From: Lathyrus oleraceus
Taxonomy: Eukaryota > Streptophyta > Magnoliopsida > Fabales > Fabaceae
Assembly (NCBI RefSeq): GCF_024323335.1
Contig: NC_066585.1
Location: 537,052,769-537,116,768 of the forward strand
Direction: 5' to 3'
Length of the DNA: 64,000 nucleotides
Shown one piece after another: positions 1-64,000 of this stretch. Position numbers and translations under genes: made by a program. The first letter of the stretch is position 1; the number at the start of each line of letters is the position of its first letter. The notes under the pieces are model-generated. The model saw nothing but the letters and a program-made list of their open reading frames with translations. It was not told the DNA's origin and searched no databases.

Positions 1-858
1 ACGGGAGAGAATCTTTTACTGTCTTGGGGAAACTAATGCAAGGAATGGCCTGAGAAACTGATGTGGCCAGCGGATGCATACATTTAGTTTTTAATTCTTT
101 CACTTGGCTTGACTGTAATGTAACTTAAGTCACAGGGTTGTTATGAACGGTCTTGTGGTATGGTTTTATTAATGTATTTGAAACAACTTTGTTTGTAAAT
201 TGAAACTTGTGGTTCAAAAATCATAAATCAAAGCTAATACCCTCACCAGATGACGTTATGCATGAAATCCTTAGACAAAGGCCTGTCTATTTCTTATAGT
301 CACACACTTAAACTCAGTCCAAATGAAACTTCTCCATTCACGACCCAAAAATGACGATCATAAATGGCAACCCATGACTTCATCTTAAGTCACTCACCAC
401 CTGCTTGTTGACCTTGAATTCATAAGGTGAAAAATATGTAAATTTAATGCAAGAATTATTCTACACAAGATGTAGTGCTATTATGGTCCATCTGATATAT
501 TAACGAGTCTAGCTTGTAACAAACCAAGTTTAAGGCTAAGCTTACGGATTCATCGACATGATGCTTACATGACAAGACTCACCCATGACCTTGATCCAAA
601 CTAGTATTCCAACTAAGATAGTATCCTTTCATTATGTCCTTTTCCTCATATTCGTGTAATAAACCATACTTTCGGACGAAATTGAAATCATGAAGTGCAT
701 GTTTCTAGGTAGTACAGAAATGATACAATAGTGATATGAAACTAAGGTGAGGTATTCTCGTGATGAAGTGTATGTCATGCTATGCATATGATGCAAAATA
801 AAAATGAAATCAATTGTATGAAAATTTAAATATGCCTGGACAAAATTAGGGTATGACA
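1..858. other. Intergenic, nothing recognised
   Basis: AT-rich sequence with many stops in all frames. I see no coding potential, RNA gene or repeat structure that I can name. A minus-strand open frame near its end (632-868) has no recognisable domain and is taken as chance. Confidence 0.5.
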
Positions 859-1045
859 AGTGTAACACTGTGATGGATTACCCTTTTGTTTTATGTTTAG
901 AAAGTTATTGATCTATTTCTTTTATGATTTGCAATGAAGTTGATTTCTATTTACGACACTATTAAAGTTGAGTTATTATTATTTATTTATGCTGCTATGA
1001 TATGATGATTGAGAAAGATATTTTGGTTGAGAAAATGTGGCACAT
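859..1045 (+). repeat. Dispersed repeat, copy A
   Basis: This stretch is clearly related to 31433-31610: both start with GTAACACTG, share ATTTCTTTTA and TATTAAAGTTGAGTT blocks, and end with GATATGAT-ATTGAGAAAGAT followed by GAAAATGTG. It is probably a piece of an LTR or leader from an old retrotransposon. Both copies are followed at once by a TGTxxCACCC LTR-like terminus. Family not identified. Confidence 0.6.
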
Positions 1046-1053
1046 TGTGTCAC

Positions 1054-2380
1054 ACCCCGATTTTGACCATGAATCACTTATTCAATACATTCATCATAGT
1101 CGTTGCATCTCTGCATAATATAACACACATTCCATACCGCATAATGCCAATAATATCAGTCGAAATAAATTTTTGGATCTACAGGAAAACCGGTTGAATC
1201 AATTTTCAAAAGTATGTCAAATCAGCGGGCGAAAAATTTCAAAATTAAGCTTGCAGACATCAGTTTTATTAATCTACGTTTCACGTAGTTTAATCGGGTG
1301 TGCTCGATTTATTTTTTGCTAATTTTTTGGTCACATTTTGATCCGTCTGAGCGTTTTTATCGGGAGTTTTCTATTTCAAAATTTGACAAAAACCTGTATG
1401 TTTCTGAGTCGTTTATTTCGTGCTGATTATTTTGATACATTCAGTTTTTTTCCTAGCATTTTTGCGTCCAACTTTTATAAATTTTGAGTTCGTTTATTTT
1501 TTGTTTATTTGTCAAAATGTTCGAAATAAGTAAATAGAATTTTCTATGTTTTTGTTTCGAGTTAATTTTGATTATTTAGTTTTATTTGATTTAATTTGTT
1601 TGTAACTATTTTTACACTATTTCCACTCATTAAGGGTATATTGGACATTTAATAAAAATAGAACACCCTAGTATATAAGTTAGTAAGTGTTGAAACAAGA
1701 GGATCTCCAATTTGCAATCTGCGGCATTTTTTTTTCTTCGGATCAAACAAAAATTGAAAAAAATAAAGGATTGGACCAATAACAACTACAATGCGTCGTT
1801 CACTTTCCAAGATCTCCATCTCATTTGACATACTATCACATACTTCATGTTTTCTCCTCCATATTTTTTCATTGAGAAAACTCATTTTCCTCTGAAAATC
1901 TCCAAAATTTATCCTCTGTAAAACTCTCTATGTCGACCTCCTTAGACAAAACCATATATCTCAGGAAAACTCCCTCATAGTTATAACAGACCACCACTAT
2001 CATACACGACATTAACTCAGAACAACAACATCATATACGAGTTGCATCGCCGCTACTTTATCCACTGGAAATCGAACGTGAAGGTATCACTCTAATCTCA
2101 TGATTTCTTTTTGAATCTTCCGTGTTTTGTTGTTTAGCACTATTTTCACATAAGAACTATGAATGATATTGTTGGTTTGAGTGAATGGGATGTGTTACTG
2201 TCGGATCTGCTTTGAAGTTAGTCTTGGTCATCCTGCTTTTGTGTTGTTAAGAAGATAGTGAACAATATTCAAACTAACTTTCTTTTATTTCCATTTTTTG
2301 CATTGTTTGCTATTGTGATACAGTTAGTTCCCATGTATATATCATCTATCGACATAAAACTTTACATATTATACTCATTT
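1054..2380 (+). mobile_element. Ogre-type LTR start and leader (fragment)
   Basis: It begins TGTCACACCCCGATTTTGACC, the kind of terminus seen on Fabeae Ogre-class LTRs, and is related over several hundred bases to 62841-63300 (shared blocks around ATCAGC-GG, TTTTATTAATCTAC and GTGTGCTCG). A TATA box lies at 1671-1679. Downstream is a C/T-rich leader and a plausible 5' splice donor (GAAG|GTATCAC near 2075). No PBS or gag follows, so this is an LTR fragment whose downstream part is lost or has drifted. The end coordinate is approximate. Confidence 0.5.
1671..1679 (+). promoter_or_regulatory. TATA box of LTR fragment
   Basis: GTATATAAG, about 615 bp into the LTR-like sequence and followed by a pyrimidine-rich leader, as expected for the U3/R boundary. 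Prediction only. Confidence 0.45.
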
Positions 2381-2439
2381 TGTTTTTAATTTTTTTTATG
2401 TATATATTTTTTCTTCAAGTTGAACTTTGTATATGTACC

Positions 2440-2627
<188 letters not shown>

Positions 2628-2736
2628 GATCTCTTAATTTAGTTTTATAATATATTTACTCAGTTGTTTCTTAGTTATATATATTCATCCATATTGACAT
2701 TTTGGGGCTTACGTATATAATATAGTGCTTGGAGTT

Positions 2737-3098
2737 TTTACAGCGCCATCAAACACCATGCTCCATCGGGAACCAGACTCTGGCCCTTCTTCGAGCGTAG
2801 GCTCATCGCAATCTTTCATTTTCAAATACAAAATCTCCTCATCTGGGAAGTCGTACTGAACTAACTGATAATCCTCAATTGGTTGATGTGCCAAGTGGTC
2901 AGCCAAGATACTACCTTTAATAGCTTTCTGAGCTCGATACTCAATATCATACTCAAACAACAACATCTGCCAATGGGCAATCCTCCCAGTTAAAGCAGGC
3001 TTCTCGAAGATATACTTGATTGGATCCATTTTGGATATCAACCAAGTCGTATAATTTAACATATACTGGCGTAAGCGCTTAGCAGCCCAAGCCAAAAC
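2737..3098 (-). pseudogene. Ogre 1 RNase H stub
   Basis: Continuation of the RT polyprotein after one TGA codon at 3102-3104. The translated part shows the RT connection region and the first RNase H strand: the LAWAAKRLRQYM block, KMDPIKYIFEKP, a HWQMLLFEYDIEY block, then MVFDGAV, which carries the first catalytic Asp of RNase H. It then runs into unrelated AT-rich sequence (TPSTILYT), so the rest of RNase H and all of integrase are missing. The homologous region of Ogre 2 (47210-47672) continues further and confirms where the truncation lies. Confidence 0.8.
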
Positions 3099-3101
3099 AC
3101 A

Positions 3102-4193
3102 TCATATTTTCTCAAGCATTGAGTATCGAGACTCACAATCAGTGAACTTCTTACTCAGATAGTAGATAACATACTCTTTCTTCCCTGGTTCATCTTGCTG
3201 ACCCAGTACACAACCCATAGAGTCTTCAAGAACTGTCAAATACATAATTAAGGGTCTCCCTTCCACAGGCGGAGACAGAATCGGTGGCTCAGACAGATAC
3301 TCTTTGATACTATCAAAGGCCTTCTGGAAATCCTCGATCCAATCATGACGCTGATCTTTCCGGAGGAGCTTGAATATTGGCGCACATGTGGCAGTCATGT
3401 GGGATATAAATCGGGAGATATAATTCAAGCGGCCAAGAAAACCTCGGACTTGCTTCTCAGTTTTGGGCGCAGGCATCTCTTGTATTGCTTTGACCTTGGC
3501 AGGATCAACCTCAATACCTCTTTCACTGACAATAAAGCCCAATAACTTGCCGGAACGGACTCCAAATGTACACTTGTTCGGACTCAGACGGAGTTTGTAC
3601 TTCCTCAGACGCTGAAAAAGCTTCAACAAGTGCTCTACATGTTCAACTTCCGTTCTCGACTTTGCAATCATATCATCAATATATACATCGATCTCCTTGT
3701 GCATCATATCATGAAACAAGGTAGTCATAGATCGTTGATACGTGACTCCGGCGTTCTTCAAACCGAAGGGCATCACTCGATAACAGAATGTTCCCCAAGG
3801 TGTGATGAATGTTGTTCTTCTGAGCTTCTGATTTACAAGCACACACTCAGGCTTCAAAGGCAGGAAATGTTGCACGATATCAGTATCCAGACCGGGCATG
3901 TCTTCATATGACCAGGCAAAGACGTCGACATATTCTCGTAGCAACTCAATCAACCCCTTCTTTACAGACTCTTCCAGGAGTGCCCCAATCTTCACCTCAC
4001 GAACGCAATCCTCAAACCCCAAGTTGACTATTTCCAGATTCTCGAGATGTGGCTGAATGATCTTCTCTTCGTGCTCAAGCAGACGGGTAATCTCATCAGG
4101 AATCTCTTCAACATCATCTTTTTCGGCCTCAAATACAGGGAACTCAAAGTTGGGAGATGGTGTTGGATCATTATGTTCAATGGGTTTGATCAA
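3102..4193 (-). pseudogene. Ogre 1 reverse transcriptase, internally deleted
   Basis: 363-codon frame. Residues 1-60 are the acidic linker after the intron; residues 60-110 are the pre-RT segment (EYVDVFAWSYEDMPGLD). RT then jumps from KLRRT (about residue 127) straight to TFITPWGTF, losing the fingers/palm part that normally holds the LVxKKDGxxRMCVDYR block and the first catalytic Asp; the loss is about 80-90 residues judged from family layout. The remaining palm is present: MPFGLKNAG and the YIDD box (residues 171-174). The thumb and RNase H connection follow (LLGFIVSERGIEVDP, RGFLGRLNYISRFI). A TGA follows at 3102. The enzyme cannot be active. The start is set by a likely splice acceptor just upstream (ATTATGCAG|G). 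Confidence 0.85.
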
Positions 4194-4499
4194 CCTGCAT
4201 AATGAGTTTGGATATAAAAGAGATTCTAGAATTCAAGCAAAGCAAATCATTATGCAGATGAAAAGATTGATTTTATTCTATTTTTAGGGTTTTATGTGAT
4301 CACCAATTTCATGCAAAAAGAAAAAAGTGAAAAATAATTTGGAAAAACAAACATTTAACATGTAATTATTGAATGAATATCATTGTATTTATGTGCCAAC
4401 AATGTCATCACTTCTCCTTTTGGCATGGGAGAAGGGTTTTTTGAACAAAAATGAACATTACGTGGACTTATGGACAACTGTTGGAACATCAACAACGAC
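4194..4499 (-). other. Candidate Ogre intron between protease and RT
   Basis: A non-coding gap with stops in all frames on the minus strand separates the protease frame from RT. It is T-rich before RT and ends ATTATGCAG|GTTGATC, a good plant 3' splice site. Ogre elements are known to splice an intron at this position to join gag-pro to RT-RH-INT. The donor is not obvious by eye; it should lie near 4500. Confidence 0.55.
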
Positions 4500-5534
4500 T
4501 CAATTATTGTAGACTCCTCCAGGGATGACAAAGTTGCCAGAATCTTCCTCTGCATCATCTTCCACAATAGCAGCTGTCTCTTGGTCTTTGATCGTGTGGA
4601 TGAAACCACCACTCTGAAACAGCCCATGCTTGTTGAAAGTGCCTGAAGAGTACCCTATGCCAGCCCGGGATTTATTGTCTTCCAGCTTGATCATTTGTTC
4701 TAAACCAATAGTTGCGCCATACTCAATGGCCAACTTCGCATCATTGTAGGACGCAAATGAAGAAGTTCCTTTATTAGAAGGCTCAGCAATAGACAAGGCT
4801 TGGAACGGCGTCCCAACCTCATCCTTAGCATCAATATAAGAAAAGGAAGACATATGACTTACCAAGAGAGCCTTCTCTCCCCCTACCACCACCAACTTCT
4901 TGTTCTTCACGAACTTCAACTTTTGGTGTAGGGTGGATGTCACGGCGCCTGCCTCGTGAATCCATGGTCTGCCTAACAAACAGCTATATGATGGATGGAT
5001 ATCCATGACCTGAAAAGTGATCTGGAAATCACTAGATCCTATCTTGATTGGGAGCTCAACCTCGCCAATCACTGTCTTTTGGGATCCATCAAAAGCTTTC
5101 ATGACCACTCCACTCTGCCTCATGGGAGGCCCCTGGTAAGAAAGTTTCGCCATAGTGGATTTTGGCAACACATTCAGCGATGATCCTGTGTCTACCAGCA
5201 CATTAGACAAGGCATCATCCTTGCAATTCATAGAGATGTGAAGTGCCAAATTGTGGTTTTTTCCCTCCTCGGGAAGATCAACATCGCAGAAGCTCAGGTT
5301 GTTACAAGTAGTAATGTTTGCAACAATGTTATCAAACTGTTCTATGGTGACATCGTGATCCACATACGCCACATCCAACACCTTCTGCAAAGCTTCACGG
5401 TGTGGCTCAGAGTTCATCAACAAAGACAACACTGATATCTTTGAAGGTGTTTGTAGCAGCTGATCTACAACATTATACTCGCTCCTTTTGATGAGCCTCA
5501 TCATCTCATCACAGTCATCTCTTAACATGCCATT
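4500..5534 (-). pseudogene. Ogre 1 aspartic protease region
   Basis: 342-codon frame opened after a TAG at the join with the upstream gag tail. The N-terminal part (DDCDEMMRLIKRSEYNVVDQLLQTPSKISVLSLL, broken here by residue limits into the KRSEYNVVDQLLQTPSKI core) is typical of Ogre/Tat gag-pro. The active site LVDTGSSLNVLP (about residues 111-122) is intact, and the C-terminal flap motif (SCLLGRPWIHEAGAVTSTLHQ) is present about 80 residues later. A glycine-rich tail ends at FVIPGGVYNN, just before the putative intron. The protease core itself looks undamaged; the lesion is the upstream TAG, consistent with a single C-to-T change in a CAG codon. Confidence 0.82.
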
Positions 5535-6548
5535 CTAGCCAGCAGGGACAAAAGCTCTAACAACAGCGGCAGGTCTGTCAACAGCAAGTTCCGGATTCAA
5601 AGGACGGGCAGCACTATCAACAGCAGCATCAACTCTTCTGGTGTCAGCCTGGGGTTTCGGCGGTGCCGAAAAAACATGACCACTACAAGTCAAACCACTG
5701 ACATCAGCAATATTGGTCACAAAAGTGGAGGGTAAGGGCACCTCCTTCCCATCTTCTAATGCAACTGTATTATATCGATAAGGAACAACCTTGTCGAAAG
5801 AATATGGAACAGGGCCAGCTGGCTTGATAATGAGAGTAGGAGAAGCCTTTTGCTTGCTGCCATCGTATCTAACAACAACAGGCTCATGTATCCTGAAGAC
5901 AAGGGATATCACATTAACTTCGTCCTCATCACGATTCTGAAGTATCTCGATCACACCCTGATCCAGCATTTCTTGGATGTCTTTCCTGACTTGACGACAT
6001 CCTCTCTCATTGACAGGGCATACACGACAACTATCATGGTCATGCTCATAGTGACTGTATCCACATAACAATCTATGCATCTCGACCAGTGATTGTCTGA
6101 TATGGCTGACATATCTGACCTTGTACTTGCCAAGGCAACCCTGAACCATATTAATAGCAGATTTCCCATGCTCGGGCAATGGGTTCTTCTTGACATTAGG
6201 ACCTACGTCCTCGAAAAACAAAATACCGCTTCTAACAAGGTCTTGAACCTTGGTCTTGAGAGGGTAACAGTTCTCCACATCATGTCTGGGAGCATCGGAA
6301 GGATAAACACAGTGAAGCTCGGGCTTATACCACCACTGAGGGTTGGTTGGTATAGCAGGTGGGTCACGTGGAGTAATCAACTTCCTTTCAATCAGTGAAG
6401 GATATAGCTCGGCATAAGTCATTAGAATAGGATCAAAACTGACCCTCTTCCTATCATAGCTAGTGTTGGTTTGATTGTTGTTTCGAGGTTGGTAGGCCTG
6501 CTGTTGATGACGGTGTTGTTGTTGCTAATACTATTGATGTTGCTATTG
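5535..6548 (-). pseudogene. Ogre 1 gag C-terminal / nucleocapsid-like linker
   Basis: Same frame as gag and protease. It begins with a glutamine-rich tract containing four in-frame TAG codons within 30 bases, then MTYAELYPSLIERKLI and a C-H-C cluster (HCVYPSDAPRHDVENCYPLK) that is conserved in Ogre 2 (44470-44535) and replaces the usual CCHC knuckle. A second Cys cluster (CRVCPVNERGCRQV) precedes the protease. Ends at a TAG before the protease frame. Normally part of one gag-pro polyprotein. Confidence 0.75.
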
Positions 6549-7751
6549 CTAGTTCTGATGTTGATAATGCTGATTCTCTCTGAAAGAAGGTGCTATATGA
6601 GCCACCTGGTGCTGGTTACTGGCGGGACGCACAGTCTTCCTCTTCACAAAGGGTCTTCGTTGTTTAACATGGGAGGACACAGCATGTGCCTCTCCATCTT
6701 TCTTCTTGGCAAACGCCCCATAACGTTTGGCAGAAGAGTCTTCTTCTCTGGTCAGGCGCCCTTCCCTGACTCCCTCTTCTAAACACATCCCCATGTTCAC
6801 CATCTCGGTGAAATCAGAATGAGCGCTAGCAATCATCCGCTCGTAGTAGAAAGAGCTTAAAGTCTTGAGAAAGATCTTTGTCATTTCTTTCTCTTCGAGC
6901 GGGGGCACAATTTGTGCAGCCAATTCAAGCCACCTCTGGGCGTACTCCTTGAATGTTTCTTTCTCCTTCTGGGACATAGCCCTCAGTTGGTCCCTATCGG
7001 GAGCCATATCAACGTTGTACTTGTACTGTTTAACGAAGGCTTCGCCAAGGTCGTTGAAGGAGCGGATGTTCACACTATCCAGACCCATGTACAATCTCAA
7101 AGCGGCACTGGACATGCTGTCCTGGAAGTAGTGGATCAGGAGTTGATCATTGTCGGTCTGGGTCGATATCTTGCGTGCATACATCACAAGATGGCTGAGC
7201 GGGCAAGTGTTTCCCTTGTACTTTTCAAAGTCAGGAACTTTGAATTTGACTGGAATCTTGACATTAGGCACAAGGCATAGCTCAGCAGCAGATTTGCCAA
7301 AGAGGTCCTTCCCTCTGAGAGTTTTAAGTTCCTTGCGTATCTCAAGGAATTGATCATTCATAGCGTCCATTTTCTCGTACACATCTGGGCCCTCAGATAG
7401 CTCAGAGTGATAAATGATGTCATCAACTTTCGACAAAGTATCCACGACTGGAGGTGGCACAACAAGGACTGGGATAGATTCCGACAGAGAAGCAAATGTA
7501 GGGGCGGGACCCTCTGGAACAAAGTTAGCGGGCATCCCCCAGGGAAACCCGGCTGGCATAGCTGATGGAGCGAAGTGAGCACTGGCAGCAGGCACGGTAG
7601 AGGAAGCAACCTCTGAAATGACCGTCCTCTGGGGAGGAGTTGAAGGCGTTGGAGAAGACTGGCTTTGGGCGGCCAAGAATGACTCCATCAGGGCAGTCAA
7701 TCTTGCCACTTCCTCCTTGAGTTCCCTGTTCTCTTGCTCGAGGTGATCCAT
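6549..7751 (-). pseudogene. Ogre 1 gag
   Basis: Retrotransposon gag. I place the start at the Met at 7751 (MDHLEQENRELKEEV), which opens a short coiled coil with Leu/Glu heptads; the frame is open upstream to 7871 but includes a likely splice acceptor (TTATTTTGAAG, near 7800). A Pro/Ser-rich linker follows, then the Retrotrans_gag fold: FKVPDFEKYKG, LIHYFQDSMSSAALRLYMGL, FVKQYKYNVDMAPDRDQL, FKEYAQRWLELAAQIVPPL. Ogre 2 gag (43074-44129) aligns through all these blocks. The frame is intact until the TAG cluster at 6520-6549. Confidence 0.88.
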
Positions 7752-8080
7752 TAGCTTTGATGAGTTGGCTCTGGTATAGTACCGGTGCGTCAGCTTGTCT
7801 TCAAAATAAATGAAGAACACAGAGTTAGACCACTGAACAAGAAGCCCTGAAAAAAACCTGCTTATGCACATGATGCATGCAATGCTTGTGCATATGCTTT
7901 TATTTTTATCAGAGGAACTTTTAGAGATCTATTTGCAAACATTTGGAAATATTAATCATTTAGACATATAATGGAATAATCATATCAATAATATCTGGAA
8001 AAAAATTTACACCAAAGAAGTACAGTCTTGGTAACCAAATATAATACAAGAGATAAGGAAAATGAACATCCTATGGAGCC
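7752..8080 (-). other. Ogre 1 spacer between ORF1 and gag
   Basis: Non-coding gap on the minus strand. It ends in a T-rich stretch and the candidate acceptor TTATTTTGAAG|ACAAG before gag, so gag may be expressed from a spliced or re-initiated transcript. No other feature seen. Confidence 0.4.
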
Positions 8081-9532
8081 CTAGAAACAATCATCCAAAG
8101 CTCTTGAGACCGGAAGATAAGTTGCACGAAGCCTTTTCACCTCTCTCTCATAGGCTGCCTCCATATCTGCCTTCTCCTTGGCGAGTCGATCGTACTTCCT
8201 CTTCCAAAACCTGGAAGACTGAGGAAGAAGAGAAGTAACCACATCATCAGGCTCGTTGATAACCTGATGCTCCAGAAACTCTATCAACGCATCCTTATCT
8301 CTAAGCTGCTGAAGTAGCTCCTCTCGCTCACAGACCCAAGCACGCGAACGATCTTCATCTCTCAACTCCTCTACTCCTTGGTTAGGGAGGGTTGAAGGCC
8401 CAACCATAACCATAGGTGTAGGTCTCGGGTAATCATAGGGCATGCGGTACTCATAAGCTCTCCTCCTCACCCACGAGATATAGGGTTCCAAAGCAATACA
8501 ATTCTTCAGACCAAGCTCTTTCCTTCCCTTCCTATGAATCTTGCGCCAAGCGTGGACCATCCTGCCCTTCAAGTTTTGGGGGTCTTTACCCTCTTGAAAG
8601 AACACACCTTCTAACAAAATGTTATTAGGTTTATCCTTTAAGGGGAACCCAAGCTGACGACGTGCCAAAATAGGGTTGTAGTTAATCCCACCACATGTAC
8701 CAAGAAGAGGCACATTGGAGAATTCACCACAAAAGTCAATAATCTGCACACCATCATATACACGGTTATACCAAAAGATATCATCATTAGTGAGAGACAT
8801 AAGTCTCGTGGACCACCGTAGACATCCTTTGTTCTCCTTGAAGGTGAGCGTCTGTGGCAAGTGCGAAATAAACCACTTGTACAATAGAGGCAAACATCAC
8901 ACAATGGTACCACCACCCTTTGCATTCCTCATATGCAAAGAGAAATAAGTGTCACCCAACATAGTAGGAACGAGATTAAGAGTAGAGAAAATCCTAATAG
9001 CATTCACATCCACAAAGTTGTCGATGTTGGGGAATAACACTAGCCCATAGATGAGAAGTACAAATATGGCCTCAAAGGCGTCCTCACTCATGGCCTTCCC
9101 ATACATAGTAGCTTGAGCAATGAGGAACTCAGATGGGAGACCTCGAATTCCACCTTTGGTAGTCATATGAGCACCAACAATAGATTCATCTATATGCAAC
9201 AAATCAACAATCTCTTGGGAAGAAGGAACCCTCTCCAAGCCACTGAACGACAACTGATCTAGGATAGGTATACCCACAAGATAGGCATACTCCTCAAGCG
9301 TAGGCAACAGCTGGAAATCAAGAAATGTGAAGCAACGGTACAGAGGATCATAGAACTGCACCAACACACTCATCAGACCTTCATCCACCTGAGTAGCAAG
9401 AATAGACAGAAGCTTCCCATGACGAGCCTTGAACTCCAAGGGATCTAATACATAGGATGTCAAACTCCTTAACTCTTTCAAGTCGGGTTGTCTGAAACTG
9501 TACTTCTTCGTATTCCTTCTTTGCTTATCCAT
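8081..9532 (-). pseudogene. Ogre ORF1 (extra ORF upstream of gag)
   Basis: About 483 codons from MDKQRRNTKKYSF at 9532 to RALDDCF at 8081, broken by a single TGA at 8894-8896 that separates two otherwise continuous open frames. The upstream frame extends past this Met, but the extension (MLHPCIHAFIHIHII) looks like leader. The first half (SLTSYVLDPLEFKARHGKLL, FDFQ-type LPTLEEYAYLVGI, FEAIFVLLIYGLVLFPN) resembles the legume family of Ogre ORF1 proteins annotated as DUF7745. The C-terminal third is charged and coiled-coil-like (LLQQLRDKDALIEFLEHQ, KRKYDRLAKEKADMEAAYEREVKRL). The biochemical role of ORF1 is not known to me. Ogre 2 has no equivalent, so ORF1 is either lost there or absent from that lineage. 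Confidence 0.8.
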
Positions 9533-10434
9533 GTCTGAAAATTTGCAAATAGACCTCTTAAGTTCCTTGAAAATTTTCTCATTGTTGATGATATGGATGT
9601 GTATGAATGCATGAATGCATGGATGCAACAATCACACTCAAGGATTAAGCAAACCACACCACACAAAGGTCACGGGATGGATCAAGTCATCCTTAATATC
9701 AATCATCCATTTTGGTGGATTATGGTTTACACCTTATCAACACCCAAGTTCCATTGATATTAAGGATATACAAGAACAGATCAACCATGAATCAAGGGTT
9801 TGTTGCAAGTCACGAGCATGGAGTCTCGGTTAAGAACCACCCAAAGGGAGTGTACTATGGTTAAACCTGACGATCATGTTCTACAAGAGGTTCCCATAGT
9901 CATCATCCCATCTTTCGGATATTATCGGATAAACGACTACTCGTATTCCAAAAATATTCTCAAGAGAGACTCTTATGAGTGTAGTATCGCGTAACAGTCG
10001 TATCAAATCTTACACTTGAACGACCTTCGGACTACGTCATAAAATAGGCCAAGATGGGCTAGGTAATCTAAAGTCCTTGGTTTCTAAGGTTTATATTGGA
10101 AAGAGTAATGCCTAACCACGACTACTCGTGTGACATTATTGATCCCAACATAACCTCCACCAAGTGAATGGGCTTGTAAGTCAACTTGCTAAGGAATAAC
10201 TCCACACAAGTCAACAAGACTATGCCATTCTCCTATCATAAGTGCACTCGAGTTCGGGTATAAAACTCATCTCACAAGAGACCACCAACCACACAAGCAA
10301 TTGATATATCAAGCAATTCATACATTACAAACAATACAGTCATCCCAAATTTGCATAAAAATATGTCACAAGATAAATATAAACATACAATACAACAAAG
10401 GTAAAAAGTAGGCAAAACCCACTAGGCAAATGGG
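9533..10434 (-). other. Ogre 1 5' leader, conserved with Ogre 2
   Basis: Non-coding leader between primer site and ORF1. The part at about 9640-10260 (minus) matches Ogre 2 at 42125-42740 (plus) at nearly 90% by eye, including long identical runs around ACTCGAGTGCACTTA, GTTATTCCTTAGCAAGTTG and AATACGAGTAGTCGTT. It contains the 15-bp stem-loop annotated separately. Candidate packaging, dimerisation or translation-control region; function inferred only from conservation. Confidence 0.75.
9689..9767 (-). other. Conserved 15-bp stem-loop in Ogre 1 leader
   Basis: Perfect arms at 9689-9703 (ATCCTTAATATCAAT) and 9753-9767 (ATTGATATTAAGGAT), with a 49-nt loop containing a smaller ATCCA/TGGAT pairing. 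The same stem occurs in Ogre 2 at 42627-42641 and 42694-42708. Confidence 0.8.
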
Positions 10435-10452
10435 TCCCCGGCAGAGTCGCCA
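10435..10452 (-). other. Primer binding site (tRNA-Arg type)
   Basis: Minus strand reads TGGCGACTCTGCCGGGGA, six bases inside the LTR end (CTACA|GAAAAG). Same class as the Ogre 2 site at 41953-41970. Published Ogre elements use a tRNA-Arg primer. Confidence 0.85.
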
Positions 10453-10458
10453 CTTTTC

Positions 10459-13400
10459 TGTAGCGGAGTATTCGTTACCTTTAGATTTATTGACTAAATC
10501 AAAAGTAAATCATACAATTCGAGTCGCCACCGCACTTCTATTTATCCAAAGGAAAGGTTAGAAAGCGAACAAAAACCAAGAAGTTTTATCAAATCAAAAA
10601 CTAATAAAAATGTCAGAGATCTGAGTAAGGGGGTTGGTTATGCAATAGGAAGGTTTTAAGCATCCAAAACATCCTTAGTACTCTAAGGGAGCCCTTTTTA
10701 CAAATGTTGTAAGGTAGGTTGGTATTTGTGAAAATATTTGTGCAAACATGATTGAGGAGATGAGAAAAGAATATACAAGTTATTTACAATTTTGTGTTTG
10801 AATGGATAACCCATTGCCTACGTACCATCTTAAAAAGGTAGGATTAAAACCTCGTAGTTCGGGGTAAAAATCTCAAAAGAAGTTGGTGAATTTATTGGTC
10901 AAAATCCTTAAGGTCTTTTGTCATCAAAGGGAGAAAACTCAACCTAGAACCACAAATCCACCATGTGAGGAGAGCTTCAACATGCTAGTGAGGGGTTAAC
11001 CCTATAATAAGCATGGAAGACTTATAGTCCATCACTAAAGATACAGGTGAGTATTATATCAACCTCTAGGATAACTCAAACCTAATAGATAATGTTTTTG
11101 AAAAGCTTTAACTCAAATGGTCATAGGAACCATAAAAAACAATTGAGTGATTTATATTTACAAATGAAAAGTATTCACAAAATAAGGTCAAAGTTGACTT
11201 AAGATTCAATTCAAAATAAGTGTTATGAAAAGAGTTTGAAAAAATCAAAGGCATTATGCCTAGGTTTCTAAATTTTGAAAACACTGTTAATGTTTGCACA
11301 AAAAGTTTGGCTTAGGTTAGAGTGGAGAGAAGAAGAGAAGGGCTAGGTCCTAAACATGCAAAGATGAGGGAAGAGAAATAAAACCACTTGGAGTTCCCTT
11401 CTTGAGATCATAAAGATGATCCAAGTTGCTCCATTCCTTTGGACTTAGCAAGCAATAAGCAATTAACTCAAGCAATCAAGCAAATAATCAATCAAGCTCC
11501 TAGGAATCTTCCAATTGGATTTTGTATCTCTTATCTTGGATGTCCATGACAATGGTTCTTCTAATTGGCTCAAGTTTAGGATCCCTATCACACAAGAACA
11601 CACAAATCAAAAAGTTCCACAATGCAATAAAAGAATGGACAAGAGTGAGTTTAGAATTAGGGGTCCTTTCAATTCATCTTCAAGATTAAGCATTCTAAAG
11701 GCATGAGGCCTAGTTGCTCTTTAACATATTTAGCATTCTAAAGGCATGAGGCCTAGTTGCTCTTGAAACTCCATTAGCATAGGTAAGGTCCTAAATCTAA
11801 GTCCTTTCTCCATTTGCATCGGGTTCACACGAACAAACAAAACAAACACAAGGCAATAGTATATACACAATAATGTGCTCAAGTGAGCAAAAGGCAAATT
11901 GCATTAACATAAACATGAGCTCAAGTGAGCAAAGGGCAAAGACAAATGAACTAATGAGCAAGAAATTAAATTGCATTAAAGTAAATTGCAAGAATTAAAT
12001 GCTTGAATTAAAAGTTAGTAATTAGTAGTTAGTGTTAGTGTGCCATAAGGCAATTTAGCGCTATGTTAAGCAATCGTAAATGGACTAATGTAGTAGTCAC
12101 ACCTATCTGAGGCCAGTCAATAAAACTATAGGCAATAAACACAAGTTAGAGACCATGACTAATAAGCCAAGCTCCTACAACTTGCCATGCCAAAAGAAAA
12201 GAAGAATGATCTTGTATGGATTTAGGTTTTTTGCTTGATCAAGAAGCAACCTATCCTTAATGTAAAGCAATTCACTTGATCTTTGACCAAGATGAATTTG
12301 ATTTGAATCAAGGAAGGTTAGGCCCCTCATATATCAAGGCTAACCACCAATCTTTAACTCATTGATCAAAAAAGAAGAAGAAGAAGAAGAAGAAATATAA
12401 CGTACATAATTGAAATTCAAATGACATAAGCAACACACATTAACCAAATATGAATGGAATCAACATCAATCAATGGTAAACAGAAGTGAGATGAAGCTTA
12501 GAAGTCAAGAAACAATAAAAATATTTTTTGTATTTTTTGGAATTAAAATAATACTTGAATTAAAATAAACAAATAAAGGTCAAACTTCAAATCCAATTCA
12601 AATCAACTTGGAAAAGTCTAATTCGATCATCCTAAGTTCAACATGGTCAAACAAAGTTTGACAAAAAATTTCATCATTTTTTGAAAACAGAAACTAATTT
12701 TAAACAATTAAAAAATGAAGAAAAATAACATAATTGAACTAAAATCTCAAATAAATCTCAAATCAATTAATAAATTTATGAGAATATTTTTCTTGGATTC
12801 ATCATCATTCAAAGACGTTAAGTAAGTATTTTTGGCATTTTTGAATATTGGAAAGTATTTTAAATGAATTAAAAATAACCAGAAAAGAGAAAATTCACAA
12901 AAAATATTAAATGGAATCATAAAAAATATTAAAAATCATTTTTAGAAACTAGAATTTAAAAGGAAAATTTTGCAATTGGTCCCATATTTTTATGATTAAA
13001 AATGAAGAAGTTATGAATTTTTGAAATAAAATCAGAAATTAAAAATGACAAAAATCCACAGCGCTTGGATCCCACTTCATTAATTGACGTGGCTGATCAC
13101 AAGGCTGGGAGATGCACACGCATGGTAGGCTCCAGTCAACAGCATCACACAAAGCATTAAAATAAGTCAACATAAAACACGGCCAAGAGTAGATCCTGGG
13201 GTCCAGATCCAAGGGCTAGGAACTCTTCCACGTGGGGACGGTGGTGGAAACCACCGTCTTCTCCGGCGAGACTCACAGTTCCGGCCAAATTTGCAGGTTT
13301 TCAAACCTTCATCAAAATGCACGATCTATACATCAATGGAAAGCTAGGGTGATGTACATCACCCCTGTACCCTTGGTTTCCACTCAAGATCTCTATAGAG

Positions 13401-15319
13401 AGAGAAATCTGAGATGGAAATTTGTGGTGTTCAAACTGAACTTATTCAATTCATGAAATTAAAAGCTCAAATCAATTTCCTCTCACATGAGGACTTCAGA
13501 GGTACCAAGCAATGCAAGAAATGATCAATATCCAAGGAGTTTCGAGTGAAAACAGTTTGAACAAGAACCTTTGAAGTGCAGCTTTACAATGCCTGATCTA
13601 CTCCAATTCTTTGATGCAGTTTGATCTTGAGATAGCAAGGAAGCGAGGTTCAGGAATTGAAGTTCAAAGATCAACCAATGTAGTTGAAAATTGAACTTGA
13701 AAATTGAAAAAGAAAACTCAGAATTCCTTTTAATGGAGATTGGGATTTCACTTGTGTAGAACTTCAGGCGCCTTTAGGTTGAATTTTGAAGAGAATGAAG
13801 CACTCTATTTATAGGCAAGGCTGATGCAAGCAAGGAGAAAACTCATGTGCATGTGAAGTTGGGTCCTCCATGCATGGGCCTGTACAGGCGCATGGGAGGC
13901 CCAAATGCAATTGCAAATGCAAGCTGAGATGCAAGTGAGGTGTTTTGGACATGCAGATTTCATGGTATTAGCTTGTTCACAAAGATTCAACATGGTTTCC
14001 ATAAATGAACACAAATCTTCACCTCTTCGAAAATGCTAATTGAAAAAATGAAACATAGCCATGTGGGTAATGGTTGGAAAGGCCTTGACATGAGGAACAA
14101 ATGTTATGTTGAACAAAAATCCATTTGGAATTGGGAAAATATTGAAAACAGGCCTTGAAGTTCAATGTGCAAAACATGTATGTGGAAATTTAGCCAAAAT
14201 GGACCAACTTCAAGCCCTTCTGTTTCAATGATGCAAGAATCAAATGACAAAACCTCCAACATAAAAGTTGTAGATATTTTCAAAAAAATCAATTTGGACT
14301 TAAAGTTTGCATCATTTGGATTTTTGATGAGAAAGTTATGGGCACTTGAAGTTGGACTTTTTCACATTTCAATGACTTTGGTCCAAAGTGACCTATAATG
14401 TTTTGTATTATCACATGTGTTTATTTTAGGATTATGAAATTTTTTCCAACATAACAATTGAATTAGACATCTTAAACTTTCCAGTTCACTTGGTCCCACC
14501 TCAAAAGCATGAAAAATGAAGGTGTTAGGTCCTTGGGAAGTTGACCCAAAATTAGGGTTTCAGTCAAAATGACCTATAATGTTTTGAAATGAATTATGAC
14601 CTTACAAGCTTCAAATCAATTTTTTATGAACATTTAAGTTGTTCATATGGTCCTTAAGAACATTTTTTCTCTTGGGGTTATCTTCATTTGACAAACACAT
14701 CAAACGTTATGTCTCAGTGGATTTTAAAATAATCACATGAATTGACTGACCAACTTTCCAAGTCCAAACTTCAAATCTTGATGAATTAATGATTGAGGTC
14801 ACTCACATAAGCTCATATATGCATAAAATGATGAATTAAAGAACTTCCCCTTGGGTGCATTTGATCATAGGTTGAGGTTGCTTCATGAGCAAGGCACAGT
14901 CAATGCACAAATGAATTAGGGTTTCCTTGGGAAACAATTCTCAAACCCTTTGATTTGATTTGATCAAATTGACAAATTGAGATGCTTGGGAGGCATATAT
15001 GATGATTGAGAGATTTGGTAACCATTGTCATGCTTGCTTTCAACTTCATCTGGCCACATCAATGAGTATAGGGGCCTCATAGGAGCCTTGGATCACATGA
15101 TTGCTCAAGCTTCAAAACAAATAAAGTTAGTGACATATTTTTGTGCTTTTGGTTAGTAAACAAAAATAAGAAAAGCAATAATATACAATTCAAGCATGCT
15201 TGGTAGCCTCAAACCAACTCACACAAGTCCCATCCCTAGGGTTAAGGAGCCAAGATGTTATGATCCTTGAGGTAAATGCAATGTGCAATGATATGATGCC
15301 ATGAGGGATCTTAGGGTCA
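10459..15319 (-). repeat. Ogre 1 5' LTR (4.86 kb)
   Basis: On the minus strand it starts TGACCCTAAGATCCC at 15319 and ends CCGCTACA at 10459. Length fits Ogre LTRs (several kb). It contains a TATA box, a (GAA)n run at 12371-12394, a 43-bp direct duplication near 11688/11731 and a repeated GACCTATAATGTTTTG block (14390 and 14569). Near its 3' end it has a U5 block (GGATAAATA...GGTGGCGACTC) shared with Ogre 2, although the rest of the LTR is unrelated. Open frames inside (e.g. around 14104-14398) have no domain. The outer boundary is inferred from the point where Athila LTR homology begins. Confidence 0.7.
13805..13814 (-). promoter_or_regulatory. Ogre 1 LTR TATA box
   Basis: Minus strand CTATAAATAG in the context TTGCCTATAAATAGAGTG, about 1.5 kb into the LTR and followed by a leader-like region. 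Textbook plant TATA; start site expected about 30 nt downstream (near 13775). Confidence 0.75.
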
Positions 15320-15560
15320 AGAAACTGAGGACTTTGAGACACTGTGCAAGCATTTTGGTACTTTTCAAGGCAATTTTACTTCCCGTATAATATTTGAGCA
15401 TTTCCATTCATTGTCATGTTTTACTTTATATTTTCGTGATTTTAAGCGTAGGATGTTGGTGTTTTGTCCAACAGGTCCAAGTGGAAGAACCGAGGAACTC
15501 GGAGTGAGACAGTATGGAATTTCGGCAAGAAAAAGAATGGAAAAAACTTCAGCACAGGAG

Positions 15561-15747
15561 GCCTGACACGACCACCCGTGTCACTTGACACAGGCCGTGT
15601 CAGGCAGAAGGAGGATGAAATCCAAAACAGTAGCCTGAAACGGCCCGTGTCAGACCTTTTCCTCAGTCGTGTTGAGCCCCATGGGCGTGTCAAGTGAAGT
15701 AGTGAGCTGACACGGCCACCCGTGTCATCTAACACAGGCCGTGTCAA
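15561..15747. repeat. TGACACGG palindrome array in Athila LTR
   Basis: Repeated TGACACGG and CCGTGTCA half-sites, including a perfect 10-bp inverted repeat GCCTGACACG (15561-15570) with CGTGTCAGGC (15596-15605). The homologous array in the 3' LTR is at about 28497-28685. It lies 95-280 bp upstream of the TATA box. Confidence 0.85.
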
Positions 15748-15841
15748 CCCTGGCCCAAAATTTCCCTTTTTCATCGGGCTTTTGATAATCGGGCTTGTGG
15801 AGATATTTTTGGAGTTGTCCACCTGTTGCTTGGAATTTTCA

Positions 15842-15850
15842 CTATATAAG
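15842..15850 (+). promoter_or_regulatory. Athila LTR TATA box
   Basis: CTATATAAG; the same box occurs in the 3' LTR at about 28780-28788 (TTTTCACTATATAAGAG). Confidence 0.7.
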
Positions 15851-16699
15851 ATAACCTTCTACCAAAGAAAATATCATCTTGGAGCGAGGCAAACACCAGA
15901 ATTGTCAAGCAATCAAGTATTACAGAGATCAAGGAATTCGAAGAGCGGAAGTTTTCATGAGCAAAAGTGATTGAAGATCCAAGTCATCCAATTACTTGTA
16001 ATGTGTAATTTTTATCTTGCATTCGTTTTGAACAATATGAGTAGATAAACCCCCCCAATGCTATGGGGTGTCCCTAATTTAGAATTGTAATGATTATGAG
16101 TTTACGATTGCATTTATAATATTATTCTTACGGTAACCTTTTGATGTGTTTAATGCTTTCTCTTTCGGACCAATCAAGATTATTTTGTGGTTATCAATTA
16201 GGTTGGACCGCCATTGGTAAGGTTTTCATAAGGTTACTCTGCAGTAGATATCACCTAGGACTAGGGATACCCTGTATGAATCAGAGCATTCTTGATATAA
16301 TAAAGCTTAACTTCACCCTAATTGCATATGGACATAGAAATTAGGGTAGATTGATTAAAGGTTTTCTCACCAAGAACTTGGGAGAAAATACCCTTGAGAA
16401 CTGGTAGTAATTGATATTTGTTGATGCAATAGTGACTCAGAGTTATTACAGGGATAAATCATACACCTTCCCTGGCATTGCTCTTCATACCTTGCAAACC
16501 CTTATTGTTATTATTATTTTCCTTTGCCTTTATTTTTATAATTTTGAATTTAAAAACCCCAATTATAATTTTTGTTTAATTGAACGATGAACTGAACTCA
16601 ATATTAACTTGCAGTCCTTGAGATCGACATTCGGGGAATTTCCCTTTTATTACTATAACAAACAAAATAGTACACTTGCTATTTTTCCGATCAAGTTTT

Positions 16700-16717
16700 T
16701 GGCGCCGTTGTTGGGGA
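16700..16717 (+). other. Primer binding site (tRNA-Asp type, Athila)
   Basis: TGGCGCCGTTGTTGGGGA, six bases after the LTR end. Characteristic of Athila elements. Confidence 0.85.
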
Positions 16718-16820
16718 CTGCCAAAATATAGAGTTTAATTTTTAGTTCATTTAAAATTTTGTTGCTCTGCAATAAAATTATTTTTCTGTCATTTATATAA
16801 TTTAATTCACTAATTTGTGT

Positions 16821-18340
16821 ATGCGAGGAGAGCCCTCAGCAGAATTTCTTTTTGATGCAGAAATCGAGAGAACCCTTCATCGAAGACAAAGAAATGATAG
16901 ATTAGATTCCAAAGAAGAAGTTCCCTCTGATCACTCAGATTCATAAAAAGAAACTATGGCTGAAATTCCTCCAATTCCACCACTTCCACCTCCAGAAAGA
17001 CTCCTAGGTGACTATGGAGGTGCAAATGCGTCGGGTGGTAGATTGACCATTGTCAATCAACCGGTGAATGTGACAAACTTTCAACTGCATCCTAGCACAA
17101 TCAATCAACTTGAGAGAAAATCTTTCACCCGAAAGGTTAATGAAGATGCCAACAAGCACCTGCATAGATTCTTGACCATGAGTACTACTTTGAAAATTGA
17201 TGGTCATACTGATGAAGCAAAGAAGTTAAGAATGTTCTCGTTCACTTTATCTGAAGAGGCGGAAGAGTGGGTCTACTCTCTTCCAGCTGGCAGTATTACA
17301 TCATGGGAAGAGATGGAAACAACTTTCTTAAATGAGTATTTTCCCGCATCATTATCTCTGAGAAAAAGGTATGAAATCTTGAACTTCAAACATAAAGATG
17401 GTGATTCTTTGGGAGATACCTACAAAAGATTCAAAAGGTTGCTGGTAGCGTGTCCAACTCATAATATGGATCAGACTGAACAAATGCAGATGTTTGTGAA
17501 TGGGATGAAAATAAAGACAAAATAATTAATTGATACAGCAGCCGGTGGCTCAACAAATTTCTCAACAGCCACCGGTATTAAAAGGATCATTGAAGCGATA
17601 GCCGTAAATGAGCATCTGGAATTATATGATAGGTGTACAAGCAAACCTGAAGGAGTCACTGACCTAAAAGTAAAAGCAAATAAAGTTTGTTTGGAAGATA
17701 CAGTCGCTGCTGAAGTGGAGAAGAAATTAAAAGCGATGAATATAGGTACTTAACAGGTAGCTCAAATTCAACCTGCTCAGACCATCACTTGTGAAATTTG
17801 TAATGGGCCTCACCACACTATGTATTGCTTTGCAACTCCTCAACAAATTGAAGAGATAAAATTCTTAAAGCAGAATAACCCCTACTTTAACACTTACAAT
17901 CCAGGTTGGAAGAATCATCCAAACTTCTCCTGGAAAGATCAGAAAGGGAATGTTCCACAACAGGGTCAAGGTCAATATTAGACTCAATATCAACAACAGC
18001 AAGCTCCAAGGAAAGCAGGCTGGGAGATTTCCATTAAAAACATGGCAGCTCAAAATAGGAAATTTGAAGAAGAGACGAGAAACAATCAGAAAAACACCAC
18101 CGCCTCTCTAAAGAATCTTGAAGTTCAGCTAGCACAACAACTAGCAAGTTCTCGAACACCAGGTTCCTTACCAAGTGAAACAGTTCAAAATCCGAGAGGT
18201 CAAGAGAATATTAGTATTTCCACGACAAAAAAGAAAAAGGTTTCTAAAAAGAAAAAAGTTATATCACCAGGCGAGCCGACTGAAGAGGAAATTACAAAGG
18301 AGACTAAATCGGTGAGTCAAACTTGGAGAAATTCATGACA
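16821..18340 (+). pseudogene. Athila gag (multiple nonsense codons)
   Basis: Starts at ATG 16821 (MRGEPSAEFLF) and stays in one frame to about 18340 apart from stops: TAA at 16944, TAA at 17523, TAA near 17752 and TAG near 17979. The longest open part (16956-17525, 189 codons) has the gag fold: FTRKVNEDANKHLHRFL, TLSEEAEEWVYSLPAGSI, FLNEYFPASLSLRKRYEIL, SLGDTYKRFKRLLVACP. A CEICNGPHHTMYC knuckle follows near 17800, then a lysine-rich tail (TKKKKVSKKKK). No frameshift was needed to read it, so decay here is mainly by point changes. Confidence 0.85.
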
Positions 18341-18499
18341 ATGTTTAAAAAGGTTGAGGGTCATATGTATTTGTTTGAAGCACTCGAAAGAATGCCCATG
18401 TACAAGAAATTCATGGAAGAGGTAAGGGCTGAAAAGAAACCAACAGCAGAGAACAGGTAACCTAGAAGGAAAAGTATAATGCAAACTCACTAGGGCAGA

Positions 18500-18780
18500 A
18501 AATTCCTAACAAACAAAAGGATCCGGGAACGGGAACAGTACCATGCACAATTAAAGAAAGAACCTTCAAAAAGGTACTAATAGATTCTAGAGCTAGTGTG
18601 AGTCTGATGCCATTATCAATCTATCACAAGTTGGGTATTAAAAATATCAGTGATACAAAGACCAATCTGAAGTTTGTGGATCACTCAAGAAAGGATGCAT
18701 ATGGTATAGAAGAAGACGTACTGGTAACAATAGAGGACTTGATTTTTCCTGTTGATTTTGTAATGATATCCTTTGAGCAT
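18500..18780 (+). pseudogene. Athila aspartic protease fragment
   Basis: VPCTIKERTFKKVLIDSRASVSLMPLSIYHKLG, read here as the core IDSRASVSLMP: the family normally has D-S-G at the active site, so the catalytic Gly is replaced by Arg. It continues through LVTIEDLIFPVDFVMI and stops being recognisable at about 18778, where the rest of pol has been deleted. The remaining open frame to 18846 is junk (VFSYAFFLSSPPANVILC). Confidence 0.75.
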
Positions 18781-19509
18781 GTACCCTTTGTTTTTTCCTA
18801 TGCTTTTTTCCTTTCTAGCCCTCCCGCTAATGTTATCCTTTGTTAACCACAATTGAGCATGTACCCTTTGTTTGTCTAACCACATAAATGTAACATGTGG
18901 CCTAAAACACTTCCTTACCCTGTTTAGAGTCAATGTGATGTTATTAAGCTGTGTTAAATTCTAAGTTTGGGGTAAACCCCATAAGTATCAAAAACCAAGG
19001 TGAGTACGAAAAAAACATAAGAAGAAGAAAAACGACCATAAAAAATTTGAGAAAACGGAATATAGTCGATGGTTCGAAAGAATCACTCACCGAAGGAAGA
19101 GCACTCAGTTGAAAAAAAAAAAGAGAGAATATCAGAGAAAAACTGAGCAATTGAAAAAGAAAATAATAAAACACAGTGAAAAGAATATGAACATTGGCTC
19201 CGAACCCAAAACCACTTGTTTTCCTTTTTGTTGGTATTTACCACACCATAACCCAAGCCTCGTTACAACCCAAAAGACCTCAAAAAGTGTGTGTTGTATG
19301 TAGTTGATATGAAAAGAGAAACTATTCAAACTTATGAGTTGATATTGCATATTCTGAATTGGAAGTGAAAACACTTTAACCCCGAGAGACTTGGTGAGAA
19401 TATAATGTAAGCTGACAGATGAAGCGATACCTCGATGAGGAAGTGCGACAGAAAACTCATTAGGAAAAGCAGGAACTATAAAAGGGAGAGTGAAGGCATT
19501 GGCGAAGGA
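18781..19509 (+). other. Athila 3' non-coding remnant
   Basis: Includes TAAGTTTGGGGTAAACCCC near 18962, a phrase typical of Athila 3' regions, then A-rich sequence with no domain. It continues across the Tekay insertion at 28113-28208. Small open frames here (18944-19374) are not supported. Confidence 0.5.
19505..19509. repeat. Tekay target-site duplication, left
   Basis: AAGGA, matching AAGGA at 28108-28112. Confidence 0.93.
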
Positions 19510-21540
19510 TGTAACACCCTTCTAAATTACCCCAAATATTTAATTAAAACAACAAATATATACATCAGAGTAAAGGTGCAAATAAGGGTGTCACACAAAC
19601 ACTTCACACCATTCACCATAATAACTGTCATGCTCTTTTATTAATTCAAAACATAAAGCATTTGCACAATACGCAGCGGATAGAGATTAAATCAATCATG
19701 CAAAACATGTAGCATATTACATGTAAACTGGTTCACAACCAACAACAAAACATTTAAAACATCCCATCCCGATGTTACATCTACCAGAGCATGACCCACT
19801 AAGGAACTACACTAGACTTCAAGTACTAGCTCCTACTCAATCACTACTCGTTACCTGAAAAATAGTTGTAAGGGTGAGTTCCTCAATCGATATAAAAAGC
19901 ATTATAGAATATCATGAAATGCTAAGTAAATAACACGTTAATCACCCTAATCATATCACACATTCAGTAACGGCACATCAACTCAATTATCATACTCAAT
20001 ACCAACACAATTCATACTCATACTCAATGCCAACACAAACACACGTATAATATTGGAATACATCCATTCATATTATACGCCATACATACATTATGCAATG
20101 AGACTCCATGCATGTGGCACCGACTATTCGTGAACATATAGTTCACCTCACCGATCAAATCCAGATACGGCTACCAAGCCCACTAGTCCCACTCATTTGA
20201 GACCTAGTGACTCACTCACTAATTCCTCACCATGGGAATTAGCTACCACCCCAAGGGCTATGCTATGCACGCTAATCACCTAGCATGCAAACATCAACAA
20301 CAATCCACAATGATTTACTCACTAATTCCTCACCATGGTAATTAGCTACTACCATAAAGGCCACAATATGCATGCTAATTCACCTAGCAATGCAACATCA
20401 TCAACAACAATCCACAATGGACATATGCTCACACTCTAAGCCATAAAACAGTCCATTCACCAACACATGCATAATATATACATTCACAACATTATGCATA
20501 TTTTCACACATCATCAGCATATTTATCACATAATCATATCATGTCATGCCAATTAATCAATCACAGTATTAGCACACTCTACTAATACCTATACTACTCA
20601 AAACAACGGGAAATGATCCCTACTATATCACACACTGATATAGGCAACCATCAAATAGGTACACAACATTCAAATATTAATTTTTTCACTTTTCACACAG
20701 TGTTAACCGGTTAACACCCTGGGTTAACCGGTTAACGCAACACAGAACACGCTTCCTGGCAAAACTTAACAGTGTTAACCGGTTAACGCCCTGGGTTAAC
20801 CGGTTAACGCAGACAGAACAGCAATATTTTCCCAACTCACAACAGTGTTAACCGGTTAACGCCCTGGGTTAACCGGTTAACGCAAGCAAAACAGCAATAC
20901 CTCACAATTCCTAACAGTGTTAACCGGTTAACACCCTGGGTTAACCGGTTAACGCAAGACAGAAAGCTGTTCCTGCGCTAACACGAAGCAGAACGCAGAA
21001 TTCTCCGCATTTTCCGCCGTTGGAGGACTTCCGGACATCCGATTCCGATTCCGTAAAAAGCTATACGTTCGGAAAATCATAACCCATCCAATTACAGATT
21101 CAATTTCAGTTTTAACACAACTTATCCAACACAATTTTTCAGCATTCAACATCCCAATTAGGGTCAATTCAACGGTTCATCACTACCCATTACATGTTAA
21201 CCCATAATACCCATTAAACGACGATAAACCCCCCTTACCTGAGTTAATCCGGCGAATCTTTAAGCTTCAAGCTTTTCTCTTCTCCAACCTTCTTCCTCTT
21301 GCTCTGCCTCTTTGCCCTTTTTCCTCTTTTTGAGCCGCTTCTCTGTTTTCACGTAAAACCCTCTTTACCAAAAAAAAAATGAAACTCTTTTCTTATTTCC
21401 CACTTATATACTTTCCAATAATTATTATTCCAATAATAATAATAATAATAATAATCCAATAATTCCAATTATTTAATTAAATTAATAAATATAATATTAA
21501 CTTAAATTAAATAATTATCTTATTTTATCGGGGTGTTACA
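19510..21540 (-). repeat. Tekay 3' LTR
   Basis: TGTAACACCC...GGGTGTTACA, with 10-bp terminal inverted repeats; 2,031 bp. Holds the palindrome array 20702-20953, a TATA-like GTATATAAG on the minus strand (about 21408-21416) and (AAT)n near 21437. Confidence 0.95.
20702..20953. repeat. Array of eight GTTAACCGGTTAAC palindromes
   Basis: Four pairs of the perfect 14-bp palindrome. Within a pair the centres are 21 bp apart and pairs recur about every 73-80 bp. Identical organisation in the other LTR at 27270-27521. Each palindrome is two head-to-head GGTTAA (GT-1-like) cores around CCGG. Confidence 0.95.
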
Positions 21541-21552
21541 ACTCTCCCCCAC
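21541..21552 (-). other. Tekay polypurine tract
   Basis: Minus strand AGTGGGGGAGAGT lies directly against the start of the 3' LTR; standard site for plus-strand priming. Confidence 0.85.
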
Positions 21553-21582
21553 TAAAAGAGTTTTCGTCCTCGAAAACATACC

Positions 21583-23290
21583 TCAAGCGAATAACTCCGG
21601 ATAAGACTCCTTCATCTGACTCTCAAGTTCCCAAGTCACATTGCCACCTGCTGGTCCTCCCCAAGCTACCTTCACCAAGGCAATCTCTTTACCCCGCAAC
21701 TGCTTCAACTCTCGATCCTCGATCCTCATAGGTGATGTTTCAACAGTCAGGTTATCTCTCACCTGTACATCATCTACTTGGACAACATGCGACGGATCAG
21801 GAATGTACCTCCTCAACTGAGACACATGAAAAACCTCATGCAAATTCGCAAGTGACGGCGGTAAAGCGATACGATAGGCTACCTCCCCTATCCTCTCCAA
21901 AATCTGGTAAGGACCAATAAATCGAGGTGTCAACTTCTTCGACTTCAAAGCTCGACCAACCCCAGTTATCGGAGTGACACTAAGAAACACATGATCCCCC
22001 TCTTGAAACTCAAGTGACTTCCTCCTCTTGTCGTGATAACTCTTCTGACGACTCTGAGCAATCCTCATCTTCTCCTGAATCATCTTAATCTTTTCCGTAG
22101 TTTGTTGAACAATCTCCGGTCCAACCACAGTACTCTCACCGGACTCATACCAACATAAAGGTGTCCGACATCTCCTACCATACAAAGCTTCAAACGGTGC
22201 CATACCAATGCTCGAATGAAAACTATTGTTGTAGGTAAACTCAATCAAAGGTAAATAACAATCCCAAGCACCTCCCTTTTCCAAAACACAAGCCCTCAAA
22301 AGATCCTCCAGTGACTGAATCGTCCTCTCAGTCTGACCATCAGTCTGCGGATGATATGCAGAACTCAATCTCAGCTTAGTTCCCAAAGCCCTCTGCAAAC
22401 CTTCCCAGAACTTCGATGTAAATCTAGGATCTCTGTCCGAAACAATACTCGACGGAATACCATGCAAACTTACAATCTTCTCAATATACAACTCAGCTAA
22501 TCTCTCTAATGGATAATCCATTCTGATCGGAATGAAATGAGCCGATTTTGTCAATCTGTCAACAATCACCCAAATAGCTTCAAAATTCTTACTTGTCCTC
22601 GGTAAACCAGAAACAAAATCCATACTGATACTATCCCACTTCCACTCTGGAATAGCCAACGGTTGCATTAGCCCAGACGGCTTCTGATGCTCAATCTTCG
22701 ACTTCTGACAAGTCAAACAAGAATAAACAAAACTCGCAATTTCTCTTTTCATTCCCGGCCACCAAAATAACTTTTTCAAATCATGATACATCTTCGTAGC
22801 TCCAGGATGAATACTCAGGCCACTACGATGTCCTTCCTCAAGAATACTCTTCTTAAGTTCGATAACATCCGGAATACACACCCGATTACCAAATTTCAAA
22901 ACACCATTCTCATCAACTCTGAATTCACCACCTTGACCTTGATTCACTAGAGTCAACTTATCAACCAAAAGTACATCGGATTTCTGACCCTCTCTAATCT
23001 CATCCAGAATACCACTCGTTAACTTCAACATTCCCAATTTAACACTATTGTGAGTACTCTCACACACCAAACTCAAGTCTCTAAACTGCTCAATTAAATC
23101 CAATTCCTTAACCATTAACATAGACATATGCAATGATTTCCGACTCAATGCATCAGCCACTACGTTTGCTTTACCCGGATGGTAATTCAAACCAAAGTCA
23201 TAATCCTTCAGAAACTCTAACCATCTCCTCTGTCTCATATTCAGCTCTTTCTGATCAAACAAATACTTTAAACTTTTATGGTCACTGAAA
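21583..23290 (-). pseudogene. Tekay RNase H end, integrase and chromodomain
   Basis: 559-codon frame (21583-23262) continuing pol after a 1-nt frameshift. The zinc-binding HHCC domain has H145, H152, C182 and C185. The integrase core has catalytic D215 (MDFVSGLP), D276 (IVSDRDPRF) and E312 (HPQTDGQTERT), so D-D-35-E spacing is intact. The GPY/F-type region (FIGPYQILERIGEVAYRIALP) follows. The last 50 residues form a CR-type chromodomain (REIEDRELKQLRG-like start, VKVAWGGPAGGNVTWELE), thought to direct chromoviruses to heterochromatin. All catalytic residues are present; it could act if supplied in frame. Confidence 0.9.
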
Positions 23291-25157
23291 CCTCAAATCT
23301 TGACCCGTACAAGTAATGCCTCCATAACTTCAGAACAAATACCACAGCTGCCAACTCTAAATCGTGTGTCGGATAGTTCCTCTCATGAACCCTCAGCTGT
23401 CTCGAAGCATAAGCTATAACCTGCTTATTCTGCATCAACACACCACCCAAACCCAACAATGAAGCATCACAGTAAACCTCAAATAGTTCCGATGGACTCG
23501 GTAATATCAGAATAGGAGCAGTAGTTAACCTTCTCTTTAACTCTTGGAAACCTTCTTCACACTTTGAGTCCCAAACAAACGCTTGCCCCTTTCTAGTCAA
23601 CATCGTTAACGGTAACGCCAACTTAGAAAATCCCTCAATGAACTTCCTATAATATCCTGCAAGTCCAAGAAAACTCCTTATCTCAGAAACTGACTTCGGA
23701 GCTTCCCACTTAGATACCGCTTCTATCTTAGAAGGATCAACAGCAACACCACCTCTTGAAATCACATGACCAAGAAAACTAACCTCTTCTAACCAAAATT
23801 CACACTTGGACAGTTTAGCAAATAACTTCTTTTCTCGTAGAACTCCTAAAACCACTCTCAAATGCTCAGCATGCTCTTCTTCAGATTTCGAATACACCAA
23901 AATATCGTCAATAAACACCACAACAAACTGATCTAGGTACGGATGGAAAATCCTATTCATATACTCCATAAACACTCCAGGCGCATTAGTCACACCAAAA
24001 GGCATTACAAAATACTCATAATGTCCATACCTTGTTCTGAAAGCAGTCTTCTGAATATCCTCAGTTTTCACACGTATCTGATGATACCCCGATCTCAAAT
24101 CTATTTTGCTGAACACACTCGCACCAACCAACTGATCCATCAAATCATCAATCCTCGGCAAAGGATACCGATTCTTGATCGTCACTTTATTCAGTTGCCT
24201 GTAGTCCACACACAACCTCATAGTACCTTCTTTCTTCTTAACCAATAACACTGGTGCACCCCACGGTGACACACTCGGACGAATAAATTTCTTATCCAAC
24301 AGATCTTCCAGCTGACTCTTCAATTCAGCTAACTCAACAGCAGACATACGGTACGGAGCCATCGACACCGGCCTAGTACCAGGTACCAAATCAATCGAGA
24401 ACTCCACTTCACGCTCTGGCGGTAATTCATTCACTTCTTCCGGAAACACATCAGGAAAATCACACACCACAGCTAGATCGCGAATCACAAGTTTATCTTT
24501 AGCCTCCAAAGTCGCTAACAACATAAACAACTCTGCCCCATCTGCTACTGCCTCATTCACCTGCCTCGCTGATAGAAACAAATCCTTTCCTTCCTCAATC
24601 TCAGGAAAGATCACAGTCTTATCAAAACAGTTGATATAAACTCGGTTACACACCAACCAGTTCATACCCAGAATAACATCAATCTGCACTAGTGGAAGAC
24701 ACACTAGGTCCATCCCAAAGTCTCTACCAAAAATACGCAAAGGACAATTTAAACAAACTGAAGTAGTAGTCACCGAACCCTTCGCAGGAGTATCAATCAC
24801 CATACTACCATGCATCTCAGATATCTCTAACTTAAGTTTCACAGCACAATCCAAAGATATAAAGGAATGAGTAGCACCGGTGTCAATAATAGCTACAAGA
24901 GGAAAGCCATTAATATAACACGTACCTCGGATCAAACGATCATCTGCAGAAGTCTCAGAACCCGATAAAGCAAAGACCTTGCCTCCCGACTGGTTCTCTC
25001 TCTTCGGCTTAGGACACTGTGGACTGATATGACCCACTTCTCCACAGTTGAAACAAGTCACAGTCTTCAACTGGCACTCTGCAGCCAAATGACCACCTTT
25101 TCCACACTTGAAACACTTCTTCTCATTACTGGTACACTCATGGATACGATGTCCAGC
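23268..25157 (-). pseudogene. Tekay nucleocapsid knuckles, protease, RT and RNase H start
   Basis: Frame open from just after the TAG at 25158 to 23268. It contains CCHC knuckles ([14 protein letters not shown] upstream of the Met at 25088, then [14 protein letters not shown] at residues 12-25), the aspartic protease ([11 protein letters not shown], about residue 68), and RT with the [32 protein letters not shown] and [11 protein letters not shown] blocks (FIDD about residue 390). RNase H begins at [12 protein letters not shown] (about residue 545). It ends at a frameshift within YGSRFEV. The 1-nt deletion is inferred because the reading frame of the RNase H tail resumes in the next frame without a gap. 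Confidence 0.92.
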
Positions 25158-25952
25158 CTAACCACATCTGAAACACTTAGCAGGGGCACTAGAGTCTCCC
25201 CCACTAGGCCTCTTCATTCCACTCTGTCTCTGGAAACCTTTGCCAACTGCATACGGCTTCCCACGATCATTCTGATTCTTGCCTTTCCTATCAACCCTCT
25301 GCTGATAGCTCTCCGCTCTGGCTTTGGTATCCTGTTCAAAAATCCTGCAACAGTCAACCAAATCAGAAAACACTCTAATCCGTTGATACCCAATAGCCTG
25401 CTTGATCTCGGGACGTAACCCGTTCTCAAACTTCACACATTTTGAAAATTCCCCAGTAGCCTCATCATAGGGAGTGTAATACTTCGACAGCTCTGTGAAC
25501 TTAGCAGCATACTCCGTAACAGACCGGTTGCCCTGCTTCAATTCTAAGAACTCTATCTCTTTCTTTCCTCTGACATCCTCTGGAAAGTACTTCCTCAGGA
25601 ATCTCTCTCTGAACACAGCCCAAGTGATCTCAGCATTCCCAGCAGATTCCAACTCAGTGCGGGTAGCAACCCACCAATCATCTGCTTCCTCTGACAGCAT
25701 ATGCGTACCGAACCTGACCTTCTGGTTATCGGCACACTCAGTCACTCGGAAGATCCTCTCGATCTCCTTCAACCACTTCTGAGCGCCATCTGGATCGTAT
25801 ACTCCCTTGAACATTGGAGGATTGTTCTTCTGGAACTCACTCAGTTGACGAGCAGCTCCCATTCCCACAACATTCGGATTCCCTCCAAGTACTCCAGCTA
25901 GCATACCCAGAGCCTTAGCAATCGCAGCATCATCTCTACCTCTTCCAGCCAT
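25158..25952 (-). pseudogene. Tekay gag
   Basis: 264 codons from MAGRGRDDAAIAKAL at 25952. The Retrotrans_gag region is complete: FKGVYDPDGAQKWLKEIERIF, MLSEEADDWWVATR, FRERFLRKYFPEDVRGKKEIEF, VTEYAAKFTELSKYY. It ends CFRCG* because the fourth codon after the first knuckle cysteine pair is TAG, where an AAG (Lys) codon is expected. Read-through of this single stop would rejoin the rest of gag-pol. The start lies about 110 nt from the primer site. Confidence 0.92.
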
Positions 25953-26060
25953 CTCTATTCTGAAAACCCAACAAGCTAAAACAATAAGTACTGATAGGGT
26001 TACACAACACCTATCACGTACAGGGAAAACAAAATAATTACGACTCGACTCGACCGACTA

Positions 26061-26073
26061 TGCTCTGATACCA
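26061..26073 (-). other. Primer binding site (tRNA-iMet)
   Basis: Minus strand TGGTATCAGAGCA, four bases inside the 5' LTR (…TTACATTAG|TGG on the minus strand). Standard initiator-Met primer site of chromoviruses. Confidence 0.92.
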
Positions 26074-26077
26074 CTAA

Positions 26078-28107
26078 TGTAACACCCTTCTAAATTACCC
26101 CAAATATTTAATTAAAACAACAAATATATACATCAGAGTAAAGGTGCAAATAAGGGTGTCACACAAACACTTCACACCATTCACCATAATAACTGTCATG
26201 CTCTTTTATTAATTCAAAACATAAAGCATTTGCACAATACGCAGCGGATAGAGATTAAATCAATCATGCAAAACATGTAGCATATTACATGTAAACTGGT
26301 TCACAACCAACAACAAAACATTTAAAACATCCCATCCCGATGTTACATCTACCAGAGCATGACCCACTAAGGAACTACACTAGACTTCAAGTACTAGCTC
26401 CTACTCAATCACTACTCGTTACCTGAAAAATAGTTGTAAGGGTGAGTTCCTCAATCGATATAAAAAGCATTATAGAATATCATGAAATGCTAAGTAAATA
26501 ACACGTTAATCACCCTAATCATATCACACATTCAGTAACGGCACATCAACTCAATTATCATACTCAATACCAACACAATTCATACTCATACTCAATGCCA
26601 ACACAAACACACGTATAATATTGGAATACATCCATTCATATTATACGCCATACATACATTATGCAATGAGACTCCATGCATGCGGCACCGACTATTCGTG
26701 AACATATAGTTCACCTCACCGATCAAATCCAGATACGGCTACCAAGCCCACTAGTCCCACTCATTTGAGACCTAGTGACTCACTCACTAATTCCTCACCA
26801 TGGGAATTAGCTACCACCCCAAGGGCTATGCTATGCACGCTAATCACCTAGCATGCAAACATCAACAACAATCCACAATGATTTACTCACTAATTCCTCA
26901 CCATGGGAATTAGCTACCACCATAAAGGCCACAATATGCATGCTAATTCACCTAGCAATGCAACATCATCAACAACAATCCACAATGGACATATGCTCAC
27001 ACTCTAAGCCATAAAACAGTTCATTCACCAACACATGCATAATATATACATTCACAACATTATGCATATTTTCACACATCATCAGCATATTTATCACATA
27101 ATCATATCATGTCATGCCAATTAATCAATCACAGTATTAGCACACTCTACTAATACCTATACTACTCAAAATAACGGGAAATGATCCCTACTATATCACA
27201 CACTGATATAGGCAACCATCAAATAGGTACACAACATTCAAATATTAATTTTTTCACTTTTCACACAGTGTTAACCGGTTAACACCCTGGGTTAACCGGT
27301 TAACGCAACACAGAACACGCTTCCTGGCAAAACTTAACAGTGTTAACCGGTTAACGCCCTGGGTTAACCGGTTAACGCAGACAGAACAGCAATATTTTCC
27401 CAACTCACAACAGTGTTAACCGGTTAACGCCCTGGGTTAACCGGTTAACGCAAGCAAAACAACAATACCTCACAATTCCTAACAGTGTTAACCGGTTAAC
27501 ACCCTGGGTTAACCGGTTAACGCAAGACAGAAAGCTGTTCCTGCGCTAACACGAAGCAGAACGCAGAATTCTCCGCATTTTCCGCCGTTGGAGGACTTCC
27601 GAACCTCCGATTCCGATTCCGTAAAAAGTTATACGTTCGAAAAATCACAACCCATCCAATTACAGATTCAATTTCAGTTTTAACACAACTTATCCAACAC
27701 AATTTTTCAGCATTCAACATCCCAATTAGGGTCAATTCAACGGTTCATCACTACCCATTACATGTTAACCCATAATACCCATTAAACGACGATAAACCCC
27801 CCTTACCTGAGTTAATCCGGCGAATCTTTAAGCTTCAAGCTTTTCTCTTCTCCAACCTTCTTCCTCTTGCTCTGCCTCTTTGCCCTTTTTCCTCTTTTTG
27901 AGCCGCTTCTCTGTTTTCACGTAAAACCCTCTTTACCAAAAAAAAATGAAACTTTTTTCTTATTTCCCACTTATATACTTTCCAATAATTATTATTCCAA
28001 TAATAATAATAATAATAATAATCCAATAATTCCAATTATTTAATTAAATTAATAAATATAATATTAACTTAAATTAAATAATTATCTTATTTTATCGGGG
28101 TGTTACA
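26078..28107 (-). repeat. Tekay 5' LTR
   Basis: 2,030 bp, same termini as the 3' LTR. On the minus strand it starts TGTAACACCCCGATAAAAT. A TATA box lies about 135 nt in (27964-27975), followed by a leader that ends CTCAG|GTAAGG (27807/27806), a strong 5' splice donor. Confidence 0.95.
27270..27521. repeat. GTTAACCGGTTAAC palindrome array, 5' LTR copy
   Basis: Eight palindromes in four pairs, as in 20702-20953. All eight are perfect in both LTRs even though nearby bases have changed. Confidence 0.95.
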
Positions 28108-28112
28108 AAGGA
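28108..28112. repeat. Tekay target-site duplication, right
   Basis: AAGGA; see 19505-19509. Confidence 0.93.
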
Positions 28113-28208
28113 TCTCAACAGTATCATGGTAAGAATACAAATTTTGGGAAGTGACACTTTGTCGTATAGGACATTACTTGAGGACAAGCAATGAGCTAAG
28201 TTTGGGGT
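28113..28208 (+). other. Athila 3' end with polypurine-like tract
   Basis: Continues the Athila body after the Tekay insertion. It ends GAGCTAAGTTTGGGGT against the LTR start TGTGATCAG, the usual Athila polypurine arrangement. Confidence 0.75.
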
Positions 28209-29632
28209 TGTGATCAGTCACCATTTTCACTATATTTTCGTTGCTTATCCGACAAGAAACCAAGGACTTTGAGACAATGTGCAAGCATTTTGGTACTTTT
28301 CAAGGAAATTTTACTTCCCGTATAATATTTGAGCATTTCCATTCATTGTCATGTTTTACTTTATATTTTCGTGATTTTACGCGTAGGATGTCGGTGTTTT
28401 GTCCATCAGGTCCAGGTGGAAGAACCGAGGAACTCGGAGCGAGACAATGCGGAATTCCGACAAGCAAAGGAATGGAAAAAACTTTAGCATAAGAGGGCTG
28501 ACATGGCCACCCATGTCACCTGACACGGGTCGTGTCAGGCAGAAGGAGGATGAAAGCCAAAACAGTAGCCTGACACAGTCGTTCGTGTCAGCTGACACAG
28601 CCCGTGTCAGACCTTTTCCTCAGCCGTGTTGAGCCCCATGGGCGTGTCAACTGAAGTAGTGAGCTGACACGGCCACCCGTGTCAGCCCAGGCCCAAAATT
28701 TCCATTTTTCATCAGGCTTTTGATCATCGGGATTGTGGAGATATTTTTGGAGTTGTCCACCTGTTGCTTGGAATTTTCACTATATAAGAGAACCTTCTAC
28801 CAAAGAAAAAATCATCTTGGAACGAGGCAAACACCATAATTGTCAAGCAATCAAGTATTACAGAGATCAAGGAATTCGGAGAGCGGAAGGTTTTCATGAG
28901 CGGAAGCGATTGAAGATCCAAGTCATCCAATTACTTGTAATGTGTAATTTTTATCTTGCATTCCTTTTGGACAAAATGAGTAGCTAAACCCCTCAATGCT
29001 AAAGGGGTGTACCTGATTTAGAATTGTAATGACTATGAGTTTACAATTGCATTTATAATATTATTCTTACGGTAACCTTTTGATGTGTTTAATGATTTCT
29101 CTTTTGGACCAATCGAGATTGTTTTGTGGTTGTCAATTAGGCTGGACCGCCATTGGTAAGGTTTTCATAAGGTTACACTACAGTAGATATCACCTAGGAC
29201 TAGGGATACTCTGTATGAATCAGAGCATTCTTGATATAATAAAGCTTAACTTCACCCTAATTACCTATGGATATAGAAATTAGGGTAGATTGATTAAAGA
29301 TTTTATCACCAAGGACTTGGGAGAAGATACCCTTGAGAACTGGTAGTAATTGATATTTGTTGATGCAGTAGTGACTCAGAGTTATTACAGGGATAAATCA
29401 TACACCTTCCCTGGCATTGTTCCTCATACCTTGCAAACCCTTACTGTAATTATTATTTTCCTTTGCCTTTATTTTTATAATTTTGAATTTAAAACCCCCA
29501 ATTATAATTTTTGTTTAATTGAACAATGAACTGAACTCAATATTAAGTTGCAGTCCTTGAGATCGACATTCGGGGAATTTCCCCTTTATTACTATAACAA
29601 GAAAAATAGTACAATTGCTATTTTTCCGATCA
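28209..29632 (+). repeat. Athila 3' LTR (complete, 1.42 kb)
   Basis: TGTGATCAGTCACC...TTTTTCCGATCA. Supplies the 46 bp missing from the 5' copy. Holds a TATA box (about 28780) and the GACACGG array (28497-28685), where several CpG positions differ from the 5' copy, often as C-to-T or G-to-A. Confidence 0.92.
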
Positions 29633-29749
29633 ATGCCCTTGTAAGAAACATGTGCGTTAAACATTGTTGGTGTTGTTGGTTCCTGTAACAATTATTTACT
29701 ATACTGTTTACAATTGGTTAACTTGTTTAGGCTTTTTGTGCAGAAATAA

Positions 29750-30880
29750 ATGGCTGATCATGAAGTTGTTGATGATCTTGAGGTGATGGTTCATGAGATG
29801 ACGCAAGCAAATGAAGTGTTACACGCTAATAATAATAAGAATGGTGAAGTTGATGAGTTTCTTGGGATGGGAAAGTTCCAGAAGAACAATCCGCCTACTT
29901 TCAATGGAAGGTACAATCCTAAAGGTGCTCATGCTTGACTTCATGAGATTGAGAAGATTTTTAGAGTTATGACATGCACTAATGTGCATAAGGTGTTGTT
30001 CGAAACGCATATGCTATCTGAGGAAGCTAAGTATTGGTGGGAGAATACCTGTTAGAGGATGGAAGCTACTAATGCAACTATTACATGGGCTAATTTCAGT
30101 AATGAGTTTCTGGTCAAGTATTTTCCAACAAATGTTTTTATCCGCAAATAGATAGATCTCTTGGAACTGAACCTAGGGAATATGATTGTGGCTGACTATG
30201 CAGCTAAGTTTGAGGAGCTGACAAGATTTTTTTCCTCACTATAATAGCGTGGAAGCTGGAGGTTCTATGTGCGTGAAGTTTGAGAGTGGTTTACGTCCTG
30301 AGATCAAATATATCATAGGCTTTTAAGAGGTTTGTTGTTTCACAGTATTGGTGAACTAGTGCAAAATTTATGATGCTGATAGTAGAGCCATATCTATTCA
30401 CTAAAAGAGTGTGAATGAGAAGAAGAGTGAGAGTCATAATCGTGGTAAGCCATATATGACTTCGATTTCTAAGGGAAATAAGAAGTTCTAAAAGAAGGAT
30501 GTAGGTGGGAGTGAAACGAGTGAGGGAGTAGTTTATGCTTCTCTAAGATGTTTCAAGTGTGGAAAGTTAAGTCATTGTGTTGTTGAGTGCAAGAGAACAA
30601 ACAAGTCATGTTTCAAGTGTGGGAAGCAGGGACATCACACCGTTGATTGCAATATTGCAGTTTTGACTTGTTTTGACTATGGAGAACCAGGTCACATCAG
30701 TACCTAGTGCCAGAAGAAGAGGAAAGCTCTAGATGTCACACGATCTAGTGGGAATGTGTTTTCCCTTAGTGGTATGGAGGTATCGAGATCAGATAATTTG
30801 ATTTGAGGTGTGTGTTTTATTAATGGTGTCTCTTTGGTTGTATCATTGATACGAGTGCGACACATTTGTTCATATATTTG
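29750..30880 (+). pseudogene. Chromovirus gag to protease relic
   Basis: Plus-strand decayed gag related to the Tekay gag above. The open part MADHEVVDDLEVMVHEM...FLGMGKFQKNNPPTFNGRYNPKGAHA (29750-29938) is followed through several stops and small frameshifts by EIEKIFRVMTC, MLSEEAKYWWENT and SGLRPEIKY-like blocks. Three zinc knuckles follow (CFKCGKLSHCVVEC near 30550, CFKCGKQGHHTVDC near 30610, then a third with Cys lost). It fades at the protease start (ISLIRVRHICSY) near 30870. Older than the intact Tekay; orientation opposite. Confidence 0.8.
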
Positions 30881-30884
30881 GCAA

Positions 30885-31332
30885 TCATATATGATAACGA
30901 TTTAAATATCTTAATAACCATGAAACAATCTTAATAATTATTTTAAACTTAGATAGTTGACTAATTAAATATCATCCTAGTCAATAATAATTAATAATTT
31001 GTCTAGCCTAATTACTTAACTAAACAAATGACCAAATGACTTTAACCGGTATGTTTCTAATAGATTGCAAACTATATATTTTTCTAAGTAGTTAATTCAA
31101 TTATATGTTAGCTTGACAAATTAAATTATACCCTGATTTTTTTCTTTCTAAAATAGCAATTAAACCCTAATGTAAGATCAAACTCCTTAGGGGAGAATAA
31201 AAAGTCAAAAGGGTCTCCTTTTAACTTTTTAAGTCTTTGGGTTGACTAGGTAACCTGTAAGGAGTTCTGGACATGTCAGTAATCTAAACTCTAAGTTAGC
31301 TAAGAACAATGGTCAAAATTAGGGGTACGACA
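30885..31332 (-). mobile_element. Ogre-type LTR start fragment, minus strand
   Basis: On the minus strand this begins TGTCGTACCCCTAATTTTGACC at 31332, the same terminus class as 1054 (TGTCACACCCCGATTTTGACC) and 59087. The rest is AT-rich and untraceable. Left boundary approximate. Confidence 0.45.
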
Positions 31333-31432
31333 ACATGCATTGGAGTAGAGGAGATGAATACATTGCATACACAAACATATTTGTAAATTGATTGTTGTTG
31401 TGGATGATTTATATGATTGATGATTGATATTA

Positions 31433-31610
31433 ATTGTAACACTGGGACAGATTACCTTTTTATTTTGTGTTTTGAGAGTTTATTGAACTATTTCTTTTAG
31501 GATTTGCAAAGAATTTCATTTCTATTTACGAGACTATTAAAGTTGAGTTGTTATTATTTATTTCTGCTTCTATGATATGATAATTGAGAAAGATGTTTTA
31601 ACTCAGAAAA
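31433..31610 (+). repeat. Dispersed repeat, copy B
   Basis: Homologous to 859-1045 (see there); roughly 80-85% identical by eye. Followed at once by TGTGACACCC. Confidence 0.6.
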
Positions 31611-31689
31611 TGTGACACCCTTTTTTTGAGTAAATTATCCGCATGTTTTTATAAATTAAGTGTTTGGGTTTAGGGTGTTACATTGATAA

Positions 31690-32245
31690 TAACATGTTTA
31701 GATTTATCAACACATGTACTGAAGCCAAAGATGCTTGAGAGATTCTCAAAATTTCCCATGAAGGCACATCCAAGGTTAGGATGTTAAGCCTGCAGCTCCT
31801 CACTACAAATTGTGAGAATATGAGAGTCGATTAAGATGAATCTATCTCTGATTTCAACATCATATTTAGAGACATTGCCAACAATTCATTTTCCTTGGCT
31901 GAGAAGATGTCAGAAATAAATCTATTCAGAAAAATCCTCAGATATTTGCCTAAAAAGTTTGACATGAAGGTAACAATTATTGAAGAAGTCCAAGACTTAA
32001 GCACATTGGAGGTTGATGAACTCATTGGCTTTCTTCAAACCTTTTAAGTGTTTATAAATGGAAGATCGAAAAAGAAAGACAAAGGTGTAGCTTTTGTATC
32101 TAAGTCTCAAGAGAGTGAAATTCATACTAAAAAAGGCTTATCAGATGATATATCTTATATTGGAGGAAGTTCAACAATTCCTTAAGAAGTCTGGATAAAT
32201 ATTAGAGGACAAATGTGCAAGACAAAAGGTCAACCATCCTCCTAT
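31690..32245 (+). pseudogene. Copia-type gag relic
   Basis: Decayed UBN2-type gag on the plus strand. Readable blocks include LTTNCENMRV, ESISDFNIIFRDIANNS, SEINLFRKILRYLPKKFDMKVTIIEE and LEVDELIGFLQTF, matching the SIRE-like gag at 38615-38800 (EISEEKLVRKILRSLPKRFAMKV). Several stops. Independent of the full copia element next to it, which is in the opposite orientation. Confidence 0.75.
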
Positions 32246-32249
32246 TTGT

Positions 32250-32581
32250 TTCAGTATTGAAGAAATTTCTTCATCTTCTTTATCATTTTTGAGCAAGAGA
32301 ATCCTTCATTTTATGTTGAATCTTTCGAAGATCGTTAAACTATTGAATGCGTTCTTTAGAAGGTTTGTAATGATAAGAGTAAGATGAGGGTGATGATTTT
32401 ACAATTTGGATTCCCTCATTTTTTTTAGTTGTTGAACTTGTTCGCTTATCCTCTCTACAATTTTCTTCATTCTTGATTTTTCCTGAAATTCATGAAGACT
32501 ACCATATATTGATTTAAGAGTTGGATTAAACCTCAAATTCTTAATTCTAAGATATTATTTGTAACACAGTTTTGAACAAAC
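32250..32581 (-). pseudogene. Older copia-like gag relic, left part
   Basis: Minus-strand remnant interrupted by the copia insertion; the other part is at 53004-53430. It includes a Lys/Glu-rich coiled stretch (EFQEKSRMKKIVERISEQVQQLKK). Several stops. Confidence 0.45.
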
Positions 32582-32586
32582 TTTCC
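32582..32586. repeat. Copia target-site duplication, left
   Basis: TTTCC, matching TTTCC at 52999-53003. Confidence 0.9.
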
Positions 32587-33744
32587 TGAAATTCTAGTAA
32601 CAGACTATCGATGTCACACTGGATGTTATAACATCCAATTCTGCGCAGACAGGTAATGTATGTAGAAAGTAAATGTAAAATGCAGTAAATGACACAGAGA
32701 ATTATTTACCCAGTTTGGTGACAAACACACCTACGTTTGGGGGCTACCAAGCCAAGGAGGAAATCCACTATAAGAGGTATTAATTCAGGACTTAAACCAC
32801 AAGTTTAATCCTATCACTTAAGACCTACCCAATGCAATTTCAATCTAAACTAAGACCTGAGTACCTACTCACTCCCCCTCAATCACAGCAGTGATTACAA
32901 CCTTTAATAATTTTAAAGTCAGTGGTGAAGATATACTTCAAACAACTCTTGATTGTGCTTAAAAGCTTTAATCAAGAAACACAGCGCTCACGCTTAAAAG
33001 CTTAGAGTGACACACCAATTACAACTCAATAAACACCCTAGGCCAATGCAATCATCTAGGTGATAATTGCTTGGCTCACAAGTAAAACCTAATACAAGAC
33101 ACAATAAAAGTACAATAAGGATCTATACTGATATATTTAAATCTTCACGCTTCAAACCCCTGAGTTAATGAAAGTAGGATTGTCCTCCTTTTATAATGCA
33201 GCACTTGGGCCTTGTACTTGAATTCCCTATACTTAAGGTCAAGCAAGTTAACCTAATTTCCACACATTAGGGCGCTAACAAATAGGCTATATGCTAGGTC
33301 TCTTAATTTTAGCACAGTTGTTAGTTTCCTGGATTTTAGGACAACTGTTAGATTCCTGAAAAACAACCTGAGATAAATACTGAAGTATAACAGAAAAACT
33401 AACTAGCCTACACTTTAGCATATGCTGTCAGGAGTGAATGTCATAACATTCAGTTTGACATCCATAAAATAGGCTATATGCTAGGTCTCTTAATTTTAGC
33501 ACATCTGTTAGTTTCCTGAAAATCAGCCTGAGATAAATACTGAAACATAACAGGAAAAACTAACTAGCCTATACTTTAGCATCTGTTGTCAGGGATGAAT
33601 GTCATAACATTCAGTTTGACAACCAGTAAATCATGTATTAGCTAATCCTGCAGCATACTGCTTAAGCATGTCATGACATTAATCAATACATCATAGTACA
33701 GTAAGTGTTTTAACCCAAAATGCAGCCAATCAAAAACATCTACA
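32587..33744 (-). repeat. Copia 3' LTR
   Basis: TGAAATTCTAG...AACATCTACA on the plus strand. Contains a tandem duplication of about 185 bp (units beginning AATAGGCTATATGC near 33280 and 33466) and several GTTATAACAT / GTCATGACAT palindromes, e.g. GGATGTTATAACATCC near 32619. Confidence 0.93.
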
Positions 33745-33759
33745 AACTCCCCCTTTGGC
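33745..33759 (-). other. Copia polypurine tract
   Basis: Minus strand GCCAAAGGGGGAGTT directly before the 3' LTR start TGTAGATG. Confidence 0.88.
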
Positions 33760-34487
33760 AAATTTTTGGCTAAAACAACTTGGCATCACAACAAAGTTCA
33801 CAGCAGCAGAAAGCACACATCCAAGCAGAGAATCAAATTAGCTAATACACTCAGCAAACATAGAAGTTAAACTTCAAACAACAGCAGCACAAGTAGATAG
33901 CAAACAACAACATAACCTCTTGTTTAGGGGACCTTCAACTTCAAGTAATCTGTTGTCCTGGGGTACAGGTGTTACTCCCCCTTTTTGTCAAAAATGTTGC
34001 CAAAGCAACACTTAATATTACAGACCTAAACAATCATCAGAAACACAATCTTGATTTTACTTCATAATTTCAATCAAGAAGACAAACTCTTGATCTTGCT
34101 TCACAGCTTTGATCAAGTAGACACACACTCTTGCTTAACAGCTTTAGAGTGACGAATTACAGTCACAAATCAGATATTCAATCATACACAGATTGTCATT
34201 AAGTGTGCAATCACAAAACACCAGACATTCACATTGAATGTTCTGTGTACAGGTTGTCATCACATCGGGTCTGACATCCTGGAAAAATCCTGCATAATTC
34301 CATAATTCCTTTTATAACTTCCAACAGGTACAACCATATCAGATGCCATGACTTTGTGTATGACATCTTGAAACACTCCTGCATGAACATGTTCTTGAAC
34401 TCCAGCAGGTACAACCATATCAAAGCACACTTTCAATTGTTTAATAATTTGAATTATTAAACAGTACATTCCTAACATCCTTAGTTG
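33760..34487 (-). other. Copia 3' UTR
   Basis: Between the end of RNase H and the polypurine tract. No env-like ORF. Includes an imperfect direct repeat of about 85 bp (CCA(A/G)CAGGTACAACCATATC near 34321 and 34404). Small open frames (34229-34478) overlap this repeat and are not genes. Confidence 0.6.
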
Positions 34488-35636
34488 CTATAATTCCTCA
34501 AAAAGACATATTCCCAACTTGCCCCTTAAATTTTCAAACTGAGTAGCATCCAAAGCCTTTGTAAATATGTCAGCAAGTTGTAGTTCAGTTGCTACATGTT
34601 CCAAGGTAGTCACTTTGTCTTCTATCAGATCTCTTATGAAGTGATGTCTAATGTCAATATGTTTGGTCCTGCTGTGTTGGATGGGATTCTTTGAAATGTT
34701 GATGGCACTGAGATTGTCACAGAACAATGTCATGACATTCTGAGTGACATTGTACTCAGTCAGCATCTGTTTCATCCATACCAGTTGGGAACAACTGCTT
34801 CCGGCTGCTATGTACTCAGCTTCTGCAGTGGATAATGATACACAGTTATGTTTCTTGCTAAACCAAGATATGAGATTGTTTCCCAAGAAGAAACATCCTC
34901 CTGATGTGCTTTTTCTATCATCAGCACTCCCAGCCCAATCAGCATCACAATACCCAGATAAGATAGGCTCAGAGCCATGAGAGTATATCATACCATAATC
35001 ACAAGTCCCATTAATATACTTGAGAATCCTCTTGACTTGATTTAAGTGACTCACTTTGGGTTCTGCTTGGTATCTAGCACACACACCAACTGCATATGCA
35101 ATATCAGGTCTACTAGCAATTAGATATAGTAGGCTACCTATCATGCTTCTATACAAGCATTGATCCACATTAGAACCTCCTTCATCTTTAGTTAACTTTA
35201 AATGAGTAGGTGCAGGAGTTCTTTTGTGACTAGCATTATCCATACCAAACTTCTTAACTATGTTCTTGGCATATTTGCTTTGGGAGATAAACATAGACTC
35301 TTCCATCTGTTTAACTTGCAGTCCAAGAAAATAAGTCAATTCCCCAACCAAACTCATTTCAAATTTAGATTGCATCTGGTTAACAAACTGTTTCACCATT
35401 CTATCTGACATTCCACCAAAGACAATATCATCCACATATATTTGGGCAATCATGATTTTGCCATCTTCATCCTTCAGAAACAAAGTCTTATCTATCCCTC
35501 ATTTTCTGTAACCATTAGTAGTCAGAAATTCAGTCAGCCTCTCATACCAAGCTCTAGGAGCTTGCTTCAACCCATACAGAGCTTTCCTTAACTTGTACAC
35601 ATGTTTTGGTAGATTAGGATCACTAAACCCTTTAGG
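34488..35636 (-). pseudogene. Copia reverse transcriptase end and RNase H
   Basis: Open from 35483 (MFLKDEDGKIMIAQIYVDDIVFGG), separated from the upstream pol frame by stops at 35637-35639 (TAA) and near 35503 (TGA) in the same frame; the intervening codons read as normal RT ([19 protein letters not shown]). The RT catalytic YVDD box is intact. RNase H motifs are complete: GYCDADWAGSADDRKSTSGG, STAEAEYIAAG and KHIDIRHHFIRD. Ends LGICLFEEL* at 34488. Lesions are nonsense only. Confidence 0.88.
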
Positions 35637-37352
35637 TTATTCCACATAGACTTCTTCATTCAAGTAGCCATTTAAAAAGGCACTCTTCACATCCATTTGG
35701 AACAATTTGAACTTCAGAATGTAGGCAACACCTAACAACAACCTTATTGACTCAAGTCTTGCAACAGGTGCAAAAGTCTCATCAAAATCAACCCCTTCAA
35801 CTTGAGTATACCCTTGTGCCACTAGTCTTGCTTTATTCCTAGTGATTAATCCTTTCTCATCAGACTTGTTCTTGTAAATCCACTTGGTACCAATGATATT
35901 AGTCTCTTCAGGTCTTGGAACTAACTCCCATACTTCATTCCTTTTAAACTGCTCCAGTTCATCTTGCATAGCATTGATCCAATATTCATCAGTCAGAGCT
36001 TCTTTCACATTTTTAGGTTCAACCTTGGATACAAAGCAGGAATTTGAGCTATTCTCCCGTGATCTGGTAATCACACCACTATTGGGATCTCCTATGATAA
36101 GATCCTTAGGGTGGTCTTTCTGAATCCTGATAGAAGGCACCTTGTTGGATGCCTCTAACTCAAGTCCAGGAGGAGTATCCTGTACATCTTCAGTCTTGAC
36201 TGGTATTTCTGTTGAAGTCTCAAGGAATGTTCCAACATCCTCTATGACATTGGATTCTTCATCTTTATCATCAACAATAACATTTATGGATTCCATCAGG
36301 ACATTAGTTCTGGAGTTGAAAACTCTGTATGCTCTGCTGTTAGTAGAGTATCCCAGGAATATACCCTCATCACTTTTGGGGTCCACTTTTCTTCTCTGTT
36401 CACGATCTGTAAGAATGTAACATTTGCTTCCAAATATATGAAAGTACTTCACAGTAGGTTTTCTTCCTTTCCATATTTCATACAGAGTGGAAGAGGTTCC
36501 CTTTCTCAAGGTAACTCTGTTGTGAACATAGCAAGCTGTATTCATAGCTTCAGCCCAAAAGTGCATATGAAGCTTCTTTGCATGAATCATAGCTCTAGCA
36601 GACTCTTGAATAATTCTGTTCTTCCTTTCGACTACTCCATTTTGCTGAGGAGTAATAGGTGAGGAAAACTCATGACTTATTCCTTCAGATGAGCAGAAAT
36701 CCTCAAACTTGGAATTTTTAAACTCCCTTCCATGGTCACTTCTTATTCTGATAACACTACTATCCTTTTCTCTTTGGAGTATTATGCATAGATCTTTGAA
36801 GACATCAAATGCATCTGATTTTTCTCTGATGAAGCTTATCCATGTGTATCTGGAATGGTCATCAACAACCACATAAGCATATCTCTTCCCACCAAGACTT
36901 TCAACCTGCATAGGTCCCATTAAGTCCATGTGCAAAAGTTCCAGAGTTTTGGATGTTGTAGGATGTCCAAGCTTAGGATGTGACATCTTGGTTTGCTTGC
37001 CAACCTGACATTCTCCACAGACTTTTCCTTCATCAATAAGCAGCTTTGGGATTCCTCTAACTGCTTCCTTGGATATGATCTTCTTCATTCCTCTTAAATG
37101 AAGATGTCCAAGTCTTCTATGCCACAACTTCACTTCCTGTTCTTCCTTGGCTAAGGAGCACATTGAGGAGTCGTTTGAGACTTTAGGTTCCCATAGATAG
37201 CAGTTATCTTTGGATCTGGATCCTCTCATAACTTCCTTATTTTCTCCATTTTTCACAACATATTCTTCCTTAGTGAACTGTACATTGAAGCCTTGATCAC
37301 ATAGCTGGCTTATGCTGATAAGATTAGCAGTTAGTCCTTTTACTAACAACAC
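35637..37352 (-). pseudogene. Copia integrase and RT N-terminal part
   Basis: 571 codons. HHCC finger LWHRRLGHLHLRGM...CGECQVGK (about residues 76-118). Integrase core: D in LLHMDLMGPM (about 142), D in IRSDHGREFKN (about 205), E in PQQNGVVERKNR (about 241). A variable linker follows, then RT from ALTDEYWINAMQDELEQFKRN through GTKWIYKNKSDEKG, RLVAQGYTQVEGVDF and FQMDVKSAFLNG (first catalytic Asp) to EEVYVE, where TAA interrupts. Upstream the frame is closed by a TAA near 37361. Catalytic residues are intact. Confidence 0.9.
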
Positions 37353-37359
37353 ATTATTC

Positions 37360-37763
37360 AGTTATAGAACTCCAGGACTGTCCAGCTTACCAACACCTTT
37401 GATTTTTCCTTTAGCTTCATCACCAAAGGTCACATAACTGGTAGTATGAAGTTGTATATCTACCAATAAGTTATTCATCCCAGTCATATGTCTTGAGCAA
37501 CCACTATCAAAATACCAGTCTTCTCTGGTAGATGCCCTTAGACATGTGTGAGCTAATCTAGCAACCCATTGTTATTTCTTGATGGGGGCATTATGCTTAG
37601 ATGCCTTCTGCTTAGGTCTGACTTGAGGGGTCTGGTTAGGATAACCGTGCAACCTGTAACAGAAGGGTTTTATGTGACCAAATCTACCACAGTAGTGGCA
37701 TCTCCATCTTTGAAATTTCTTCTTTTGATGGTTAATCCTCCTGTTTCCATGATGTTGTGACAT
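37360..37763 (-). pseudogene. Copia second zinc knuckle and protease
   Basis: Minus strand: MSQHHGNRRINHQKKKFQ, then CHYCGRFGHIKPFC (CCHC), a stop, then WYFDSGCSRHMTG near 37500-37520, the protease active-site block with D-S-G. One stop follows near 37361. A frame change separates this from the gag part ending at 37862. In this family a second knuckle just before protease is normal. Confidence 0.75.
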
Positions 37764-37861
37764 TAGTTGTGACTTCTGCTTGATTTTCTGAACTTCAGCC
37801 TTTGAGCTTTTGAATTCAGATGAGGATTCCTAACAAAGCCTAAACCATACATGGTTCCTGA

Positions 37862-39184
37862 TTTCTATCCCACCTTTAGAATTTCTTCCAAAGTGTCAGT
37901 TCCTTTATTCAGCATTCTGATGGATTTTGTCATTTGATCCAGCTTAGAGGTCAGCAAGGTTATCTCACCATTTAGACCATCTATGACTGTCAGATGCTTC
38001 TTCTTCTCAGCTTCCAGCTCCTTGATGAGTTTCTTCTGCTTTTCTCCTGGAATACACACTTCTGCACTTTTGACACATAACTCTTTATATGAAGCAGCAA
38101 GTTCATCAAATGTAAGTTCATCTCCACTTGAGTCATCATCAGAGGCACAGGCACTAGTTAGTGCAGTGACATGTTTTGCAGATTCTCCTTCTGATTCACT
38201 CTCAGAGTCTCCCTCAGACCAGGTGACAGATAGTCCCTTCTTTTGCATCTTGAGAAAGGTAATACATTCAACTCTAATGTGTCCAAAACCTTCACATCCA
38301 TGACACTGGATTCCCTTGCCTTGGTTGGACTTTTCTTCAGATTTTGATCTTCTACTGATGTCAGATGAAGTGTTCTTGACATTTGGTCTACCTTTTTGAT
38401 CAACCTTCTTTATGAACTTGTTGAACTGTCTTCCAAGCATGGCTATAGCTTCTGATATGCTTTCATCACCTCTAATATTTCCTTCTTCTGAATCCTCTTC
38501 AGCATTTGATACAAAAGCTATGCTTTTGTTTTTCTTTTCAACATTCTCACACAGGCCCATTTCAAAAGTTTGGAGAGAACCAATGAGCTCATCAACCTTC
38601 ATATTGCAGATATCTTAAGCCTCTCCTATAGCAGTAACCTTCATGGCAAATCTCTTGGGCAATGATCTGAGAATCTTTCTTACAAGTTTTTCTTCAGAGA
38701 TTTTCTCTTTTAAGCCTCCAGAAGTGTTGGCAATTTCAAGAATATTCATGTTGAAGTCATGAATAGTCTCATCCTCTTTCATCCTCAGATTTTCAAACTT
38801 AGAAGTCAGCATCTGGAGTTTAGACATTTTTACCTTGGAGGTACCTTCATGAGTTGTTTTGAGAGTATCCCAAACTTCTTTAGCCAGTTCACAGTGATGC
38901 ACCAGTCTGAAAATGTTCTTATTAATCCCATTGAACAGTGCATTCAAAGCCTTAGAGTTTCCAAGGGTTAATGCTTCTTGCTCTTTGTCCCACTCTTCTT
39001 CAGGAATTTGCATAATGATTCCATCTTTACCTGTATTCGTTGGATGTTCCCATCCTTTGTTGACAGCTCTCCAGACCTTGCTATCCAGAGACCTCAAGAA
39101 GGCTATCATACGAGGTTTCCAGTCATCATAGTTAGAACCATCCAGCATGGGTGGTCTATTTGAGAATCCTACATCATTGTCCAT
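37862..39184 (-). pseudogene. Copia gag
   Basis: MDNDVGFSNRPPMLDGSNYDDWKP at 39184 opens a UBN2-type gag: FLRSLDSKVWRAVNKGWEHP, NALFNGINKNIFRLVHHC, AKEVWDTLKTTHEGTSKVK. A single TAA at 38612-38614 separates it from the second half (38602-37865), which has MKVDELIGSLQTFE, a CHGCEGFGHIRVEC knuckle, an acidic Ser/Glu tract and a Leu/Lys coiled coil (KKLIKELEAEKKK). A TAG closes it at 37862. The stop separates two halves still in one frame, so one point change is enough to explain it. Confidence 0.85.
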
Positions 39185-39240
39185 GGTACTAGAAAGTAAC
39201 GTCCCTAGATCTCACCCATAAATTAACAGGCAGGGTGCTT

Positions 39241-39252
39241 GCTCTGATGCCA
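39241..39252 (-). other. Copia primer binding site
   Basis: Minus strand TGGCATCAGAGC, just inside the 5' LTR; one base from the canonical initiator-Met site. Confidence 0.8.
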
Positions 39253-39254
39253 AT

Positions 39255-40168
39255 TGAAATTCTAGTAACAGACTATCGATGTCACACTGGATGTTATGAC
39301 ATCCAATTCTACGCAGATAGGTAATGTATGCAGAAAGTAAATGTAAAATGCAGTAAATGACACAGAGAATTGTTTACCCAGTTCGGTGACAAACACACCT
39401 ACGTCTGGGGGCTACCAAGCCAGGGAGGAAATCTACTATAAGAGGTATTAATTCAGGACTTAAACCACCAGTTTAATCCTATCACTTAAGACCTACCCAA
39501 TGCAATTTCAATCTAAACTAAGACCTGAGTACCTACTCACTCCCCCTCAATCACAGCAGTGATTACAACCTTTAATAATTTTAAAGTCAGTGGTGAAGAT
39601 ATACTTCAAACAACTCTTGATTGTGCTTAAAAGCTTTAATCAAGAAACACAGCGCTCACGCTTAAAAGCTTAGAGTGACACACCAATTACAACTCAATAA
39701 ACACCCTAGGCCAATGCAATCATCTAGGTGATAATTGCTTGGCTCACAAGTAAAACCTAATACAAGACACAATAAAAGTACAGTAAGGATCTATACTGAT
39801 ATATTTAAATCTTCACGCTTCAAACCCCTGAGTTACTGAAAGTAGGATTGTCCTCCTTTTATAATGCAGCACTTGGGCCTTGTATTTGAATTTCCTAAAC
39901 TTAAGGTCAAGCAAGTTAACCTAATTTCCACACATTAGGGCGCTAACAAATAGGCTATATGCTAGGTCTCTTAATTTTAGCACAATTGTTAGTTTCTTGG
40001 ATTTTAGCACAGCTGTTAGATTCCTGAAAAACAGCCTGAGATCAATACTGAAGCATAACAGAAAAACTAACTAGCCTACACTTTAGCATATGCTGTCAGG
40101 AATGAATGTCATAACATTCAGTTTGACATCCAGAAAATAGGCTATATGCTAGGTCTCTTAATTTTAGC
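39255..40168 (-). repeat. Copia 5' LTR, part 1 (interrupted by Ogre 2)
   Basis: Aligns to the 3' LTR from its inner end. The interruption falls after TTTTAGC in the second unit of the internal duplication; the LTR resumes at 52755. Confidence 0.93.
40164..40168. repeat. Ogre 2 target-site duplication, left
   Basis: TTAGC; repeated at 52750-52754. The uninterrupted site in the other copia LTR (near 33497) reads TTTTAGCACATC. Confidence 0.95.
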
Positions 40169-41950
40169 TGTAACACCCCAAAATTTTCCCTCCTTATTCA
40201 CGCATTCATTTTTAGGTCATTTAACATTAGATACATTGCATTTCATCATGTCAATCGGGATTAGCTCCAAGAAGCTTGAACATCATCCAGGACACTTTGT
40301 GGGTTCTATTTAGATGATCAGTCAACACAAGGGAAAGACTTGAGTTACTTCCAACAGGGGTCTATTCGTCAGTTAAAACGTTAATCTTGAAGGAGCAAAG
40401 GTTTGTTCATGAGCTGTCACGCTCGCTAGGCGAAACCCACGTGTTTTGAAAAAAAAAACGGAAAATAAAAAAAAACGATTTTTTTTTAATTAAATAAATA
40501 TAAAAAATTTGGACTTGGGCCTCTCTCATTTGAGCCCACAAGTCCACAAAAACCAGGTTATAAATTCAGAGTTTCAGTGAAACAAAATTTCATTCTATTC
40601 CTATTACCCTGGCTGAGGAAAAAGAAAGTGAGAGAAGAGCCAACAGAGTTCAGAGCAACCTCCAGAGACTGAAGGGAACTCATCGGCAAAGAACCAATTC
40701 CCTCTCATATAAACCCTAAGATTGTTCTGCAAACCCAACCAGGCAATTCAATTTCATTCGATCTCTCCAATCAGGTTTGCCCTATATCCATCATCTTTAT
40801 GCTCTTAATTTGAATCATCTGAATGTATGAGGTATTATGGGTGAATTTGATACCCTTTTGATGCATGTGTTTGACAAGAGGTTTAGGCCTCCTACCCTTG
40901 GTTGCTTTTTGTGAATTGAAAGGGCATGATTCATGTGGTTACATTTTGATTTAGGGGCAACTCTTGATTACCCTATCTTGTTTCTCTAACCTGTTTGTTG
41001 AGTTTTGTTTTGTGAGGGCTCATATGACTCTTGCAGATATGGCTTGCCTGGTGTTCCACTTTATATGGGGGATACCACCTGGAGGTTTATTCTGATTACC
41101 TGTACTGACTCGCTTTCTTTGATGGTGTTAGCTTGGAAGGATCTCTGGGTTTCTCGTTCCTTTAATTGCAGTTACCTCGGATCTTCATCTATGTGGTACT
41201 TTTACATTTTTTTTCGCATTTTACCGCTTTCTTAGCTGGAAGACCTCGATAGGAGGAAATGTTTTTGTGTGTTTACTTTATGCAGGTTCCTTCGTCAAGG
41301 ACTGCCTTTTTGCATGAGTATCCCTAACCCTACCAACTCATTGATTTTTCTTCTCCTAAGAACATGTTAACTCCTTCTACTACAGGCGAGTAAGTCTCCA
41401 AAGGTCGAGCATCCGGTAGATTGCGTAGTAACGTCGTTCGTCCAAAACCCAATCCATAACCCCGTAGTTAGCCGAACTACGGCTTGCTCTGATTCTCATT
41501 CCAGATGAGATACGTAGGCATAAGACGCGATGTCTTAGCGAGCACACATCCCCCCAACCCATAGGTCAGCCGAGCTACGAAGACTCTAATTCTCATATTC
41601 ATATGAGATACGTATGCAGTGGATGCGACATCCGTGCGAGTCATTTTCTTTTGACCCCTTTTTTTTTTATTAAATAACACATTAGATAAACCCACACCCT
41701 TTAGACAAGAACTACAAAAGTGGATCCCGTAGAGTACTACGGATGCGTAGGGGTGCTAATACCTTCCCTTCGCATAATCGACTCCCGAACCCAAGATTTG
41801 GTTGCGAGACCCTGTCTTGTCCTTTCCTTTTTCCAGGTTTACTTCGAGCGTTTCCTTTCCCTCCTTTGGGATAAATAACGCACGGTGGCGACTCTCCTGT
41901 CTTTCTTCGTCGGTTGTTTTTTTTCGCATTCCATTTTTCAGGTTGTGACA
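40169..41950 (+). repeat. Ogre 2 5' LTR
   Basis: TGTAACACCCCAAAATTTTCC...GGTTGTGACA. TATA-like TTATAAATTC at 40558-40567. A leader of about 200 nt ends CAATCAG|GTTTGCC (about 40774), a plausible splice donor; several CAG-type acceptors follow, the last being CATTTTTCAG|GTTG at the LTR end. A single TCGCTAGGCGA motif lies near 40430. U5 has the block GGATAAATA...GGTGGCGACTC. Open frames at 41005-41695 are not supported as genes. Confidence 0.95.
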
Positions 41951-41952
41951 GC

Positions 41953-41970
41953 TGGCGACTCTGCTGGGGA
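41953..41970 (+). other. Ogre 2 primer binding site (tRNA-Arg type)
   Basis: TGGCGACTCTGCTGGGGA, two bases after the LTR end. Confidence 0.9.
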
Positions 41971-43073
41971 CCCGTTTTCCCTAAGCGAGTCCCTCCTAGA
42001 TTTTGTAGGTTGTTTGTTTATTGGGTGTTTATTCTTTTGTACAGTTATTTATCTTTCAGCATTTACCTGCTTTATTGCATTGTGTACATATGACTGCCGT
42101 ATCTGCTGGTTCTGTTTGTGAGATGAGTTCTATACCCGAACTCGAGTGCACTTAGGATAGGAGAATGGCATAGTCTTGTTGACTTGTGTGGAGTTATTCC
42201 TTAGCAAGTTGACTTGTAAGCCCATTCACTTGGTGGAGGTCATGTTGGGATCAATAATGTCACACAAGTAAGTTGTGGTTATACATTACTTTTTCTAATA
42301 TAGACCTTAGAAGCCAAGGATCTTAGTTTACCAAACCCATCTTGGCCTATTCGTAGGACGTAGTGCGAAAGTCGTTCAAGTGTAAGATTTGATACAATTG
42401 TTACGCGATACTACACTCATAAGAGTCTCTCTTGAGAATATTTTTGGAATACGAGTAGTCGTTCCTCCGATAATATCCGAAAGATGGGATTATGACTATG
42501 GGAACCTTTTTGTAGAACATGTTTGGCAGGTTTAAACCTTAGTACACTCCCTTTGGGTGGTTCTTAACCTAAACTCCATGCTCGTGACTTGCAACAAACC
42601 CTTGATTCATGGTTGATCCGTTCAGGTATCCTTAATATCAATGAAACTTGGGTGTTGATAAGGTGTAAACAATAATCCACCAAAAATGGATGGTTGATAT
42701 TAAGGATAACATGATCCATCCCATGACCTTTGTTTGGTGTGCTTTGCTTGATCCTCTTAATTTCTCTCCAGGCAGTGCAACCTGACAGATGTTCAAGCGG
42801 ATCCAGCAATTCTGATTGACATGCCATTGCATTGCATAACATCATCTGCATATTTGCATCCAACATCTCATGCTTATTCATTTGCAGGGTATTCCCTTTT
42901 TAAGGGAGGGCCTTAAAATCGAATAAGCAGTGCATCGCATACCATGCATGCTAACCCTTGTTTGTTTTGCAAGTGTCACCGCATTGTCTAATGTTTGTTC
43001 CCTGTTTCAGGCAGTTATTGGTCCCAAGCGAGTTCACAGGTACCCGACAAAGGAAAACCGTCCACGACTAGCA
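41971..43073 (+). other. Ogre 2 5' leader
   Basis: Non-coding. 42125-42740 is the block conserved with Ogre 1. Two candidate splice acceptors lie just before gag: TTCATTTGCAG|GG (about 42886) and CCTGTTTCAG|GCAG (about 43012). No ORF1 is present. The minus-strand open frame at 42564-42881 is not coding. Confidence 0.75.
42627..42708 (+). other. Conserved 15-bp stem-loop in Ogre 2 leader
   Basis: Arms 42627-42641 (TATCCTTAATATCAA) and 42694-42708 (TTGATATTAAGGATA), loop 52 nt with an inner ATCCA/TGGAT pairing. Counterpart of 9689-9767. Confidence 0.8.
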
Positions 43074-44129
43074 ATGGACCAGATACAGAAAGAACTGGCC
43101 GATATGCGTGAAAGGATGGATCAGTTCATGATATTGATGACTGGTATGGCAGAAGGCCAGGCGAAGCTGAAGGAATTGGTTGAGCAACCGAGGCCCGATC
43201 CAGAGGTGGAAATACCAAGTGCTAAGGGGAACCCTGATAACCCTGGGAACGCTGATAACCCTGTGAACACTGGAAATGCGGGTAACGCAAATGTTGATGG
43301 AAACCCGGGTAATGTTGGCAACACGGGAAATGTTGGGAATGGTATTGGCGGAAGGTACAATGTGAATCAAGGAATTCGGATTAACGGCCTCCCTGTTACT
43401 GAAGATTATCAGTATGATCAATTCTCTGTGCACGACGAAGCCCTCGAGACCACTCGCCGTATGGATGAGCTTGTTGAGAAGCTCAAATCTTTGGAGTCTC
43501 AAAATTCCTTAGGTTTTGATGTCACCAATCTTGGTCTGGTTCAGGGAGTAAGGATCCCTCACAAGTTCAAACCCCTTACTTTTGAGAAATACAACGGGGC
43601 TTCTTGCCCACGCACTCATCTCCAATCTTATCTGGGAAGGTTGGGAGCTCACACTGAAGATGAAAAGTTGTGGATGTACTATTTTGAAGACAGTCTAACT
43701 GGAGCTTCTCGTGAATGGTATTCTCATTTGTCTCGCACTACCATCAAGAGCTAGAAAGACTTGGCAGAGGCTTTTATCAAGCAATATCAATACAACTTGG
43801 ACATGGCTCCAAATCGGACCTTGTTGCAAGGAATGTCTCAGACTGCCAAGGAGACCTTTAGAGAATATGCTCAGCGTTGGAGACAAATTGTTGCGTCCGT
43901 CCAACCCCCTATGTCTGAAAGGGAGATGGCGGACATGTTCATGAACACTCTTCAAGGCAATTATATCGAGAGATTGGCTGCTTACCCGTCAATCAGCTTT
44001 GCAGAGATAGTGATTGCTGGAGAAAGGATCGAGAGTCTGTTGAAGATGGGTCGAATTCAAGACAACAGTGCTTCCAACTCATCAGTTCCCAAGAAACTGT
44101 TTGCTGGTAACGGTCAGCGAAGAAGATAA
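43074..44129 (+). pseudogene. Ogre 2 gag
   Basis: ATG at 43074 (MDQIQKELADMRERMDQFM) opens a coiled coil at the same place as in Ogre 1. Next is a low-complexity stretch of about 45 residues built on Asn/Gly/Pro repeats (NPDNPGNADNPVNTGNAGNA) that has no equivalent in Ogre 1. The gag fold follows (FKPLTFEKYNG, YYFEDSLTGASREWYSHL, then after a TAG at 43752-43754, FIKQYQYNLDMAPNRTLLQG and FREYAQRWRQI). A TAA closes it at 44127-44129, with the same frame continuing into the nucleocapsid-like linker. The first stop is in a Trp position by comparison. Confidence 0.88.
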
Positions 44130-45070
44130 GGTGAGACGAGCGTTGTATATGCCGGCAGAGGCAGGGGCAGAGGACGCCCTAATTATTATCAAGATCAAGT
44201 GGCCGTAGTCACTATTCCAACACCTGTTCCTCAACCGCAGTATCATCCGCAACAGCAACCCAGGTACAACAATCAACAACAAGGAGGTAATCCGGGTCAG
44301 CAGAGACACTATCAACAACGTCCAAGGCAGGCGGACCGGGTCATTGAGCCAATCCCAATGCCTTATTCTGTATTACTTCCCAAGCTGATTGACATGAATC
44401 TGGTTACGTTGAGAACTCTGGCCCCACCGGTCGATACCAACAATCTGCCTAGAGGTTATGATGTCAATGCCAGATGTGCTTTTCACTCCAACGCACCTGG
44501 CCGTACTACAGATAATTGCAAGGCTCTCCAACTAAAGGTACAAGATTTGAGAGATGCCCAGGCCATCAATTTTTCTCCGGTGCCTAATGTTATCCAAAAC
44601 CCGATGCCAGCTCACGGCGGGCAGAGGATTAATGTTGTTGATAGTGGGGAAACTTTGAATTTGGTTTCTGATGTGGCTAAAGTGAAGACTTCGCTATCGG
44701 TGGTCAAAGACCGACTTTTGAAAGGACAAATTTTCCCGGGCTGTGGGGAAGAGTGCGAAAATTGTCAAGCTGCTGAGAACGGATGTGATAGTTTGAGAAA
44801 GGGTATTCAGCAACTGATAGATGAAGGTTGTCTTCAGTTCGATCAGACTCGTCCAGTGAAGAATGATGTGTCGACAGTAACGTTTTATTTCACTCTTGAA
44901 GAAATATATGTTCCCGAGAGACCCGCTCCGATGACAATATATTTCCCAGAAAGTCCAGCACCAATTTACTCTGACAACCCTCAACCGACTTTGATTGGTC
45001 CGGTCACCATCACGGTACCAGGACCTGTTCCGTATGAGAAAGACAGTGCTATCCCGTGGCACTATGGGGG
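44130..45070 (+). pseudogene. Ogre 2 gag C-terminal linker
   Basis: RGRGRGRPNYYQDQ, a glutamine-rich stretch (QYHPQQQPRYNNQQQGG), then LLPKLIDMNLVTLRTL and the C-H-C cluster CAFHSNAPGRTTDNCKALQLK that matches Ogre 1. A second Cys cluster (CGEECENCQAAENGCDSLRKG) lies near 44745-44800. It ends in a frameshift: a run of five G near 45064-45068 carries one base too many by comparison with the next open frame, which resumes at GADIYCQGQK. Confidence 0.8.
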
Positions 45071-46410
45071 CTGATATCTATTGCCAGGGGCAGAAAGTTA
45101 ACGAAGAAGACATTGACATTGGTAGCTCCGTTGTAGACAATGTTGGAGGAATTGGTGGCTTCACTCGCAGTGGACGCCTATTTGCACCATCAACATTGCG
45201 CACGAATGCTGAAGTTGAGGCAGCTGCCAAGGCTAAAGGAAAACAGGTATCCACCGAAGAGGTTACTACCGAGGAAGCTCCTCCTAAGACCGCATTCGAG
45301 AAGGAAGTGGATAAGTTTATGAGGATTATCAAGAAAAGTGACTACAAGGTAGTCGACCAGCTAAATCAGACACCCTCAAAGATCTCCATTCTCTCATTAT
45401 TGATGTGCTCTGAGGCACACAGAGCAGCCTTGTTGAAAGTACTGAATATGGCTTATGTTCCCCCAGAGATAATTGTTGACCAGCTGGAGTCGGTAGTTTC
45501 GAATGTACACACTAGCCATGCGCTAGGTTTCACCGATTATGACCTGACGTCTGAGGGCAGGAATCACAACAAAGCCTTGCATATCACAATGGAATGCAAA
45601 GGGACGGTGCTTTCCCATGTCTTGGTTGATACAGACTCTTCTCTGAATGTTCTTCCAAAGAAAGCCTTGATGAAGTTGGATTGCGATGACGCCACCCTGA
45701 GGCCGAGTAATTTGGTTGTGAGGGCCTTTGGTGGCTCTAAGTGAGCTGCCTGTGGCGAAGTTGAGTTGCCAGTTAAGATTGGACCGCAGGTATTCAAAAT
45801 TACCTTTTATGTGATGGATATTCAGCCTGCCTATAGCTGTTTGCTAGGTCGGCCCTGGATTCACGTTGCCGGTGTTGTTACTTCTACTCTCCACCAGAAG
45901 CTCAAATATGGACTAGAAGGTCAGATCGTCACTGTCTGTGGTGAAGAGGATATTTTTGTTAGCCACCTTTCTACGTTTAAGTATGTGGAGATGGATGGCG
46001 AGATGCATGAGATCCTGTGTCAGGGCTTCGAAACTATAAACATCAGTGAGGTCGTGCCCGAAGCTGTCTTTTCACTCGAGTCTGAGAAGGTCGGGACTTC
46101 TATTTCTTCATACAAGCAAGCTGTTGAAGTGGTTAAAACTGGTAATGCCCAAGGCTGGGGCAAATTTGTGGAGCCAATCATCAAAGAAGACAAGTTTGGA
46201 TTGGGGTATACTCCGGGGTCTCAGAAGAATGAAGTCGGTACTTTCTCCAGCGGGGGTTTGGTTTCTCCCCACATCGTCAATGCTGCAGATGAAGACAAGG
46301 CTGACAGCGAATGTGACTTAGATAGCTGGATTCGCCTGTGTGTCCCAGGAGAAAAGCTCGACAATTGGTCGTCTGAAAAAGTCGTCCGGTGTACTCTACT
46401 GAAGGAGTAA
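45061..46410 (+). pseudogene. Ogre 2 aspartic protease region
   Basis: Frame resumed after the G-run frameshift. It carries FMRIIKKSDYKVVDQLNQTP, SLLMCSEAHRAALLKVL, and the active site LVDTDSSLNVLPKKAL: the family has D-T-G, so the catalytic Gly is replaced by Asp, which should inactivate the protease. A TGA at 45742-45744 (CpG-type change from an Arg codon) interrupts; the frame continues through SCLLGRPWIHVAGVVTSTLHQ and ends CTLLKE* at 46410. Ogre 1 protease (4500-5534) is the close relative. Confidence 0.85.
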
Positions 46411-46690
46411 TTTTTATTGTTTTCCTTTTATCACATGCATAATAAAGTCTTACACTTTGACCAAGGTGTAATGACTCATCTGTAGGGCCATCCATTTAGT
46501 TACATTTTGCAATTATTTTAATCATCAATAAAGGACAGCTTTTGCAAACAATTTTGTGTTCTCTTTCTTTCAATTATTTTTACTTTTACAAAAACGGCAA
46601 TGTTTCTTTTTCATGTTTCTTTTTTGTTTTTGTTTCCAAAAAACACCTCGTAAAACTGATCACCCGGATCTCACTGCTAACGACACTGCT
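46411..46690 (+). other. Candidate Ogre 2 intron (protease to RT)
   Basis: T-rich, stop-rich gap between protease and RT frames, in the same place as 4194-4499 of Ogre 1. Exact splice sites are not clear by eye. Confidence 0.45.
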
Positions 46691-47672
46691 ATGGCCAAGT
46701 ATGACTTCGACAATCCTATCTATCAAGCCAAAGAAGGGGCTGAGGAAGATTGTGAATTGCCTGAGGAGTTAGCCAGGTTGTTGAAACAGGAGGACCGAGC
46801 TTTTACACCTTATCAGGAGGTGATTGAGACTATCAACATTGGTACCGAAGACGACAGAAAGAGAGGTTCGTGGCTTCCTGGGCAGGTTGAACTACATTTC
46901 AAGGTTCATATCTAATCTTACAGCCACATGCGAGCCATTGTTCAAAATGCTGAGAAAAGAGCAAGAGGTCAGTTGGAATGATGATCGTCAGAAGGCCTTT
47001 GAAAGAATAAAAGAGTATTTGCAGGAGCCTCCGATTCTAATGCCTCCAGTAGAGAGAAGACCGTTGATCATGTACTTAACTGTGTTAGAAAGGTCAATGG
47101 GTTGTGTGCTCGGTCAGCATGACGAGTCAGGTCGAAAAGAGCATGCAATATACTACCTTAGCAAAAAGTTTACCGACTGTGAACAAAGATACTCACTACT
47201 CGAGAAAACTTGTTGCGCTTTGGCATGGGCTGCTCGCCGACTAAGACAATATATGTTGACTCACACGACTCTATTGATATCAAAGATGGATCAAGTCAAG
47301 TATATTTTTGAAGAGCCAGCGTTTACCGGAAGGGTTGCTAGGTGGCAAATGATGCTGACAGAGTATGACATCCAATACACTTCACAAAAAGCCATCAAAG
47401 GAAGTGTCTTGTCAGACTATCTTGCCGAGCAACCGATTGATGATTACCAACCTATGAGGTTCGACTTTCCTGATGAGGACATCATGTTTCTCAAATCGAA
47501 AGATTGCGAGGAACCACTCCCGGAGGAGGGGCCTGACCCTGAATCCAAATGGATTATGATGTTTGATGGGGCGGTCAACGTCAATGGTCACGGAGTTGGT
47601 GCAGTGTTGATCACACCGGAGGGGGTTCATATGCCATTTTGCGCCAGAATAACTTTTCCCTACACCAACAAT
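46691..47672 (+). pseudogene. Ogre 2 RT fragment and RNase H start (core deleted)
   Basis: Opens with the acidic linker AKYDFDNPIYQAKEGAEEDCELPEELARLL and ETINIGTEDD, then near 46860 jumps to REVRGFLGRLNYISRFI, the RT thumb. By comparison with Ogre 1 the entire palm, including YIDD, is gone and the join is out of frame. The C-terminal part is well preserved: YYLSKKFTDCEQRYSLLEKTC, ARWQMMLTEYDIQYTSQKA, then RNase H FDGAVNVNGHGVGAVLI. RNase H is cut near 47672 at FPYTNNEA. Confidence 0.88.
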
Positions 47673-48016
47673 GAAGCCGGACAAAGCAGAATGGGTCCGT
47701 TCTCGATACAATCAGCTGAGCCTAGTTGAGGAAAAGAGACTAGCAGCTATATGCCATGGCCAACTATATCGGAGACGGATGAAGAGAGCATTTGATCAGA
47801 AAGTGCGCCATCGGGAGTATCAAGTCGGTGAATTGGTACTCAAAAGAATTCTTCCTCCCAACACAGGTCATAGGGGAAAATGAACACCGAACTATGAGGG
47901 TCCATACGTGGTTAAAAGAGTTTTTTCTCTGACGGAGCTTTGATGCTAACAACCATGGATGGCGAAGACTTCCCATCCCCTGTCAACTCAGACGCAGTTA
48001 AAAAGTACTTCGTATA
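47673..48016 (+). pseudogene. Ogre 2 integrase C-terminal tail
   Basis: DKAEWVRSRYNQLSLVEEKRLAA, RMKRAFDQKVRHREYQVGELVLKR, a TGA at 47881-47883, then NYEGPYVVKRVF and DFPSPVNSDAVKKYFV*, ending at 48016. This is the extreme end of Ogre integrase, without chromodomain. The HHCC finger and D-D-E core are deleted, so no function is possible. Confidence 0.85.
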
Positions 48017-48059
48017 ATTGACCCGCTGGACAGTAAAAAGAATAGTCCAGGCAAAAAAA

Positions 48060-48225
48060 GGGGCATCCCGACGAACCAAAAAAGAACAAAGAGGTTCGGG
48101 CAAAAATTAGGGATATAAAAAAATAAAAAAAATGTACACCCGGTGAGTCGAAAACCCGAAAGGGAGGCTCAGGCAAAAAAGGGTATCCCGGTGGATTGAA
48201 AACCCGAAAAGGGCGATCCAGGCAA
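48060..48225 (+). repeat. Ogre 2 3' UTR: three hairpin units with GAAA-type inner loops
   Basis: Three related units at 48067-48100, about 48137-48173 and about 48187-48221. Outer arms differ but pair: GAACC/GGTTC; GAGTC/GGCTC (one G-U); GGATTG/CGATCC (one G-U). Units two and three have an inner CCC-GAAA(A)-GGG hairpin (e.g. 48155-48164). Confidence 0.75.
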
Positions 48226-49350
48226 AAGTTAGGGAATAAGCGAATGACTGCAACCTAAGTTCACCTGTGTTATATCACCGTTTCATTCAATCCGGCAATC
48301 TTCGAAGGTTAAAGATCGTCTAACCATCCACTTCAGAAAGCAAGATGAGCAGAGCGTCTTGAGGTCATACGAGCCATAGCAGAGTCGAAACTCAGTGGGA
48401 CCTCGTTTCCACATTGCCATTAGGATAGTTTCTCTTGTTCAATTTATAGCGATCGCCTCTTTCCAGGGATCAGCTTCCTGATGTACTCGCCTATTCCTGG
48501 CACAAATTTTTCAACCAACAAAAGTCGAATAATTCAGTTAAAAAGCCTCTTTATTTTTCATTTATCAGTTTGTTTGCAAAAGATGTCTGAATTCTTGAGG
48601 AAACATATTGCATCTGAATATAATGGTGGCTTTTGCAGATGATTTGCACAGGAAAATATTTAAAATTGCTTTGAATGTGCTTAATCCCGGACGGTGAATT
48701 CAAACCGAGTAATCCCCCGGGGCATACGTGTATTTTTTGGTTACAGGTCACAGGAACCGGATGCCAAGCCGTGAATCCCCATCCCCAAGCGGTTGACAAA
48801 GCCTCTCCTCAGCAGAGCAGGTTCCCCAGTAGAGTTGACAGTATCCAAACTGTATATCCCCAGCGGAGTCGACAGTGCCAGACTGTATCTTCCCAGCAAC
48901 AGCGGAGTAGTTGCATACCCAACAGACAAGAGGGTGGTGTTCCCAGTGTTCATCTCATTCCCCCAGCAGATTATTTCTAACAGATTTGTTCTAATCCCCA
49001 GCCTGAGGACGATTAGCAAGTTCATATCCCCAGCAAAGGTCGATTCATACGACATTTCCCCAGGAAGTGCTTTCCTCACAGACTCTCCTCGCAGAGCCTC
49101 GCCAAGAAAAGTTTCCATAGTTTATACTCCCCCAGCAAGGTCAACTTTTCAAAAGGCCAATTTATTTTTGGTGGCTCATTGGTCCCGGAAGACGGATCAT
49201 TCCCCACAGAGCATTCAAGGATTGATACAGCGATCCGTTACCTACCGAAGTTTCCTTCCCCAAACAGATTTCTTTTTTACACCATGCATAACATTTGCAT
49301 TTGCATGCATATCATATCAAGCATACACATAAGCTGATAAACAGGTTCTT
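48226..49350 (+). other. Ogre 2 3' UTR, CCCCAGC-repeat segment
   Basis: Non-coding. From about 48700 it has a degenerate repeat on the phrase TCCCCAGC(A/G)GAG, with small inverted repeats such as ACAGT-N6-ACTGT (48838-48853) and ACAGT-N5-ACTGT (48872-48886). Open frames on both strands (48675-49332) are by-products of the repeats. Confidence 0.65.
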
Positions 49351-49404
49351 CCAAGCAGACTGAAGAATTACTTTACAACCAAAGTCATGAGATCCAGCCA
49401 GAGG

Positions 49405-50790
49405 ATCAAGCGTGAGTGATCCAGCCTGAGGGTCATTTTGAAGATTCAGCCTGAGAATCGTTTTCCAATGAGCCAGCCTGAGGTTCAATTCGAAGATTCA
49501 GCCTGAGAATCGTTTTCCAATGAGCCAGCCTGAGGTTCAATTTGAAGATTCAGCCAGAGAGTCGACTACGAGCGTTATTTCCCCAGCGAGCCGGCTAGAG
49601 GAATAGATTGACAGCTCAACAGAAAACCAACCTACAAGAGGATCCAGCCCGCGGATCGCATTTAAAAAAACAAAGTCTAATCGAAGAGTCGTTATAACAT
49701 GTTCTAGCCTGAAGAATATATACGAAGCCCAAGAGTGGGATATTCTCGAAGCTGCATATCTAACATGAAGATTGGGCGCAGATTTCGAAAGAGAGTCAAC
49801 CAGCACATGCCTCAGATGCGAGATCCTGATGATGGGAATTTATCATCAAATCAATTCAGATCTAGCCAGAAGATCGAAGTAGATTCAGCCAGAGAATCAA
49901 AGAAAATAGATTCAGCCAAAGAATCGAAACAAAGGAGATCTAGCCAGAAGACCGAAGAAGATCTACCCAGAAGATCGAAGATCGTAATCAGGTCTAGCCC
50001 GAAGACCGAAAATAGATTCAGCCAGAGAATCGAAACAAAGGAGATCTAGCCAGAAGATCGAAGTCGGGTCTAGCCCGAAGACCGGAAATAGATTCAGCCA
50101 GAGAATCGAAACAATTCAGATCTAGCCAGAAGATCGAAGTAGATTCAGCCAGAGAATCAAAGAAAATAGATTCAGCCAGAGAATCGAAATAAAGGAGATC
50201 TAGCCAAAAGATCGAAGTCAGGTCTAGCCCGAAGACCAAGATCAGATTCAGCCAGAGAATCGAAACAAAGTAGATCTAGCCAGAAGATCGAAGCCAGGTC
50301 TAGCCCGAAGACCAAATATAGATTCAGCCAGAGAATCAAAGAGAATAGATTCAGCCAGAGAATCGATCCCCAGTGAAGTCGCCCGAAGACCGGAAATCGT
50401 ATCCAGCCAAAGGATCAAAATCGTATCCAGCCAGAAGATCGAAGTAGATCTAGCCAGAAGATCAAAGTCAGGTCTAGTCCGAAGATCGAAAATAGATTCA
50501 GCCAGAGAATCAGAGAAGATAGATTCAGCCAGAGAATCGACAGAAGAAGATCTAGCCAGAAGATCGAAGAAGATCTAGCCAGAAGATCGAAGAAGATCTA
50601 GCCAGAAGATCGAAATAGATTCAGCCCGAGAATCGAAACAAGAAGATCTAGCCAGAAGATCAAAATCGTATCCAGCCCGAGGATCAAAATTAATATCCAA
50701 CCAGAGGACTAAATTGAGTATAGATTTAGCCAGAGGATCGAAACTCCAGATTAAGTCAGAAGACTGATTCAGATTCAGCCAGAGGATTAG
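49405..50790 (+). repeat. Ogre 2 3' UTR: array of about 45 covarying mini-hairpins
   Basis: Tandem units of 20-35 bp, each arm1-AGCC(A/C/T)GA-arm2. Arm pairs include GATTC/GAATC, GATCT/AGATC, GGTCT/AGACC, GATCC/GGATC and GAGCC/GGTTC (with G-U). The loop is nearly constant; spacers such as GAAG, AAACAAAG or AAAATA vary. I count about 45 units between 49403 and 50790, the densest part being 49858-50700. Tandem repeats in this location are known for pea Ogre; the pairing pattern is read directly from the sequence. Confidence 0.9.
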
Positions 50791-50949
50791 AAGAAAAATA
50801 AACAGCGGTGTATTTCAGCATTTTTGTGGTGTTCTCGGAGCGCAAATTTTCGGTCTGTCTTTGGTATTCAATCACAGCTCACCCTATTTGTCTGATAAGC
50901 TGTTCGCTTTCATCCTGCTCGGGTTAGCTGATGACTGAATAGTGGCAGC
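50791..50949 (+). other. Ogre 2 sequence before 3' LTR
   Basis: Non-coding. No clear polypurine tract touches the LTR: the last bases are ACTGAATAGTGGCAGC. The nearest purine run is TTAGAAGAAAAATAAA near 50787-50800, about 150 nt away. Confidence 0.6.
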
Positions 50950-52749
50950 TGTAACACCCCAAAATTTGCCCTCCTTATTCACGCATTCATTTTTAGGTCA
51001 TTTAACATTAGATACATTGCATTTCATCATGTCAATCGGGATTAGCTCCAAGAAGCTTGAATATCATCCAGGACACTTTGTGGGTTCTATTTAGATGATC
51101 AGTCAACACAAGGGAAAGACTTGAGTTACTTCCAACAGGGGTCTATTCGTCAATTAAAATGTTAATCTTGAAGGAGCAAAGGTTTGTTCATGAGCTGTCA
51201 CGCTCGCTAGGCGAAGCCCACGTGTTTTGAAAAAAAAACGGAAAACGAAAAGAAAAAAAATTTAAATTAAATTAAATAAATAAATAAATATAAAATTTTT
51301 GGACTTGGGCCTCTCTCATTTGAGCCCACAAGTCCACAAAAACCAGGTTATAAATTCAGAGTTTCAGTGAAACAAAATTTCATTCTATTCCTATTACCCT
51401 GGCTGAGGAAAAAGAAAGTGAGAGAATAGCCAACAGAGTTCAGAGCAACCTCCAGAGACTGAAGGGAACTCATCGGCAAAGAACCAATTCCCTCTCATAT
51501 AAACCCTAAGATTGTTCTGCAAACCCAACCGGGCAATTCAATTTCATTCGATCTCTCCAATCAGGTTTGCCCTATATCCATCATCTTTATGCTCTTAATT
51601 TGAATCATCTGAATGTATGAGGTATTATGGGTGAATTTGATACCCTTTTGATGCATGTGTTTGACAAGAGGTTTAGGCCTCCTACTCTTGGTTGCTTTTT
51701 GTGAGCTTTTTGTGAATTGAAAGGGCATGATTCATGTGGTTACATTTTGATTTGGGGGCAACTCTTGATTACCCTATCTTGTTTCTCTAACCTGTTTGTT
51801 GAGTTTTGTTTTGTGAGGGCTCATATGACTCTTGCAGATATGGCTTGCCTGGTGTTCCACTTTATTTGTGGGATACCACCTGAAGGCTTATTCTGATTAC
51901 CTGTACTGACTCGCTTTCTTTGATGGTGTTAGCTTGGAAGGATCTCTGGGTTTCTCGTTCCTTTAATTGCAGTTACCTCGGATCTTCATCCGTGTGGTAC
52001 TTTTACATTTTTTCCGCATTTTACCGCTTTCTTAGCTGGAAGACCTCGATAGGAGGCAATGTTTTTGTGTGTTTACTTTATGCAGGTTCCTTCGTCAAGG
52101 ACTGCCTTTTTGCATGAGTATCCCTAACCCTACCAACTCATTGATTTTTCTTCTCCTAAGAACACGTTAACTCCTTCTACTGCAGGCGAGTAAGTCTCCA
52201 AAGGTTGAGCATCCGGTAGATTGCGTAGTAACGTCGTTCGTCCAAAACCCAATCCATAACCCCGTAGTTAGCCGAACTACGGCTTGCTCTGATTCTCATT
52301 CCAGATGAGATACGTAGGCATAAGACGCGATGTCTTAGCGAGCACACATCCCCCCAACCCATAGGTTAGCCGAGCTACGAAGACTCTGATTCTCATATTC
52401 AGATGAGATACGTATGCAGTGGATGCGACATCCGTGCGAGTCATTTTCTTTTGACCCCTTTTTTTTTAGTAAATAACACATTAGATAAACCCACACCCTT
52501 TAGACAAGAACTACAAAAGTGGATCCCGTAGAGTACTACGGATGCGTAGGGGTGCTAATACCTTCCCTTCGCATAATCGACTCCCGAACCCAAGATTTGG
52601 TTGCGAGACCCTGTTTTGTCCTTTCCTTTTTCCAGGTTTACTTAGAGCGTTTCCTTTCCCTCCTTTGGGATAAATAACGCACGGTGGCGACTCTCCTGTC
52701 TTTCTTCGCCGGTTGTTTTTTTTCGCATTCCATTTTTCAGGTTGCGACA
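50950..52749 (+). repeat. Ogre 2 3' LTR
   Basis: 1,800 bp, TGTAACACCCC...GGTTGCGACA. About 28 substitutions and a few indels from the 5' LTR, including an 11-bp duplication (GAGCTTTTTGT) near 51700. Confidence 0.95.
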
Positions 52750-52754
52750 TTAGC
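52750..52754. repeat. Ogre 2 target-site duplication, right
   Basis: TTAGC; see 40164-40168. Confidence 0.95.
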
Positions 52755-52998
52755 ACATCTGTTAGTTTCCTGAAAATCAGCCTGAGATAAATACTGAAAC
52801 ATAGCAGGAAAAACTAACTAGCCTATACTTTAGCATATGCTGTTAGGGATGAATGTCATAACATTCAGTTTGATAACCAGTAAATCTTGTATTAGCTAAT
52901 CCTGCAGCATACTGCTTAAGCATGTCATGACATCAGTCAAGACATCAGAGTACAATAAGTGTTTTAACACAAAATGCAGCCAATCAAAAACATCTACA
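52755..52998 (-). repeat. Copia 5' LTR, part 2
   Basis: Resumes at ACATCTGTTAG and ends ACATCTACA, completing the 1,158-bp LTR. Confidence 0.93.
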
Positions 52999-53003
52999 TT
53001 TCC
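52999..53003. repeat. Copia target-site duplication, right
   Basis: TTTCC; see 32582-32586. Confidence 0.9.
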
Positions 53004-53430
53004 AATACTTGCATGATTAAAATAGAGCATCAAAGGTTTATCTTCTTTGCCTCGTATGTCCATCTTCTCTTGTTTGATACTTGGAGAATCTTCATATATC
53101 AGTTTAAGAGTATCCCAAATTTCCTTGGCGGTTTTGCAAAGATGAACATAGTGAAGAAATTGTGTTATTTAAAAACATAAATGTTTTTGGTTTTGAAGGA
53201 TATTTCAAATGTTCTCTTTTCCTCTTTGGTCTAAACAAAATTGGGTTTATCTACTATTTCACCATTTACTTGATGAGTAAGGATAAATGGGCCTTTGACA
53301 ATAGTTTCCTTAACTCACAATTTCTAAACCTAGTTTGCAAAAAAATCTTGTTATTTTTCAAAAAATGGTGGTGTTTTAAAAAATATCTTGACATGAGTCA
53401 TCTTCCTTCTGAGACGATTATTTCTTAAAC
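53004..53430 (-). pseudogene. Older copia-like gag relic, right part
   Basis: Minus strand has AKEIWDTLKLIYEDSPSIKQEK near 53090-53150, the standard UBN2 gag block. This is the N-terminal side of the element into which the SIRE-like copia inserted; the C-terminal side is at 32250-32581. Followed at higher coordinates by a decayed primer site and LTR end. Confidence 0.65.
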
Positions 53431-53453
53431 AGGAGTTAGGCTACGATATCACT

Positions 53454-54044
53454 TGTTAGACTTGAGATTTCACATACAAGAGGGGGGGGGGGAAGTGAAC
53501 TGTGTGGTTTGGAAAAACGTGGTTTTTAAAAATTTTGGGAAATAAAATCAGAGTTTAAAAACTATTTTACAAAACTAAGCATCTAAAAATAAAATGAGGA
53601 AATAAAAGGAGTTAAGGAAAAAGAGAAACACCAAGAGTTATAGAGATTCAGTAAAAAACAAAAGGACATACTCATCTCCCCAAGAATTGATCTTAAGTGT
53701 TTCCATTAAACGTTGAGATATTTTAGTAGGAAAGACTCACGAACCCCCTTATATAAGGAAATTGGGATTTATCTTCAATAACAATATACAAGACGATGGA
53801 TATGTGCGTTTGCGTCTTTTCTTGGTTAGCTTGAGAGTGAAAGGGTCAATCTTCCTTACCAAATGATGGATTGAAGCGATTAGTCTTATCTCCATAAACA
53901 CTGAGTTTGGAGAGTTTAGTCTTCAAATTCCATAAATATTAAGCTGAATACCTTGGTTTTAACCGGGCTAACCAAAAATTGTGAGATTTTAACACCAGAT
54001 TGATCTCGAACCTGTGAAGATTTTAGATACTGGGTTAAGCTTCA
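53454..54044 (-). repeat. LTR of the older copia-like element (probable)
   Basis: Plus strand begins TGTTAGACTTGAG with a (G)11 run at 53482-53492; the phrase AGAGGGGGGTGAA-like is common at copia LTR ends in legumes. A decayed initiator-Met primer site (minus TGATATCGTAGC) lies just left of it (53439-53450). The right boundary is a guess from a CA|TG junction at 54044/54045. Confidence 0.4.
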
Positions 54045-54743
54045 TGATGTTCAGTAATCAAAAGTAAGTATGTTATATCATATCCATAGGGACTGATGTG
54101 ATACTACTACCTTTTAATAGTTAATAATGTTTCAAGTGAGATTTAAAAGGTGTTTTGCTCATAAGTATAATAGGATGTAACAAACGGTAAATGATAAAAT
54201 GAATTTCACAGATAATCGAACATGTTGGGTTTGAGTTTCATCCACTGAATGCATATGTATTCATTGATCGCTTTCATATATAACCTAGATGTTTATTTTG
54301 ATCATCACGTATCACTCACAACAGGTTTTATGTCTAAATTCTTATCGAGATTTCTACCAGATTGTTTAATTGTTATGTCTAAATTCCTATTCTCAATCTC
54401 TTAAACAATTAAGTAGTATGAAGAATTGATACTTGGATCGAATATTGAACTCTAACCATATATCTAGAAATTAGACTTTAATAGAATGTTATCCTAGATC
54501 GAGATTCAAAATTATTTTATAACAATTCTAATCCATGAATTTAATTGGTAAAACAAAGATAACATTTGATAATCATAAATTATTGGATTATATAATATGG
54601 AGGAAATGAGATGAATGAGCATCAAATTTGATTTCCCGACAATTTGGTATGTATCCAGCTCATATCCTACAATCTTCCTCTCTTCTAACTATTATGTTGT
54701 TTTATGAATAAAAAAACAGACGCCCTAATGTCAAGTTTCTACC

Positions 54744-54753
54744 TCTATTTATA
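54744..54753 (-). promoter_or_regulatory. TATA box of Athila-like LTR
   Basis: Minus strand CTATAAATAG, about 570 nt into the LTR and just downstream of the palindrome array. Confidence 0.6.
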
Positions 54754-54770
54754 GCAATGATGTTTTGCTA

Positions 54771-55225
54771 CTTTCGCTTAGTGAACTGTCTTTTCTTCAT
54801 CCATAAGCAATTTCAAACTGTCTTTCTAAAACCGCCAAACTTCGCTTAGCGATATGAGGCTCACTAAGTGAACTCTCTTGTTGCTTCCTTGTTATTCCTC
54901 GTTATGCCTCACTAAGCAAAAGTCCTGATTTTTTAATCTGCCAACATACTATTTTTCTTTGCTTAGACTTCACTACTGCTCGCTAAGCAAAGTTGGGAAG
55001 TTTTGGTTCTGTTTTTCTTCGATGTCTACTCACTAGTGCTCGCTTAGCGAAGATGCTAAAATTTGGACTTTGGAACTTTCTGCTTTGCTTCGCTTGGAGT
55101 TCCCTCTCTCTCGTTAAGCAAACATGCAAAATTCTAAACTTTGATTTTTCTCTGCCCTGTTTCGCTTTTGGCTCGTTGAGCAAACCTACCTTGTCCTCGC
55201 TTCTTGCTCGCCTAGCGAACATGCT
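54771..55225. repeat. Degenerate TTCGCTTAGCGAA palindrome array
   Basis: At least eight imperfect copies, e.g. TTCGCTTAGCGA near 54840, CTCGCTAAGCAAAG near 54978, CTCGCTTAGCGAAG near 55040 and CTCGCCTAGCGAAC near 55207, spaced 30-70 bp. Open frames at 54983-55259 come from these repeats. Confidence 0.75.
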
Positions 55226-55323
55226 TAACTCATATTTTTTCTTTTTTTCTCCATTTTAATAGATTGCATTTATTCCCACACAATAACCAAAATATTAAAG
55301 AACACTACCAGTTGTGTATCACA

Positions 55324-56945
55324 ACTCAATGCTGAGTGATAATTTGCCGATTTAATGCTAGAACATGTTAAAGTCTACTAAAACTTTTCAATTTCACTCT
55401 TTGCCTACCAAAATTTCTCTATTTCAATGAATTTCAAACAACATATGAAAATGCATGTTTCAAATGTGGAATCCACATGCAAAGTTCATGTTTATCACTT
55501 TGTTAGAATCACATCATGAATATGAAACAAGTTCTTCATACAAATTTAGTTCATAATTTCAAAAGCAACAACATAATTTTGATTGAATCACCCTAACACT
55601 CTTCTTCATAAAATGGATAAAGAGCTTATGAATTAAATGATGCGAGAAATGAACTCTCATCCAATAACCTTGCTAACATCATGATCAATTCATGTATTCA
55701 TCTGAGCAATCCATTTTGAAATTATGAAACATAGATCCCTAAGGATTTTTCCATGGTTGTAACTTGGTTGGGTTTCACCAGAAAATGACATTTCTAAATT
55801 ATTTGAATCGAAAATGGTCTAAGTTAATGAAGAGAACCTCAATTTTTGCATACTATCCACCCTTTTCCTTTTTCTCATTTTCTTTTCCACCCCTCAAGAA
55901 TCTTTTGATGCAAGTTCTCATTTTCTTTCTCAATTCATGTGCTTATTTGGTTTTCATTCTTTTTCTTTTTCTTTCATTGCATCTTTTTTTCCTTCATATT
56001 TCTTCTTTTTCTTTCCCAAGGAACAACCATTCCCCAAATTAAATAATTCTCACTTTTCTTTTCAAGAACCGATGCTCATTCATCTTTGGTGATTTATCGA
56101 GGTTGATTAATGATTTATTTTCAAGGAACTAGAATGAATCAATGATGAACATTTTTTATTTGTTTGATGAAACACAACAAATTCATCAAGTGGTTTTCTT
56201 AGTGATTTATTGAAGTTTAACATTTATGCATTCATACTTTTTATGGCTCAAAGGGGTTCACAAATGTTACCTCACTCACAAGGTAAGATGAGGCCACTTT
56301 TGGTTAGGTGGTGTTGCTCAATCATAAAAGAATGCCTTGATCCTTTCTAAGCTTCACAAATTTCAAAACAATTGCAAGATTAAACATGAATCACATGAGT
56401 TAGAATAAGGATTATCAATCATCCTAAGCATGTAAGTGAATAATAGATGGCTTCCTCACCTTTTCTAGTTTGGACCTAAGTGATTCAAGTATGAATATGT
56501 TTTTTGCAAAATGATGCATGAAATGATTTTTTATGAAGCACAAAGTTCAAATTCGTGCTAACATTATCCAAAGCAATAAACATGTACATTACTTGTGTGC
56601 AAATCATCCAAATTTATTATCATCACCACTACATTTTTGTTGATTTTCTTGAAACTTGATTGAGTCTTCTTTGCTTCTTCAAGAAAATTAGACCAATGTT
56701 GAAGACAAATTTTAAAAAAGTTGTTGCATACACCAACTAATTAAAACATGCTAATTTAAACAAACATAATAATTATACAAAAGTACCGTTCAAAAATTCA
56801 ACTTATGATGTAAACACCGACAGAAGATCCAAAGTACTAATACATATCCAAAATATAAGCCTAAATATAATTGACTAAAATATAAAGGACTGCAAGTTTT
56901 TTAAAAAAATTCACTCAGTTATCATCCCTCTCTACTTATCCTTCA
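55324..56945 (-). other. Probable 3' non-coding region of Athila-like element
   Basis: AT-rich with long T/C runs (55860-56040). The open frame at 55764-56042 (Phe/Ser/Leu-rich) is low complexity and not supported. Placed between the env-position relic and the LTR on the minus strand. Confidence 0.4.
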
Positions 56946-56949
56946 TCTT

Positions 56950-58206
56950 ATCATCTCCTGATCCTGATTATGTCTCTCCCTTAGAAGCAGCTTCTTCCTC
57001 ATTAGCTTTCTCTTCACCAGCTTCCTCCTCACTAGCTTCATCCTCACCAGTTTCATCCTCACCAGTTGCCTCCCCTTGGTAAAATGGTCTGACCGTAGGT
57101 TATATAACATGAGTTTGGTAAGCTTCTGGAGTTAATACCTATTGAGCTTCCTCTTCTGGCCTCCCCATCTGTAGTTGGAGACGATACATAGATTCATGTA
57201 GAGAAGATAATGCTCTATGATTAGACTCATTTTGGTCCCATGTGTGCGTGAACGTTGCTCTGATTCTAGGGTCCCAATTATTAAAGCTAGGGTTTTATGA
57301 GGCTTCTATTGGAGGTTGTCTAGTGTTTCTACCCGAACAATACCTAGATATGTATGCGTTTATAATTGGTCTAGTGATTTTTTCGTGTACTTGACTTGGG
57401 ATCAGCATGTAAGAAGCTCTAATCAACCCCCATTATAAGGCCTGTGAAGACAAGAGGGCAAGTGGATTTGGCCCATGTCCCTGGTTGCTTATAACTTTTA
57501 GCAACCATTTTGATTACATCAACAATAATTATAGCAACATCAACCAGTTTCCCTTTCACAATAAGATAAAGGAATGAGCATTATCCATGGTGAAGGTGGA
57601 CGTGTGACTCCTTTGGCCTGATGTTATGTAAGATCAGTAAGAGGATTACCTGATAATTTGATTTTAAGTCTTCTCTCTGATTTCTGATTGGTACAGCAGA
57701 TGCATTCAGTTGCACACACGACATTAAAGTAATATTTTTGCATAAATCTATGTGACATTTGGGACGTTGTTCAAAGATATGTTATAATGACAAGGTTGGT
57801 CCTATTTTAAGACCATAGGGTTTCCCAAGTACTCGTTGATTGCATCCATGCTAAAATGAATAGTTCTCCCCCTAATCATTGTTGAAAATGTTAAAGGATC
57901 TCCCTCATACGGAAGAGCATTCGTGTAAAATTCACGAACCATATCATAATTAGATTCTTGGGAGGGTTAATTAGCACCCCCCGTCATTTCATGTTTTCTA
58001 ACTGGGTGACCAAGTGTCTGTAGTCTCATTGAGGGTTGATTTCAAATCTCTTTTCAACCCAAATTCTTTTGTTCGCTAATTCGTGAAATCTGGCCTCTTG
58101 TTTAGGTCATAAGAACCTTGTGTTATCAAACTGTTGTCGTGCTCTGGAAGTTCCAACACCAATGGTTTTTTTTCTTTGATCCAATGTTCTTTTTGGGAGC
58201 CATACC
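56950..58206 (-). pseudogene. Env-position ORF relic (putative plant transposon protein family)
   Basis: Starts MAPKKNIGSKKK at 58206 (minus), then through frameshifts and stops: FDNTRFL, EARFHELANKRIWVEKRFEINPQ near 58040-58100, MVREFYTNALPYEGDPLTFSTMIRGR near 57880-57940, HFSMDAINEYLGNPMV near 57825-57860. Further on is a Gln/Leu block (HESMYRLQLQMGRPEEEAQ near 57130-57190) and an acidic tail (EATGEDETGEDEASEEEAGEE near 57010-57070). These blocks match the family often annotated in legumes as 'putative plant transposon protein', found after pol in some gypsy elements. Function unknown. Assignment is from memory of the family, moderately sure. Confidence 0.6.
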
Positions 58207-58590
58207 TAAAAGAATCATAACAACCATTGTTCTATTAAAAGAAAATTGAGTTCTGCAGTCTGCTACATTCGATATGCGAAGCATTTATCGCTTAGAAAAC
58301 ATGCTTCATCGAACCATGGTTTTGCATAGTGAAGGAGACATGATTTTTAAGGTTAACAACCTCTGTTGAGTGCAAAATAATAAAGAAAGTCTAGTTCCAA
58401 TGATATATCACAAAAAAAATCAATTGAAGCAATTTGTCGAACATGTAGTGTGCAATCAATATTGTTTGGACTTTTATGTGGTATTGTTGATCTAAAAATC
58501 CAATCACAACCTAAAGTTTTGTGATTAACTCAACAACACCAAATTCAAAATGTAATAAAAAACTATTTATTGTATCTCAAAAAATACGAT
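58207..58590. other. Unassigned, probably retrotransposon-derived
   Basis: No frame or motif recognised. One CGCTTAG-type motif near 58288. Confidence 0.4.
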
Positions 58591-59000
58591 CCTTCGTGAT
58601 GGTCGAGGAAAAAATGATTCGAACAGAGTCATCACCGAACTTTATTTATTTGAATGAAGGAAAGAGAAAATATCGATAAAACCTTTTAAAAAAAGAAAAT
58701 GTTCGGCATAACCAAATTCAAGGTTCGGGAGTCGATTATGCAAAGAGAAGGTATTAACACCCCTCACGTCCGTTGTACACAACGGAAAACTTTTAGTTAA
58801 AACTTGTAATTGAATGTTAGCTTATGTTAATTGTTTTCTTTTAATTATTGAAAGGAAAATAAAAGGGGCCGCAAAAGTGTTTTTATTAGGGTGCTTAACG
58901 AGATTACGACTCTCGCTCCTACGTATCCTCATGTGCAATAGGGAACTCAAAGCTTTGTAGTTAGGGGGAAGGTTATGGTTTGTTTTTAATGATCAAGTAC
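58591..59000 (-). repeat. Ogre-type LTR U5 fragment, minus strand
   Basis: The minus strand carries the phrase seen in Ogre U5: GGTGTTAATACCTTC, CATAATCGACTCCCGAACC, and a decayed GGTGATGACTCTGTTCG, matching 41745-41895 of Ogre 2. Probably a solo or truncated LTR. Confidence 0.6.
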
Positions 59001-59879
59001 TTAGATCGTGCTCTAATCGATAAACATGGCCTTGCATGCTCGCGGTGGAGACTTAAGAGCTAGTTCATATATGCATTAACGATTGTCATACCCCAAAATT
59101 TGCCTTATTTTTTTTTTAATTTGCCTGGCTTATGTTTTTATTCATTTGTATAGTTTTTCTATTTTAATCATGCACTCATCAGAATTTGCATATGGTAACA
59201 AATTTAGGCCAAAGGTTCGATGATAATGGATTTAATCAGTTTAGGTGGATTTTTGAGGTGGATATTATTCGGTAATTATTCGGGTTTATTTCCCGTATTA
59301 CTTGTGATGGGAATCGTCTTTTTATTTGAGATTCATGGTTATCATGAAAGATTGAAACGATCATCAATTAATTCAGAGGTTTGCTTGGATTCAAAGGAAA
59401 TGGCAAAGTTGGAATAAAAGGGAAATTTCATTTGTTTAGTGGAAAATATCACTTCTCAAAAGTACTAAAATCCATGGGTTAAGCCACTATAAAATTCAAG
59501 TCAAAAGTGGTAGAAAAATCAAGGCAAATGCATGAAAATTCAAGTTCAATTACTAGTGACTATTTGCCTTATATGTTAACTTGGTACTTTTGCTAAACTC
59601 CAACACCATTGGTCTTTAACTACCCTTAACTACCTATTTCTCCACAAGCCATCCATTTACCTAATTACCCTTAACTGCCATAACTTCCAAACTAACACAA
59701 AACTTCCAAACAAACATAAATCTCAACTTCTATTTTTTCACTCAATCCTAGTCACTCTTAACTATTAATCTTATGGTTGAAATTGGTGATCCGCAACTTG
59801 AGCTTAAATTAATTTCTAACCATTGATAAAACCCATTACTTGGATCACAATCCAAGGGTGATCATTCACCTATCAAGTC

Positions 59880-59887
59880 TATATAAG
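59880..59887 (+). promoter_or_regulatory. TATA box of LTR-like segment
   Basis: TATATAAG in TCAAGTCTATATAAGCATG. Confidence 0.55.
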
Positions 59888-61485
59888 CATGTTATTTCTC
59901 ATAATTTTGGTTTTTAGTTAATATCACTAACCTAATTTAGAAAATTCACAATTAATCATTATTTTTCTACCACTTTTTCTTCTCAATTTCTCTCAATATT
60001 TATCTTCTCATTCACCCTTACTAAAGTTCATCTTCATCACCCTTTAGAACTTCATATTGAAGTTCTAAAATGGTGGAACTTAGCCATCAACAATTTCTAT
60101 ATTATCATCAACAATTATCAATCAACAATTCAAGCATTATCATCAAAAATCATTCATCAATAATTTCTACAACAATCATCATCAAAAGTTTATCAAGATT
60201 TATCAACAATCATCATCCAAGATTCATCAATTCAAGCTTATTCATCAATATTCTACATTCATGATTCATCTTCTACATTCATTCATCATCAATAATAATT
60301 ATCAAAGCTTGAAAGTTAATTGGATTAATGGAGCTTATTCTTGAAGTTTTTCGGATTCCTTTTCAACGCTTCGGTTTTCAACACTAGCCGGAGCAAATTT
60401 CCGCTCCGTTGGTAATCTTTTATCTCTTCCACACATTTGCCATGAATTATTGAATTTTTGCTTGTTGATCAATTTTAGATATTATTTTGAATGTTGGTTA
60501 TTAAATAAACAATTATTTTGCATAAAACACATAAACTTTAAAATAGTGATTTTTTAATTCTTAACGTTAATTACGTACGAATATATCATTAGAAGTGATT
60601 TTTCGTCACGATTCTGAATATGTGATTACTTTTTCATGAATCATTATAACTAATGTGAATCGATCGATTCTTTACATACTTTATTTTTCACATTTTTGTC
60701 TGATTCTTCAAAATTCGTGGCTCATTTGCAAAATTCAATCACATATTTGGATTCCTCATGAAAAATCGAGTCTGGTGATATATAATTTGTATATTAATTT
60801 TTTTGATTTATTAATTTTTAGTAGCTCAAAATTCAAGATTATGTGTAATTAATTAATGAACAATTATTGATTAAACTCATATCTCACAAAATCGTGACAC
60901 GTGTCCTACCTCTTTTTCCTTTTTTTCACTTTTTTAGAGAGCGCCACATGTCGCAGCATGACTGGTTCAGCATGGAATATAAGACAACAAGAATAAGACA
61001 AAACTGATTATGTGGGTCTTTTGGGCCATTTGGCCTTATTTTTATTGCTCTTTACACCCCCAATCTGAGCTCATTATTCCTTTTGTTCTTGATTCATTTT
61101 GTTGTTTAGTTTTATTTTTATTAATTAGGTCATTTAGAGTTTTTTAGGATTAGTTTAATTAAGTTATATTTTTAGGACTAACTAGAATTATGGTTTTAAT
61201 TAGAATAAAAATTAGGATTAATTAGAATATATTTTTTTTAGTTTAATTAGATTTCTAAAAATAATTAGGTTTCTTTGATTTGATTAAAATAATTTTCTTA
61301 GAACTTGATTAATTTTTAGTTTTTCGTTAGGATATTGATTAGGGTTTAATTTTGTCCTTAAATTGAATATTCATGTAAAATGACCATTTTTCCCCTTTAG
61401 GATTTATTTTGTCATTTTAGCCGTATAAATGCATGCTTGTTTAGGACTAATTTTGACTTAGAATTTTAATTAGTTTTAAATCAAG

Positions 61486-62155
61486 TTTTGACTAACCATA
61501 ACATGCTCCCTTAGGCTAGATTGATCATTTATAACCATTAGATTAGGTTTTAACCTAAAATTCCAAATCATTTCAAGCCCTCCGATTCGAATTGATCAAA
61601 AGCAATGTTGATCAATTAACTCTTTTGAACTTGTGTAATCCCATAGTCTAAATTGAGTGACCAAAAGACTATTGGTCACTTAATAAGACTTTTTCTCTAA
61701 GCCGTGGAGCTCGAAGCCTCAAGTTAGATCTTCAGTCAAGACATCCTCAGTCATACCAAGTAGTGGATTATACAAGTACATCAAAAGTCTTAACAATAAC
61801 ATGTCCCCCTAGGAGTTTTAACATAGACTTTTAATCGAATTTTTGATTAACCATGACATGATCCCTTAGGATAGTCTAATTCAACATTAACCATTAGATT
61901 AGGTGCTAACCTCGTTACTCCAACCAAATCAAACCCATGATTCACATTAATCAAAAGCAATTTTGATTAATTAAATTCTTTGAACTTGTATAATCCCACA
62001 GTCTAAATTGGGTGACCAGAGGACCCTTGGTCACTTAATAAGACTTTTCTTCCAAGATGTGGAGCTCAAAGCCTCAAGTCAAATTCTCGATCAAGGCATC
62101 CTCAGTCATACCAAGTTATGGATAATACAAGCAACCAAAGGTGGCAAACTACGAG
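61486..62155 (+). repeat. Tandem duplication, unit about 357 bp
   Basis: Two diverged units (61486 and 61843) share TTAGATTAGGT, AATCAAAAGCAAT, GGTCACTTAATAAGACTTT, GTGGAGCTC-AAGCCTCAAGT and CATCCTCAGTCATACCAAG. Both keep a small inverted repeat GTGACCA...TGGTCAC. Confidence 0.85.
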
Positions 62156-62180
62156 AGATTGTTCAATCAAAGTTGGAATT

Positions 62181-62770
62181 GTGTGGCATGAGCCTTAAGT
62201 AATAGAGAAGGAGTGGGACTGGAGAATTCCTACCCCCATTCTGGATATCTTTGGGTATGGGACGAATGACCCAGTGCTCATCGTATTCACATCTATTCAT
62301 AGACTTTAGCACAATTCTAATCATACGATTGACAAGTCTCTCTCCCTTCATAAAGTATCATGCAACAAGCAAGGACTACATCAACAACTTATCAATCATG
62401 AATCAAGTTGTATGACACGAGCCTTAAGCAATGGAGAAGGAATGGGACTGGAGAATTCCTACCCCCATTATGGATATCTTTGGGTATGGGACGAATGACC
62501 CAGCGCTCATCGTATTCACCTCTACTCATAGACTTTAGCGCAATTCGAATCGAACGATTGATAAGGTCTAAAATACAAGAAACAATAAATATTCTTCTCT
62601 CTCCACTTGAAAGTTAAGATGAGAGTTACATGCCACGAGCCTTAAGTAGTAAAGAAGGAATGAGACTGAAGCTTTCCTACACTCATTCTGGATATCTTTG
62701 GGTGCGATACGTTTGGCTCGTCGCTAATCGTATCCACCTTTACTCATAGACTTTAGTGTGATTCTTATCG
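62181..62770 (+). repeat. Tandem triplication, unit about 220-228 bp
   Basis: Three units starting near 62181, 62409 and 62629, each with GAGCCTTAAG, GAAGGA(A/G)TG, CTGGATATCTTTGGGT-type phrase, CATCGTATTCAC-type phrase and CATAGACTTTAG. Confidence 0.9.
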
Positions 62771-62839
62771 AATAATGACCAGGTGAATTCTAATCTCTTT
62801 CAATCATTAAATCCATCATATTCTTTTGCCTCCTTAATA

Positions 62840-64000
62840 GTCATACCCCAATTTTGTCCGGGCATATTTAAATTTTTGTAAAATCGATTTCATTTTTAAT
62901 TTGCATCATATGCACAGCATGACATGCATTTCATCATGAATAAAACCTAAAATATCATTCAGAATAAATTTATTGAAAATACAGACAAATTGGTTAAATC
63001 ATTTCTCAAGAACATGTAAAATCAGCAGGTAAAAAGTTTCAGAATTAAAATTACAGACACCAGCATTATTAATCTACTGTTCATGTAGTTTAACCTGGTG
63101 TGCTCGTCGCATTTTTCAGCAACTATTTCAACTGTGTTTTGACCCGCCTGAGCCTTTTAACCGATGCAAATTTATTTCAGAATTTGAAGAAACACTATAT
63201 TTTTTCAATAAGTATATTTTGTTCTGATCATTTTAGTGTATCTGATTTAATTTTTTCGAGCGAATTTTCATCTGACTCCTATTTATAATCAGTCTTTTTA
63301 TTTCTTTATTCTAATATCTAAATTAGAGTTTGTTTTATTGTTATTATTATTTAAATAAAATTATTGTTTAGGAATTTTTTAATAAATATTTTAGCATTGG
63401 ATTCCTATTTGTTTTACTACCTAGCACACTCATTTTCCATCGCTATTTGGCCGCCCCATTTTTCAGAAACACATTTCCTCTCTCCCTCACGCTTCCTCTC
63501 TTTCACACTCACACGTTACCTTTTATTTTGAAAACACCATAACACATTCTTTATATATTCATTTTTTCTCTCTAACAGTAAAAAAAACTACTCACTCTCA
63601 CCTCTCTCAACCTCACTATACAACACACTCTCTTTTTCTTCTTCCAACACACAACCTCCTCCCTCCGCTCACCGCAACACCCTCCACTCACCGTATCCTT
63701 CGTCCTCTTCCTTCGCAAACCACACCAAAATCATTACTTCATCAACAACTTTCCAACACCGTTTTCCACCACTCCAAAAATCCTCAACCTCCCCCAAAAA
63801 AGTTTTTCTCTTTCTTAAAAATAATCCTAAGCTCTTGTTTTTTTTCTTGGTTCTTATTCTTTTCTCATGGCTGGTGGTTGGGTGAAATCATTGCATTACA
63901 AATCTAAAGCTTTTGAAGATGTTTACAATCCAAACACAAAAAAACAGAATACACAATACGAGTTGTAAAATGAGTGTTCAAAACATCAAAGATGTCGTTG
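62840..64000 (+). mobile_element. Ogre-type LTR start (runs off window)
   Basis: TCATACCCCAATTTTGTCCGG, related to 1054-1500. TATA-like TTATATATTC at 63551-63560, followed by a long C/T-rich leader (63590-63800). Continues past the window. A late ATG (63867) opens no recognisable protein. Confidence 0.5.

Follow-up and report, generated by a model that had tools for sequence, protein, structure and literature searches.

Macas et al. (2009) reportedly described hypervariable tandem repeats in the 3' UTRs of Tat/Ogre LTR retrotransposons. Such repeats are treated as already known in the available text of two further papers (PMC3305785, PMC11963269), and in that of a third they are proposed to be products of replication and seeds of satellite DNA (PMC7004042). 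Like the locus analyzed here, the repeats of the third paper lie between pol and the 3' LTR, are built of tandem units and vary in array size, but they are known as sequence repeats and as a source of satellites, and the terms hairpin, palindrom and secondary structure are absent from its text (PMC7004042). The minisatellites of soybean Gmr9/GmOgre likewise lie past the coding sequence of an Ogre-type element, but they form five families of 26-105 bp, and covarying stems are not described for them in the available text (PMC3305785). No report of covarying hairpins in such elements was found in the literature searched, the 2009 study lying outside that search.

The window, by which we mean the whole 64,000-nt stretch of DNA analyzed, contains an LTR retrotransposon spanning 40169-52749 on the plus strand, with two LTRs, a primer binding site (PBS) and a target-site duplication all present. 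Its parts are as follows.

40169..41950, plus strand: 5' LTR, which starts TGTAACACC and ends GTGACA
41953..41970, plus strand: primer binding site TGGCGACTCTGCTGGGGA, 2 bases past the 5' LTR
43755..44126, plus strand: gag piece (PF03732 Retrotrans_gag, E 2.1e-07)
46824..47729, plus strand: RNase H piece of pol (PF17917, E 4.1e-24; PF17919, E 4.3e-23)
48823..48898, plus strand: two 34-bp repeats, each beginning with an 18-mer near-complementary to the PBS
49391..49563, plus strand: 5' hairpin block of seven units, loop mostly AGCCTGA, with five pairs each including G-U
49641..49657, plus strand: isolated unit GATCC-AGCCCGC-GGATC
49701..49717, plus strand: single-copy unit GTTCT-AGCCTGA-AGAAT, with the same arms in 58 of 64 arrays
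49859..50788, plus strand: main hairpin block, with spacers mostly of 6-11 nt
50950..52749, plus strand: 3' LTR, placed by LTR comparison and the target duplication

The element is of the Ty3/gypsy type and is very abundant, its family leaving thousands of genomic traces. The two LTRs are 96.7% identical over 1806 aligned columns, and the 5-bp target duplication, TTAGC, lies on either side of the element at 40164-40168 and 52750-52754. The PBS presumably fits tRNA-Arg, and Ogre elements have a PBS of the tRNA-Arg type. The Ogre label is a provisional one that agrees with the duplication of 5 bp at the target site, with the repeats in the 3' UTR and with the presumed PBS type, and the tandem repeats are located between pol and the 3' LTR as expected of Ogre (Ty3/gypsy, Tat clade). 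A Pfam scan covered ORF pieces in two partly overlapping sets, of six and ten; a gag piece and an RNase H piece matched, and no match to reverse transcriptase or integrase was found in the scanned pieces. Since matches were confined to just two of these pieces, this copy looks decayed. According to the available text of PMC6317226, Tat elements are marked by the aRH domain. An Rfam scan of 40000-53000 gave nothing reaching the gathering score and two sub-threshold matches, both in the 5' LTR.

The hairpin array occupies 49391-50788 in the 3' UTR, between the coding region and the 3' LTR. Its unit is a 17-nt hairpin, composed of a 5-bp stem of variable sequence and a 7-nt loop, AGCC(A/C/T)GA, and units are separated by short A-rich spacers. 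A sequence-only reading of the window had proposed mini-hairpins of this kind at 49405..50790, and their existence is confirmed, with 37 exact AGCCNGA loops, 50 loop-anchored units when up to one loop mismatch is permitted, and 46 units under a laxer, arm-aware rule, although the first unit begins at 49391 and the last ends at 50788. The arm types that it quoted, GATTC/GAATC, GATCT/AGATC, GGTCT/AGACC and GATCC/GGATC, are all present, as are the G-U types GAGCC/GGTTC (at 49470 and 49522) and GATTT/GGATC (at 50723). It overstated the case in saying that the arms always pair: all five arm positions are paired, by Watson-Crick or G-U, in 34 of the 37 exact-loop units and in 39 of the 50 looser ones, and the array contains the imperfect arm pairs TATCC/GGATC, TATCC/AGATC, TATCC/GGACT, GATTA/AGACT and GATCT/AGACC. 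Nonetheless 225 of 245 arm cells in this array are paired, compared with 187.5 ± 3.5 after reshuffling of the arms, and when each of its 20 arm combinations is counted once, 81 of 100 cells are paired, a value that none of 5000 shuffles matches (64.8 ± 3.0). Tandem Repeats Finder reports block periods of 23-28, 52, 76, 154 and 174 bp, among others, for the same region. Block amplification and covarying arms are both real.

The comparison set comprises 64 arrays with 1,887 units, all from one 3.795-Gb genome of 1,550 contigs, probably that of pea. A query with the 210 bases just 3' of the array gave 40 scored places of 2,103 first-look candidates; the set also includes eight loop-pattern copies (from 12 stretches fetched), eight copies from the flank of a second subfamily (from 40 places) and eight copies found via a triple-loop pattern. 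The array is kept in 40 of the 40 copies selected by the first flank, 39 of which have 12-31 exact loops and the window copy 37. The eight copies from the second subfamily's flank have 17-22 each, and retention over both flank queries is 48 of 48 copies examined. Across the 64 arrays 1,360 of the 1,887 units have an exact loop, and 1,206 of these 1,360 are fully paired. Genome-wide there are 46,308 matches to the triple-loop pattern, compared with 9,585 for its reversed control. The stem has a fixed length, ending at 5 bp; the position next to it is A/G or A/A in 1,063 of 1,436 units. The AGCCCGA repeats at loci L001-L008, of which L001 and L002 were inspected, were rejected as arrays of the hairpin kind, and no array was found at L017-L020, which came from the loop-pattern search; L021 is the window copy itself and was left out as a duplicate. 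Upstream of the array, at 48991-49016, an AGCCTGA loop sits on a longer, two-part stem (CTAATC-C-CC-AGCCTGA-GG-AC-GATTAG), and this longer-stem hairpin appears as TTAATC...GATTAG in copies L039 and L044.

Covariation was scored in a smaller set of 48 elements, using the 22 of 98 exact-loop unit types that three or more of them carry. Of the arm cells in these shared types 96.4% are paired, compared with 82.8 ± 1.8% after shuffling (0 of 500), the covariation score is 0.668 compared with 0.361 ± 0.040 (0 of 500), and sliding the partner by 1-3 columns lowers pairing to 4.5-57.3%. Both-sided changes occur at four of the five pairs, the two nearest the loop showing CG/UA, the middle one UA/GC and the fourth AU/GC/UA, and the outermost pair in these 22 types changes only from GC to GU or is broken. 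Four pairs with both-sided change were reached in 112 of 500 shuffles, and nine further pair types in 130 of 500, so neither of these measures counts as evidence. In the 48 arrays a fraction of 0.90 is paired, compared with 0.18-0.55 when slid by 1-2, and the paired fraction of arm types grows with sharing, from 0.615 for private types through 0.73 (2-4 elements) and 0.793 (at least 5) to 0.842 (at least 10). As judged from this comparison of copies, the stems covary around a nearly constant loop, which bears out the claim of the sequence-only reading; covariation no better than in shuffled units, which would have counted against it, was seen neither in this array nor in the shared types. Badly paired loop-like units are also widely common (TACGA/AAGTG in 44, GATTA/AGACT in 39, CATCC/GGACT in 31 and GCGAG/TGATG in 31 of 64 elements), independent founder changes are few, and the limited number of shared types has been multiplied in blocks. 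Because related sequences can beat shuffles without structure, a test of G.U against A.C pairs weighs more.

The logic of this test is that transitions on either arm should be about equally frequent in double-stranded DNA, one giving G.U and the other A.C, and only a sense RNA tolerates the G.U-leaving change but not the A.C-leaving one. Similar arm-by-arm rates are expected because an inverted repeat gives both arms nearly the same context, with the caveat that the contexts do not match perfectly at the loop-side and outermost pairs and that CHG methylation could tilt some sites. Among arm types with a single defect (tables that omit the multi-defect types, which are 12 of the 28 types in at least 5 elements and 92 of the 138 in up to 4), those found in at least 10 of 64 elements comprise 7 G.U, 0 A.C and 1 other; those in 5-9 elements 2, 1 and 1; those in 2-4 elements 6, 4 and 10; and private types 2, 8 and 11. 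The G.U:A.C ratio in at least 5 elements differs from that in up to 4 (Fisher p=0.017) and from that of private types (p=0.0055). The same table for the 48 arrays (G.U/A.C/other) reads 8/1/1 for at least 5 elements, 3/4/8 for 2-4 and 6/7/11 for private types, with p=0.074 for at least 5 against private. When all arm types are counted the direction is the same but weaker, at 21:6 in at least 5 elements against 83:58 in up to 4 (p=0.083), or against 54:42 for private types (p=0.047). Shared single defects are mostly G.U and hardly ever A.C, and private ones lean the opposite way, as pairing in the sense RNA predicts.

The genome-wide counts of one reciprocal pair are 2,903 for GATTC/GGATC (U.G) against 100 for GATCC/GAATC (C.A), although the former seems largely confined to two or three fixed slots, so that 2,903 counts few events repeatedly. 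GGTCT/AGATC occurs 300 times genome-wide, and in the 64 arrays it is found in 13 units against 3 for its A.C reciprocal (10 against 2 with the exact loop). Nine single-copy slots were tried and six kept; at S2 and S3 the flank pattern lost register, and S-1 pairs badly in the majority of copies. In the six that were kept, leaving out variants with more than two pairs unlike those of the major type, losses of Watson-Crick pairing gave 10 G.U, 3 A.C and 7 other mismatches; both-sided compensation was seen in one case, GTTTT/AAAAT, in a single copy. The bias of G.U over A.C points to sense-strand RNA, being positive for single-defect types and weaker over all types.

Single hairpins are weak: folded at 37 °C, six types gave energies between -2.3 and -4.7 kcal/mol. 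The 941-nt main block has a fold z of -4.28, with 0 of 20 shuffles as low, but the controls, an antisense strand that is more stable and arm swaps that cost little, fail to pick out the sense hairpins. Antisense is the more stable strand per nucleotide in 64 of 64 arrays (arrays longer than 1000 nt being represented by the last 1000 only), and global folding was rejected on this ground as proof of sense hairpins. When 3' arms were exchanged among units, 15 times per array, the window array went from -180.5 to -174.1 ± 4.6 kcal/mol; the cost was 11 (sd 4.5), 5 (sd 3.8) and 9.5 kcal/mol (sd 4.9) in copies L009, L028 and L055, and in L069 the fold improved by 3 kcal/mol (sd 4.8). No loop-loop kissing partner TCNGGCT was found elsewhere in the element.

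The 18-mers at 48823 and 48857 differ from the PBS complement at 3 and 2 of 18 positions respectively, and a third such 18-mer, with 4 mismatches, lies inside the array between units, at 50367-50384. Their duplex energies with the PBS, -32.8 and -33.2 kcal/mol for the 34-bp repeats and -29.4 kcal/mol for the third, are the best three in 41990-50950, although in the same region 60 shuffles of the PBS gave values down to -31.5 (mean -23.2) kcal/mol, and 25 other 22-mers taken from the element, with like GC, went as low as -29.0 (mean -22.2) kcal/mol. L009 and L010 contain 8 and 9 PBS-complement motifs at up to 5 mismatches, compared with 0.2 and 0.15 in shuffles, and none was found at up to 4 mismatches in L013, L014 and L016. 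Some form of the 34-mer is present in 27 of the 48 copies, not all of whose loci extend far upstream, and L010 has six 34-bp repeats upstream of its array by pattern. The PBS-like 18-mers could permit 5'-3' RNA pairing or could stem from captured primer tRNA. Ty3, as described in the available text of PMC4974528, has a 5'-3' bipartite PBS with some segments in its 3' UTR, and is alike in that the 3' UTR of a Ty3-type element is engaged in primer use; however, the Ty3 segments pair with the tRNA (PMC4974528), whereas the repeats here are tRNA-like and their partner would be the PBS.

We give an even chance to the reading that this is an array of sense-RNA hairpins under selection as a multivalent platform for protein binding, with Gag as its likeliest partner. 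Both partner and function are what we infer from its form: a constant loop, a free stem of fixed length, many copies and retention are the expected look of a multivalent binding array. Pairing would have been selected in the genomic RNA during the active phase of the element, since a protein would recognize the loop whatever the sequence of its stem, and the large number of copies would give high avidity. The likeliest reader would be the element's own Gag/nucleocapsid, because the feature persists through transposition and sits in the genomic RNA, and the array may then act as a multivalent signal for packaging or condensation; the second candidate is a host RNA-binding protein acting in stability or export. 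Tandem duplication in reverse transcription would make and resize the array, with selection filtering the units. Packaging signals of the MS2 type have a common loop motif and are dispersed along the genome and not arranged as a tandem array. In single-stranded RNA viruses such as MS2 multiple stem-loops likewise contact the coat protein, but these contacts have been mapped, according to the available text, whereas the present array is known from sequence (PMC6281560, PMC4751978). That an MS2-like docking array packages the genome and, in addition, PBS-like 3' repeats pair with the 5' PBS to form an RNA ring seems to us distinctly unlikely.

Founder amplification offers an account with no selection on the fold, in which a chance perfect hairpin gave rise to 6-8 types that were multiplied in blocks by reverse-transcription recombination, and we regard it as possible but rather unlikely. 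It is consistent with the block periods of 76, 154 and 174 bp, with the uneven array size (12-37 exact loops), with the few arm types, which are the same in most elements (several turn up in at least 40 of the 64), and with the weak all-type contrast of G.U to A.C (p=0.083); Tat/Ogre 3' UTR repeats are also proposed to arise in replication, in the available text of PMC7004042. However, matched changes at four of the five pairs separate the founder types from one another, the array has been lost in 0 of 40 flank-selected copies, and neutrality predicts equal A.C and G.U where 9 G.U and 1 A.C are seen among single-defect types in at least 5 of 64 elements. The sequence-only reading had argued for selection on a fold as opposed to bare tandem amplification, and the comparison with 63 other copies favors this, but the founder types are clearly block-amplified. 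Its own objection, that a few founder units might explain the arm types, is only partly answered, because block amplification of recurring types is visible and the all-type G.U bias is weaker. Template switching of reverse transcriptase on the hairpin, which would copy arm to arm and leave perfect inverted repeats without selection, suits elements that replicate via reverse transcription and arms that are often perfect. It would erase G.U and A.C equally, yet G.U types persist in many elements; its correction tracts should run past 5 bp and mostly do not; and the constant loop and array retention are left unexplained, and we consider it very improbable.

Since the arms are inverted repeats either DNA strand could fold, and the units might be DNA palindromes, as double-stranded sites for a dimeric protein or as cruciform or single-stranded hairpins in the cDNA. 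We give this little credence: the shared single defects are mostly sense G.U, a combination that becomes C.A on the opposite strand and is mismatched in DNA, and the reciprocal pair stands at 2,903 against 100. A host-facing RNA element, functioning in nuclear export, stability or as a small-RNA decoy instead of in packaging, is unlikely, although a multivalent array of hairpins could attract a host RNA-binding protein in the same way as Gag, and its position resembles that of known export elements, which occur in the 3' UTR. We know of no motif that the AGCC(A/C/T)GA loop matches, the motif search having been that of Rfam, and hairpins of 17 nt are too short to give Dicer products. It is also improbable that the units derive from captured 3' ends of the primer tRNA and that, together with the PBS-complementary repeats upstream, they bring about 5'-3' pairing in the genomic RNA. 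The 18-mers upstream (48823, 48857) and inside the array (50367), being the three best PBS duplex partners in 41990-50950, argue for this reading, as does the presence of 34-mers in 27 of 48 copies; against it, no array unit is among the PBS matches at up to 6 mismatches, apart from the stretch at 50367 between units, L013, L014 and L016 are without the motif at up to 4 mismatches, and shuffled PBS sequences and other 22-mers reach -31.5 and -29.0 kcal/mol in the same region.

If the 3' UTR repeats of Tat/Ogre elements are RNA-binding arrays, why the elements keep them becomes a testable question. Should the reading as a protein-binding platform in sense RNA be correct, the hypervariable repeats would be functional RNA and not debris, packaging signals of plant LTR retrotransposons would be findable by covariation, and the loops could be used as bait for the protein partner. 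The comparison of G.U with A.C among shared variants provides a cheap test of RNA selection in other repeat arrays.

Elsewhere in the window, a PBS complement with 1 mismatch at 10435-10452 possibly belongs to another Ogre-like element on the minus strand. The segments 20693-20964 and 27261-27532 contain 72-bp repeats with many inverted repeats resembling GGTTAACCGGTTAACC, within a duplicated segment, and a (TA)n run of 93.5 copies is present at 2442-2627.
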